A stretch of DNA of 39,744 nt from assembly GCA_945903275.1 (NCBI GenBank), contig CAMDNW010000016.1:1-39744 (forward strand). The letters are read 5' to 3'. Numbering within the stretch: the stretch's first letter is position 1; every line of letters starts with the position of its first letter. This DNA is from Thermoflexus hugenholtzii JAD2. GTDB lineage: Bacteria > Chloroflexota > Dehalococcoidia > UBA2979. The notes below the pieces were generated by a model, which saw only the letters and a program-made list of their open reading frames with translations, did no database searches and was not told where the DNA came from. A program made the translations under genes and the position numbers. Shown one piece after another: positions 1 through 39,744 of the stretch.

Positions 1-1
1 G

Positions 2-853
2 GCGAGCATCGAGTTAGCACGGCGAGCAGGCGTCGATCCATCGCGGCTGATCGTCGATCCGGGCTTCGGTTTCGGCTGGGAGCCGGAACAGAACCTCACG
101 ATGCTCGGCCGCGCCGGGGAACTGCGCGACCTCGGCCTGCCGATACTGCTGGGCACATCGCGGAAGTCGACTATCGGTGCCGTGCTCGGCAAGTCTGAGG
201 CTGAACGCCTATGGGGCACCGCCGCAACGGTTGCGCTCGCCGTCCATGTCGGTACTGACATTGTGCGTGTACATGACGTGCGACAGATGGCTGGTGTGGT
301 GCGGACAGTTGATGCCATTGCGCGACCGTGGCCTCCTCCCGAGCGCCGCGTATGGCTCGCGCTCGGCGGCAACCTGGGCGACCGGCTGGCGCAATTACGG
401 GAAGCGCTCGATGCGCTCATGGCTGGCGGCGTCGGCATCGACCTCGTCTCGCGTGTCTACGAGACCCCGCCCTGGGGCGTCACCGACCAGCCTCGCTTCG
501 CTAACATCGCCATCGCCGGTCACGCGATGCTTACCGCGCGCGATCTGCTCGCCCTCGCGAAGCGCATCGAGGCGGCAGCGGGCCGCAACTTCAGCGCGGC
601 GCGCAACAGTGCTCGTCCCATCGACATCGATATCATTGCAATCGATGGTGAACAGGTCAGCGAATCAGACCTCGAAATCCCGCATGCCTCGATGCATGAG
701 CGCGGCTTTGTGCTCGTGCCGCTGGCGGATGTCGCCCCGGACTGGCGGCACCCACGGCTACATCTGACGACGCGAGAACTACTGGCTGGTGTGGAAGTCT
801 CGGGCATCGAGGCGATTGCGGACGTCGGGTGGTGGTCGCCACCTCGATCGTAG
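2..853 (+). CDS. folP-folK: Bifunctional dihydropteroate synthase / HPPK fusion (5' truncated by window)
   Basis: Two consecutive folate-pathway domains lie in one frame that is open from the window edge. The first ~110 residues are the C-terminal part of dihydropteroate synthase: a DPGFGFG segment near base 58, then EQNL and LLGTSRKS, which carries the pterin/phosphate-binding Lys/Arg region. From about base 347 a 6-hydroxymethyl-7,8-dihydropterin pyrophosphokinase domain follows, with LALGGNLGDR at its start and RPIDIDI, the ATP/Mg-binding signature, near base 620. The two enzymes catalyse adjacent steps, pyrophosphorylation of the pterin alcohol and condensation with p-aminobenzoate. DHPS precedes HPPK, whereas fused eukaryotic enzymes usually have HPPK first. 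The stop is TAG and the next gene converges from the other strand 5 bases away. The true start lies outside the window. Confidence 0.9.
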   Translation, partial: ASIELARRAGVDPSRLIVDPGFGFGWEPEQNLTMLGRAGELRDLGLPILLGTSRKSTIGAVLGKSEAERLWGTAATVALAVHVGTDIVRVHDVRQMAGVVRTVDAIARPWPPPERRVWLALGGNLGDRLAQLREALDALMAGGVGIDLVSRVYETPPWGVTDQPRFANIAIAGHAMLTARDLLALAKRIEAAAGRNFSAARNSARPIDIDIIAIDGEQVSESDLEIPHASMHERGFVLVPLADVAPDWRHPRLHLTTRELLAGVEVSGIEAIADVGWWSPPRS

Positions 854-858
854 CGCGC

Positions 859-1074
859 CTACTCCTCGTCTGCTTCGTCCTCATCCCACCGCACGGCGGC
901 CATTGTCCAGCCCACCCAGAATGCGAGACCCGAGAACAGCACGAGGCCGCCGAAGACGGGTAGCGCGAGCGCGGCGTAGGAACGCCTCGACGCGCCCACG
1001 AGGAACAGCAGCAACTGGAGGACAGATAGCGCCATCAGCGCCTGCCCAATCTGCCGTGACTGCTCTGGCTGCAT
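859..1074 (-). CDS. Small two-helix membrane protein
   Basis: A 71-residue protein with two predicted transmembrane helices (about residues 12-28 and 35-60) and an acidic C-terminus of Asp/Glu residues. I do not recognise a family. Its ATG overlaps the stop codon of the upstream Trm112-like gene in an ATGA arrangement (1072-1076), which suggests translational coupling and a shared transcript. Conservative codon use and the exact overlap argue that it is real. A function linked to the Trm112-like partner cannot be read from the sequence. Confidence 0.6.
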   Translation of the reverse strand: MQPEQSRQIGQALMALSVLQLLLFLVGASRRSYAALALPVFGGLVLFSGLAFWVGWTMAAVRWDEDEADEE

Positions 1075-1292
1075 CAGTGGCCGCTATGCCCGCCGCCACC
1101 GGCGGCCATTGAGGCGCGCATGGCGGGCGGGAGCAGATTGGGGATGCCGTCTTCAATTGGATAGAGCTCGTTGCAGGCGGCACAGGTAAGGTCGCCTGTG
1201 AGCACTTCATCGGCTTCGGCAGCCACGATGGTGAGCGTGAGCGGCCCCTTGCACATGGGGCAGGCGAGGATGTCCATCAAGTCTTGACGCAT
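1074..1292 (-). CDS. Trm112/UPF0434-family zinc-ribbon protein
   Basis: A 72-residue protein of the Trm112/YcaR type. It begins with MRQDLMDILACPMCKG and has a second CAAC knuckle near residue 41, so four cysteines can bind one zinc. The segment YPIEDGIPNLLP is the family's conserved C-terminal signature. In other organisms these small proteins act as partners or activators of methyltransferases; a bacterial substrate is not defined here. The tail is rich in Gly and His (GGGGHSGH), which is an addition to the usual 60-residue core. The start was chosen at 1292 because a GGAGG lies just upstream on the minus strand (about 1297-1301). The reading frame stays open further upstream, but that extension has no ribosome site and lacks family similarity. 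Confidence 0.8.
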   Translation of the reverse strand: MRQDLMDILACPMCKGPLTLTIVAAEADEVLTGDLTCAACNELYPIEDGIPNLLPPAMRASMAAGGGGHSGH

Positions 1293-1361
1293 AGCAGCCT
1301 CCGATGGGCGATGATAGGGACGCGCGGAAGCCCGGCGCAAACCACGAATGCAAAGGCCACT

Positions 1362-2048
1362 ATGAGCACTTCGACGACCGAACGCATCCCCTTGCAGCGC
1401 GCCGTCGCCGTGGTGACGCACGAATCGATTGTGGTGAAGCCCTCGCAGGCGCAAATGACGGGTGCGGCCCTCGAAATCGGCATCGCAGTCGGCGCGATAA
1501 CGCTCATGGTGCTGTTGTTCGATGCCCTGCCGTTGCTGGTGCTGGTCGGGCTACTGCTACTGGCGATGATCCTCGGCCCGATCGGTGTGTTGGGACTCGT
1601 CTACGGGGTAATTGGCACGTCATTCGTGATGCAGCGCGATCAGCAGGCCGCACGCTGGCAGCAGGGATTCCTCGGTATGGGCATCGGTACCCATGAGGTC
1701 GTACCGTTCGGGCGCATCAGATACATCGAAGTCGTGAGCGATGAGGATCAGGTGCTCCCCGGGGGCGGGCAGCAAGACCTCATCCAGTGGGAAGTCCGTC
1801 TCATCAAGGATAACGACCGCAGTCTGACCGTAGGCACGGTGATCGCGGCCCGCCCGCTCGCCGATATCGGTGCGGAGCGCGCGAACCGCCTTGCCAGCGC
1901 CGTTGCCGAGATGAGTAGCGTCGAGGCTCACCTTGCCCCCGTACCCGAGCTGGAAACCGGTGACCTGCCTCTCGGTGCCGCACCGGAGCAACGGCGGCCC
2001 CGCCGTCGTTTCCGGCGGCTCTCCCGCCCGCTGCGGGAGGCAGATTGA
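1362..2048 (+). CDS. Membrane protein with two adjacent helices and a soluble C-terminal domain
   Basis: A 228-residue protein of unrecognised family. After a short polar N-terminus there are two long hydrophobic segments (about residues 40-58 and 60-86). These are followed by a soluble, beta-rich part in which a VPFGRIRYIEV segment resembles a PH-like (YdbT/bPH-type) membrane-associated domain. The C-terminus is Arg/Pro-rich. The ATG at 1362 is preceded by AAAGG at 1353-1357; an upstream in-frame ATG at 1284 lacks this. The gene is divergent from the Trm112-like gene. Its stop overlaps a relic ATG of the following pseudogene as TGATG (2046-2050), so the pair was once translationally coupled. 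Confidence 0.65.
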   Translation: MSTSTTERIPLQRAVAVVTHESIVVKPSQAQMTGAALEIGIAVGAITLMVLLFDALPLLVLVGLLLLAMILGPIGVLGLVYGVIGTSFVMQRDQQAARWQQGFLGMGIGTHEVVPFGRIRYIEVVSDEDQVLPGGGQQDLIQWEVRLIKDNDRSLTVGTVIAARPLADIGAERANRLASAVAEMSSVEAHLAPVPELETGDLPLGAAPEQRRPRRRFRRLSRPLREAD

Positions 2049-2432
2049 TGTAGGACGAAGGCCCGTTGGCACTGGAACTCATGCGTACCGAGCACGATCG
2101 CGTTGGTAGGCATCTCCAGCGACCCAACGCGCCCCTCCAATGACGTGGCGCAGTACCTCATCGTCGCCGGGTACGAGGTCTTCGGCCAGCCGGTCTACGA
2201 GCGGATCTAGGACGTACCGGTACACATCGACATCGAGGATGTCTTCCGCCGCCCCCAGTTCATCCCAGAGGTGGTCCCCGATGCCATTGAGTCTGGTACG
2301 GGAGCGGTATGGACTCGACTCGCACTCGTGCATGAGGAGGCTGCTGCCTCCGCGCGGTCAGCAGGCCTCAAAGTCGTGATGGATCGCTGCACGAAGATCG
2401 AGCACGCTCGGCTACTGCGCGAGGCGGGCTGA
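2048..2432 (+). pseudogene. Decayed CoA-binding domain protein (YccU-like)
   Basis: Fragments match the small CoA-binding Rossmann-fold protein family. IALVGISSDPTRPSNDVAQY gives the N-terminal nucleotide-binding loop from 2097, and IDIEDVFRRPQFIPEVV, LALVHEEAAASARSAGL and VVMDRCTKIEHARL give the conserved second half. The gene is broken in several ways. The likely original ATG at 2048 is followed directly by TAG (2051-2053). A frameshift falls between about 2092 and 2097. Roughly ten residues are missing after GYEV, and an in-frame TAG sits at 2208-2210. The relic frame ends with TGA at 2430-2432. It follows a membrane-protein gene with TGATG overlap, so it was the second gene of a pair. No functional product is expected. 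Confidence 0.8.
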
Positions 2433-2451
2433 GGTCGCCCGGAACCCAAAC

Positions 2452-2479
2452 AAGACACAGACAGACACGGTGCTACAAT
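2452..2479 (+). promoter_or_regulatory. Putative purF promoter with extended -10
   Basis: TACAAT at 2474-2479 is preceded by TGC, giving the extended -10 form TGCTACAAT. An AAGACA at 2452-2457 could act as a weak -35 with a 16-base spacer. It lies 38 bases before the GTG of purF, between the dead upstream gene and the purine genes. Assigned by eye from sigma-70 consensus. Confidence 0.45.
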
Positions 2480-2516
2480 AGATTTCAACAGGGACGTTCC
2501 CGAAGGGTAGGGGCGG

Positions 2517-3998
2517 GTGATCCCAAGCCTGCGCGAGAAGTGCGGGATTTTCGGTGTCTATGCACCGGGTGAAGACGTAGCCAGGCTCACCTTCTTCGGA
2601 CTCCATTCCCTCCAGCACCGCGGCCAGGAATCGGCCGGGATCGCGACCACCGACGGTGACTCCATCTCGATGTATGGCGACATGGGCCTCGTCTCCCAGA
2701 TATTTGACGAGACGGTCCTCGAAGGCCTCCACGGCATTGCCGCCATCGGCCACACGCGATACTCGACGACCGGCTCCAGTACGGCCGAGAACACGCAGCC
2801 GCTGATCGTCACCGACACTGCCGACCACCGTCCGCTCCTCGACGGCCAACAGCGCCAATTGGCCCTCGCCCACAATGGCAATATCGTGAACGCGGACCTT
2901 CTGCGAGCGGATCTTGAGTCGCAGGGCGTGGTCTTCGAATCCACGACTGACTCCGAGGTCATCGCGCAACTAGTCGCCACCGCGCCCGGCGCGACGTGGG
3001 AAGAGCGGTTCGCGGTGATGATGCGTCGCGCCAATGGAGCCTACTCGCTGACCGTATTGACTCGCGATGCGCTGTTCGGCGTGCGCGACCCGAACGGCGT
3101 CCGGCCGCTCTGCATCGGCCGCCTCGACGGTGGCTACGTGCTTGCATCTGAGACGTGCGCGCTCGACCACCTCGGCGCGACCTTCGTGCGCGAGGTCGAG
3201 CCGGGCGAAGTGGTGCGGATCGACGCCAGCGGCATCACCTCGTGGCAGCCGGTCGAGCCGATGCGGCGTGCGCTCTGTCTCTTCGAGTACATCTACTTCG
3301 CCCGCCCTGACTCACGGATGCGCGGCGAACTGCTATATGAGGCGCGCATGCGCATGGGCGCGCAATTGTCGCGCGAGCACCCGGTCGATGCGGACGTGGT
3401 GATCGGTGTCCCCGACTCGGCCACCGCCGCGGCCATCGGCTACGCGCAGGCGGCGGGTATCCCCTATGTCGAGGCGATCGTGAAGAACCGCTACGTGGGT
3501 CGTACCTTCATCCAGCCTGACCAGCGCCTCCGTGAGCGCGGCGTGCAACTCAAGTACAACCCGCTGCCCGAGATGCTCCGCGGCAAGCGCGTCGTGGTGG
3601 TGGATGACTCAATCGTTCGGGGCACCACGACCCCACGCATCGTCACCATGCTCCGCGAGTCCGGGGCGCTCGAGGTGCATATGCGGATCACCTCGCCGCA
3701 AATCCAGCATCCGTGCTTCTACGGCGTGGATATGGCTACCAAAGGCGAACTGATCGGCGCGCACTTGAGCATCGAGGAGGTTCGCAAGCACATCGGCGCG
3801 GACAGCCTCGGCCACCTCTCGCTTGAAGGCACCGCCGCTGCCACCGGGCAATCCGAGGGTGCGCTCTGCACCGCATGTTTCAGCGGCCAGTATCCGCGGC
3901 CGGTGCCGCTCGAGTTCGATAAACTGTCGCTGGAGACCCGCCCCGCCGACCGTGATCCGGTCCCGGAGCCGGTCACCCCGCTTCCGCTCGTCCGGTAG
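2517..3998 (+). CDS. purF: Amidophosphoribosyltransferase
   Basis: A 493-residue PurF, catalysing the first committed step of purine synthesis: glutamine plus PRPP to phosphoribosylamine. The N-terminal glutaminase is preceded by an eight-residue propeptide, so Cys9 in KCGIFGVY would become the catalytic N-terminal nucleophile after cleavage. HTRYSTTGSS and LAHNGN are typical Ntn-hydrolase segments. The PRPP loop is VVVVDDSIVRGTT. Cys254, Cys400, Cys451 and Cys454 match the four cluster ligands of the Bacillus-type enzyme, so a [4Fe-4S] cluster and a regulated, oxygen-sensitive enzyme are likely. The GTG start follows GGGGCGGG and fixes the propeptide at the usual short length. It heads purF-purM-purH. 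Confidence 0.97.
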   Translation: MIPSLREKCGIFGVYAPGEDVARLTFFGLHSLQHRGQESAGIATTDGDSISMYGDMGLVSQIFDETVLEGLHGIAAIGHTRYSTTGSSTAENTQPLIVTDTADHRPLLDGQQRQLALAHNGNIVNADLLRADLESQGVVFESTTDSEVIAQLVATAPGATWEERFAVMMRRANGAYSLTVLTRDALFGVRDPNGVRPLCIGRLDGGYVLASETCALDHLGATFVREVEPGEVVRIDASGITSWQPVEPMRRALCLFEYIYFARPDSRMRGELLYEARMRMGAQLSREHPVDADVVIGVPDSATAAAIGYAQAAGIPYVEAIVKNRYVGRTFIQPDQRLRERGVQLKYNPLPEMLRGKRVVVVDDSIVRGTTTPRIVTMLRESGALEVHMRITSPQIQHPCFYGVDMATKGELIGAHLSIEEVRKHIGADSLGHLSLEGTAAATGQSEGALCTACFSGQYPRPVPLEFDKLSLETRPADRDPVPEPVTPLPLVR

Positions 3999-4062
3999 GG
4001 CGGCTACGCTGGCTGAGCGGCGGCGGGCTCCCCTCCACGACCGCATCGAGGAACCGTCGCGA

Positions 4063-5127
4063 ATGACCGCGTCCCCCGATCGTCCCCTCCGCTACGCCGA
4101 TGCTGGCGTCGATATCGAAGCTGCCGACGCGACCGTCGCTCGTTACCGCGCGATCGCCGCGCGCACCATGCGTCCGGAAGTCCTCGGTGGCGTCGGCCCG
4201 TTCGCGGCGCTCTGGCACCTAGGCAGCGGCTATCGCGACCCCGTAATTGTGAGCAGCACTGACGGCGTAGGCACCAAACTGAAAATTGCCGCCGCCGCCA
4301 GCCGGTTCGACACCATCGGACAAGATCTCGTGAATCACTGCGTGAACGACATCTTCACGGCCGGTGCCGAGCCGTTGTTCTTTCTCGACTATCTTGCAAC
4401 CGCTGATCTGACGCAGGATCAGCGCGTCGCGATCGTCGGCGGTATGGGGCTGGCCTGCGAGCAGCACGGCATGACGCTGATCGGCGGTGAGACCGCGGAC
4501 ATGCCCGATGTGTATGCGCCGGGCGATTTCGACATCGCAGGTTTTATCGTGGGCGCGGTCGAGCGCGCCGCAGTCATCGATGGCTCCCGTATCGCCCCCG
4601 GCGACGCACTGATCGCTCTGCCGTCGAACGGGTTGCACACCAACGGTTACTCACTTGTGCGCCAAGCGTTCGGCATCGGCAAAGGCCTCGATGCCGTCCG
4701 TGACCGCGCTATCCTCGATCGCGAGTACGAGGAACTGGGCGGGACGCTGGGTGATGCGTTGTTGGCGGTACATACCTCCTATTACGCGGCGCTGAAGCCC
4801 TTGCTGCCGAATGTGCATGGTATCGCGCACATCACCGGCGGCGGTATCCCCGGCAATCTGCCGCGTATCTTCGAGCCGCACATCGGGGCCGATCTCGATG
4901 CTGCGTCGTGGACGGTGCCGCCGCTATTCCAGTTGATACAGCGGGAAGGCAACGTGGAAGCCGCGGAGATGTTCCGTGCCTTTAACATGGGCGTGGGCAT
5001 CATCGTTGCGGTGGCCGAGGCGGATGCCGAGGCGGTTCTCGCTGAGCTGCCGAATGGCTGGCGCATCGGGACAATCGTCGAGCGCCGCGACGGCGCGCCG
5101 CCGGTACGAGGCGTCCCCGGAACGTAG
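4063..5127 (+). CDS. purM: Phosphoribosylformylglycinamidine cyclo-ligase (AIR synthetase)
   Basis: A 354-residue PurM that closes the imidazole ring: FGAM plus ATP gives aminoimidazole ribotide. Family hallmarks are YADAGVDIEA at the N-terminus, STDGVGTKLKIA (ATP/phosphate region), NHCVNDIFTAGAEPLFFLDY, IGGETADMPDVY and HITGGGIPGNLPR. The ATG at 4063 gives the usual family N-terminus; the long frame upstream overlaps purF in another frame and is not homologous. It follows purF by 64 bases and precedes purH by 31 bases. purN, often found between purM and purH, is absent here. Confidence 0.97.
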   Translation: MTASPDRPLRYADAGVDIEAADATVARYRAIAARTMRPEVLGGVGPFAALWHLGSGYRDPVIVSSTDGVGTKLKIAAAASRFDTIGQDLVNHCVNDIFTAGAEPLFFLDYLATADLTQDQRVAIVGGMGLACEQHGMTLIGGETADMPDVYAPGDFDIAGFIVGAVERAAVIDGSRIAPGDALIALPSNGLHTNGYSLVRQAFGIGKGLDAVRDRAILDREYEELGGTLGDALLAVHTSYYAALKPLLPNVHGIAHITGGGIPGNLPRIFEPHIGADLDAASWTVPPLFQLIQREGNVEAAEMFRAFNMGVGIIVAVAEADAEAVLAELPNGWRIGTIVERRDGAPPVRGVPGT

Positions 5128-5158
5128 TGGGCTTCGAGGAGTGCAGGAGGAGACGGTC

Positions 5159-6730
5159 GTGCGGGCGATTCTGAGCGTGTACGACAAGACGGGCATTGCT
5201 GAGTTCGCGCGCGGGTTGCACGCGCTCGGATGGGAGTTGTTTTCCACAGGCGGCACCCAGAAGTCCATCGAGGACGCCGGTGTCCCGGTCGCCAGCATCA
5301 CTAGCCTGACCGGCAGCCCGGAGATGCTCGGTGGTCGCGTCAAGACGCTGCACCCGAAGGTGCACGGCGGCATCCTCTACCGCCGCGATCACGATGGCGA
5401 CACCGCTGAGACGCGGCAGTACGGCATCGAATCTATCGATATGGTCGTCAGTAACCTCTACCCGTTCGTCCAGACCGTGACTCGCGCGAATCCCCCGAGT
5501 CTCGCCGAGGCACTTGAGGAGATCGACATCGGTGGCCCCACGATGATCCGCTCGGCGGCGAAGAATCATCCATGGGTCATCCCGGTGATCGACCCTGCGG
5601 ACTATCCATTGATCCTCGAAGCGCTAGGCGCGGGCGGCCTCGATGCTGCTCACCGCCGTGCGCTCGCCGCGAGAGCGTTCCAGCATGTCGCGCACTACGA
5701 CACTGCGGTTGCCGAGTACCTGCGTGGCGAGGACGATTCGTTCCCTGAGGAGCTGACCGTCGGTCTCACGCGCGTCGGCGAGACGATGCGCTATGGCGAG
5801 AACCCTCACCAGCGCGGTGCGTTTTACCGCCTCGACTCTGTGCGCGTGCCGGTCGCAGGTATGGGCGGCTACGAGCAGCACCACGGCAAAGGCATGTCCT
5901 ACACAAACTTTCTCGATGCCGACGCCGCATATAATCTCGTGCTCGACTGCGACCAGCCTGCCGTGGCGATCATCAAGCACACCAACCCCTGTTGTTTTGC
6001 AGTGGCCCGCGAAGGTGAGTCGCTGGCTGAACTGTATGAGCGAGCACTGAACCAGGGAGACGCCATCTCCGCTTACGGCGGCATCGTCGCCTGCAATCGC
6101 CCGCTCGATATGGGTCTCGCGACCGCGCTGCGCGACATCCTCAGCCCGGTTGCAGGCGTGCGCATGTTCTTCGAGATCGTGGTCGTCCCCGGTTTCGAGG
6201 CTGGCGCGCTCGAATATCTGAAGCGCAAATCGGCCGACCTGCGCATCATGAGCGCACCGGTCGGCGATCCCCACCGCGACCGTCTCGAACTACGGAGCGT
6301 GCGCGGCGGCGTGGTGGTGCAGGACGCGGACACGTCGCAGGAGTCTAGGTTCGAGGTGACCAGCCAGCGCCGCCCGAACGAACTGGAACTGGCTGACCTC
6401 GGAGTGGCCTGGACGATCTGCCGCCACGTGAAGTCGAACGCCATTGTGCTCGTGAAGGACGGTGTGATGGTCGGCATGGGTGCTGGCCAGCCCAACCGTG
6501 TCGAGAGCGCCCGGCTGGCCGTCAAATCCGCCGGTGAGCGCGCGCAGGGTGCCTCGATGGCCTCCGATGCCTTCTTCCCATTCCCCGACTCACTGGAGGT
6601 GGCTGCCGAGGCTGGCGTGACCGCAGCGGTGCACCCTGGCGGCTCGATCCGCGATGAGGACTCGATCAAGGCGGCGGATGAGCGCTCGATGGCCTTGGTG
6701 ACCTCGGGCTTCCGCCACTTCCGCCACTAG
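5159..6730 (+). CDS. purH: Bifunctional AICAR transformylase / IMP cyclohydrolase
   Basis: A 523-residue PurH performing the last two steps to IMP. The N-terminal MGS-like cyclohydrolase domain (about 1-190) starts RAILSVYDKTG and holds STGGTQKSIEDAG and GGRVKTLHPKVHGG. The transformylase domain carries RYGENPHQ, a short KGMSYTNFLDADAA and IKHTNPCCFAVA, which includes the catalytic Lys-His pair. The C-terminus has VHPGGSIRDEDSI. The GTG start at 5159 is chosen because AGGAGG lies at 5145-5150 with 8 bases between; an earlier in-frame GTG at 5141 would place the ribosome site inside the gene. Third gene of purF-purM-purH. Confidence 0.97.
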   Translation: MRAILSVYDKTGIAEFARGLHALGWELFSTGGTQKSIEDAGVPVASITSLTGSPEMLGGRVKTLHPKVHGGILYRRDHDGDTAETRQYGIESIDMVVSNLYPFVQTVTRANPPSLAEALEEIDIGGPTMIRSAAKNHPWVIPVIDPADYPLILEALGAGGLDAAHRRALAARAFQHVAHYDTAVAEYLRGEDDSFPEELTVGLTRVGETMRYGENPHQRGAFYRLDSVRVPVAGMGGYEQHHGKGMSYTNFLDADAAYNLVLDCDQPAVAIIKHTNPCCFAVAREGESLAELYERALNQGDAISAYGGIVACNRPLDMGLATALRDILSPVAGVRMFFEIVVVPGFEAGALEYLKRKSADLRIMSAPVGDPHRDRLELRSVRGGVVVQDADTSQESRFEVTSQRRPNELELADLGVAWTICRHVKSNAIVLVKDGVMVGMGAGQPNRVESARLAVKSAGERAQGASMASDAFFPFPDSLEVAAEAGVTAAVHPGGSIRDEDSIKAADERSMALVTSGFRHFRH

Positions 6731-6784
6731 GCCGGGTGTGTTCGGCAGAGGGCGGGTAACTGGCGCATCCGGTAGGATCGGCCC

Positions 6785-7537
6785 GTGGCAAGCGTCGATG
6801 TCGTCATACCCGTCTACAACGAAGAGCACGTGCTCGCGGATAGCGTGGCGCGTACGCTCGGCTTCCTCGATGCCCATCCTGAACACCAGTGGCGCATCGT
6901 AGTCGCCAATAACGCGTCTACCGACCGGACGCTCGAGGTTGCCAAGCGCCTCGAAGATGAGTATCCCGGACGAATTGCGGCGCTGCATGTCCCCGTGAAA
7001 GGCCGCGGGATCGCGCTCAGGGTGGCATGGCTGACCTCGCCCGCCGATGTCTGTATGTACATGGATGTCGATCTCTCGACCGACTTGGCCCACATCCCGG
7101 CGCTGATCGACCCATTGGCCGCCAACGAGGCCGATGTCGCCTATGGCACGCGCCTGCATCGGGATTCGGTGACGCAGCGCTCGTTCAAGCGCGAGTTCAT
7201 CTCGCAGTCATACGTGTTCATCCTGCGGACACTGGCCGGCCTGAAGGTGACGGATGCCCAGTGCGGCTTTAAGGCGATCCGGCGTGACGCGGCACACGCC
7301 CTCGTGCCGCTCGTGAAGGACACGCGCTGGTTCTTCGACTCTGAACTGCTGCTGATCGCCCAGAAAAACGGCTACCGCCTGCGTGAAGTGCCGGTGAAAT
7401 GGGACGAAGACCCTGATACCCGCGTGCATATCGTCCAGACGGCGATGGAAGATCTGCGGGGCATCTGGCGGCTGCGCGCTGGTGGCGTGCCGCGGGCCAT
7501 GCGTGGTGCTGGCGAGAGTACGCGCGAGTTCCCGTAG
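6785..7537 (+). CDS. Family 2 glycosyltransferase (dolichol-phosphate-mannose-synthase-like)
   Basis: A 250-residue GT-A-fold glycosyltransferase. It opens with VDVVIPVYNEEHVL, has NNASTDRT after the first strand and a metal/nucleotide-binding YMDVDLSTDL (DxD region) near residue 98. AQCGFKAIRRD near residue 159 is typical of the polyprenyl-phosphate mannosyl/glucosyl transferases. There is no C-terminal membrane domain, so a separate membrane partner or a soluble enzyme is expected. The GTG start lies 54 bases after purH. Acceptor and sugar cannot be deduced. Transfer from a nucleotide sugar to polyprenyl phosphate for cell-surface glycan assembly is the likeliest role. Confidence 0.85.
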   Translation: MASVDVVIPVYNEEHVLADSVARTLGFLDAHPEHQWRIVVANNASTDRTLEVAKRLEDEYPGRIAALHVPVKGRGIALRVAWLTSPADVCMYMDVDLSTDLAHIPALIDPLAANEADVAYGTRLHRDSVTQRSFKREFISQSYVFILRTLAGLKVTDAQCGFKAIRRDAAHALVPLVKDTRWFFDSELLLIAQKNGYRLREVPVKWDEDPDTRVHIVQTAMEDLRGIWRLRAGGVPRAMRGAGESTREFP

Positions 7538-7549
7538 GGGCCTGTTTTC

Positions 7550-7578
7550 TTGACGCTATGGGGGGTGCTGGCTAGTAT
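7550..7578 (+). promoter_or_regulatory. Sigma-70-type promoter of the cytochrome bc operon
   Basis: TTGACG at 7550-7555 and TAGTAT at 7573-7578 are separated by 17 bases. The site lies 55 bases before the small membrane peptide that heads the bc operon and directly after the end of the glycosyltransferase gene. This is one of the best promoter matches in the window. Confidence 0.7.
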
Positions 7579-7632
7579 CCCTCCGGTTTGTGAAAATGAG
7601 CACGGTAGCCACCGCGCTCGTGGGAGTGTGCC

Positions 7633-7740
7633 ATGATCTTCGGCGAAGTCGGCGAGACGCTGGAACTGGTGGGGGTTGTCATCACCATCTTCGCCTCGCT
7701 CGCGATCATGGTCGCGTTCGGCTGGTTCTGGGAAACTTAG
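7633..7740 (+). CDS. 35-residue single-helix membrane peptide heading the bc complex operon
   Basis: A short frame of 35 residues beginning MIFGEVGETLELVG, followed by one hydrophobic helix ending in GWFWET. GGGAG at 7622-7626 supports its ATG. It lies between a good promoter and the cytochrome b gene, 48 bases upstream of the latter. Small single-helix subunits such as PetG, PetL, PetM and PetN are known in b6f complexes, so a similar stabilising role is a reasonable inference, but no clear homology is visible. Its position and proper ribosome site are the main support. Confidence 0.6.
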   Translation: MIFGEVGETLELVGVVITIFASLAIMVAFGWFWET

Positions 7741-7788
7741 GTTGGAAACGAGCAGGGTCGCGACGTACGCGGCCGGGGGGTGTAACTG

Positions 7789-8544
7789 ATGGCGACGAAT
7801 GAGCGACCCGAGGCACACAGCCTCGGCGACCGCGTCTACGACGCCCTCTTCCACAACTACGTTTGGCGCTCGATATTCCGTAGCGGCTACCCCAACACCC
7901 CTCGGAACCAGATGTTGGTAGTGGCCACCAACGTCTTCCTGCACCTGCACCCGACACGGATTCACCGCACCCACGTAAAAATCACCCACACGTACTGTCT
8001 GGGTGGGCTGTCGTTCTTCCTGTTCCTAGGACTGACGATCACTGGTGTGCTGCTCATGTTCTATTACGTGCCCTCGGTCGAACGGGCGTATGAGGACATT
8101 CTCCGCTTGGAGACCGACGTGCGGTTCGGCATCCTGATGCGTAACCTGCACCGCTGGATGGCGCACGGAATGGTAATCACAGTACTAATGCACATGATGC
8201 GGGTGTTCTACATGGGGGCATACAAGCCGCCGCGTGAGTTCAATTGGGTGGTTGGCGTCGTGTTGCTAGTGCTGACGCTGCTGCTCTCGTTCACCGGCTA
8301 CTTGCTCCCGTGGGATCAGCTCGCCTTCTGGGCCATCACAGTCGGCACGAACATGGTCGGTTCCGCTCCCATACTCGGTGAGCCCAACCGGTTCGCTCTG
8401 ATCGGTGGCTTCGAGGTCGGACCAAACGCGCTGATCCGCTTCTACACGCTGCACGTGATCGGCCTGCCGCTGCTCGCGGCGACCTTCATGGCTGTGCATT
8501 TCTGGCGCATCCGCCGCGACGGCGGGTTGGCCAGGCCACTCTAG
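7789..8544 (+). CDS. petB: Cytochrome b6-like subunit of a bc/b6f-type complex
   Basis: A 251-residue four-helix cytochrome b N-terminal half, the membrane quinol-oxidising subunit that carries the b hemes. His121 and His135 (NLHRW and LMHMM, 14 apart) and His222 and His237 (15 apart) are the expected axial ligands. The 14/15 spacing is that of cytochrome b6 rather than mitochondrial cytochrome b. [13 protein letters not shown] lies before helix D. Cys70, in the YCLGG segment at the start of helix A, aligns with the cysteine that holds the extra covalent heme in cytochrome b6. The N-terminal ~50 residues before helix A are longer than in plastid b6. A run of G lies 8 bases before the ATG. The gene for the second half follows 18 bases later. 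Confidence 0.93.
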
Positions 8545-8562
8545 GCCCAGAGGAAAGGCGCC

Positions 8563-9444
8563 ATGGTCACGAACGCACAAGAGAACGCAGTCTCGCCGGC
8601 TGTCCGCGCACGCGCGCGACGGGACCGCGACGAAGAATTGCTGGTCTGGCCAGACCTAGTGTTTATAGAGTTTATTTCTGCGGTCCTCTTCACCGTCACG
8701 TTGACGATGCTGTCGATCGCGATCAATGCGCCGCTCCTCGACCGTGCAAATCCTGCTGTCACGCCGAACCCGTCGAAGGCACCGTGGTACTTCCTAAACC
8801 TGCAAGAACTATTGCTTCACATGCACCCTGCACTTGCCGGCGTGATCGTGCCAACCGTTGCTCTGATCGCGCTGGGCGCTATCCCCTACTTCGATCAGTC
8901 CAACGAGGGACAGGGTGAATGGCTGTCGACGCCCAACGCTTGGAAGCTCACTTGGATCGGCTCCATCGTCGGTACAGTTGTTACGCTGCTGCTCGTGCTG
9001 TGGGATGGCAGCAAGCATGTCGTGCTGTGGGCGATGGTTACCGGCAACGCCGAGTCCGACTGGCCCAAGTTCTTGGACTGGACACGAGGAGCGCGCGCTC
9101 TGCAAGACAACTTGCCATGGCCGGAAGCGCTCCGGAACATCCCGCTCGGCTCCAAAGTGTTGCGTACTGATCTGCTCGGATTGCCACCGATCGATCTCAA
9201 CGTTGATATCGCGGCTGTCATGGTCGAGCAATTAATCCCGACTGGACTGATGATCGGCTTGCCGGTTCTGCTGTCGCTCGTGCTGCACAAAACGGGTATT
9301 GCGCAGACTCGCCGCGACCACATGATCGCGCAGTTCGCGGGCTTCATCGCGGTGTTCGTCGTCTTGACACTGCTCGGTACCGCGTTCCGCGGTCAGGGCA
9401 TGGAGCTGCTCTGGCCGTGGGAAGTCAAGCCGCCGGTATCCTGA
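8563..9444 (+). CDS. petD: Cytochrome b C-terminal / subunit IV-like protein
   Basis: A 293-residue protein matching the C-terminal half of cytochrome b. NPSKAPWYFLNLQELL near residue 70 contains the quinol-site motif in the PWY form seen in many bacterial subunit-IV proteins, where others have PEWY. Five hydrophobic segments can be seen, two more than plastid subunit IV: one before the motif, two after it, and two near the C-terminus after a long soluble stretch. The ATG has AGGAAAGG just upstream. With the b6-like gene before it and the Rieske gene after it, it forms the quinol-oxidation core of the complex. Confidence 0.9.
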   Translation: MVTNAQENAVSPAVRARARRDRDEELLVWPDLVFIEFISAVLFTVTLTMLSIAINAPLLDRANPAVTPNPSKAPWYFLNLQELLLHMHPALAGVIVPTVALIALGAIPYFDQSNEGQGEWLSTPNAWKLTWIGSIVGTVVTLLLVLWDGSKHVVLWAMVTGNAESDWPKFLDWTRGARALQDNLPWPEALRNIPLGSKVLRTDLLGLPPIDLNVDIAAVMVEQLIPTGLMIGLPVLLSLVLHKTGIAQTRRDHMIAQFAGFIAVFVVLTLLGTAFRGQGMELLWPWEVKPPVS

Positions 9445-9469
9445 GTCTGAACGAGCAAGGAGTGCGATC

Positions 9470-10162
9470 GTGACCAATCCACGCTCGACAAACGAAGCAC
9501 CGGATATGGGCGGCTCCCCTGCGATGGGCGAGAGTGGCGATGCGTGGCGTCAAGCACTGGCAACCCGGCGCACCGTGCCTGCGTTAGCAAATGCGCCCGG
9601 TGCTCAAGCCTCGCGGCCGGACATCGAGGCATCGCGACGCACCTTTATTCGCGGCTCATTTCTGGGCGGTCTCGGCCTTGCTCTGCTCGGCTCTGTCGGC
9701 TTCCTGCTCGACTTCTTGTACCCACGCAACGTGCGAGGCTTCGGCGGCCCGGTGCCCGCCGGGAAAGTGGCTGACTATAAGAAAGGTGCTGACCCCAAGC
9801 ACTTTCTCGACGGTCAGTTCTGGGTCGTTAACCTCGATGCTGAAGAATCTCGCACCGGTGGTTCCGGCGGCGGAGCTGGTCTAGTCGCGCTCTGGCACAA
9901 GTGTCCGCACCTTGGGTGCACGGTGCCGTGGCGGCCTGAATTCACGTACGAAGGTGACAAAGGTTGGTTCCGCTGCCCCTGCCACGGTTCGACGTATACC
10001 AAGTCAGGCATCCGGATCTACGGTCCGGCGCCGCGTTCGATGGATACCATGAAGATCGATGTGGATGGTTCAGGGAATGTGATCGTTCAGACGGGCCAGC
10101 GGACGCTCGGCGGTCCCGATAACCCGCAGCGCGGGATAAAGCCCCCCGGTCTACCGGCGTAA
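9470..10162 (+). CDS. Rieske iron-sulfur protein
   Basis: A 230-residue Rieske subunit that carries a [2Fe-2S] cluster and passes one electron from quinol to the c-type acceptor. Box I is CPHLGC (Cys145, His147, Cys150) and box II is CPCHGS (Cys169, Cys171, His172). Cys145, His147, Cys169 and His172 would bind the cluster, and Cys150 and Cys171 would form the disulfide. A single helix near residues 62-80 follows SRRTFIRG, a twin-arginine-like signal-anchor, which fits Tat export of the folded domain. A long low-complexity N-terminus of ~50 residues precedes it. The C-terminus extends beyond the usual end with a Pro/Gly-rich tail. GTG start with AGGAG upstream. Confidence 0.95.
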   Translation: MTNPRSTNEAPDMGGSPAMGESGDAWRQALATRRTVPALANAPGAQASRPDIEASRRTFIRGSFLGGLGLALLGSVGFLLDFLYPRNVRGFGGPVPAGKVADYKKGADPKHFLDGQFWVVNLDAEESRTGGSGGGAGLVALWHKCPHLGCTVPWRPEFTYEGDKGWFRCPCHGSTYTKSGIRIYGPAPRSMDTMKIDVDGSGNVIVQTGQRTLGGPDNPQRGIKPPGLPA

Positions 10163-10207
10163 CGTGAGCATCGTGCGTCGAGTGCGCCCATTCGGAATGG
10201 TAGGCCG

Positions 10208-11368
10208 ATGAACACTAGCAAACAGGTCAACATCATGATCGGGTCGGTCTTCGCCGCTTTTGTGCTTTTTGTCGGGTACATGGGTTACGAGAGCACGCGT
10301 CAGGCACACGCCCGCGAGGAGATCACCGAGCGGGTAGCCGAGCGCGGCGCGCGTATCTACGTGAACAACTGCCGCACCTGCCACGGCCTTGAAGGCGAAG
10401 GGCACGTCGGGCCCCCGTTGAACACCAAGGCGTTTCTGCTGTTGCGCCCGGGCAACCGCTATGGCCTTGAGCCCACACCGCAGGGTGAATCCGACGCGGT
10501 GCAGGGGTTCCTGTTTAACACCCTTGCCTGTGGCCGCACGAACACGTTCATGCCGCTCTGGGCGCAGCGGTTCGGCGGCTCGTTGTCCGACACCCAGATC
10601 AGCCAGCTCGTCACATTGATCACCGAGGGCCGCTGGGACATCGTTCGCGAAATCGCGGTGGACCACGACCCAGAGATTTATGCTGACCAGCTTGTGCCGC
10701 CGCTGCCCAGTTCGGCCGAACTGGCGAAGCTGCCGCGGGGCGAGCAGCGCCGTCTTGCGGCGGAGCGTAATGCTCTCGTGGAGCACGAAGTTGTGGAGAT
10801 GCGCGAGCAGATTGAGAACGGCTTGTACCCTGAGATTATCAAGAAGGGTCAGTCGGCGGCGCTGGTACAGGATCCGTCATCCCTCTCGATCACTGAGAAG
10901 AACTGTGGCCAGTTCAGTGCGGAGACCGCTGCAGATATACGCGGCCGCGACCCGCTGGCCGCAGCGCTGTCCGCACCCGCTGCGGGGGCGGCCCCGCCTG
11001 CCGCGAGCAGCGCGCCCGCCGCCCCTCCGGCGCCCGGGACCATCGTTGTCGATCTGCTCGACACTTTGAAGTTGAGTAGCGTCCCCACGTCAGCGCCAGC
11101 TGGTGCCGTGACCTTCCGTGCCGATAACAAGGGCGCGATCATCCACGAGCTCGCGGTCTATAAGACCGACCTTGCACCTGAAGCCATTCCGATTATGGCT
11201 GGCCGTGCCGATGAGGCTAGGGTGCAAGTCGTCGGCCGTACCAAGAACCTACCAGGCAAGCAGCGCGAGGATCTGCGGTACAACTTGCAGGCTGGAAAAT
11301 ATGTCTTGGTATGCAACATCCCGGCACACTATCAGTCCGGTATGCGTACGGCCTTTACCGTCGAGTAA
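10208..11368 (+). CDS. Membrane-anchored cytochrome c fused to a cupredoxin domain
   Basis: A 386-residue electron carrier. An N-terminal helix (about 8-26) anchors it. A cytochrome c domain follows with one heme site, CRTCH (Cys55, Cys58, His59), and a FMPLW segment near residue 115 that can supply the Met ligand. After a Pro/Ala-rich linker (about 255-285) comes a blue-copper-like domain: His313 in IIHEL, then Cys369, His374 and Met379 in VCNIPAHYQSGM, the full set of type 1 copper ligands. Both redox centres would lie outside the membrane. Placed last in the bc operon, it is the likely acceptor of electrons from the Rieske protein, possibly relaying them from heme to copper to the next oxidase. 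The start was taken at the ATG before the anchor. Confidence 0.88.
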   Translation: MNTSKQVNIMIGSVFAAFVLFVGYMGYESTRQAHAREEITERVAERGARIYVNNCRTCHGLEGEGHVGPPLNTKAFLLLRPGNRYGLEPTPQGESDAVQGFLFNTLACGRTNTFMPLWAQRFGGSLSDTQISQLVTLITEGRWDIVREIAVDHDPEIYADQLVPPLPSSAELAKLPRGEQRRLAAERNALVEHEVVEMREQIENGLYPEIIKKGQSAALVQDPSSLSITEKNCGQFSAETAADIRGRDPLAAALSAPAAGAAPPAASSAPAAPPAPGTIVVDLLDTLKLSSVPTSAPAGAVTFRADNKGAIIHELAVYKTDLAPEAIPIMAGRADEARVQVVGRTKNLPGKQREDLRYNLQAGKYVLVCNIPAHYQSGMRTAFTVE

Positions 11369-11379
11369 GAATCGGGCAG

Positions 11380-11412
11380 ACTCGGGCGGCGTCGTTCTGG
11401 CGCCGCCCGAGT
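11380..11412 (+). terminator. Hairpin terminator after the bc operon
   Basis: A perfect 12-bp GC-rich stem with a 9-base loop begins 12 bases after the cytochrome c-cupredoxin stop codon. There is no T-run after it, so it may stop or slow transcription or protect the 3' end of the message rather than act as a classical intrinsic terminator. Confidence 0.6.
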
Positions 11413-11448
11413 AATATGCGGGGCCCCACTGGGGCGAAGGGGGAGACA

Positions 11449-11568
11449 GTGTCAGTAGTGACGGGTAAGCGTTACCGCTGCCCCAAGTGTGGAGCGGAAT
11501 TCATCGCAACCAAGGGCGGCGACGGTGTGCTCCGGTGTGACACCGACACCGACATTGAGCAGGTCTAG
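11449..11568 (+). CDS. Desulforedoxin-like small protein
   Basis: A 39-residue protein with GKRYRCPKCGAEF, a KGGDGVLRC segment and a short acidic end, the pattern of desulforedoxin-type rubredoxin-like domains, which bind one iron or zinc through C-x2-C and a later Cys-Cys pair. Only three cysteines remain; the position expected to be the fourth is Asp. It could therefore bind metal with an Asp ligand or have lost tight binding. The GTG start follows a GGGGGAG at 11439-11445. It lies between the bc operon hairpin and a paralogue. Confidence 0.65.
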   Translation: MSVVTGKRYRCPKCGAEFIATKGGDGVLRCDTDTDIEQV

Positions 11569-11580
11569 GAGGCACGCACA

Positions 11581-11724
11581 ATGGCTGTTGCACTCGGGAA
11601 GCGCTACAAGGAAGACTCAAGCGGGATTGAGTTGCTGTGCATCAAAGCCGGCGATTGCAACCTGAAGATTGACGGCAAGGGCATGGAGGAACTACAGCCA
11701 AAAGTGCTGCCGTCCGCCGACTAA
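11581..11724 (+). CDS. Desulforedoxin-like paralogue lacking the metal-binding cysteines
   Basis: A 47-residue protein, MAVALGKRYKEDSSG at the start, with a LLCIKAGDC segment and KGMEELQPKVLPS at the end. It aligns with the desulforedoxin-like family along its length (GKRY, K-x-G-D, GKPMEE-like end). The C-x2-C knuckle is replaced by EDSSG and the later Cys-Cys pair by KID, leaving two cysteines at other places. AGGAGG at 11567-11572 overlaps the stop of the preceding paralogue and lies 8 bases from the ATG, so it is well set up for translation. It may be a diverged partner without metal, or an early stage of decay. Confidence 0.6.
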   Translation: MAVALGKRYKEDSSGIELLCIKAGDCNLKIDGKGMEELQPKVLPSAD

Positions 11725-11773
11725 GAACCGCAGCTCCTGTCTGCGGCAGATGTTTTAATCCCGCACAGTATGA

Positions 11774-11807
11774 AGAACCCCGGCTCAAGGCCGGGGTTCT
11801 GAGTTTT
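11774..11807 (+). terminator. Intrinsic terminator
   Basis: An 11-bp perfect stem (11774-11784 with 11790-11800) with a 5-base loop is followed by GAGTTTT. It comes 50 bases after the desulforedoxin-like pair and separates it from the yqeY gene. Confidence 0.85.
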
Positions 11808-11845
11808 GGTCGTCCTCCAGTACCATGAATGCTCAGGAGGACGCC

Positions 11846-12298
11846 GTGCCCATTGTGCAGCAGATCCGCGACCAACTCCCCGAGGCCGTCCGCGCTGGCG
11901 ATACCCGACAGCGAGACATCCTACGCCTGTTGATCGCCGCCTTCGATAACGTCCGCATCGCCGCCCGCCACGAACTGAGCGATGACGAGGCCATCACCAC
12001 GCTCCAACGCGAAGCGAAGCAGCGCCGCGACTCCATCGAGCAGTATCGCGCCGGTGGCCGTGACGACCTCGTCCGCCACGAGCAGGACGAACTCGACTTC
12101 ATCGTCGCCCTGCTCCCCGCCGAACTGAGTCCCGAGGAACTCACCGCGATGGTGAGTGCCGTGATCGCTGAGGTGGGTGCGGCTGGCCCCAAAGACATGG
12201 GCAAGGTCATGGGGTCACTCGTAAAGCGTGTCGCAGGCCGCGCGGACGGTGCGCAGGTGAGCGCACTGGTGCGGGAACAACTGGCGAACCTGACATGA
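11846..12298 (+). CDS. yqeY: GatB/YqeY domain protein
   Basis: A 150-residue stand-alone YqeY protein, related to the tail of the GatB amidotransferase subunit that contacts tRNA. Recognisable parts are VLRLLIAAF-like helix 1 (here LRLLIAAFDN), EAKQRRDSIEQYRAGGRDDL, and the C-terminal GPKDMGKVMGSLVKRVAGRADG. Its role in bacteria is poorly defined. The GTG at 11846 was chosen because AGGAGG at 11835-11840 lies just upstream; the ATG at 11825 would put that site inside the gene. Its stop overlaps the next start as ATGA (12295-12298), so it is coupled to the HD phosphohydrolase gene. Confidence 0.88.
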   Translation: MPIVQQIRDQLPEAVRAGDTRQRDILRLLIAAFDNVRIAARHELSDDEAITTLQREAKQRRDSIEQYRAGGRDDLVRHEQDELDFIVALLPAELSPEELTAMVSAVIAEVGAAGPKDMGKVMGSLVKRVAGRADGAQVSALVREQLANLT

Positions 12299-14460
12299 CC
12301 GCGGCGCGCAGTCCGCGCGATGCAGTAAGCCGCCCCGGGATGCCCCCGATCCTGCTCGGGATCCTCGCGGCGCTCGTGCTGGCCGTCGGCCTGTTCCCGT
12401 GGTTCCCCTTCGCGACCCGGCTCACCGAAGGCGGGCACGCGCCATGGACGCTCATCGCGCCTCGTGTCCTCTCGTTCGATTCCGTCGTCCGTACCGAGCA
12501 GGTGCGTACCGAGGCCGCTCAGGCTGTTCCCGATGTCTTGGTGCTCGACCCCGCCGTCCGCGACCGCGAACTCGCCGAACTCGACCGCCAGGTCGCGTTG
12601 ATCGAGCAGTTCCGCACCGCCCCATCGTTGGTCGGCAGTGTGCGTGAATCCTCGATCCGCATTGCATCGCCTGCACTCTCGCCCGCCGCCGCGCAGACGT
12701 GGGCAGTGGCCCCGCCCGAGGAATTCGCGTTGATGACGGCCGAGGCCCGCGGTGCGCTGGGCCGCACCCTCTCCGGCGCGTTGCGCACCACCGACCTCGA
12801 GGCCGCACGAGGCCGCGCGACCGGCTTCCTTTCGCCTCAGTTGGCCGCGCCGCAAGCGCAGGCGATCAGTGCCTTGCTTGCTCCGCTTGTTGCGCCGACG
12901 CTCGTGACCGATCAGCAGCGTACGACGGCGCTCCGTGCCGAGGCGCGTCAGGGCCAGCCGCCAGTGCATGTCAGCCACGGGCGCGGCGACGTGCTTGTCA
13001 CGGAGGGGCAGCCCCTCACCGCTGCCGATCTGGAATTGCTCCAAGTGGCTGGTCTGGCCAGTGGACGGATGCGGTTGGGTGAGATCGTCGCGGCCTTGCT
13101 GATGGCCGCTCTGATCGGAGTGGGAGTCGCGGGGTATGTGACAACGGTGCGTCCGATGGCGCTCCGCACCGCGGCGCGGCAGTTGCTCTATGTCGCACTG
13201 CTGGGCGTGACGGTGCTCGCCATCAAACTGCTGTTGCCATTGGCGCTCCCAGACCTCAACCGGCAGTTCCTCGCCTATGCGTTTCCCTTTGCGGCGGCAC
13301 CCCTCATCGCGGCGGTGTTGCTCGACGCTGGCCCTGCGTTGATGCTCGCGCTGCTGCTGGCCACCGCGAGCGCGTTTGTGTCCTCCTACCTCCCGCTGAC
13401 GCAGGGCGATGCCGTCGGCGGCTTGGACGCGGTGCGTACCGGGCTCGTCACCGCCGTGTCGTCTTGCGCGGCGCTGCTGCTCGCCGCCCGCGCTGAGCGC
13501 CCGCAGCGCTACCTGCTCGCGAGCGCCGCCGCCGCTGCGGCCACCGCGACTGTTCTCTTCGTGATCTGGTGCATTGATGCTGACCGTTCGCTGCGTGATC
13601 TGCAGTGGCTCGCGACGGCGGCAGTAGCCAACGGCGTGCTCACCGCAGGGATCTCGATGTCCGCGATCGCCTTGCTCAGCCGGCCATTCGGCATCGTGAC
13701 CCGGGTGCAGTTGATGGAACTCACGCAGTTGAGCCAGCCGCTACTCCGCCGCCTACAGGACGAGGCGCCCGGCACCTTCCAGCACTCGGTCGTCGTCGGT
13801 AACCTCGCCGAGCGTGCCGCGGAGCGCATCGGCGCTGATCCATTGCTCGTGCGCATCGGCGCGTACTACCACGACGTCGGCAAACTCACCGCGCCGCCCT
13901 TCTTCATCGAGAACAGCGGTGAGACCAACCCGCACGACGCGCTTGACCCCCTCCAGAGCACCCGCGTGATCCTCGGCCACGTGACCGCCGGCGTGCAGAT
14001 TGCGCGCGAAGCGGGGCTGCCCGAGGCGGTCGTCGCTTTCATCCCCCAGCACCACGGAACCCGCCTCGCGGTCTTCTTTTACCGCCGCGCCGCCGAGTCT
14101 GACCCCAACGTCGACCCCGAACGGTTCCGCTATCCCGGCCCAAGGCCCCAGTCGCGCGAGACCGCCCTCGTCATGCTCGCCGATGCCAGCGAGGCGGTCG
14201 TGCGTGCCAGCGCCGACCGCTCGCCCGACCGCATCCGCGAACTGGTCGAGACCGTGATCCGCGAGCGCGTCGAAGAAGGCCAGTTCGACGATTGCGAACT
14301 TTCGCTCCACGATCTCCGCGTAGTGGCGGACTCCTACGCGAGTGCGCTGAACGCCGTCTACCACCCTCGTGTCGAGTACCCCCAGCCCACCGCTCGCGAA
14401 CTGGCGGGTCGCCGAGGCGTCCAGCGCATCGAGGCTGGCGACGCGCCCGAATCCCGTTGA
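12295..14460 (+). CDS. 7TM-HD phosphohydrolase (PgpH-like cyclic-di-AMP phosphodiesterase)
   Basis: A 721-residue membrane enzyme. An N-terminal helix (about 18-38) is followed by an extracytoplasmic 7TMR-HDED-like domain to about residue 260. Then comes a block of six or seven helices (about 262-460) and a cytoplasmic HD domain. HD motifs include FQHSVVVGNLAERAA, YYHDVGK with His526-Asp527, and IPQHHGT. The architecture is that of Listeria PgpH and YqfF, which cleave cyclic-di-AMP. The substrate is inferred from the family. In many Gram-positives this gene precedes ybeY; here it is followed by purQ after a 123-base gap instead. It starts inside the yqeY stop. Confidence 0.88.
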   Translation: MTAARSPRDAVSRPGMPPILLGILAALVLAVGLFPWFPFATRLTEGGHAPWTLIAPRVLSFDSVVRTEQVRTEAAQAVPDVLVLDPAVRDRELAELDRQVALIEQFRTAPSLVGSVRESSIRIASPALSPAAAQTWAVAPPEEFALMTAEARGALGRTLSGALRTTDLEAARGRATGFLSPQLAAPQAQAISALLAPLVAPTLVTDQQRTTALRAEARQGQPPVHVSHGRGDVLVTEGQPLTAADLELLQVAGLASGRMRLGEIVAALLMAALIGVGVAGYVTTVRPMALRTAARQLLYVALLGVTVLAIKLLLPLALPDLNRQFLAYAFPFAAAPLIAAVLLDAGPALMLALLLATASAFVSSYLPLTQGDAVGGLDAVRTGLVTAVSSCAALLLAARAERPQRYLLASAAAAAATATVLFVIWCIDADRSLRDLQWLATAAVANGVLTAGISMSAIALLSRPFGIVTRVQLMELTQLSQPLLRRLQDEAPGTFQHSVVVGNLAERAAERIGADPLLVRIGAYYHDVGKLTAPPFFIENSGETNPHDALDPLQSTRVILGHVTAGVQIAREAGLPEAVVAFIPQHHGTRLAVFFYRRAAESDPNVDPERFRYPGPRPQSRETALVMLADASEAVVRASADRSPDRIRELVETVIRERVEEGQFDDCELSLHDLRVVADSYASALNAVYHPRVEYPQPTARELAGRRGVQRIEAGDAPESR

Positions 14461-14550
14461 CCTACGCTACCGCAAACGACCGCAGCGTCCGGCCCGGTCG
14501 CTCGCGCACAAGACGATCCGTACAACGACAGCCCGTAACCATCGCCTCGA

Positions 14551-14556
14551 TATACT
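14551..14556 (+). promoter_or_regulatory. Possible -10 box upstream of purQ
   Basis: TATACT lies 28 bases before the purQ start in the gap after the HD phosphohydrolase gene. No convincing -35 hexamer is visible 16-18 bases upstream, so the call is weak. Confidence 0.3.
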
Positions 14557-14583
14557 GGCTGTATCCCCCGTCTGGAGGCCATG

Positions 14584-15282
14584 ATGCGTGCGGCGGTAGT
14601 CGTCTTCCCCGGCACCTGGAGCGATGGCGACTGTATCTACGCGCTCGGCCGTGTGGGTGTCGAGGCGTACCGTGTCTGGCACCGTGAAGCCCCGGTGTTC
14701 GCACCCAATGACCTGGTTGTGCTGCCGGGCGGCTTCTCCTACGGCGACCACCTGCGATGCGGCGCGATCGCCCGTTTCTCGCCGGTGATGCAGTCCGTCC
14801 AGGCGCACGCCGCCGCTGGCGGCCTTGTGATCGGCATCTGCAACGGCTTCCAGATTCTCTGCGAGGCCGCGTTGCTTCCCGGCGTGCTCATGCGCAACGC
14901 CTCGCTACAGTTCCGTTGCATGCCCACCCATCTCGTCGCTGAGAATCACGCATCGCCGTTCACCCGCGGCATCGTGATTGGCCGCGTACTCGCCGTCCCC
15001 ATCTCCCACGGCGAAGGCAACTACTTTGCCGACGCTACGACCCTCGACATGCTCGAAGCCACCGGCCGCGTCGCCTTCCGCTACGCGGACGCCGCGGGCC
15101 GCGTGAACTCCGAGGCCAACCCGAACGGCGCGCAGCGCAACATCGCCGGCATCCTCAACGAACGTGGCAACGTCCTCGGTATGATGCCCCACCCCGAACG
15201 CGCCTGTGATCCGCTCCTCGGCGGCGAGGACGGCAACGCGATATGGCAGTCGGTGCTCGGTGTGGTGACGGTTGGAGCATAA
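14584..15282 (+). CDS. purQ: Phosphoribosylformylglycinamidine synthase, glutaminase subunit
   Basis: A 232-residue class I glutamine amidotransferase that supplies ammonia to PurL. The catalytic triad is Cys86 in GICNGFQIL with His203 and Glu205 in MPHPERA. The N-terminal VLPGGFSYGDHLRCGAIA segment is specific to PurQ. ATG codons occur at 14581 and 14584; GGAGG at 14574-14578 is better spaced from the second. Its partner PurL lies 1.3 kb downstream beyond a toxin-antitoxin pair and a membrane protein. PurS, the small subunit normally needed with this short form of PurL, is not seen in the window. Confidence 0.96.
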   Translation: MRAAVVVFPGTWSDGDCIYALGRVGVEAYRVWHREAPVFAPNDLVVLPGGFSYGDHLRCGAIARFSPVMQSVQAHAAAGGLVIGICNGFQILCEAALLPGVLMRNASLQFRCMPTHLVAENHASPFTRGIVIGRVLAVPISHGEGNYFADATTLDMLEATGRVAFRYADAAGRVNSEANPNGAQRNIAGILNERGNVLGMMPHPERACDPLLGGEDGNAIWQSVLGVVTVGA

Positions 15283-15289
15283 TAAGCGC

Positions 15290-15510
15290 ATGCAAACACG
15301 CGCCTCTACGCGGTCATTCTCGAATCTGGTGATGACGGCTGGATCACTTTTGAGGTTCCCGCGTTCCTAGGCTGCGTGACGCAGGGTCGCACCCGCGATG
15401 AAGCTTTGGCGAACGCGCGTGAGGCACTCGAACTGACAATCGAGTCCATGCTCGAACACGGCGAGTCCCTGCCGGACGAAGAACTTGAGGTCATCGAGGT
15501 CGCCGTCTAA
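15290..15510 (+). pseudogene. hicB: HicB-family antitoxin with a frameshift at its start
   Basis: From 15301 the frame reads RLYAVILESGDDGW, EVPAFLGCVTQGRTRDEALANA and a Leu/Glu-rich end, a typical short HicB (partial RNase H fold) that masks HicA. The family start falls where ATG occurs at 15290, but that ATG is in another frame: two extra bases in a CGCG run (about 15299-15302) separate it from the HicB frame. In the correct frame there is no ATG, GTG or TTG between the stop at 15283 and the body of the domain. The stop TAA at 15508-15510 abuts hicA. Either a real two-base insertion, a sequence error, or a rare start codon is involved. Confidence 0.7.
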
Positions 15511-15735
15511 GTGCCTGACCTGCCCGTCATCTCGGGCGATGATTTAGTCAGAGTACTCTGCACGTTTGGGTACAGCATCGAACGTACGCGCGGCAGCCAC
15601 AGGCAGCTCGCGGCTCCGGGGCGGCGCTCGCTGACCGTACCGAGGCATCGTGAACTTGCTCCCTGCACGCTCCGCGCGCTCGTCCGCGACGCAGGCCTGA
15701 CTGTCGAGGAGTTCTCCGCACTGCTCGATCCCTGA
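15511..15735 (+). CDS. hicA: HicA-family mRNA interferase toxin
   Basis: A 74-residue dsRBD-like toxin of type II toxin-antitoxin systems. ISGDDLVRVLCTFGY, RTRGSHRQL (with the catalytic His), a LTVPRHRE strand and LRALVRDAGLTVEEF all match the family. HicA proteins cleave mRNA when free of HicB. Its GTG starts directly after the HicB stop with no gap, so its translation depends on that of hicB. The order antitoxin then toxin is less usual for hicAB but is known. The toxin appears intact while the antitoxin's start is disrupted. Confidence 0.85.
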   Translation: MPDLPVISGDDLVRVLCTFGYSIERTRGSHRQLAAPGRRSLTVPRHRELAPCTLRALVRDAGLTVEEFSALLDP

Positions 15736-15853
15736 CTCATTCTCGGCTCTGCTCGTAAATGTGCTCGCGTGACTTCGTGGGGTTCACACACCCGAGGGGG
15801 TCATTGTGGCAACGTCTCCCACCGACGACTCTGCAGTTCGTTTCGATGTGGAC

Positions 15854-15900
15854 TATCCAGACGGAACGCAACCGGCTTACGGTTGCGTTCCGTCTGGATA
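15854..15900. repeat. Perfect 21-bp inverted repeat with 5-base loop
   Basis: Bases 15854-15874 are the exact reverse complement of 15880-15900; the loop is GCTTA. It lies inside the DUF4389 gene at the point where the reading frame changes. There is no T-run after it and it is within coding sequence, so it is unlikely to be a terminator. Confidence 0.95.
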
Positions 15901-16079
15901 TGATCATCCCGATCCTGATCGTGCTCTCGTTGCTATCGCGCCCCGGATTCGGCTCGCCCGGGGATAGCGAGTCCGGTGACAACGGCATGCGGTTCGAGCG
16001 CAACGAGCGCCGCGGTATGAATGGCGACTCCGCTTCGCGCGCCGCGGTGGCTGGCGGCGGCATCCTTGTCGCGCCAACC

Positions 16080-16142
16080 CTGCTCATGCTGCTCATGCTG
16101 CTCATGCTGCTCATGCTGCTCATGCTGCTCATGCTGCTCATG
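16080..16142 (+). repeat. Seven tandem copies of a 9-bp unit (CTGCTCATG)
   Basis: Seven exact copies of CTGCTCATG occupy 63 bases, followed by a changed eighth unit CTGCTCGTT. They encode Leu-Leu-Met repeats within a membrane helix of the DUF4389 protein. The unit is a multiple of three, so copy-number change would keep the frame. Confidence 0.97.
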
Positions 16143-16618
16143 CTGCTCGTTTGCCGCAAGTACCCGCGCTGGTGGTTCGACTGGAATCGTGAGATAACGC
16201 GCTTCAGCAGCCGGGTCACCGCCTACGGTGGACTGTTGCGTGATGAGTACCCTTCCACCGACGAAGAGCAGTCCGTCCACCTCGATGTGGATTACCCCGA
16301 TGCCCAGCAACTGAACCGCTGGCTCCCGCTCGTGAAGTGGTTCCTCGCGATTCCGCACTACATTGTGCTGCTCTTTCTCGGGTTCGCTGTGGTACTCGTG
16401 ACGATCTTCGCATGGTTCGCGATCCTGCTCACCGGCCGCTACACGCGAGGCTTGTTCGACTTCGTTGTCGGGGTTCAGCTCTGGGGACTGCGCGTGACCG
16501 GCTATGCGTTCCTGCTCGTTACCGACCGCTATCCGCCGTTTTCGATGCGGTAGGCTGGATCGAGGTGCGCTGGTACCCTACGAGACGTCACTCCCCGTCT
16601 GGCAGGAGTCACGCCTCG

Positions 16619-18829
16619 ATGCCGGTCGACGACCGTACGCTCGCGCAGATCGCGCTCTCCCGCGCCGAGTACGATCGGCTGGTCGCCATGCTCGAACGCG
16701 AACCGACCGAGGTTGAACTGGGCATGGCCTCCGCCCTCTGGTCGGAGCACTGCGGCTACAAACACTCGAAGCCGCTCTTCCACCACTTCCCCACCACCGG
16801 CCCCCGCGTCCTCACCGAGGCGGGCGCGGAAAACGCCGGCGCCATCGATCTCGGCGACGGCTGGTGCGCCGTATTCAAGATGGAGTCCCACAACCACCCC
16901 AGTGCCATCGAACCCTATGAGGGTGCCGCGACCGGCGTTGGCGGCATCCTCCGCGACATCTTCGCGATGGGGATGCGCCCTGTGGCGCTGCTCGACTCGC
17001 TCCGCTTCGGCCCGCTCTCTGATGCGCACAACCGCCACCTCTTCCGCGGCGTCGTCGCGGGTATTGGCGGCTACGGCAACTGCATCGGCGTCCCCACCGT
17101 CGGCGGTGAGGTGCAACTGGCCCCCGAGTACAGCGGCAACCCGCTGGTCAACGCGATGTGCGTAGGCGTCGGCCGCGTTGAGCACCTGCTCTCGTCTGCC
17201 GCGCGCGGCGTTGGTAACCCACTTGTGCTCGTCGGCGCGGATACCGGCCGCGACGGTATCCACGGCGCGACCTTCGCTTCAGTGAGCCTTGACGCGGACT
17301 CGTCCGAGCGCCGCCCGGCTGTGCAGGTTGGCAACCCCTTCCTCGAAAAGTTACTGATGGAGGCCTGCGTCGAACTCGCCGAGCAGCACAAGGACTGGAT
17401 CGAGGGCCTCCAGGATCTCGGAGCCGCCGGCCTCACCTCCAGTGCTGTCGAGTCTGCCCTCCGCGCCGGGACGGGTATCGATATCGATATTTCGCTTGTG
17501 CCCCGTCGCGAGCAAGGCATGACCGCGTATGAGGTAATGCTCTCCGAGTCGCAGGAACGCATGCTCGTCATCCCGAAGCGCGAACACCTCGAGGATGTCC
17601 TCGCGCTCTTCCACCGCTGGGAGATTCATGCCGACGTGATCGGCACAGTCACCGGCGACGGCATGGCTACCATCCGCGACGGTGCTGAGGTCGTCGGACG
17701 CGCCCCGATCGCCACCCTCACTGACGCCCCGCAGTACGTCGTCGAAGGCCGCCGCCCCGCCGGACTCGACGAGGCGCACGCGTTCGATCTCGCCGCCCTG
17801 ACCGATCTCGAACCTGCCCGCGCCACGCAGGCGCTGCTCGATCTGCTCGCCTCCGAGAACATGGCGAGCCGCCGCTGGATCTTCCGACAGTATGACCATC
17901 AGGTGCTCAACAACACCGTCGTTCCGCCCGGTGGTGACGCGGCGGTGATCTGGCTGAAGGGCACGAATCGAGGCCTCGCCGTCGCGACTGACTGCAACGG
18001 CCGCTTCGTCGGTCTCGAACCGCGCATCGGTGCGCAGATCGCCGTCGCCGAGGCTGCCCGCAACGTGGTTGCCGTCGGTGGTACGCCAGTCGCCGTGACC
18101 GACTGCCTCAACTTCGGCAACCCTGAGCGTCCCGAGGTCGCCTACCAACTCGAGCAGTCGATCATCGGTCTCGCCGAGTCCTGCCGCGTGCTCGGTACGC
18201 CGGTCGTCTCCGGCAATGCCTCGCTCTACAACGAGACTCCCAACGGCGCTGTGCTGCCGACCCCGACTATCGGCATGTTGGGCATCGTCGCTGACGTGCG
18301 CCGCGCTCTCACCTGCGCGCCGCGCGCGGGCGACACGCTGCTTCTGCTCGGCGCGACCCTTGCGCAAGACGCCTTGACGCTTGCTGGGAGCGAATACCTC
18401 GCGACCGCGCACAACACCGTCGCTGGTCTTCCTCGCATCGACCTCGACTTCGAGGCACGCGTGCAGCGCATCGTGCTGGATGCCCACGCGCTAGGCCTGC
18501 TCACCGCCGCGCACGATTGCTCCGACGGCGGTCTCGCCGTCGCGCTGGCCGAATGCGCACTCGCCGGCAGCATTGGCATCGAGGCCGCAGGAGCCGTACT
18601 CGGTACACGCCTCGACGCCGCGCTCTTCGGCGAGGCGCAGTCCCGGTTCCTAGTTGCCACCCAAGACGCCGAGGCTGTCCGCACCCTCGCCCAGGCCGCT
18701 GCCGTGCCATGCGCCGTGCTCGGCCTCGCCACCGGCGACCGCCTCCGTCTTGGCCCCATCGATGCCGCCCTTGCCGACATCCGCGAGGCGCATGAGGGCG
18801 GCTTGGGGCGCATCCTCAGTGGTCTCTAG
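16619..18829 (+). CDS. purL: Phosphoribosylformylglycinamidine synthase, large subunit (short form)
   Basis: A 736-residue PurL of the short bacterial type that works with PurQ and PurS to amidate FGAR. Recognised segments are LGMASALWSEHCGYKHSKPL (ATP site, N-terminal), MESHNHPSAIEPYEGAATGV, GGYGNCIGVPTVGGEV and LQDLGAAGLTSSAVE. The second half carries CLNFGNPERPEV, VSGNASLYNET and AHDCSDGGLAVALAE. The ATG at 16619 is supported by AGGAG at 16604-16608 and by the family N-terminus. It ends with TAG, six bases before a dead GNAT gene. Confidence 0.97.
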   Translation: MPVDDRTLAQIALSRAEYDRLVAMLEREPTEVELGMASALWSEHCGYKHSKPLFHHFPTTGPRVLTEAGAENAGAIDLGDGWCAVFKMESHNHPSAIEPYEGAATGVGGILRDIFAMGMRPVALLDSLRFGPLSDAHNRHLFRGVVAGIGGYGNCIGVPTVGGEVQLAPEYSGNPLVNAMCVGVGRVEHLLSSAARGVGNPLVLVGADTGRDGIHGATFASVSLDADSSERRPAVQVGNPFLEKLLMEACVELAEQHKDWIEGLQDLGAAGLTSSAVESALRAGTGIDIDISLVPRREQGMTAYEVMLSESQERMLVIPKREHLEDVLALFHRWEIHADVIGTVTGDGMATIRDGAEVVGRAPIATLTDAPQYVVEGRRPAGLDEAHAFDLAALTDLEPARATQALLDLLASENMASRRWIFRQYDHQVLNNTVVPPGGDAAVIWLKGTNRGLAVATDCNGRFVGLEPRIGAQIAVAEAARNVVAVGGTPVAVTDCLNFGNPERPEVAYQLEQSIIGLAESCRVLGTPVVSGNASLYNETPNGAVLPTPTIGMLGIVADVRRALTCAPRAGDTLLLLGATLAQDALTLAGSEYLATAHNTVAGLPRIDLDFEARVQRIVLDAHALGLLTAAHDCSDGGLAVALAECALAGSIGIEAAGAVLGTRLDAALFGEAQSRFLVATQDAEAVRTLAQAAAVPCAVLGLATGDRLRLGPIDAALADIREAHEGGLGRILSGL

Positions 18830-18834
18830 TCTCG

Positions 18835-19143
18835 ATGCGCATCAAAACCCCGCGCCTCATCTTGCGCGACTTCGCCCCTAACGACGAACCAGCGATGTAC
18901 GTGATCCTCCCTTTCTCGAGTTCTACGACGACGACCTTAATGCACCCGAGGCGACCAGCCGCCTCCACCGCATACTCCTTGATTACCAGCGGGAGGTGCC
19001 CAGCCGCCGCTTCCAGCTCGCCATCACGCTGCACGGCGGTGACATCCCGATCGGCACGCCGGCATCCGCCGCAAGCCCGACAACGACTTCGAGGCTGACA
19101 TCGGCTACGAACTCGCCCTCGCACACTGGGGCCACGGTTACGC
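18835..19143 (+). pseudogene. Decayed GNAT-family N-acetyltransferase
   Basis: Three pieces of one GNAT protein lie in three frames. MRIKTPRLILRDFAPNDEPA comes first (frame of 18835). FLEFYDDDLNAPEAT and RRFQLAITLHGGDIPIG follow from 18912, after a shift and probable loss of a few residues. From 19061 a second shift gives GIRRKPDNDFEADIGYELAL and HWGHGYA. These include the acetyl-CoA-binding strand region of the family. After about 19143 similarity ends, so the C-terminal third is gone. It directly follows purL. No functional product is expected. Confidence 0.8.
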
Positions 19144-19484
19144 CCTTCTCAAAACTGGCAGGCAAAGGCACTCTTGGTGTCATCGAGAATGGGGTCTGCT
19201 CTTCGCTAATAAGAACGTTTGTTTGACAATGGCAGTATATGTGTTCTACTTGGAAATAGCATCGCCGCTTGCGGTAAAGGACTCGGCTCACCGGCAATTG
19301 CACGCTCGCTCTCAGCGCAGGTACCCTGTCACTCCGTTCACAGGCAATCCACGCTGAAGTCACACATCTCGCGTCACATCGTGGGGTCTTGGGACAAGCG
19401 CGTTGGTAAGTGGCGGTTGGGTCTGGTTGTGCACCGCATAGTAGGCGGCGTCCCGGCTCCGACACGCCGAAAGGGTAATCCGAC
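19144..19484 (+). other. Gene-poor stretch before rplI
   Basis: About 340 bases between the dead GNAT gene and rplI, more AT-rich than its surroundings around 19190-19270. An open frame of 89 codons crosses it but has no recognisable family, no ribosome site and unbalanced composition, so I do not call it a gene. The stretch holds the promoter described at 19223 and would provide a leader of about 230 bases for rplI. Confidence 0.5.
19223..19250 (+). promoter_or_regulatory. Sigma-70-type promoter upstream of rplI-dnaB
   Basis: A perfect TTGACA at 19223-19228 and TCTACT at 19245-19250, 16 bases apart, in a locally AT-rich stretch. It faces rplI and would give a leader of roughly 230 bases. 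A nearer promoter cannot be excluded. Confidence 0.5.
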
Positions 19485-20129
19485 GTGAAGGTGCTATTTC
19501 TGGAGACCGTGGAGGGTTCGGGCACTCGTGGTGAGGTGAAAACCGTAACCAATGGGTACGCCCGGAATTATCTCCTGCCGCGCGGCTATGCCGCACCGGC
19601 AACGCCGACCGTTCTCAAGCAGGCCGAAAGGCTTGTGGCTGAGGAAGAGGTTCGGCAGCAGTCTCTGGACGAGCAGGCTCAGCAACTCGTCGGCAAGTTG
19701 CAGGGCCACCCGCTCGTAATGGCTGTTCGCGTCGGAGAGCAGGGACGTCTGTACGGTTCTGTCACAAATGCTGACATCGCCGAGAAGGCTGGGGAGATTC
19801 TCGGCGAAGAACTGGACAGGCGTCGCGTACTGCTGCCCGAGGTGATCCGTCAGGTCGGGGTGTACTCCGTGTCGCTTCGGTTGTCACGTCACGTGACGAC
19901 GGAAGTGCAGGTGGTTGTCGTGAATGCGGAAGCGCCGCAAGGCGTGGATGCTGCCGTCGCAGAGATGCTGGCTCCGCCAGCGCCTCTCGAAGACATCACT
20001 CAGGATCGCACCTCGTCTGCCGTAGGGATCACCGCTGACGCGTCGGAGCCGGGCCTATATGTTTCTGACGGGATGGCCGGCGATGACGACACTGATGCTG
20101 ACGCCGATGAAAAGCCTGCCACCGAGTAA
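19485..20129 (+). CDS. rplI: Large-subunit ribosomal protein bL9
   Basis: A 214-residue bL9, longer than the usual ~150. The N-terminal rRNA-binding domain begins MKVLFLETVEGSGTRGEVK and has the signature GYARNYLLPRGYA. A helical linker follows (about 45-75) and then the C-terminal domain, with GRLYGSVTNADIAE. The last ~60 residues form an acidic low-complexity tail not seen in the standard protein. The GTG start is preceded by AAAGGG. It pairs with dnaB downstream; in many bacteria both lie in the rpsF-ssb-rpsR-rplI-dnaB operon, but here the first three genes lie 7.5 kb further on. Confidence 0.95.
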   Translation: MKVLFLETVEGSGTRGEVKTVTNGYARNYLLPRGYAAPATPTVLKQAERLVAEEEVRQQSLDEQAQQLVGKLQGHPLVMAVRVGEQGRLYGSVTNADIAEKAGEILGEELDRRRVLLPEVIRQVGVYSVSLRLSRHVTTEVQVVVVNAEAPQGVDAAVAEMLAPPAPLEDITQDRTSSAVGITADASEPGLYVSDGMAGDDDTDADADEKPATE

Positions 20130-20135
20130 TCCCAC

Positions 20136-20154
20136 GGCGCGGAATCTCCGCGCC
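20136..20154 (+). promoter_or_regulatory. Hairpin between rplI and dnaB
   Basis: An exact 8-bp GC-rich stem with a 3-base loop fills the 33-base gap between the rplI stop and the dnaB ATG, ending 8 bases before that ATG. It has no T-run. No clear Shine-Dalgarno site is present for dnaB, so the hairpin may limit dnaB expression or mark an RNA processing site. Confidence 0.5.
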
Positions 20155-20162
20155 CCTGCGGC

Positions 20163-21578
20163 ATGGTAACGACGGGCAGGCCGGCCCCACTCCGGCCTGA
20201 ATCCCGCCCCGCACCCGGACTCCCGCCGCACGATGTCAGTGCCGAAGAGGCGGTCATCGCCGCCCTCCTGCTCGACGAGGATGCCTACGCGCGCGTCCTC
20301 CCGATCCTCCAGCCGCACGACTTCTTCCGTGAGCAGCACGCTTGGGCCTACGAGGCCTGCATGGCTCTTGCCGAACGCGGCGAGACGATCACCATCCCCA
20401 CCCTCGCGCACGAGCTCGATCGCGCCGGTCACCTCGATGCGATGGGCGGCGAGCCTGCTATCGTCGAGATCGCTGGCCGCCACTTCTCCGCCACGGGCGT
20501 CGAGGCGCACGCGCGCATCGTCGTCCGCGACGCTCTCTACCGCCGCCTGATCCAAGCCGCCGGCCAGATTGCCCAGCTCGCCTATGAAGGCGGCCCCGAT
20601 GCCTCCCGCGTGCTCGGCGCGGCCGAAGGCCTGTTGCTCGGCATCCGCAGCGCCGAGGCGTCCGGCGATTTCAAGCGTCTCCGCGACCTGCTCGATACGT
20701 TTCTGGAAGACCCTGGTGAGGGCGATGGTGCGATGGCGGTCGCCGTCCGTACCGGCTTCATGGATCTGGACCAACTCCTCGGCGGGTTCAAGCGCGGCGA
20801 CTTGATCGTGCTCGCTGCCCGTACTGGTGTCGGCAAGTCGTCGCTGCTGCTGAACTTCGCGCGCAACGCCGCGGTCGGCCAGCACGGTACCGTCGCCTTC
20901 TTCGCCCTCGAGATGGCCGGTGAGCAACTTGCGATGCGCCTGCTCTCCTCCGAGGCCGATGTCGATTCGACGCGCCTCCGCCTTGGCATGCATACCGAGG
21001 CCGAAGAGGCGCGTATTATGCACGCTATCGGCACGCTCGCCGAGTCCAACATCTTCATCGACGACTCAGCGGTGCTCACCGTGCCCGAGATCCGCGCCAA
21101 GTGCCGCCGCCTTCAGACCGAGGTCGGTCTCGACCTCGTGATCGTTGACTACCTCCAGTTGCTGCACGGCGCTGGTCGTTCCGACACTCGCGCCAACGAA
21201 GTTGGCGCGATCACGCGCGCCTTGAAAGAACTCGCCCGCGAACTGCACGTTCCCGTGATCGCCGCCGCTCAACTCTCCCGCGCCGTCGAGACGCGTACCC
21301 CCCACATCCCGATGCTCTCCGACCTCCGAGAGTCCGGCTCCATCGAGCAGGACGCCGACATCGTGATGTTCATCTACCGCGAGGATGTCTACCTCACCCC
21401 CGAGGAGTGGCAGCAGCAGCATCCCGATGCCCCCGGCGGCCAGCACCCGAGCGGCCTGGCGCAGTTGATCGTCGCCAAGCACCGCAACGGGCCCACGGAT
21501 ACCGTCACCGTCCGCTTCCGCAACCGCACCGCCTCATTCCAGGATCTCGTGCTCCGCGAGCCTGAGTACTTCGGCTAG
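20163..21578 (+). CDS. dnaB: Replicative DNA helicase
   Basis: A 471-residue hexameric helicase that unwinds DNA at the fork. The N-terminal domain (about 20-125) has the family opening HDVSAEEAVIAALLLDEDAY. A linker follows, then the RecA-like ATPase with Walker A in ARTGVGKSS, the Walker B region in LVIVDYLQLLH and the LSRAVETRT segment with the arginine-containing loop. SDLRESGSIEQDADIVMF and VAKHRNGPTDTV are typical DnaB motifs near the C-terminus. No intein is present. It is followed by a DnaD-like gene and a double DnaC-like ATPase, so helicase and candidate loaders are clustered. Confidence 0.96.
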   Translation: MVTTGRPAPLRPESRPAPGLPPHDVSAEEAVIAALLLDEDAYARVLPILQPHDFFREQHAWAYEACMALAERGETITIPTLAHELDRAGHLDAMGGEPAIVEIAGRHFSATGVEAHARIVVRDALYRRLIQAAGQIAQLAYEGGPDASRVLGAAEGLLLGIRSAEASGDFKRLRDLLDTFLEDPGEGDGAMAVAVRTGFMDLDQLLGGFKRGDLIVLAARTGVGKSSLLLNFARNAAVGQHGTVAFFALEMAGEQLAMRLLSSEADVDSTRLRLGMHTEAEEARIMHAIGTLAESNIFIDDSAVLTVPEIRAKCRRLQTEVGLDLVIVDYLQLLHGAGRSDTRANEVGAITRALKELARELHVPVIAAAQLSRAVETRTPHIPMLSDLRESGSIEQDADIVMFIYREDVYLTPEEWQQQHPDAPGGQHPSGLAQLIVAKHRNGPTDTVTVRFRNRTASFQDLVLREPEYFG

Positions 21579-21588
21579 GCGCATCTCC

Positions 21589-22290
21589 ATGCCCACCGAG
21601 TCATTCGCGGGCTTCGTCACTGGTGGCGTGGCGGTCACGCTGCCCGCGCAACTGTTCGCCGAGGTGGTCCCGGACATAGAGGATGAAGCCGAACTGCGCG
21701 TGACGCTCTACACGCTCTACGCGATCGGCCGCCAGCGTGGTGCGCTCCGTGCCGTCCGCCGTTCCGCGCTCGAACGCGAAGCGCCGCTCGTGCGCTCGCT
21801 CGCCCCATGCGGTGGCGTCGAAGTGCTCCCCGCCGCGCTCGATGCCGCAATCGAGCGCGGCACGTTGCTGATGTGCTCCCTGACTGACGGCGACACGCTC
21901 TATCTCGTGAACAACGAGGCTGGCCGCCGCGCGTTGCCGCGTATTAAATCGGGCGCACTCGAAGTCCCCGGCGGTGTAGCCATGGGCGCGGTGCCCGCCT
22001 CGGATCGCCCAGCCCGTGCGGCACAGGTGTACGAGCAGGAGATCGGTATGCTCTCGCCTGCGGTCGCCGAGGCGCTCGCTCGCGCTGTAGACCGCTGGCC
22101 CGAGGACTGGATCACCGAGGCGCTACGGCTCGCCGCCCAGCGCAACGCGCGCTCGTGGCGGTATGCCGAGGCAGTCCTTGAACGCTGGGAAACGGAGGGC
22201 AAAGACGATGGAACGACTGGAAGCGCTACTTCGCGCGCAGACCGCGATCGTGACCACGGGCCGTACGACCGCTTCATCCTCCGCTCGTAG
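21589..22290 (+). CDS. DnaD-domain replication protein
   Basis: A 233-residue protein with a winged-helix-like N-terminal region (about 1-115, including LRVTLYTLYAIGRQRGALR) and a C-terminal DnaD/DnaB_2 domain. The latter has YEQEIGMLSPAVAEAL and WITEALRLAAQRNARSW, followed by the YAEAVLERW motif that marks the family. In Bacillus, DnaD acts with DnaB and DnaI to load the helicase at origins. Here the gene lies 10 bases after the dnaB helicase and overlaps the DnaC-like gene by 83 bases, which supports the same role. The last ~30 residues are charged and low in complexity. Confidence 0.85.
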   Translation: MPTESFAGFVTGGVAVTLPAQLFAEVVPDIEDEAELRVTLYTLYAIGRQRGALRAVRRSALEREAPLVRSLAPCGGVEVLPAALDAAIERGTLLMCSLTDGDTLYLVNNEAGRRALPRIKSGALEVPGGVAMGAVPASDRPARAAQVYEQEIGMLSPAVAEALARAVDRWPEDWITEALRLAAQRNARSWRYAEAVLERWETEGKDDGTTGSATSRADRDRDHGPYDRFILRS

Positions 22291-23560
22291 CGAAGGCGCT
22301 GCGGCTCAGGAACGCGTCTGCCCCATCTGCGACGGGGCGCGCTTTGTGCGCGTGACCAGCGACCTCACCGATCCCAACTTCGGCCAGCCGCAGCCGTGCG
22401 GGTGCGTGCGCGACGAAGACGCACGCACCCGCCAGGATCGGCTGCTGCGCTACTCGCGCCTCGGCTCCCTTGAACGCTTCACCTTTGCCTCGCTTCTGCC
22501 CCGAGGCCGCTCTACAGTTACCGCGGCGCAGGAGCGCTATGCCCATGTCGTCGAGGCCGCTCACCGCTTCGCCGATCAGCCGGAAGGCTGGCTCGTGCTC
22601 ACCGGCGTCCCCGGCTCCGGCAAGACGCATATCGCCGCTGCCATCGCCAACCGCGCGATCGAGCGAGGCGTCCCCGCGCTCTTCCTCTCCGTCGCCGACC
22701 TACTCGACCAGTTGCGCGCCTCGTATGCCGATGACGCTGAGGTGCCATACGAACAACTGCTGGAACAGATTCGCAACTCGCCCGTCGCGATCTTCGACGA
22801 TCTCGATGCTTACTCCGCCACTCCTTGGGCGCGTGAGAAGTTCTATCAGGTCGTCTCGCACCGCTTCCACGCCGCCCTGCCGACAGTCTTCACCTGCGAC
22901 CGCTCACCCGAGGAGATCGACGCTCGCCTCGGCGCTCGCCTCACCGACCCCGCCCTGTCGCAGGTCTTCGTGCTCGCCGACCGCGAGCAGCCCCGTTACA
23001 CGAACATCGGCGGCATGACCCGCAAGCGCCTCGCCGAATACACGTTCGAGGCGTTTCGCCCCGCCGGAAAGTCGGTTCGCGGCCGCAACGCCGTGCTCGA
23101 AGGTGCCTACCGCGAGGCGAAGAAATGGGCGCAGCAACCTACCGGTTGGCTCGTGCTGCTCGGTGAGAGCGGCCGGGGCAAGACCCACCTTGCCGCCGCC
23201 ATCGCCAACGAGCGCCTCGAGGCCGGCGACAGCGTCTGCTACGCCAACGTCCCCGACCTGCTCGATGACCTTCGCGCCACCTTCGCCCCCGACTCCAACC
23301 AGCGCTACGACGACATCTTCGCTCGCCTCCGCGAAGCCCCCGTCCTCATCCTCGATGACCTCGGAGCGCACCAGACCACGCCGTGGGCGCAGGAGAAGCT
23401 CTACCAGATCCTGAACTACCGCTACGAAGGCCGCATGCCCACCGTTATCACCACCAACACCGAGATGAGCAAACTCGACGCCCGCATTGCCTCGCGCCTC
23501 GGCGACCTCCACGTCTCCGTGATGTACGAGATCACCGCGCCGGACTACCGGCTGGGCTAA
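22208..23560 (+). CDS. Double-AAA+ DnaC/DnaI-like helicase-loader ATPase
   Basis: A 450-residue protein with an N-terminal zinc-binding region (CPIC at Cys38 and Cys41, then a CGC) and two complete DnaC-type AAA+ domains. Domain 1 has Walker A GVPGSGKTH (133-141), Walker B with FDDLD near Asp197 and an ARLTD arginine-containing box. Domain 2 has Walker A GESGRGKTH (319-327), Walker B LDDLGAH (Asp383) and SRLGD. DnaC and DnaI normally have one such domain. Both copies keep the catalytic motifs. The start at 22208 follows GGAGGG at 22194-22199; an earlier ATG at 22163 lacks it. Position after dnaB and the DnaD-like gene indicates helicase loading. Confidence 0.87.
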   Translation: MERLEALLRAQTAIVTTGRTTASSSARSEGAAAQERVCPICDGARFVRVTSDLTDPNFGQPQPCGCVRDEDARTRQDRLLRYSRLGSLERFTFASLLPRGRSTVTAAQERYAHVVEAAHRFADQPEGWLVLTGVPGSGKTHIAAAIANRAIERGVPALFLSVADLLDQLRASYADDAEVPYEQLLEQIRNSPVAIFDDLDAYSATPWAREKFYQVVSHRFHAALPTVFTCDRSPEEIDARLGARLTDPALSQVFVLADREQPRYTNIGGMTRKRLAEYTFEAFRPAGKSVRGRNAVLEGAYREAKKWAQQPTGWLVLLGESGRGKTHLAAAIANERLEAGDSVCYANVPDLLDDLRATFAPDSNQRYDDIFARLREAPVLILDDLGAHQTTPWAQEKLYQILNYRYEGRMPTVITTNTEMSKLDARIASRLGDLHVSVMYEITAPDYRLG

Positions 23561-23572
23561 CCACGTAGCAAC

Positions 23573-23803
23573 CTATCGCCGCCCGAACGACTCCACCCAC
23601 AGCCGGTGCGCCGCCCGCTCCTCGTCCGCGAGCCGCGTGAGCGTTTCGAGGTCATCGGCACTCGGCCGCTCGCCCGGCCGTTCGAACCGTTGGCCGTGTC
23701 CATAGGACGCCACCGGGAAGAATCGCTCCAACACCTGCCGGTGCCGCTTTCGCGCCTCGTCGTACGCGAGCAGCAGACTCTCGTGGACATCGTTCGATTG
23801 CAT
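23573..23803 (-). CDS. Small hypothetical protein downstream of the MoaD-MoaE fusion
   Basis: A 76-residue, highly charged, helical protein (MQSNDVHESLLLAYDEARKR at the start, ADDLETLTRLADEERAAHRLW in the second half). No family recognised and no membrane segment or signal. It begins 3 bases after the moaD-moaE stop on the same strand, so it is probably cotranscribed. It converges with the DnaC-like gene, 12 bases away. A coupled role with molybdopterin synthase is possible but not shown by sequence. Confidence 0.55.
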   Translation of the reverse strand: MQSNDVHESLLLAYDEARKRHRQVLERFFPVASYGHGQRFERPGERPSADDLETLTRLADEERAAHRLWVESFGRR

Positions 23804-23806
23804 CGG

Positions 23807-24505
23807 CTACTCCCGCGGCCCCGGTACCGGCAGCACCCCCTCCTGCCAGGTCGCGCCGTCCGGTCCGTATTCCTTCTTCCACACCGGCACGGTCTCCTTG
23901 ATGCGGTCGATCACCCGCAGTGCTGCCTCCAGCGCGTCCTTGCGGTGCGCCGCCGACACTGCCACCAGCAGCGAGACATCGCCGATGCCCAGCTCCCCCA
24001 CCCGGTGATGCGAGGCGATCGCATGCACCTCGCGGCCCTCGTACTCCGCCAGCACTTCCGAGGCGACCGCCGCCATCTGCTTCTCGGCCATCGGCGCGTA
24101 CGCCTCGTACTCCAACCGCAACACCGCGTGTCCCTCGTGGTGGTTGCGCACGATCCCCTCGAACAGCACCATCGCCCCCGAGGCGTCCGTCCGCACCAGC
24201 TCGCGTAGCGCGTCCCGATCCAGCACGTTTGCTGTCACGAGGAAGCGCGGCGTCTCACTCCCGCCGGCGACCGGCGGGATCAGCGCCACCACATCGCCAT
24301 CGTGGATCGCTTCTCCGCCGCGCGCGTACTCCTCGTTCACCGCCACAGCGACGGTTTCGAGGTGTGCCTTGAGCGCCGGACGCCGGTCAGCGAAACGTTG
24401 CGTGAATTCCGCGACGGTCAGGCTGTCGCCGTCGAATTGTTCCTCAAGGTCGCTCGCCCCCGCTGCTTCACGGAGGCCAGCAAATAACTTTACGGTGACG
24501 TGCAC
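23807..24505 (-). CDS. MoaD-MoaE fusion, molybdopterin synthase
   Basis: A 232-residue fusion. The N-terminal MoaD-like ubiquitin fold (about 1-85) starts VHVTVKLFAGLREAAG and ends in PPVAGG, the double glycine that carries the thiocarboxylate in free MoaD. MoaE follows at once: LFEGIVRNHHEGHAV, LEYEAYAPMAEKQM, HRVGELGIGDVSL, and VIDRIKETVPVWKKE, which contains the catalytic lysines. Molybdopterin synthase adds two sulfurs to precursor Z (cPMP). Fusions of this kind (MoaX of mycobacteria) need cleavage after the glycines to work. The GTG at 24505 was chosen because GAGGAG lies about 7 bases upstream on the minus strand; longer upstream frames have no such site. Confidence 0.9.
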   Translation of the reverse strand: MHVTVKLFAGLREAAGASDLEEQFDGDSLTVAEFTQRFADRRPALKAHLETVAVAVNEEYARGGEAIHDGDVVALIPPVAGGSETPRFLVTANVLDRDALRELVRTDASGAMVLFEGIVRNHHEGHAVLRLEYEAYAPMAEKQMAAVASEVLAEYEGREVHAIASHHRVGELGIGDVSLLVAVSAAHRKDALEAALRVIDRIKETVPVWKKEYGPDGATWQEGVLPVPGPRE

Positions 24506-24530
24506 GCGCTGACTCCTCGGCTGCCCCATC

Positions 24531-24536
24531 AGTATA
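24531..24536 (-). promoter_or_regulatory. Possible -10 box for the moaD-moaE gene
   Basis: TATACT on the minus strand, about 26 bases upstream of the chosen GTG and before the GAGGAG. No good -35 is visible. It also lies just upstream of the divergent comF remnant. Confidence 0.3.
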
Positions 24537-24559
24537 GATTCGCCGTGCTCCGGCCCGTG

Positions 24560-25258
24560 ATGCCGCCGATGACGATGCGTCTGCTGCTCCGCGAGGCCGC
24601 CGAGTCGCTCTTCCTGCAGCGTTGTGTGGCTTGTGGTCGCTTCGGCGCGGCGCTCCATTCAGAGTGCCTCCGCACCCTTACCCACGCTGAGGCTCCCCGC
24701 TGCCTCCGCTGCTGGCGCCCCGGTATCACTGGTACCTGCGCCGCCTGTACCGCCGCTCCGTCAGCGTTTCAGGCCCTGCGTGCGCCCTTCCGCTTCGACG
24801 GCGTCGCCCGCCGTGCGCTGCTGGAAGCGAAGTTCGCGGGTATCAGCGCACTCCTCGAACCGCTCGCCGAGGCCGCTGCCGTCGTGCCGTCAAACTGGCC
24901 CATCGATGCCGTCGCGCCTGTCCCGCTCCACCCCCGTTGCGAGCGGCAGCGCGGCTACAACCAGGCCGCCCTGCTCGCTGCGGTTGTTGCGGAGCGCCTT
25001 GGTGTCCCTTGTGAGCCTCGATTGCTGCGCCGCGTACGGGTGACGCCCCCGCGGCTGGACTGGATGCCGTGAGTCGCTCGCAGAATTTCGCGCGCGTTCG
25101 GTGTACCCCATGTAAATGGCTCGGCAGCCATACCGAAGCGCGTGTTGCTCGTCGATGCTGTGACCACCACCGGCGCAACGTTCGATGCCTGCGCCCGCGC
25201 GCTCCTCGATTCTGGTGTGGCGGCAGTATTCGCACTCGCCATCGCACGTGGGGGCTAG
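24560..25258 (+). pseudogene. comF: Decayed ComF-family phosphoribosyltransferase
   Basis: The first ~170 residues match ComF: a four-cysteine zinc site (CVACGRFG, then CLRC and CAAC), FRFDGVARRALLEAKFAG, and VAPVPLHPRCERQRGYNQA. The frame then meets TGA at 25070-25072. Past it the PRPP-binding part resumes in the same frame as KRVLLVDAVTTTGATFDACA and ends at TAG 25256-25258. A short stretch between (GLDAVSRSQN from about 25055) fits the family in the neighbouring frame, so two compensating shifts are likely. The PRPP loop normally reads VDDV-x-TTGAT; here the second Asp is Ala. ComF proteins act in DNA uptake and PRPP-linked chemistry. Probably non-functional. Confidence 0.78.
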
Positions 25259-25334
25259 CGCTCTCGCGAACGCCGTCCATATGATAGAAGGCGTCAACGC
25301 AGCATGACGCCGCGCGCCGGAGTGTGCGCTCCCC

Positions 25335-26291
25335 ATGATTATCACCGTCGCCCTCAATCCCGCGCTGGATCAAACCGTCGAGGTCGAGCACTTCGCGCCC
25401 GCTGATACCAACCGCGTGCTCGACATGCGCTTTGATATCGGCGGCAAGGGCATCAACGTCGCGCGCGTCCTCAAGACACTCGGCTTCGAGGCGCTGGCGA
25501 CCGGTTTCGCCGCCGGCGCCCGCGGCCGCCAGATCATCGAGCAACTTGAAGACAGTGGCATCGGCTGCGATTTCATCTACGTGCCCGGCGAAACCCGTAC
25601 CAACATTACCGTCCTTGACCGTGCCACTCACACCCACACCCAACTCGCACTCCCTGGTCCGGAAGTAGGCCCCGAGGCTGGTGCGCAACTTCGCGACCGC
25701 CTCCGCCGCCGCGTGCGCGAAGGTGGCTGGCTCGTCCTCGCCGGCTCGATCCCCCCGCCCGGTGACCCCGCGATTTACACCGATCTGATCCGTATGGCGG
25801 ACGAACACGGCACGCAGACGGCACTCGATGCCGACGGCCCTATCGTGAAAGCGGTGCTCGATGCCGGTGCTCATCCCACGCTCTTGAAGATCAACGACCA
25901 CGAACTCGCTCGCCTCACCCGCCAGACCATCGAGGATGAAGACGAAGCGCTGCAGGCGGCGCGTCTCGTCCGCGAGTGGGGCGTCCCCAATGTGGTCGTG
26001 ACGCTCGGCTCAGATGGAGCGATTGCGGTAACAGCAGATGGCGACTTCCTTGTCCGTCCGCCCTATGTCGACGTGGTTTCAGCGGTCGGCGCAGGCGATG
26101 CCTTCACAGGCGGCCTGATCTGCGGACTCATGCGCGAACACGACTGGGCCTACGCCCTCGCCCTCGCTGCCGCCGCTGGCTCTGCGACCTGCCAAACCCC
26201 CGGCACCATGCTCTGCGAGGGTGTCGATGTCATCGGCCTCGTGGCCAAGGCCGTAGTCGAACGCATTCCTATGTCCGCTGCTACTCGCTGA
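25335..26291 (+). CDS. 1-phosphofructokinase-family sugar-phosphate kinase (PfkB fold)
   Basis: A 318-residue ribokinase-fold enzyme. MIITVALNPALDQTVEV and the FDIGGKGINVARVLKTLG segment are signatures of 1-phosphofructokinase, tagatose-6-phosphate kinase and the hexose-phosphate kinases of this branch. ETRTNITVLD and the C-terminal SAVGAGDAFTGGL (catalytic Asp255 with an anion hole) complete it. The exact sugar phosphate cannot be decided: fructose-1-phosphate, fructose-6-phosphate and tagatose-6-phosphate are all possible. No phosphotransferase-system gene is nearby. It is monocistronic, between two decayed regions, and has no clear ribosome site. Confidence 0.88.
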   Translation: MIITVALNPALDQTVEVEHFAPADTNRVLDMRFDIGGKGINVARVLKTLGFEALATGFAAGARGRQIIEQLEDSGIGCDFIYVPGETRTNITVLDRATHTHTQLALPGPEVGPEAGAQLRDRLRRRVREGGWLVLAGSIPPPGDPAIYTDLIRMADEHGTQTALDADGPIVKAVLDAGAHPTLLKINDHELARLTRQTIEDEDEALQAARLVREWGVPNVVVTLGSDGAIAVTADGDFLVRPPYVDVVSAVGAGDAFTGGLICGLMREHDWAYALALAAAAGSATCQTPGTMLCEGVDVIGLVAKAVVERIPMSAATR

Positions 26292-26355
26292 CCGAAGCAT
26301 CCGTTGTCTACTTCTGCCGGTTATCGTGATCTCCTCCTTGAGAGGTGCTTGAGTG

Positions 26356-26667
26356 ATGGCACGAAAGATGCACTGGCGTAACCCATTCGCTGGTGAAGGC
26401 ATTGCTTGCGCTGGTGGTTTGGGTGCTCCTCCTTCGAGGGAGAAGGTGTTGGCCACGGTCGGTCGGAACATATCTAGCCAAATCGAAGACGTGGTTTGTG
26501 ATCTTTGCATATCAACGGTTGAGTACTTGCATTACCCGGTATATCGCAGAGGCGTACAAGATTGGGCCGACGAGGCCATCGAGACGTTCTTCGGCCCAGG
26601 TAGTGTCTGCCTAGGGCATTCAATAGGTCATGCTGGGGAAGCTGCGATGCTCGCATGGCAGCACTAG
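26356..26667 (+). CDS. Hypothetical protein, possibly the first part of a TAG-interrupted gene
   Basis: A 103-residue frame starting MARKMHWRNPFAGEG with AGAGG 10 bases upstream; it contains CDLC and no helix or signal. I recognise no family. After its TAG (26665-26667) the same frame runs on for another 71 codons to TAG at 26881, with protein-like content such as REAFKAGWDAIDF and GLEAFRVGWQRAFNWF. It may therefore be the 5' part of a gene of about 175 codons broken by one nonsense codon. Base composition is less GC-rich than the neighbours. Confidence 0.35.
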   Translation: MARKMHWRNPFAGEGIACAGGLGAPPSREKVLATVGRNISSQIEDVVCDLCISTVEYLHYPVYRRGVQDWADEAIETFFGPGSVCLGHSIGHAGEAAMLAWQH

Positions 26668-26888
26668 TCTTCTCGCAACTCGATCAGCGGGGAAGTCCCA
26701 CGCGAAGCCTTCAAGGCCGGGTGGGATGCTATAGATTTCCGGCTTGTTGAAGAGCGATGGCTTGCTGCTGATCCTGTCCAGCGTGGCGAAGGCCTAGAGG
26801 CATTTCGTGTTGGCTGGCAAAGGGCTTTCAACTGGTTCAATGCGGGAAATGATGGTGGTGGCGTGTTCGGTTACACGGGTTAGGCATG

Positions 26889-27416
26889 ATGTACTCGTCA
26901 GCACACCCTGATGCAGAGCACGTGCGCTGGTCGCCTCTCTACCACTTCTCCGAGCATCCAGATATTGCGATCTTTCTACCTCGACTGATGTCGCATCGCC
27001 CCGAAATCACCGAACCGCTCGTCTGGGCGGTCGACTAGGAGCACGCCTTCACTTACTGCTTCCCCCGCGACTGCCCCCACACCTCTCAGGCTGACCGTGA
27101 CCGCTGGTTCGGCGCCTCGGATGCCCGTGCCGTCGCGCACATCGAGTACGCTTGGCTGGAGCGGTTGCGAATCATGCCGCTCTACCGCTACACGCTGCCC
27201 GCCGAGACATTTCAGTGGGTTGGCCCGGACGGTGGCCCCGGCAATTACATCAGCCGCTCGCCGGTTACGTAGGATCGAATGGATCGGGTGAGTGATCTGT
27301 TCGAGGCGCTTCGGGAGGCTCGAATCGAGTTGCGAGCGCTCGACCGCTTGGCGCCCCTCTGTGGAGTCTAGGACGCGACGTTGCCCGTCTCGGGATTCCG
27401 GCTCAGCTTCGCCTAG
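26889..27416 (+). pseudogene. DUF6886-like gene interrupted by three in-frame TAG codons
   Basis: One frame carries similarity to a family I believe is annotated DUF6886: LYHFSEHPDIAIFLPR, EPLVWAVD, YCFPRDCP, AHIEYAWLERLRIMPLYRYT, YISRSPVT, then DLFEALREARIELRALDRLA and SGFRLSFA. TAG codons occur inside it at 27036, 27270 and 27369, before the final TAG at 27414. No frameshift is needed across the whole length, but about eight residues seem missing after FPRDCP. At 27369 the family usually has Trp, one base from TAG. The family's function is unknown. Probably a pseudogene. Confidence 0.7.
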
Positions 27417-27473
27417 GACTGGCGATCTGCTCAGGAGTAGCACGTGGCCTTCGGTCAGTTAGGCCTCTCGGCG

Positions 27474-27503
27474 TTGACCCTCGCCGAAACGCCTTTCTAT
27501 ACT
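27474..27503 (+). promoter_or_regulatory. Sigma-70-type promoter of rpsF-ssb-rpsR
   Basis: TTGACC at 27474-27479 and TATACT at 27498-27503 are separated by 18 bases, about 100 bases before the rpsF start. The leader contains a small stem (27535-27539 with 27548-27552) that could belong to an S6:S18-binding control element. That last point is speculation. Confidence 0.6.
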
Positions 27504-27601
27504 CATTGCCCCGAGGCGAGTGGCGACCATTTGGCGCCGCCATCTGACGGCGTCTGGTGTATGGTGTCCCGGGCCGGGATAGGCCTGTGTTGGGGGATCG
27601 C

Positions 27602-28060
27602 TTGAACGAATACGAACTGCTCTACATCGTCAGCCCGCGCGTGCCCGCGGACGATGTCGCCAACGTCATCGAGCGCGTGGACGCGCTCATCCAGAACGTG
27701 GGCGGCGAAATCCTCACCACGGACAACTGGGGCCGCCGCCGGCTCGCCTACCCGATCCGCCAGTACTTTGAGGGTACCTACGTCCTTACCACCCTCAAGA
27801 TGCCACCAGCCGGTGCGGTCGGTGTCGAGGCTGCGCTGGTTATCTCCGAAGAGATCATCCGCCACATGTTGATCTCTGGCATCATCCCGCGCACCTCCGG
27901 TGGCCGCACGCGCGACGACCGCGACCGCGACCGCGCATTCGACGCTCCGCGCGACGATGCCGCCCCGCGTGAAGAGCGCGAGATGCGTGACGAGCCTGAT
28001 GAGGAACCCGGTAGCGACGAAGAGCCCGTGCGCGAGCCCGAGCCTGCGGTCGCTGAGTAG
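27602..28060 (+). CDS. rpsF: Small-subunit ribosomal protein bS6
   Basis: A 152-residue bS6. The first ~95 residues form the usual fold: NEYELLYIVSPRV, GRRRLAYPIRQYFEGTYVL and ISEEIIRHMLI. Beyond this is a charged tail of ~55 residues rich in Asp, Arg, Glu and Pro, longer than usual. The start is TTG at 27602, which follows GGGGG at 27592-27596 and gives the family N-terminus; an upstream ATG at 27557 would add an unrelated extension. bS6 binds bS18 and helps assemble the platform of the 30S subunit. First gene of rpsF-ssb-rpsR. Confidence 0.95.
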   Translation: MNEYELLYIVSPRVPADDVANVIERVDALIQNVGGEILTTDNWGRRRLAYPIRQYFEGTYVLTTLKMPPAGAVGVEAALVISEEIIRHMLISGIIPRTSGGRTRDDRDRDRAFDAPRDDAAPREEREMRDEPDEEPGSDEEPVREPEPAVAE

Positions 28061-28091
28061 GCATCTCCCCCAGAGAAGGGGACGGTGACAC

Positions 28092-28517
28092 ATGACGCTG
28101 AATAAAGTGATGGTGATTGGCAATCTCGGGGCAGACCCGGAGATGCGCTATACCGCCAACGGCACCGCCGTGACCAACTTCAGCATCGCCGCCAACGAGC
28201 GCTACACCGACCGCGCTGGACAGCAGCAGGATCGTACCGAGTGGTTCCGCATCGTCACGTTTGACCGGCTCGCTGAACTCTGCTCGCAGTACCTTACGAA
28301 AGGCCGTCAGGTCTACGTCGAAGGGCGCTTGCAGACTCGTTCGTGGGACGGACAGGATGGACAGAAGCATTACATGACCGAAGTCATCGCACAGACCGTC
28401 CGCTTCCTGGGTGGCGTTGCTGGCGGTGGCAGCGGACGTGGTGAATCATTTGACCCAGGTATGCCCGTCGGCGCAGACGCCGGTGGTGATATCGATCCAG
28501 ACGATCTGCCGTTCTAA
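28092..28517 (+). CDS. ssb: Single-stranded DNA-binding protein
   Basis: A 141-residue SSB. The OB fold begins [19 protein letters not shown] and includes [32 protein letters not shown] and [13 protein letters not shown] flexible Gly/Asp-rich linker follows and the end is DIDPDDLPF, the acidic tip that binds partner proteins in replication and repair. It lies between rpsF and rpsR, the usual order. Confidence 0.97.
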
Positions 28518-28549
28518 GCGGCATCAGCAACACAGCAGAGAGAGCAGCC

Positions 28550-28924
28550 ATGACGACCGAAGAAATGAACGCCCCCAGCTTCGACGGCCCGTCGCACGAT
28601 CGCGGCGATCGTGACCGCGGCGGCGACCGCGATGATCGAGGCAGTGGCGGGCGGCGCTTCGGCGCGCGGCGCCGCGGCTGCAACTTCTGCATCGAAAAGA
28701 TCGAGCAGCCCGACTACAAGGATGTCTCGATGCTCCGCCGCTACGTGACCGACCGCGGCAAGCTGGAGCCGCGCCGCAAGGTAGGCACCTGCGCCAAGCA
28801 CCAGCGCGGCGTCGCTACCGCGGTGAAGCGCGCCCGCCAAGTAGCGCTGCTCCCGTACACTGCCGAGCACGATCGGTACTCCGGTATCCTCAGTAGCGGT
28901 CGCTCATCCACCGGTCGCCGCTAA
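28550..28924 (+). CDS. rpsR: Small-subunit ribosomal protein bS18
   Basis: A 124-residue bS18 with the core in the middle: CNFCIEKIEQPDYKDVSMLR, YVTDRGKLEPRRKVGTCAKH and ARQVALLPYT. The CNFC and CAKH cysteines and histidine form a zinc site, so this is the zinc-binding version of the protein. The ~40-residue N-terminal extension is rich in Asp, Arg and Gly. It ends rpsF-ssb-rpsR, and rplI does not follow. Confidence 0.95.
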   Translation: MTTEEMNAPSFDGPSHDRGDRDRGGDRDDRGSGGRRFGARRRGCNFCIEKIEQPDYKDVSMLRRYVTDRGKLEPRRKVGTCAKHQRGVATAVKRARQVALLPYTAEHDRYSGILSSGRSSTGRR

Positions 28925-29033
28925 CCAGCCCGCAAGATAGCCGCCGGGTGAGGGTGGCGAGCATGACGAGCCGCTCAGGCAGAGTGCCCTCCCCACGGCT
29001 TGCTCCCGCCGCCAGAGAAGGGACTACCCACAG

Positions 29034-30101
29034 GTGGCCGGGATGACCACGCAGCGCGCCCCCTCACGACGCATTCAGCCGCGCGGCCCCGAGAGTGGGA
29101 CTGATCGGCTTGCCATTATCGCGACCGTCGCGGTCGTCTTGGTCGCCGTGATCGTGATCGCCATCGGCTACTACTTCACTCGTTATCTCCCGCCGCGTGA
29201 GCATGTCCTGACGGTCGACGAACAGAAGTTCACCGCCAGAGATATCGAACGTAGAGCCGTGTATCTGCTGCTCAGCGAACCAGCCCTCGCTCCTCGCGAT
29301 CCCCTGGAGATCGTCCCGAAGACATTCGATCAATTCGAGCGCGAGGCGATAATTCGCGCACGTGCGAACGCAGTTGTCGGCGACCTGACGGCTGAAGACC
29401 TCGAACGCGAAATGCGCACCTTATTCCTTCCTCCGCAACCGACGTTGTCGTCTGCTGCCACAGGTGCGGGGATAGCTAGTGCAACACCGACTCCATTGCC
29501 TGATGACCAGTATGCGAAGGCGTTGAGCCTGCGGCTCGATCGCACGGGTATCAGCAAGGCGGAACTCGAACAGATCGTCTACGCCCAGGTGCTGGAGAAG
29601 CGCCTGAAAGAGCATCTCGTGAAGGAGCTCCCCAAGGCCGGCCTGCAACTTCACTTTGCGGTAGCCCGGCTGACCGATCGCGCGAAGGCAGATCAGGTGC
29701 GTGAGGTCGTGCTGCGTCCGGGTGTCGACTTCGGGCAGGTGGCGGAGGTGAACAGCGCATCGGATAGCGGGCCGATCGGTGACCTCGATTGGATGCTGCC
29801 CCAGGAACTGAGGGAGTCGATTCGCACAGTCGCCGTCGCCATGAAGCCTGGTGACGTCTCCGCGGTCACGCCGAACCAGCAGTTTTTCGAGGTTTATAAG
29901 GTCATCGCACGCGACGAAGAACGCGAATTCACGGCGGATCAGCGCGACAAGCTTGCAGCTGAGCGCTTGACTGCCTGGCTGGGCGAGCAGCGCGCCGATC
30001 TGCAAGTGCAACGTGATCTCTCGTCCGCCGAGGACGAATGGATACGCAACCAGGCGGTCGCTCGATACACGAAAGCCGTGAGGCAGCCCAGTGCCCCTTG
30101 A
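29034..30101 (+). CDS. Membrane-anchored PpiC/SurA-like peptidyl-prolyl isomerase
   Basis: A 355-residue protein with a cytoplasmic N-terminus, one helix (about 27-49) and an extracytoplasmic remainder. Residues 60-190 resemble the SurA N-terminal chaperone fold. The parvulin domain (about 205-300) is seen in FAVARLTDRAKADQV, VVLRPGVDFGQVAEVNS, SGPIGDLDWMLPQEL and VAVAMKPGDVSAV. Such proteins help fold secreted proteins and some have rotamase activity. GTG at 29034 is chosen; AGAAGGGA lies upstream. The stop overlaps the GTG of hom (30091), so the two are coupled although their roles differ. Confidence 0.85.
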   Translation: MAGMTTQRAPSRRIQPRGPESGTDRLAIIATVAVVLVAVIVIAIGYYFTRYLPPREHVLTVDEQKFTARDIERRAVYLLLSEPALAPRDPLEIVPKTFDQFEREAIIRARANAVVGDLTAEDLEREMRTLFLPPQPTLSSAATGAGIASATPTPLPDDQYAKALSLRLDRTGISKAELEQIVYAQVLEKRLKEHLVKELPKAGLQLHFAVARLTDRAKADQVREVVLRPGVDFGQVAEVNSASDSGPIGDLDWMLPQELRESIRTVAVAMKPGDVSAVTPNQQFFEVYKVIARDEEREFTADQRDKLAAERLTAWLGEQRADLQVQRDLSSAEDEWIRNQAVARYTKAVRQPSAP

Positions 30102-31380
30102 CGCAGTCGGCGTCGCCATGCTCGGCGCCGGCAATGTCGGCGCTGGCGTGATCGCCGCGCTCCGTGCGGGGCACGAGCGATACGCCGTGCACATCGGCCG
30201 TCCGCTGCTGCTGCGACGTGTTCTCGTGCGCGATACTGCGCGCGCACGCGACGGTGTCGAGGCCTCGGTCCTCACCTCGCATTTTGAAGACATCCTCGCC
30301 GACCCTGCTATCGAGGTGGTGATCGAACTCATGGGCGGCGAACACCCCGCTCGCGAATACATCGAGGCCGTACTGGCTTCCGGTCGTCACGTGGTGACCG
30401 CGAACAAAGAGGTCATGGCGAAGCACGGCGCGGCGCTGCTCGCGGTCGCCGCCGCGCACAACGTTCGGCTGCTCTACGAGGCGGCGGTCGGTGGCGGCAT
30501 CCCCATCATCAGTCCGCTCTCGCGCGACTTACTGGCGAATGACGTGACCGCCGTTACGGCGATCATCAACGGCACCACCAACTACATGCTGACTGGGATG
30601 TCCCAGACCGGTACCGACTACGCGGTCGCCCTCGCGGAAGCGCAACGCCTCGGCTACGCCGAGCCCGACCCCACTGCTGATGTCGAGGGTACCGACGCGT
30701 CGTACAAACTCGCCATCCTCTGCGGCCTTGCCTTCCACGTGGCCATCTCACCGGACGACGTAGCGAAGCAGGGGATTACGAGGCTGGCGGCGCGCGACTT
30801 CAAGTATGCCGACGCGCTCGGTTACACGATCAAACTGCTCGCGACTGGTCGCTTGGTCGATGGCGGTGTGGTTGCTTCTGTCCAGCCAACGCTCATCGCG
30901 AAGGACGAGCCGCTCGCGAAGGTCGACGGCGTGCTGAACGCCATCCAGATCGAAGGCGACCTCGTGGGCCGCGTGCAATTCCAGGGCCGCGGCGCGGGCC
31001 CGGCCCCCACCGCCAGCGCTGTGCTCGCCGATGTGCTCGATGTCGCCCGCGACATCGTCGCCGGACGCCGCCCCGCCGAGGCGGTCGAGCACCGCAAGTT
31101 GCCGATTCATCCGCCTGGGATGCACCGTTCGCGCTACTACATGCGCGTCACCGTGCAGGATCAGCCCGGAGTCCTCGCGGCTATCGCTGGCATCCTCGGC
31201 GGACAGGCGATCAGCATCGCTTCCGTGCTCCAGGTCGAGACCGACGACGACGCCCGCACCGCCGAACTCGTGATCACGACACACCACGCGACCGGCGCTG
31301 CACGCGATGCCGCACTCGCGGAAATCCGTGCCCTGGACGTAGTGGTCGAGGTTGGCAATGTCCTTGCGATGGCTGGCTGA
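30091..31380 (+). CDS. hom: Homoserine dehydrogenase with ACT domain
   Basis: A 429-residue enzyme reducing aspartate semialdehyde to homoserine, the branch point for threonine and methionine. The NAD(P)-binding site opens with VGVAMLGAGNVGAGV. VVTANKEVMAKHG, YEAAVGGGIPII, INGTTNYMLT and EPDPTADVEGTDASYKLAIL are the family's catalytic segments. The C-terminal ACT domain begins RSRYYMRVTVQDQPGVLA and is likely to bind threonine for feedback control. The GTG start overlaps the foldase gene by 11 bases. thrC lies downstream, with a coiled-coil gene between. Confidence 0.96.
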   Translation: MPLDAVGVAMLGAGNVGAGVIAALRAGHERYAVHIGRPLLLRRVLVRDTARARDGVEASVLTSHFEDILADPAIEVVIELMGGEHPAREYIEAVLASGRHVVTANKEVMAKHGAALLAVAAAHNVRLLYEAAVGGGIPIISPLSRDLLANDVTAVTAIINGTTNYMLTGMSQTGTDYAVALAEAQRLGYAEPDPTADVEGTDASYKLAILCGLAFHVAISPDDVAKQGITRLAARDFKYADALGYTIKLLATGRLVDGGVVASVQPTLIAKDEPLAKVDGVLNAIQIEGDLVGRVQFQGRGAGPAPTASAVLADVLDVARDIVAGRRPAEAVEHRKLPIHPPGMHRSRYYMRVTVQDQPGVLAAIAGILGGQAISIASVLQVETDDDARTAELVITTHHATGAARDAALAEIRALDVVVEVGNVLAMAG

Positions 31381-32404
31381 TGTGACCGCCCCCGAGGCTT
31401 CAGCCGCCTGGGTGGATGAGCAGGTCGCTCGCGTGCTCGCACGCATCGAAACCCTGACACGCGAAGCCGCTCAGTTGCAGGCGGCGCTCGGCGCTCGCGA
31501 GCACGAGGTCAGCGAACTGCGGGTGGCACTCGACATCATCGATGGCCGTACGCGCCGTCACGAGGCTGGTCAGGACACCGTGCGGGAGTTACGCCAGGCC
31601 GTGAGCGCACTTGAAGAGCGCGTCGCCGAGGAATCCTCGCTGTGTCGAGAGCAACGCTCCGCTACCGAGCGCGAGCAAGGCGGCGAGCATGACTCCGGTC
31701 AGTCGTTGGAGCGCGCTCTGCTTGAACTGCGCGACCGCGTGGCCAACCTCGAACAAGGCAGCATTGCGGCCGGTGAGCGGCAGGCGCACCTCGGCGGCGG
31801 CCTCGCAGCCAGCGACGCAGCAGGCCAGCAACTGGCCGCCCGTGTCGCCGCACTCGCCGCACGCCTCGATGCCTTCACCGATGCTGCGCATCACGGGACG
31901 AGCGCTACTGGCCGTATCGATGACGAGGTCGCACGAATCGAAGCACGCCTGCGGGTCGTCGAGGCGCAGGCTGGTGAACTGCGCAACGACCGCCAGCGGC
32001 TGTTTGATGACGTGACGGCGTTGCAGCGTGTCGTCGAGCGCGAGGAGTCCATCGCCAACCTCATCGAGCAACACCGCGTGCTCCGCCAGCGGCTGGAGGA
32101 CGGCCTTGCCAGCCTTGATGAGCGCGTACTCACTGCCGATACCGCACGAGCCGAGGCCAGCGAGGAGCGGCGTCTCTTGCTGGCGCGTTTCGATAGTTCG
32201 ATGCGCCGCATGGACGAGCTCGCTGCGCAAGTGGAAGCCCAGCGCGGTGTGTTGCTAGATCATTTCCAGCGCGCGACAGTGGCGGCGGAAGAAGCTGGCC
32301 GCCGCCAGTCGGACGAGATCGACCGGCAGGCGCGGGCGGCGCGCGAATTACTGGTGCGGCTCGCCGAACGCACCGGCGAAGCGTCACAGGAGCAGCCGCT
32401 ATGA
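31358..32404 (+). CDS. Coiled-coil protein between hom and thrC
   Basis: A 348-residue protein made almost entirely of heptad-like helices rich in Ala, Glu, Arg, Leu and Gln, for example [20 protein letters not shown] and [19 protein letters not shown]. There is no signal peptide or membrane helix and no recognised domain. The ATG at 31358, with GAGG 6 bases upstream, overlaps hom by 23 bases; a GTG at 31382 just after the hom stop is an alternative. Its stop overlaps the thrC start as ATGA. It may be a scaffold or a chromosome-organising protein. Its place inside the threonine operon is unexplained. Confidence 0.65.
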
Positions 32405-33465
32405 CCGAACCCGGCGCGCATTTTATCTTCGACAAGTACGCGGCGCTGTTGCCCGTCACGCCAAACACGCCGATGGTGACCCTAGGTGAAGGGGGTACGC
32501 CGCTCGTCCGTTCGCGCCGCATCGGCCCGGAACTCGGCCTTGCCGGTCTGTATTTCAAACTCGAGTACGCCAACCCGACCGGCTCGTTCAAGGATCGCGG
32601 CATGGTGATGGCCGTCGCGAAGGCCATCGAGCATGGCGCAACATCGCTGCTCTGCGCTTCCACTGGCAACACCTCCGCTTCCGCCGCAGCCTACGCCGCT
32701 CGCTATGGCATTCCGTCCTACGTCGTCGTGCCGTCTGGCCGCATCGCGATGGGCAAACTGGCGCAGGCGGTCGCCCACGGTGCGGAGATCGTCGCCGTTG
32801 ATGGCTCATTCGACGATGCGTTCCGCATCGCCCGCGAACTGGCGGAGCGGCCCGGCGTGGCGCTCGTGAACTCCGTGAACCCGTACCGCATCGAAGGCCA
32901 GAAGACCGCGGCCTTCGAGATCGTCGATGATCTCGGCGACGCCCCCGACCTTCTTTGCATCCCGGTCGGCAACGCTGGCAACATCACCGCCTACTGGCGA
33001 GGCTTCTCCGAGTACCTGCGCCTCGAACGATCATCGAAGCGCCCGCAGATGTGGGGCTTTCAGGCCAACGGTGCGGCGCCGCTCGTACTCGGCCACCCCG
33101 TCGGGAACCCCGAGACGATCGCGACCGCCATCCGGATCGGCAACCCCGCTTCGTGGGACGGCGCCATCAGCGCCCGCGAGGAGTCTGGCGGCGCCATCGA
33201 CGCTGTGACCGACGACGAGATTCTCGCTGCCTACCGCAGGCTCGCTGCCGAGGAAGGCCTCTTCTGCGAACCTGCTTCTGCCGCTTCCGTCGCGGGACTC
33301 CTGAAGCGGGCCGTAGGCGGCGCATCGCTCGCTGGCCTCACCGCTGTCTGTATCCTGACCGGCCATGGCCTGAAGGATCCCGACACTGCGATGACCATCG
33401 AGGTGAAGCGGCACGAAGTAGCAGCCGACGTTGACGCCGCCGCGCGGAGCCTCGGCTGGCGCTAG
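32401..33465 (+). CDS. thrC: Threonine synthase
   Basis: A 354-residue PLP enzyme converting O-phosphohomoserine to threonine. Lys64 in the PTGSFKDRG motif binds PLP. The phosphate-binding loop is seen in [19 protein letters not shown], and [13 protein letters not shown] and [13 protein letters not shown] are typical of the bacterial short form. It overlaps the coiled-coil gene by four bases (ATGA) and with hom forms the threonine branch. The kinase thrB is not in the window. Confidence 0.95.
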
Positions 33466-33486
33466 TGTCCGCGGCTCCCGGTGCCG

Positions 33487-33495
33487 TGCTACGAT
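33487..33495 (+). promoter_or_regulatory. Possible extended -10 promoter for folE
   Basis: TGCTACGAT gives an extended -10, like the one before purF. It lies 36 bases before the folE GTG. A -35 is not evident, which is tolerable for extended -10 promoters. Confidence 0.4.
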
Positions 33496-33530
33496 TATTT
33501 CCCGCTTGTACGCGGGCGTGAGGGTGTTCA

Positions 33531-34121
33531 GTGGCCACTTCTGCTTCCGGAATCCGTGTCGATCAAGAGCGTGTCCAGCGCCTCATGACCGAGTTGATCG
33601 AGGCGATTGGCGAAGACCCGTTGCGCGACGGCCTGCGCGATACGCCCGCCCGCATCGCCCGTATGTACGAAGAGATTTTCAGCGGCCTCGACGAGGATCC
33701 GGTCGAGATATTGTCCGTCGTGTTCGAAGAAGCTCACGACGAGATGGTCATCCTCCGCGAGATTCCCTTCTATTCCATGTGTGAGCACCACCTGCTCCCC
33801 TTCCACGGGCAGGCACACATCGGCTACCTCCCCAACGGTAAGATAGTCGGTCTCTCCAAGATCGCCCGCGCCGTCGAGGTCTTTGCCCGCCGCCCGCAGG
33901 TGCAGGAGCGGCTCACCGGCCAGATCGCGGGCTGCCTCGAGGATGTCCTTGGCGCGAAGGGCGTGGGCGTGGTCATCGAGGCCGAGCACCTCTGCATGAC
34001 TATGCGAGGCGTCCGCAAGCCCGGCTCCACTATGGTCACGTCCGCCATGCGCGGTCGCTTCCGCGAGGACTTCAACACCCGTCAGGAGTTCCTCAGCCTC
34101 ATCCGGCCCGGACGGGAATAA
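33531..34121 (+). CDS. folE: GTP cyclohydrolase I
   Basis: A 196-residue enzyme making dihydroneopterin triphosphate from GTP, the first step toward folate. The zinc site is Cys84 and His87 in [10 protein letters not shown], with Cys155 in [44 protein letters not shown] and [10 protein letters not shown] are further family segments. The start is GTG at 33531. It complements the DHPS-HPPK fusion at the window start. Confidence 0.96.
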
Positions 34122-34137
34122 GACGCAGGCCGCCCCA

Positions 34138-35370
34138 ATGCGCGTCGCAATGCTCTCGCTCCACACCTCGCCACTGGCCCCGCTGGGCGGGCGTGAGACC
34201 GGTGGGATGAACGTCTACGTCCGCGAGGTAGCCGCTCAACTCGCCGAAGCGGGCGTGGCCTGCGATGTATTTACCCGCCGCACAGAACCCGCGCTCCCAG
34301 AAATCGAAGCGCTCGGCAACGGCGCCCGCCTCGTCCATATCACCGCCGGCCCCGTCGAACATCTGGAGAAAGAGGCCTTGCCGCCCCTCGTCGATGCCTT
34401 CGCCGAGGCCGTCGAGGCGTTCAGGGAGCGCGAGGGCCTCACCTACGACCTGATCCACTCGCACTACTGGCTCTCTGTTGCCTCAGGCGACCTGCTGGCG
34501 CGCCGCTGGGCTGCGCCACACATCGCCATGTTTCACACCCTCGGCGACGTGAAACTGCGTGCCCGGGCCTCCGAGCACGAGACACCCGAGCGCCTTGAGG
34601 CCGAGCGACGCCTCGTGCACTCGCTGGATCGCATCGTCGCGGCCACGGAGCATGAGCGGCAGTTGCTGCGCCAGCTATTCCGCGTCTCGCCCCAGAAAGT
34701 GGCCGTGATCCCTCTCGGCGTAGACCTCGGCCGCTTTGAGCCGCGCAGCCGCGCCGAGGCCCGTGCCGCCCTCGGGCTATCCCAGACTGCTCGCATCGTG
34801 CTGGCGGTCGGCCGCATCGAGCCGCTGAAAGGCTTCGATATCCTCGTGCGCGCGATCGCCGAAATGACACATCGCGAGGATGTACGGCTGATTCTCGTCG
34901 GCGGTGACGCGCGTGCCAGCGTCGAGCGCGCCCGTCTGCTGGCCGTCGCGGCCGAGGTCGGCGTCAGCGACCGCGTGGACCTCGTAGGCGCGGTGCCGCA
35001 CGAGCGGCTGGCCCAGTACTACAGCGCCGCGGATGTAGTGGCTATGCCCTCGTTCTACGAGTCCTTTGGCTTGGTCGCCATCGAGGCGATGGCCTGCGGT
35101 GTTCCCGTTGTGGCCTCGCGGGTGGGTGGGTTGACCTCGACGATTGCCGATGGCCGCACGGGCTACCTCATCGCCTGGCGCTGTCCCAGCCCGTTCGCCG
35201 AGAAAATTGACCTGTTATTGGAGAACGAGGCGCTCCGCGACGCGCTCGGCGCGAATGCCGCACAGGCGATGCATGCGTATTCTTGGCGCTCAGTCGCCGC
35301 CTCGCTGATCGAGCAGTACGAGGGTTTGACGACAGAGACGGCGCAAGTGGCTGCAGTGGGAGGGGCCTAG
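34138..35370 (+). CDS. GT4-family glycosyltransferase (MshA/BshA-like)
   Basis: A 410-residue GT-B glycosyltransferase. GGRETGGMNVYVREVAAQLA near the N-terminus matches the nucleotide-sugar transferases of the MshA, BshA and sucrose-synthase-like branch. IHSHYWLS, VIPLGVDLGRF, LAVGRIEPLKGFDILVRA and MPSFYESFGLVAIEAMACG (the E-x7-E donor site) follow. It starts 16 bases after folE and ends 3 bases before a PIG-L deacetylase gene. That pairing resembles MshA-MshB or BshA-BshB, which add and then deacetylate N-acetylglucosamine in low-molecular-weight thiol synthesis. Acceptor is unknown. Confidence 0.85.
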   Translation: MRVAMLSLHTSPLAPLGGRETGGMNVYVREVAAQLAEAGVACDVFTRRTEPALPEIEALGNGARLVHITAGPVEHLEKEALPPLVDAFAEAVEAFREREGLTYDLIHSHYWLSVASGDLLARRWAAPHIAMFHTLGDVKLRARASEHETPERLEAERRLVHSLDRIVAATEHERQLLRQLFRVSPQKVAVIPLGVDLGRFEPRSRAEARAALGLSQTARIVLAVGRIEPLKGFDILVRAIAEMTHREDVRLILVGGDARASVERARLLAVAAEVGVSDRVDLVGAVPHERLAQYYSAADVVAMPSFYESFGLVAIEAMACGVPVVASRVGGLTSTIADGRTGYLIAWRCPSPFAEKIDLLLENEALRDALGANAAQAMHAYSWRSVAASLIEQYEGLTTETAQVAAVGGA

Positions 35371-35373
35371 GGC

Positions 35374-36144
35374 ATGGTCAACGCGCTCAACACCCGGCTG
35401 GAGTCCGCCCGCACGCCACGCGAACTGTTCGAGGCGGTTGAGCCGAAGCGCGCAATGGTGATCACCGCCCACCCGGACGACTGTGAGTTCATGTGCGGCG
35501 GCACGGTGGCCGTGCTCACCTCGATGGGCTGGCACGTCGATATCGTCGTCGCCACTAGCGGAAACAAGGGCACCAAAGACCCGAAGATGACCTCGCAACG
35601 CCTCGCCGGGATCCGCGAGGAAGAGCAGCGCGAGGCCGCCCGCCGTTTGGGCGCTGCTGAGCCGGTATTCCTCGGGTTCCACGACGGCGGTGTGCCGGAT
35701 AACGACGAGTTACGGGCGCTACTGGTCTACCAGATGCGCCTCCGCCGGCCAGAACTGGTCATTACCTGGGACGGATTCCGCCCTGGCTTCAACCATCGCG
35801 ACCATCGCAACGTTGGCCGTTCCACCTACGACGCAATCTACCCGGCTGCGGACGACCACCTCTATCTTACCGAACATAAAGATGAAGGGTTGGAGCCGCA
35901 CAGGCCGGTGATCTTGCTCCTCGGCGGGCAGGCCAACGTCGGCGATCCAGACTTCCACGTGGACATCCAGCCCGTCATACGCAAGAAAGTCCGCGCCATC
36001 CTCGCTCACACCTCGCAGATTCGAGGCCGCACCGAGGCCGAGATGCTCAAGACCCAGCGTGAGCAGGCCGAGGCTCGGCGGCAGGCCGGAGTTGAGGCGC
36101 CCCTCTACCGGGAATCCTTCCGAAGAGTGCTTCTTCGCCGATAA
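35374..36144 (+). CDS. PIG-L/LmbE-family N-acetylglucosaminyl deacetylase
   Basis: A 256-residue zinc deacetylase of the PIG-L family. The metal site starts with ITAHPDDCEF (His, Asp, Asp), and HRDHRNVG supplies the later histidine. GGTVAVLTSMGWHVDIVV, SGNKGTKDP and FLGFHDGGVPDNDEL are typical family segments. These enzymes remove acetyl groups from N-acetylglucosamine-type substrates. It is 3 bases downstream of the GT4 gene, so the two likely act on the same molecule. Ends before a 370-base gap. Confidence 0.87.
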   Translation: MVNALNTRLESARTPRELFEAVEPKRAMVITAHPDDCEFMCGGTVAVLTSMGWHVDIVVATSGNKGTKDPKMTSQRLAGIREEEQREAARRLGAAEPVFLGFHDGGVPDNDELRALLVYQMRLRRPELVITWDGFRPGFNHRDHRNVGRSTYDAIYPAADDHLYLTEHKDEGLEPHRPVILLLGGQANVGDPDFHVDIQPVIRKKVRAILAHTSQIRGRTEAEMLKTQREQAEARRQAGVEAPLYRESFRRVLLRR

Positions 36145-36513
36145 GTATGAGAAGTTGCATATGCAAGTATTCTGTTTTCCCCTTATAGAATCGCGTCTAC
36201 CCTCGGTCGTCGCATGTGAGCGTCGTTGACACAGGTAGGGGCCGTCCGTACCATCCAAGTTCGCGTTCCGGAACTGCGCATGCGGTTCCGTGTGACGGTC
36301 GGCGGCAAGGATGCGATGAGGACCGGCGGTCAGGCGTGCTCGCGAGAGCCGCGGCCGTGACTAGGCTCACCGCGTAGCTTCCGACCGTTTCTGTTGCCCT
36401 TGACGAGGTCTTCCTCCGCCGGGGTACGCCAAGAAGCGGGTGCTGTGGGGCGCCCGTCTTCAGAGTCCGTGAGACGCGCGGGCCTTTAGTAAATGCGTGG
36501 GTCAGGAGCAACG
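36145..36513 (+). other. Intergenic region and leader of the str operon
   Basis: About 370 bases without a convincing gene. The first 50 bases are AT-rich and contain a 12-bp perfect palindrome, TTGCATATGCAA, at 36155-36166. The promoter at 36226 follows, then a ~250-base GC-rich leader to rpsL with several short inverted repeats such as that around 36270-36292. A minus-strand frame of about 100 codons crosses it but has no recognisable family. Confidence 0.5.
36226..36254 (+). promoter_or_regulatory. Sigma-70-type promoter of rpsL-rpsG-fusA-tuf
   Basis: A perfect TTGACA at 36226-36231 and TACCAT at 36249-36254, 17 bases apart. It faces the str operon and gives a leader of about 250 bases. 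Confidence 0.65.
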
Positions 36514-36927
36514 GTGCCGACGATCAATCAGCTGGTACGTCATGGCCGGACGCCCGTCGTCAAGAAAACGAAGGCGCCCGCGTTGCGTTTCCGTTTCAAC
36601 GCGCTCAAGTCGCGTACGATGCGTTCGGCTAAGGGTTCGCCGCAGAAGCGTGGCGTGTGTACCCAGGTACGAACCGTCACCCCCAAGAAGCCTAACTCCG
36701 CACTCCGCAAAGTCGCCCGTGTCCGCCTCACCAACCAGATCGAAGTCACTGCCTACATTCCCGGCGAAGGCCACACCCTGCAGGAGCACTCCGTGGTGCT
36801 CATCCGTGGCGGCCGCGTGAAGGATCTCCCGGGCGTGCGCTACCACATCATCCGTGGTGCGCTCGACGCCGGTGGTGTAAAGGACCGCAAGCGCGGTCGC
36901 AGCAAGTACGGCACCCGCAAGGCGTAG
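36514..36927 (+). CDS. rpsL: Small-subunit ribosomal protein uS12
   Basis: A 137-residue uS12 of the decoding centre. [11 protein letters not shown] opens the protein; [20 protein letters not shown] holds the loop where streptomycin-resistance changes occur, with the wild-type Lys present; [20 protein letters not shown] and [17 protein letters not shown] follow. The GTG at 36514 is supported by AGGAG at 36504-36508; upstream codons are not family-like. First gene of the str operon. Confidence 0.97.
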
Positions 36928-36948
36928 CGAGGAAAGGGGAGCACTGAC

Positions 36949-37419
36949 ATGGCCCGTCGTAATCGCGCCCCGCTGCGCCCGGTTCTTCCGGACCCGCGAT
37001 TCCAATCGCGGCTGGTGACTTCGTTCACCAACAAGTTGATGTATAGCGGCAAGAAGAGCACCGCCGAGCGCATCGTGAATGACGCGCTGGATCGCATCGA
37101 GCAGTCGACCGGTCGCGCTCCGATCGACGTCTTCGAGCAGGCCGTGCGTAACGCCACGCCGCAGATCGAGGTCAAGCCTCGGCGCGTTGGCGGCGCTACT
37201 TATCAGGTGCCGGTCGACATCCGCAGCGAGCGCCGTCAGGCGCTGGCGATTCGCTGGCTACTCGCCGGCGCACGTAGCCGCAGCGGTCGCTCCATGGCGG
37301 AGCGACTCGCGGGTGAGTTCATGGATGCCGCTAACAACACGGGCGCCGCGATTCGGCGCAGGGAAGACACGCACCGGATGGCCGAAGCTAACCGCGCGTT
37401 TGTGCACTACCGCTGGTAG
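36949..37419 (+). CDS. rpsG: Small-subunit ribosomal protein uS7
   Basis: A 156-residue uS7, which initiates assembly of the 30S head. [57 protein letters not shown] and the [11 protein letters not shown] end are family features. It follows rpsL by 21 bases with GGAAAGGGG as ribosome site. Confidence 0.97.
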
Positions 37420-37500
37420 TGCCGGCGTCTGCCTCCTGAGCGTTCCGGAGACCCCGGATCACTCGGATGCTGGCTCCGGGTAAGGAACGACGACACCGAT

Positions 37501-39591
37501 ATGGCACGCACGACCCCGCTTGAGCGGGTACGCAACATCGGCATCATCGCGCATATCGACGCGGGTAAGACCACCGTGTCCGAACGCGTGCTCTATTACA
37601 CCGGCCGCACCCACCGCATCGGTGAGACCCATGAAGGCACCGCCACCATGGACTGGATGGAGCAGGAGCGGGAGCGCGGCATCACCATCACCTCCGCCGC
37701 GACCACCTGCGCTTGGGACAACCACCAGATCAACATCATCGACACCCCCGGACACGTCGACTTCACGGTCGAGGTAGAGCGCTCGCTGCGCGTCCTCGAC
37801 GGCGGTGTGGTGGTGTTCGATGGCGTCGCCGGTGTCGAGCCACAGTCCGAGACGGTCTGGCGGCAGGCGGACAAGTACCACGTGCCGCGCATCTGCTTCA
37901 TCAACAAGATGGATCGCACCGGCGCGGACTTTCAGCGCTGCGTCGACATGATTGTCGACCGCCTCGGCGCTGTCCCGATCCCCCTCCAGCTGCCGATCGG
38001 CGCTGAAGACCGCTTCGAGGGCGTGATCGACCTCGTCGAGATGAAAGCCATCTACTTCGAGGGCGAGCGCGGTACCGAGGTTGTAGTGCGCGATATTCCC
38101 GCCAATCTGCTCGACGGCGCGCGCACCGCGCGCGAGTCGATGGTGGAGCACGTCGCTGAGAACGACGATCAGTTGATGACATCCTTCCTTGAAGGACACG
38201 AGATCGATGTCGTCGAACTCAAGAAGGCCATCCGGCGCGGGACGATTGCCTCGGCGTTTGCCCCGGTGCTCTGCGGCTCTGCCCTGAAGAACAAAGGCGT
38301 GCAGATCATGCTCGACGCAGTCGTGACATACCTGCCATCGCCGCTCGACATGCCACCGCTCATTGCGCAGGCAGTCGGCGACCCCGACACGACCTTCGAG
38401 CGCCCGCCGTCCGACGACGAGCCACTGACGGCCCTCGCGTTCAAAGTGGTCTCCGACCCGTTCGTGGGCCGCCTCGTCTTCTTCCGCGTCTATTCGGGCG
38501 TTGCGAAGAGCGGTGACCAGGTGCTGAACACCGGTCGTGACAAGCGCGAACGGTTCGGCCGCCTGCTGAAGATGCACGCGAATGCGCGCGAGGATGTTGA
38601 TGCGGTGTACGCGGGTGACATCGGTGCGGCTATCGGCCTCAAGGACACGTTCACAGGCGACACGCTTTCCTCGCGTGAGGCTCCCGTGGTGCTCGAGTCG
38701 ATCACCTTCCCGGAGCCGGTCATCTCCGTGGCCATCGAGCCGAAGACGCGTGAAGACCAGGAGAAACTGGGCGACGCTCTCCAGCGGCTCACCGAGGAAG
38801 ACCCGACCTTCCGCGTGCGCTTCGACCAGGAGACCGGCCAGACCGTCATAGCCGGCATGGGTGAGTTGCACCTTGAAGTCATCGTCGACCGCATGAAGCG
38901 CGAACACAAAGTCGAGGCGACCGTCGGCCGCCCGCAGGTGGCGTACCGCGAGACCATCTCGCGACCAGCGCGCGCTGAGGGCCGCTTCGTACGCCAGTCC
39001 GGTGGTCGAGGTCAGTTCGGTCACTGCTGGCTGGAAATCGCTCCGCGTGAACCCGGTCAAGGCTACGTGTTCGAGGATCGCACCGTTGGTGGTTCGATCC
39101 CGCGCGAATACATCACCCCGATCCGTCACGGCGTCGAGATGGCACTGCAGAGCGGTGTGAAGGCTGGCTTCCCCGTCGTCGATGTCGCTGTGTCGGTCGT
39201 CGATGGTTCGTTCCACCCGGTGGACTCGTCCGAAATGGCGTTCCAGACTGCTGGCTCGATGGGGATGCGTGCCGCCATGGAGGCGGGTGGCCCCATCCTG
39301 CTGGAGCCGGTGATGAAGCTTGAGGTCGTGACGCCGGAGGACTACTTCGGCGACGTACTCGGCGACATCAACTCCCGGCGTGGTCAGGTGCAGGGCATGG
39401 ATCAACGCGGCAACACACGCGTGCTGAGCGCCATGGTGCCGCTGGCGGAGACCTTCGGCTACGCGACTGACCTGCGTTCCAACACGCAGGGCCGTGCCAC
39501 GTACTCGATGGAGTTCGACCACTACGCACAGGTTCCAAGCAATGTGGCAGACGAGATTCAGGGTCGCGCTCGCTCGCGCGTCACTGCGTAA
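37501..39591 (+). CDS. fusA: Elongation factor G
   Basis: A 696-residue translocase GTPase. G1 is [10 protein letters not shown]2 lies in [14 protein letters not shown]3 is DTPGHVDF and G4 is NKMDRTG. Domains II to V follow, with [20 protein letters not shown] in domain III and the domain IV/V segment [19 protein letters not shown]. It lies 82 bases after rpsG and 15 bases before tuf. A long minus-strand frame opposite it is only a shadow. Confidence 0.98.
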
Positions 39592-39606
39592 GGAAAGGAG
39601 ACGTCG

Positions 39607-39744
39607 ATGGCGAAGGGGAAGTTTGAGCGGAACAAGCCGCACGCGAACGTGGGCACGATTGGTCACGTAGACCACGGCAAAACCTCGCTGACAGCGGCGA
39701 TCACCAAAGTGCTCGCGCTCAAGGGCGGGGCGGACTTCCGCGCG
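39607..39744 (+). CDS. tuf: Elongation factor Tu (3' truncated by window)
   Basis: The first 46 residues of EF-Tu: [20 protein letters not shown], then the G1 loop [20 protein letters not shown]. In G1 the second Thr of the usual GKTTLT is Ser. AAGGAAAGGAG stands before the ATG. The gene continues beyond the window edge and closes the visible str operon. Confidence 0.96.

Follow-up and report, generated by a model that had tools for sequence, protein, structure and literature searches.

A b6-type bc complex subunit whose predicted copper tail alternates with heme tails among close relatives

Introduction

Auracyanins, found in Chloroflexus and Roseiflexus, are separate proteins that serve the alternative complex III of phototrophs, and sulfocyanin (SoxE) is a separate archaeal protein. 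Carriers tethered to complex III are also known, as excerpts of PMC8361435 describe for the actinobacterial bcc-aa3 supercomplex, in which the second heme of the diheme subunit QcrC (cyt cc) delivers electrons straight to the oxidase and no soluble carrier intervenes. Copper and heme carriers can stand in for one another after the b6f complex, where plastocyanin and cytochrome c6 interchange (excerpts of PMC8358224). According to parts of three further sources, a heme and a copper carrier share one chain in nitrite reductases that have a cytochrome c or a cupredoxin tethered to them (PMC13324648, PMC6278305; for Chloroflexi, PMC8756737), and some NO reductases set a precedent with a second subunit that has a cupredoxin in place of the heme c fold (excerpts of PMC8756737).

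Here, we analyzed a 39,744-nucleotide stretch of DNA (the window), which is contig 16 of a 1.75-Mb genome of Chloroflexota (G000; 97% complete), probably of the class Dehalococcoidia. Its bc-complex operon ends in a gene for a cytochrome c fused to a predicted copper protein, which a preliminary description of the window had taken for a built-in relay from heme to copper. Homologous subunits from the same family (f1), from the class and from the phylum were compared with it, as were the oxidases and free cupredoxins of the family.

Results

The operon and its last gene

The features of the operon and of the subunit encoded by its last gene (CYC) are as follows.

7550..7578, + strand: weak promoter-like site upstream of petB (consensus scan, 9/12 matches)
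7789..8544, + strand: petB, cytochrome b6-type subunit (Pfam Cytochrome_B, 4.1e-45)
8563..9444, + strand: petD, subunit IV-like second half of cytochrome b (Pfam Cytochrom_B_C, 2.8e-6)
9470..10162, + strand: Rieske iron-sulfur subunit (Pfam Rieske, 7.8e-8)
10208..11368, + strand: CYC, cytochrome c-cupredoxin fusion subunit, 386 aa (ORF list, translation, Pfam)
10226..10291, + strand: membrane anchor, residues ~7-28 (hydropathy; sole hydrophobic segment of the subunit)
10337..10612, + strand: mono-heme c domain, residues 44-135 (CxxCH motif and Pfam)
10904..10906, + strand: Cys233, putative partner of Cys108 (10529-10531)
10940..11035, + strand: Ala/Pro-rich linker, about residues 245-276 (sequence; model confidence low at 208-270)
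11036..11365, + strand: auracyanin-like cupredoxin, residues 277-386 (ligands, alignment, PDB search, fold search)
11144-11146 (His313), 11312-11314 (Cys369), 11327-11329 (His374) and 11342-11344 (Met379), + strand: copper ligands predicted from the motif
11774..11800, + strand: terminator-like hairpin at the end of the operon, ahead of the YqeY gene at 11825-12298 (12 pairs, 8 GC, T-rich tail)

The gene of the fusion subunit closes a petB-petD-Rieske-cytochrome c operon. Best PDB matches of petB were to cytochrome b6 (3.7e-48), and its Cys70 (codon 7996-7998) lines up with cytochrome b6 Cys35 (YCLGG/FYCLGG), the residue that carries the extra heme in b6f. With a split cytochrome b and a Rieske protein in one operon and the extra-heme cysteine present, the complex classifies, by its genes, as a Rieske/cytochrome b complex of the b6 type. 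The petB product also scored 289.4 bits against the NCBIfam model of ExtP, a cytochrome b of selenite/tellurite operons (cut-off 290); within a petB-petD-Rieske-CYC operon an ordinary b6-type role is the likelier one. This gene order was found at 33 of 35 f1 loci, the other two (G029 and G026) being cut by contig ends, and most loci are flanked by a GT2 gene upstream and yqeY downstream. The promoter-like site is considered weak because the region contains two such sites where shuffled sequence has 1.1 on average; for terminator-like sites the figures were 8 and 3.6. Elsewhere in the window, a perfect 9-bp tandem repeat (CTGCTCATG, 7.7 copies, 16080-16148) lies within ORF 15759-16553 and encodes Leu-Leu-Met repeats; its copy number may be variable.

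The reading frame of the fusion subunit runs from an ATG to a stop codon over the same span (10208-11368, + strand) as in the preliminary description, which had proposed a membrane-anchored, single-heme cytochrome c joined by a Pro/Ala linker to a cupredoxin, within a bc complex. Each of these parts was recovered: one anchor, a single CxxCH (CRTCH, residues 55-59, at 10370-10384), a Cytochrome_CBB3 domain above the Pfam cut-off in the whole protein (residues 44-135, 4.6e-7), an Ala/Pro-rich stretch between heme domain and cupredoxin, and petB, petD and Rieske genes directly upstream. Met115 (10550-10552) of the heme domain was invariant in an alignment of 13 sequences (A3) and is likely the axial heme ligand. 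Cys108 and Cys233 (CGR/CG(Q,N)) occur together in 35/35 family members and may form a disulfide. The structure model of the whole protein was poor (mean pLDDT 58.3), with the heme domain poorly built.

All four type 1 copper ligands named in the preliminary description (His313, Cys369, His374 and Met379) stand at those residues. An AlphaFold2 model of the tail built from a five-row alignment (mean pLDDT 75.5) matched 6kol, the auracyanin of Roseiflexus castenholzii, best in Foldseek (E 1.2e-5, TM 0.69), followed by EfeO (a metal-binding protein of cupredoxin fold), rusticyanin and auracyanins B and A. The preliminary description had named a closer match to a non-metal cupredoxin fold as one outcome that would speak against its reading; in the fold search, a blue copper protein ranked first and a metal-binding one second. 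6kol was again the first PDB match of the tail sequence (E 6.1e-4), at an identity of just 23% over the alignment. SoxE (sulfocyanin, PF06525) matched residues 340-383 with 19.6 bits in the whole protein and 23.0 bits in the tail alone (cut-off 21), the sulfocyanin equivalog TIGR03094 reached 17.7 bits against a cut-off of 168.4, and there were weak matches to CopI and EfeO models. By its ligand set and modeled fold, the tail is predicted to be a type 1 copper cupredoxin that binds copper. All four ligands were kept in 11 of 11 aligned fused tails from f1, and dN/dS of the tail was about 0.2-0.4 in three of four pairs of relatives (dS was saturated in the fourth), so the tail is more than a chance addition. 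In the three pairs with usable dS, purifying selection on the tail was looser than on the heme domain.

Copper and heme tails within one family

Thirty-six f1 genomes (G000-G035), mostly draft, were examined first, and 35 of them gave the subunit. The first CxxCH was present in all 35 orthologues, and the linker was followed by a cupredoxin in 11, by a heme domain of type A in seven and by one of type B in 17. Seven further orthologues added one copper tail (Copper-bind above cut-off), three heme A and three heme B tails (the latter assigned by eye), giving 12/42 cupredoxin, 10/42 heme A and 20/42 heme B tails in total. The class draw held 44 f1 genomes, of which all but G025 and G323 gave a CYC match, and each of the 42 had exactly one (E <= 1e-12). 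A full-length homologue of the fusion subunit with 55% identity was found in G005. The same-genus relatives of G000 (G001 and G002) both carry heme tails, and G000 is their sister in the concatenated operon tree (support 100/99). Free cupredoxins are numerous across the family. Further CBB3 matches in other open frames were found in the copper-tailed genomes G007, G008, G012, G014, G019, G021 and G022, and none with this model in the copper-tailed G005, G011 and G034.

The operon tree was built from petB, petD, Rieske and heme domain and had 39 rows, 35 of them from f1; the divergent G041 and G044, G025 (without CYC) and seven f1 proteins read later were left out, and the rows of G029 and G026 were incomplete (contig ends). 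At least six changes between copper and heme were required within f1, all six forced by well-supported branches, gain and loss not being told apart; with three tail types, nine changes were counted. AU tests rejected a single clade for copper (p 0.0025), heme A (4e-49) and heme B (1e-57) tails. The same nine three-state and six copper/heme changes were obtained from the heme domain alone and from petB, petD and Rieske alone, with well-supported branches forcing three copper changes in the former and five in the latter.

The tails themselves were placed in two further trees. A tree of the heme tails together with the CoxB domains, made by a quick method from 54 rows and 101 columns, united the heme A tails in one clade (95), the heme B tails in a second (98) and the CoxB domains in a third (83). 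The idea that heme A tails are copies of the CoxB domains of the same genomes was unsupported, as the heme A clade lies apart, next to the CoxB domains as a whole. The cupredoxin tree, of 50 rows and 115 columns, was built without G004_L123 (no ligand motif), the free copy of G014 (G014_L122), the free copy of G025 and several weaker free matches. Copper tails did not form one clade in it (five changes, four of them forced, direction not told), so more than one gain is possible. The tail of the window's protein paired with a free paralogue from its own genome, G000:C2 (100/100), and both grouped with the fused tails of G005 and G019 (94/86); the tail may be a recent copy of this paralogue, or the copying may have run the other way. 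Given a conserved host protein, scattered tails and coherent heme-tail clades, the tails of the f1 subunit are apparently passed around as modules. On this view the other parts of the complex would have been inherited together while its last carrier was exchanged repeatedly between copper and heme types.

The oxidase and other carriers

G000 has one COX1 match, its sole detected heme-copper oxidase, which is of caa3 type, and one CoxB ORF with a fused C-terminal heme c; the oxidase operon adjoins ccm genes (named by eye). As judged by two Pfam models (PF00034 and PF13442), the fusion subunit and CoxB are the only c-type cytochromes above cut-off in this genome, and its lack of a soluble cytochrome c is to be read within those models. 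A third, weak match (G000:C20:10443-10568; L092, L172) looks like the last part of a cytochrome c; its frame has no CxxCH, and it is perhaps a decayed gene. Two free cupredoxin genes, G000:C2 and G000:C1, are 64% and 46% identical to the fused tail, one of them with a lipoprotein-like N-terminus, and G000:C21 gives a third, partial match (41% identity over 39 residues of the tail). With two free cupredoxins and part of a third in the genome, the tethered copper is not necessarily the sole carrier. At locus L050, a free cupredoxin 64% identical to the window's tail (8314-8862, -) lies just downstream of 9033-11435 (-), by eye a molybdenum hydroxylase large subunit.

Among relatives, CoxB carries a heme c in 27 of 30 COX2 loci (one per genome), whatever the type of the bc tail, and the other three loci (G003, G019 and G035) encode different COX2 proteins. 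A COX2 match was absent in five of the 36 f1 genomes, including the copper-tailed G012 (77% complete). In G022, a caa3 subunit IV fused to a cupredoxin (L164:8992-9708, +) is encoded inside the CoxB-CoxA-CoxC operon (COX4_pro 2.5e-11, Copper-bind 5e-6; TIGR02229 below cut-off), and G008 has a fusion of the same kind (L101:674-1426, +; COX4_pro 1.5e-10, Copper-bind 1.2e-7). Both of these cupredoxins stand beside fused bc tails in the cupredoxin tree (99/93). G004 and G019 have a second oxidase with a heme-free COX2 (L166, L167) beside a divergently transcribed cupredoxin, which is lipoprotein-like in G004. Together, the subunit IV fusions and the cupredoxins beside COX2 lend circumstantial support to a relay towards the oxidase.

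Occurrence in the class and phylum

Searched with a heme-domain profile, 151 of 393 genomes of the class (E <= 1e-12) and 74 of a phylum draw of 301 (E <= 1e-15) gave a match. From the class outside f1, 39 proteins were chosen by hand, one to seven per tool-defined family (33 together with G041, G044, G050, G054, G056 and G059), and 32 of them end in a copper-ligand-type motif. The others end in a heme (G041, G044, G061), lack a tail (G054, G177, G235) or break off at a contig end (G276). Pfam searches covered 18 of the 33, including 16 with the copper motif: eight pass a cupredoxin cut-off as whole proteins and five more with the tail alone, and for three members of family f33 a cupredoxin model is below cut-off, although still the best match (E 0.0019 to 0.014). 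The remaining copper-motif proteins of the class were called by motif and position. G056 and G059 have two tandem Cupredoxin_1 stretches above cut-off. Tandem Cupredoxin_1 domains on this cytochrome c subunit occur in two families other than f1 (L044:3546-4838, +; L047:1264-2526, -).

LysM domains lie between the heme and the copper motif in all three f33 proteins tested (1e-21 to 1.2e-38). The f33 LysM loci are L203-L207, L228 and L229, of which L203, L205 and L206 were tested and the rest were read by eye; anchoring a redox tail to the cell wall would be odd. Proteins of family f66 (L214, L215, L239) have very long linkers with many degenerate 'VERGxxGTxxxxH' repeats, followed by a SoxE/auracyanin-like tail. 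In the other Chloroflexota classes, one protein from each of 20 families was inspected: 17 have at least two CxxCH motifs and three a terminal cupredoxin, all three above the Pfam cut-off. The fusion of heme and cupredoxin is thus common in the class, and its uniqueness to G000 is rejected. Reductive dehalogenases are matched 27 times in G047, a genome of the same class, some of the matches being fragments of a single frame; this suggests that the class is Dehalococcoidia.

Discussion

With a probability of roughly 70%, we assign the fusion subunit to a b6-type bc complex as its cytochrome c and read its tail as the last carrier of that complex, forming a tethered Rieske-heme-copper relay to the caa3 oxidase in which the tail type has been exchanged repeatedly. 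Electrons from quinol would pass through the Rieske cluster to the anchored heme of the fusion subunit and from there to the tethered copper, which would swing on its linker to the oxidase and deliver them to the heme c of CoxB and on to CuA. The copper tail would be the complex's own last carrier, a job that would fall to the second heme c domain in sister species and to the second QcrC heme in actinobacteria. Copper binding and electron transfer by the fusion subunit are predicted here from its sequence.

Among the alternatives, the one that survives best, although we consider it unlikely, is that the tail acts as a docking point from which electrons pass from the heme to free, anchored cupredoxins and then to the oxidase or other acceptors. 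Such cupredoxins are at hand, with two free genes in G000, one of which has a lipoprotein-like N-terminus, and many in the family; however, sister species place heme c domains at the position of the tail, and the cupredoxins on oxidase subunit IV in G022 and G008 suggest a direct handover between complexes III and IV. We regard as quite improbable a role of the tail off the electron path, as a copper store or chaperone for CuA assembly. The predicted copper binding, the weak CopI and EfeO model matches and the second place of EfeO in the fold search are compatible with such a role, but in relatives with the same caa3-type oxidase heme c domains replace the tail, and the type 1 ligand set is complete in a fold nearest to that of an electron carrier.

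The exchange itself could be only apparent if ancestral paralogous subunits with different tails had been lost differentially, as the single clades of heme A and of heme B tails might suggest. Yet the same nine tail-type changes follow from the heme domain as from the remainder of the operon, so whole-gene paralogy would require duplication of the entire operon; all 42 f1 genomes with a CYC match have a single one, and N-domains do not sort by tail type. We therefore consider differential loss, too, to have very little probability. That the fusion is an assembly artefact or arose by chance in a draft genome can be dismissed in view of the full-length G005 homologue, the same architecture in many genomes and the purifying selection on the tail, and many independent homologues in the class and phylum surveys rule out that it is confined to one genome.

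The tethered relay to the caa3 oxidase thus remains our preferred reading, and we lean, somewhat less firmly, towards a more general one. The last carrier would be an exchangeable plug on a vertically inherited subunit, on which copper (auracyanin type, single or double Cupredoxin_1) and heme c have replaced each other many times by recombination, as a covalent counterpart of the choice between plastocyanin and cytochrome c6; in some lineages the copper would sit on LysM (cell-wall-binding) domains or also on the oxidase. The built-in relay of the preliminary description stands as the likeliest function, and the same domain pair beside petB and petD, for which it had suggested a search, was found in further f1 genomes, with the fusion itself present in many genomes of family and class. 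The description was incomplete in three respects: the fusion is common in the class; tethering is not the new part, since diheme QcrC already tethers a carrier to complex III, as excerpts of PMC8361435 report; and the mutual replacement of copper and heme tails at the same place among close relatives lay beyond a single sequence. Within the open-access literature, the scope of our search (subscription papers and preprints fell outside it), no description of this fusion or of tail exchange was found; the new part would be a copper tail alternating with heme tails on one bc subunit.

If correct, this reading offers a natural swap experiment, with copper and heme compared in the same complex, at the same position and with the same type of partner oxidase, down to one genus. 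It would make testable how interchangeable copper and heme are in respiration, what drives the choice between them (metal supply, potential, oxygen) and in what way the plugging of domains shapes the evolution of electron chains. The class of G000 is known mostly from uncultured genomes, and its respiring members may depend on copper at the step from complex III to complex IV, which heme-based annotation would miss.

Compared with known systems, the fusion subunit resembles QcrC in that an anchored cytochrome c of complex III bears a further redox domain on a tether, which here would serve the oxidase directly. Unlike in QcrC, this second domain is a predicted type 1 copper cupredoxin, there is one CxxCH instead of two, and the NCBIfam QcrC model reaches 22.9 bits against a cut-off of 200; moreover, cytochrome b of G000 is split (petB/petD) and b6-like, and its caa3 oxidase has a heme c of its own. 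In contrast to nitrite reductases, which are catalytic enzymes, the fusion protein is a subunit of a bc complex. As to sulfocyanin, the tail alone passes the Pfam SoxE cut-off, and so do free relatives, whereas the fusion subunit is far below the NCBIfam sulfocyanin cut-off. Auracyanin is the nearest solved relative of the tail in fold and sequence, but in G000 it forms part of a bc complex subunit; and while plastocyanin and cytochrome c6 are separate proteins, the copper and heme alternatives of f1 are covalent tails of one subunit.
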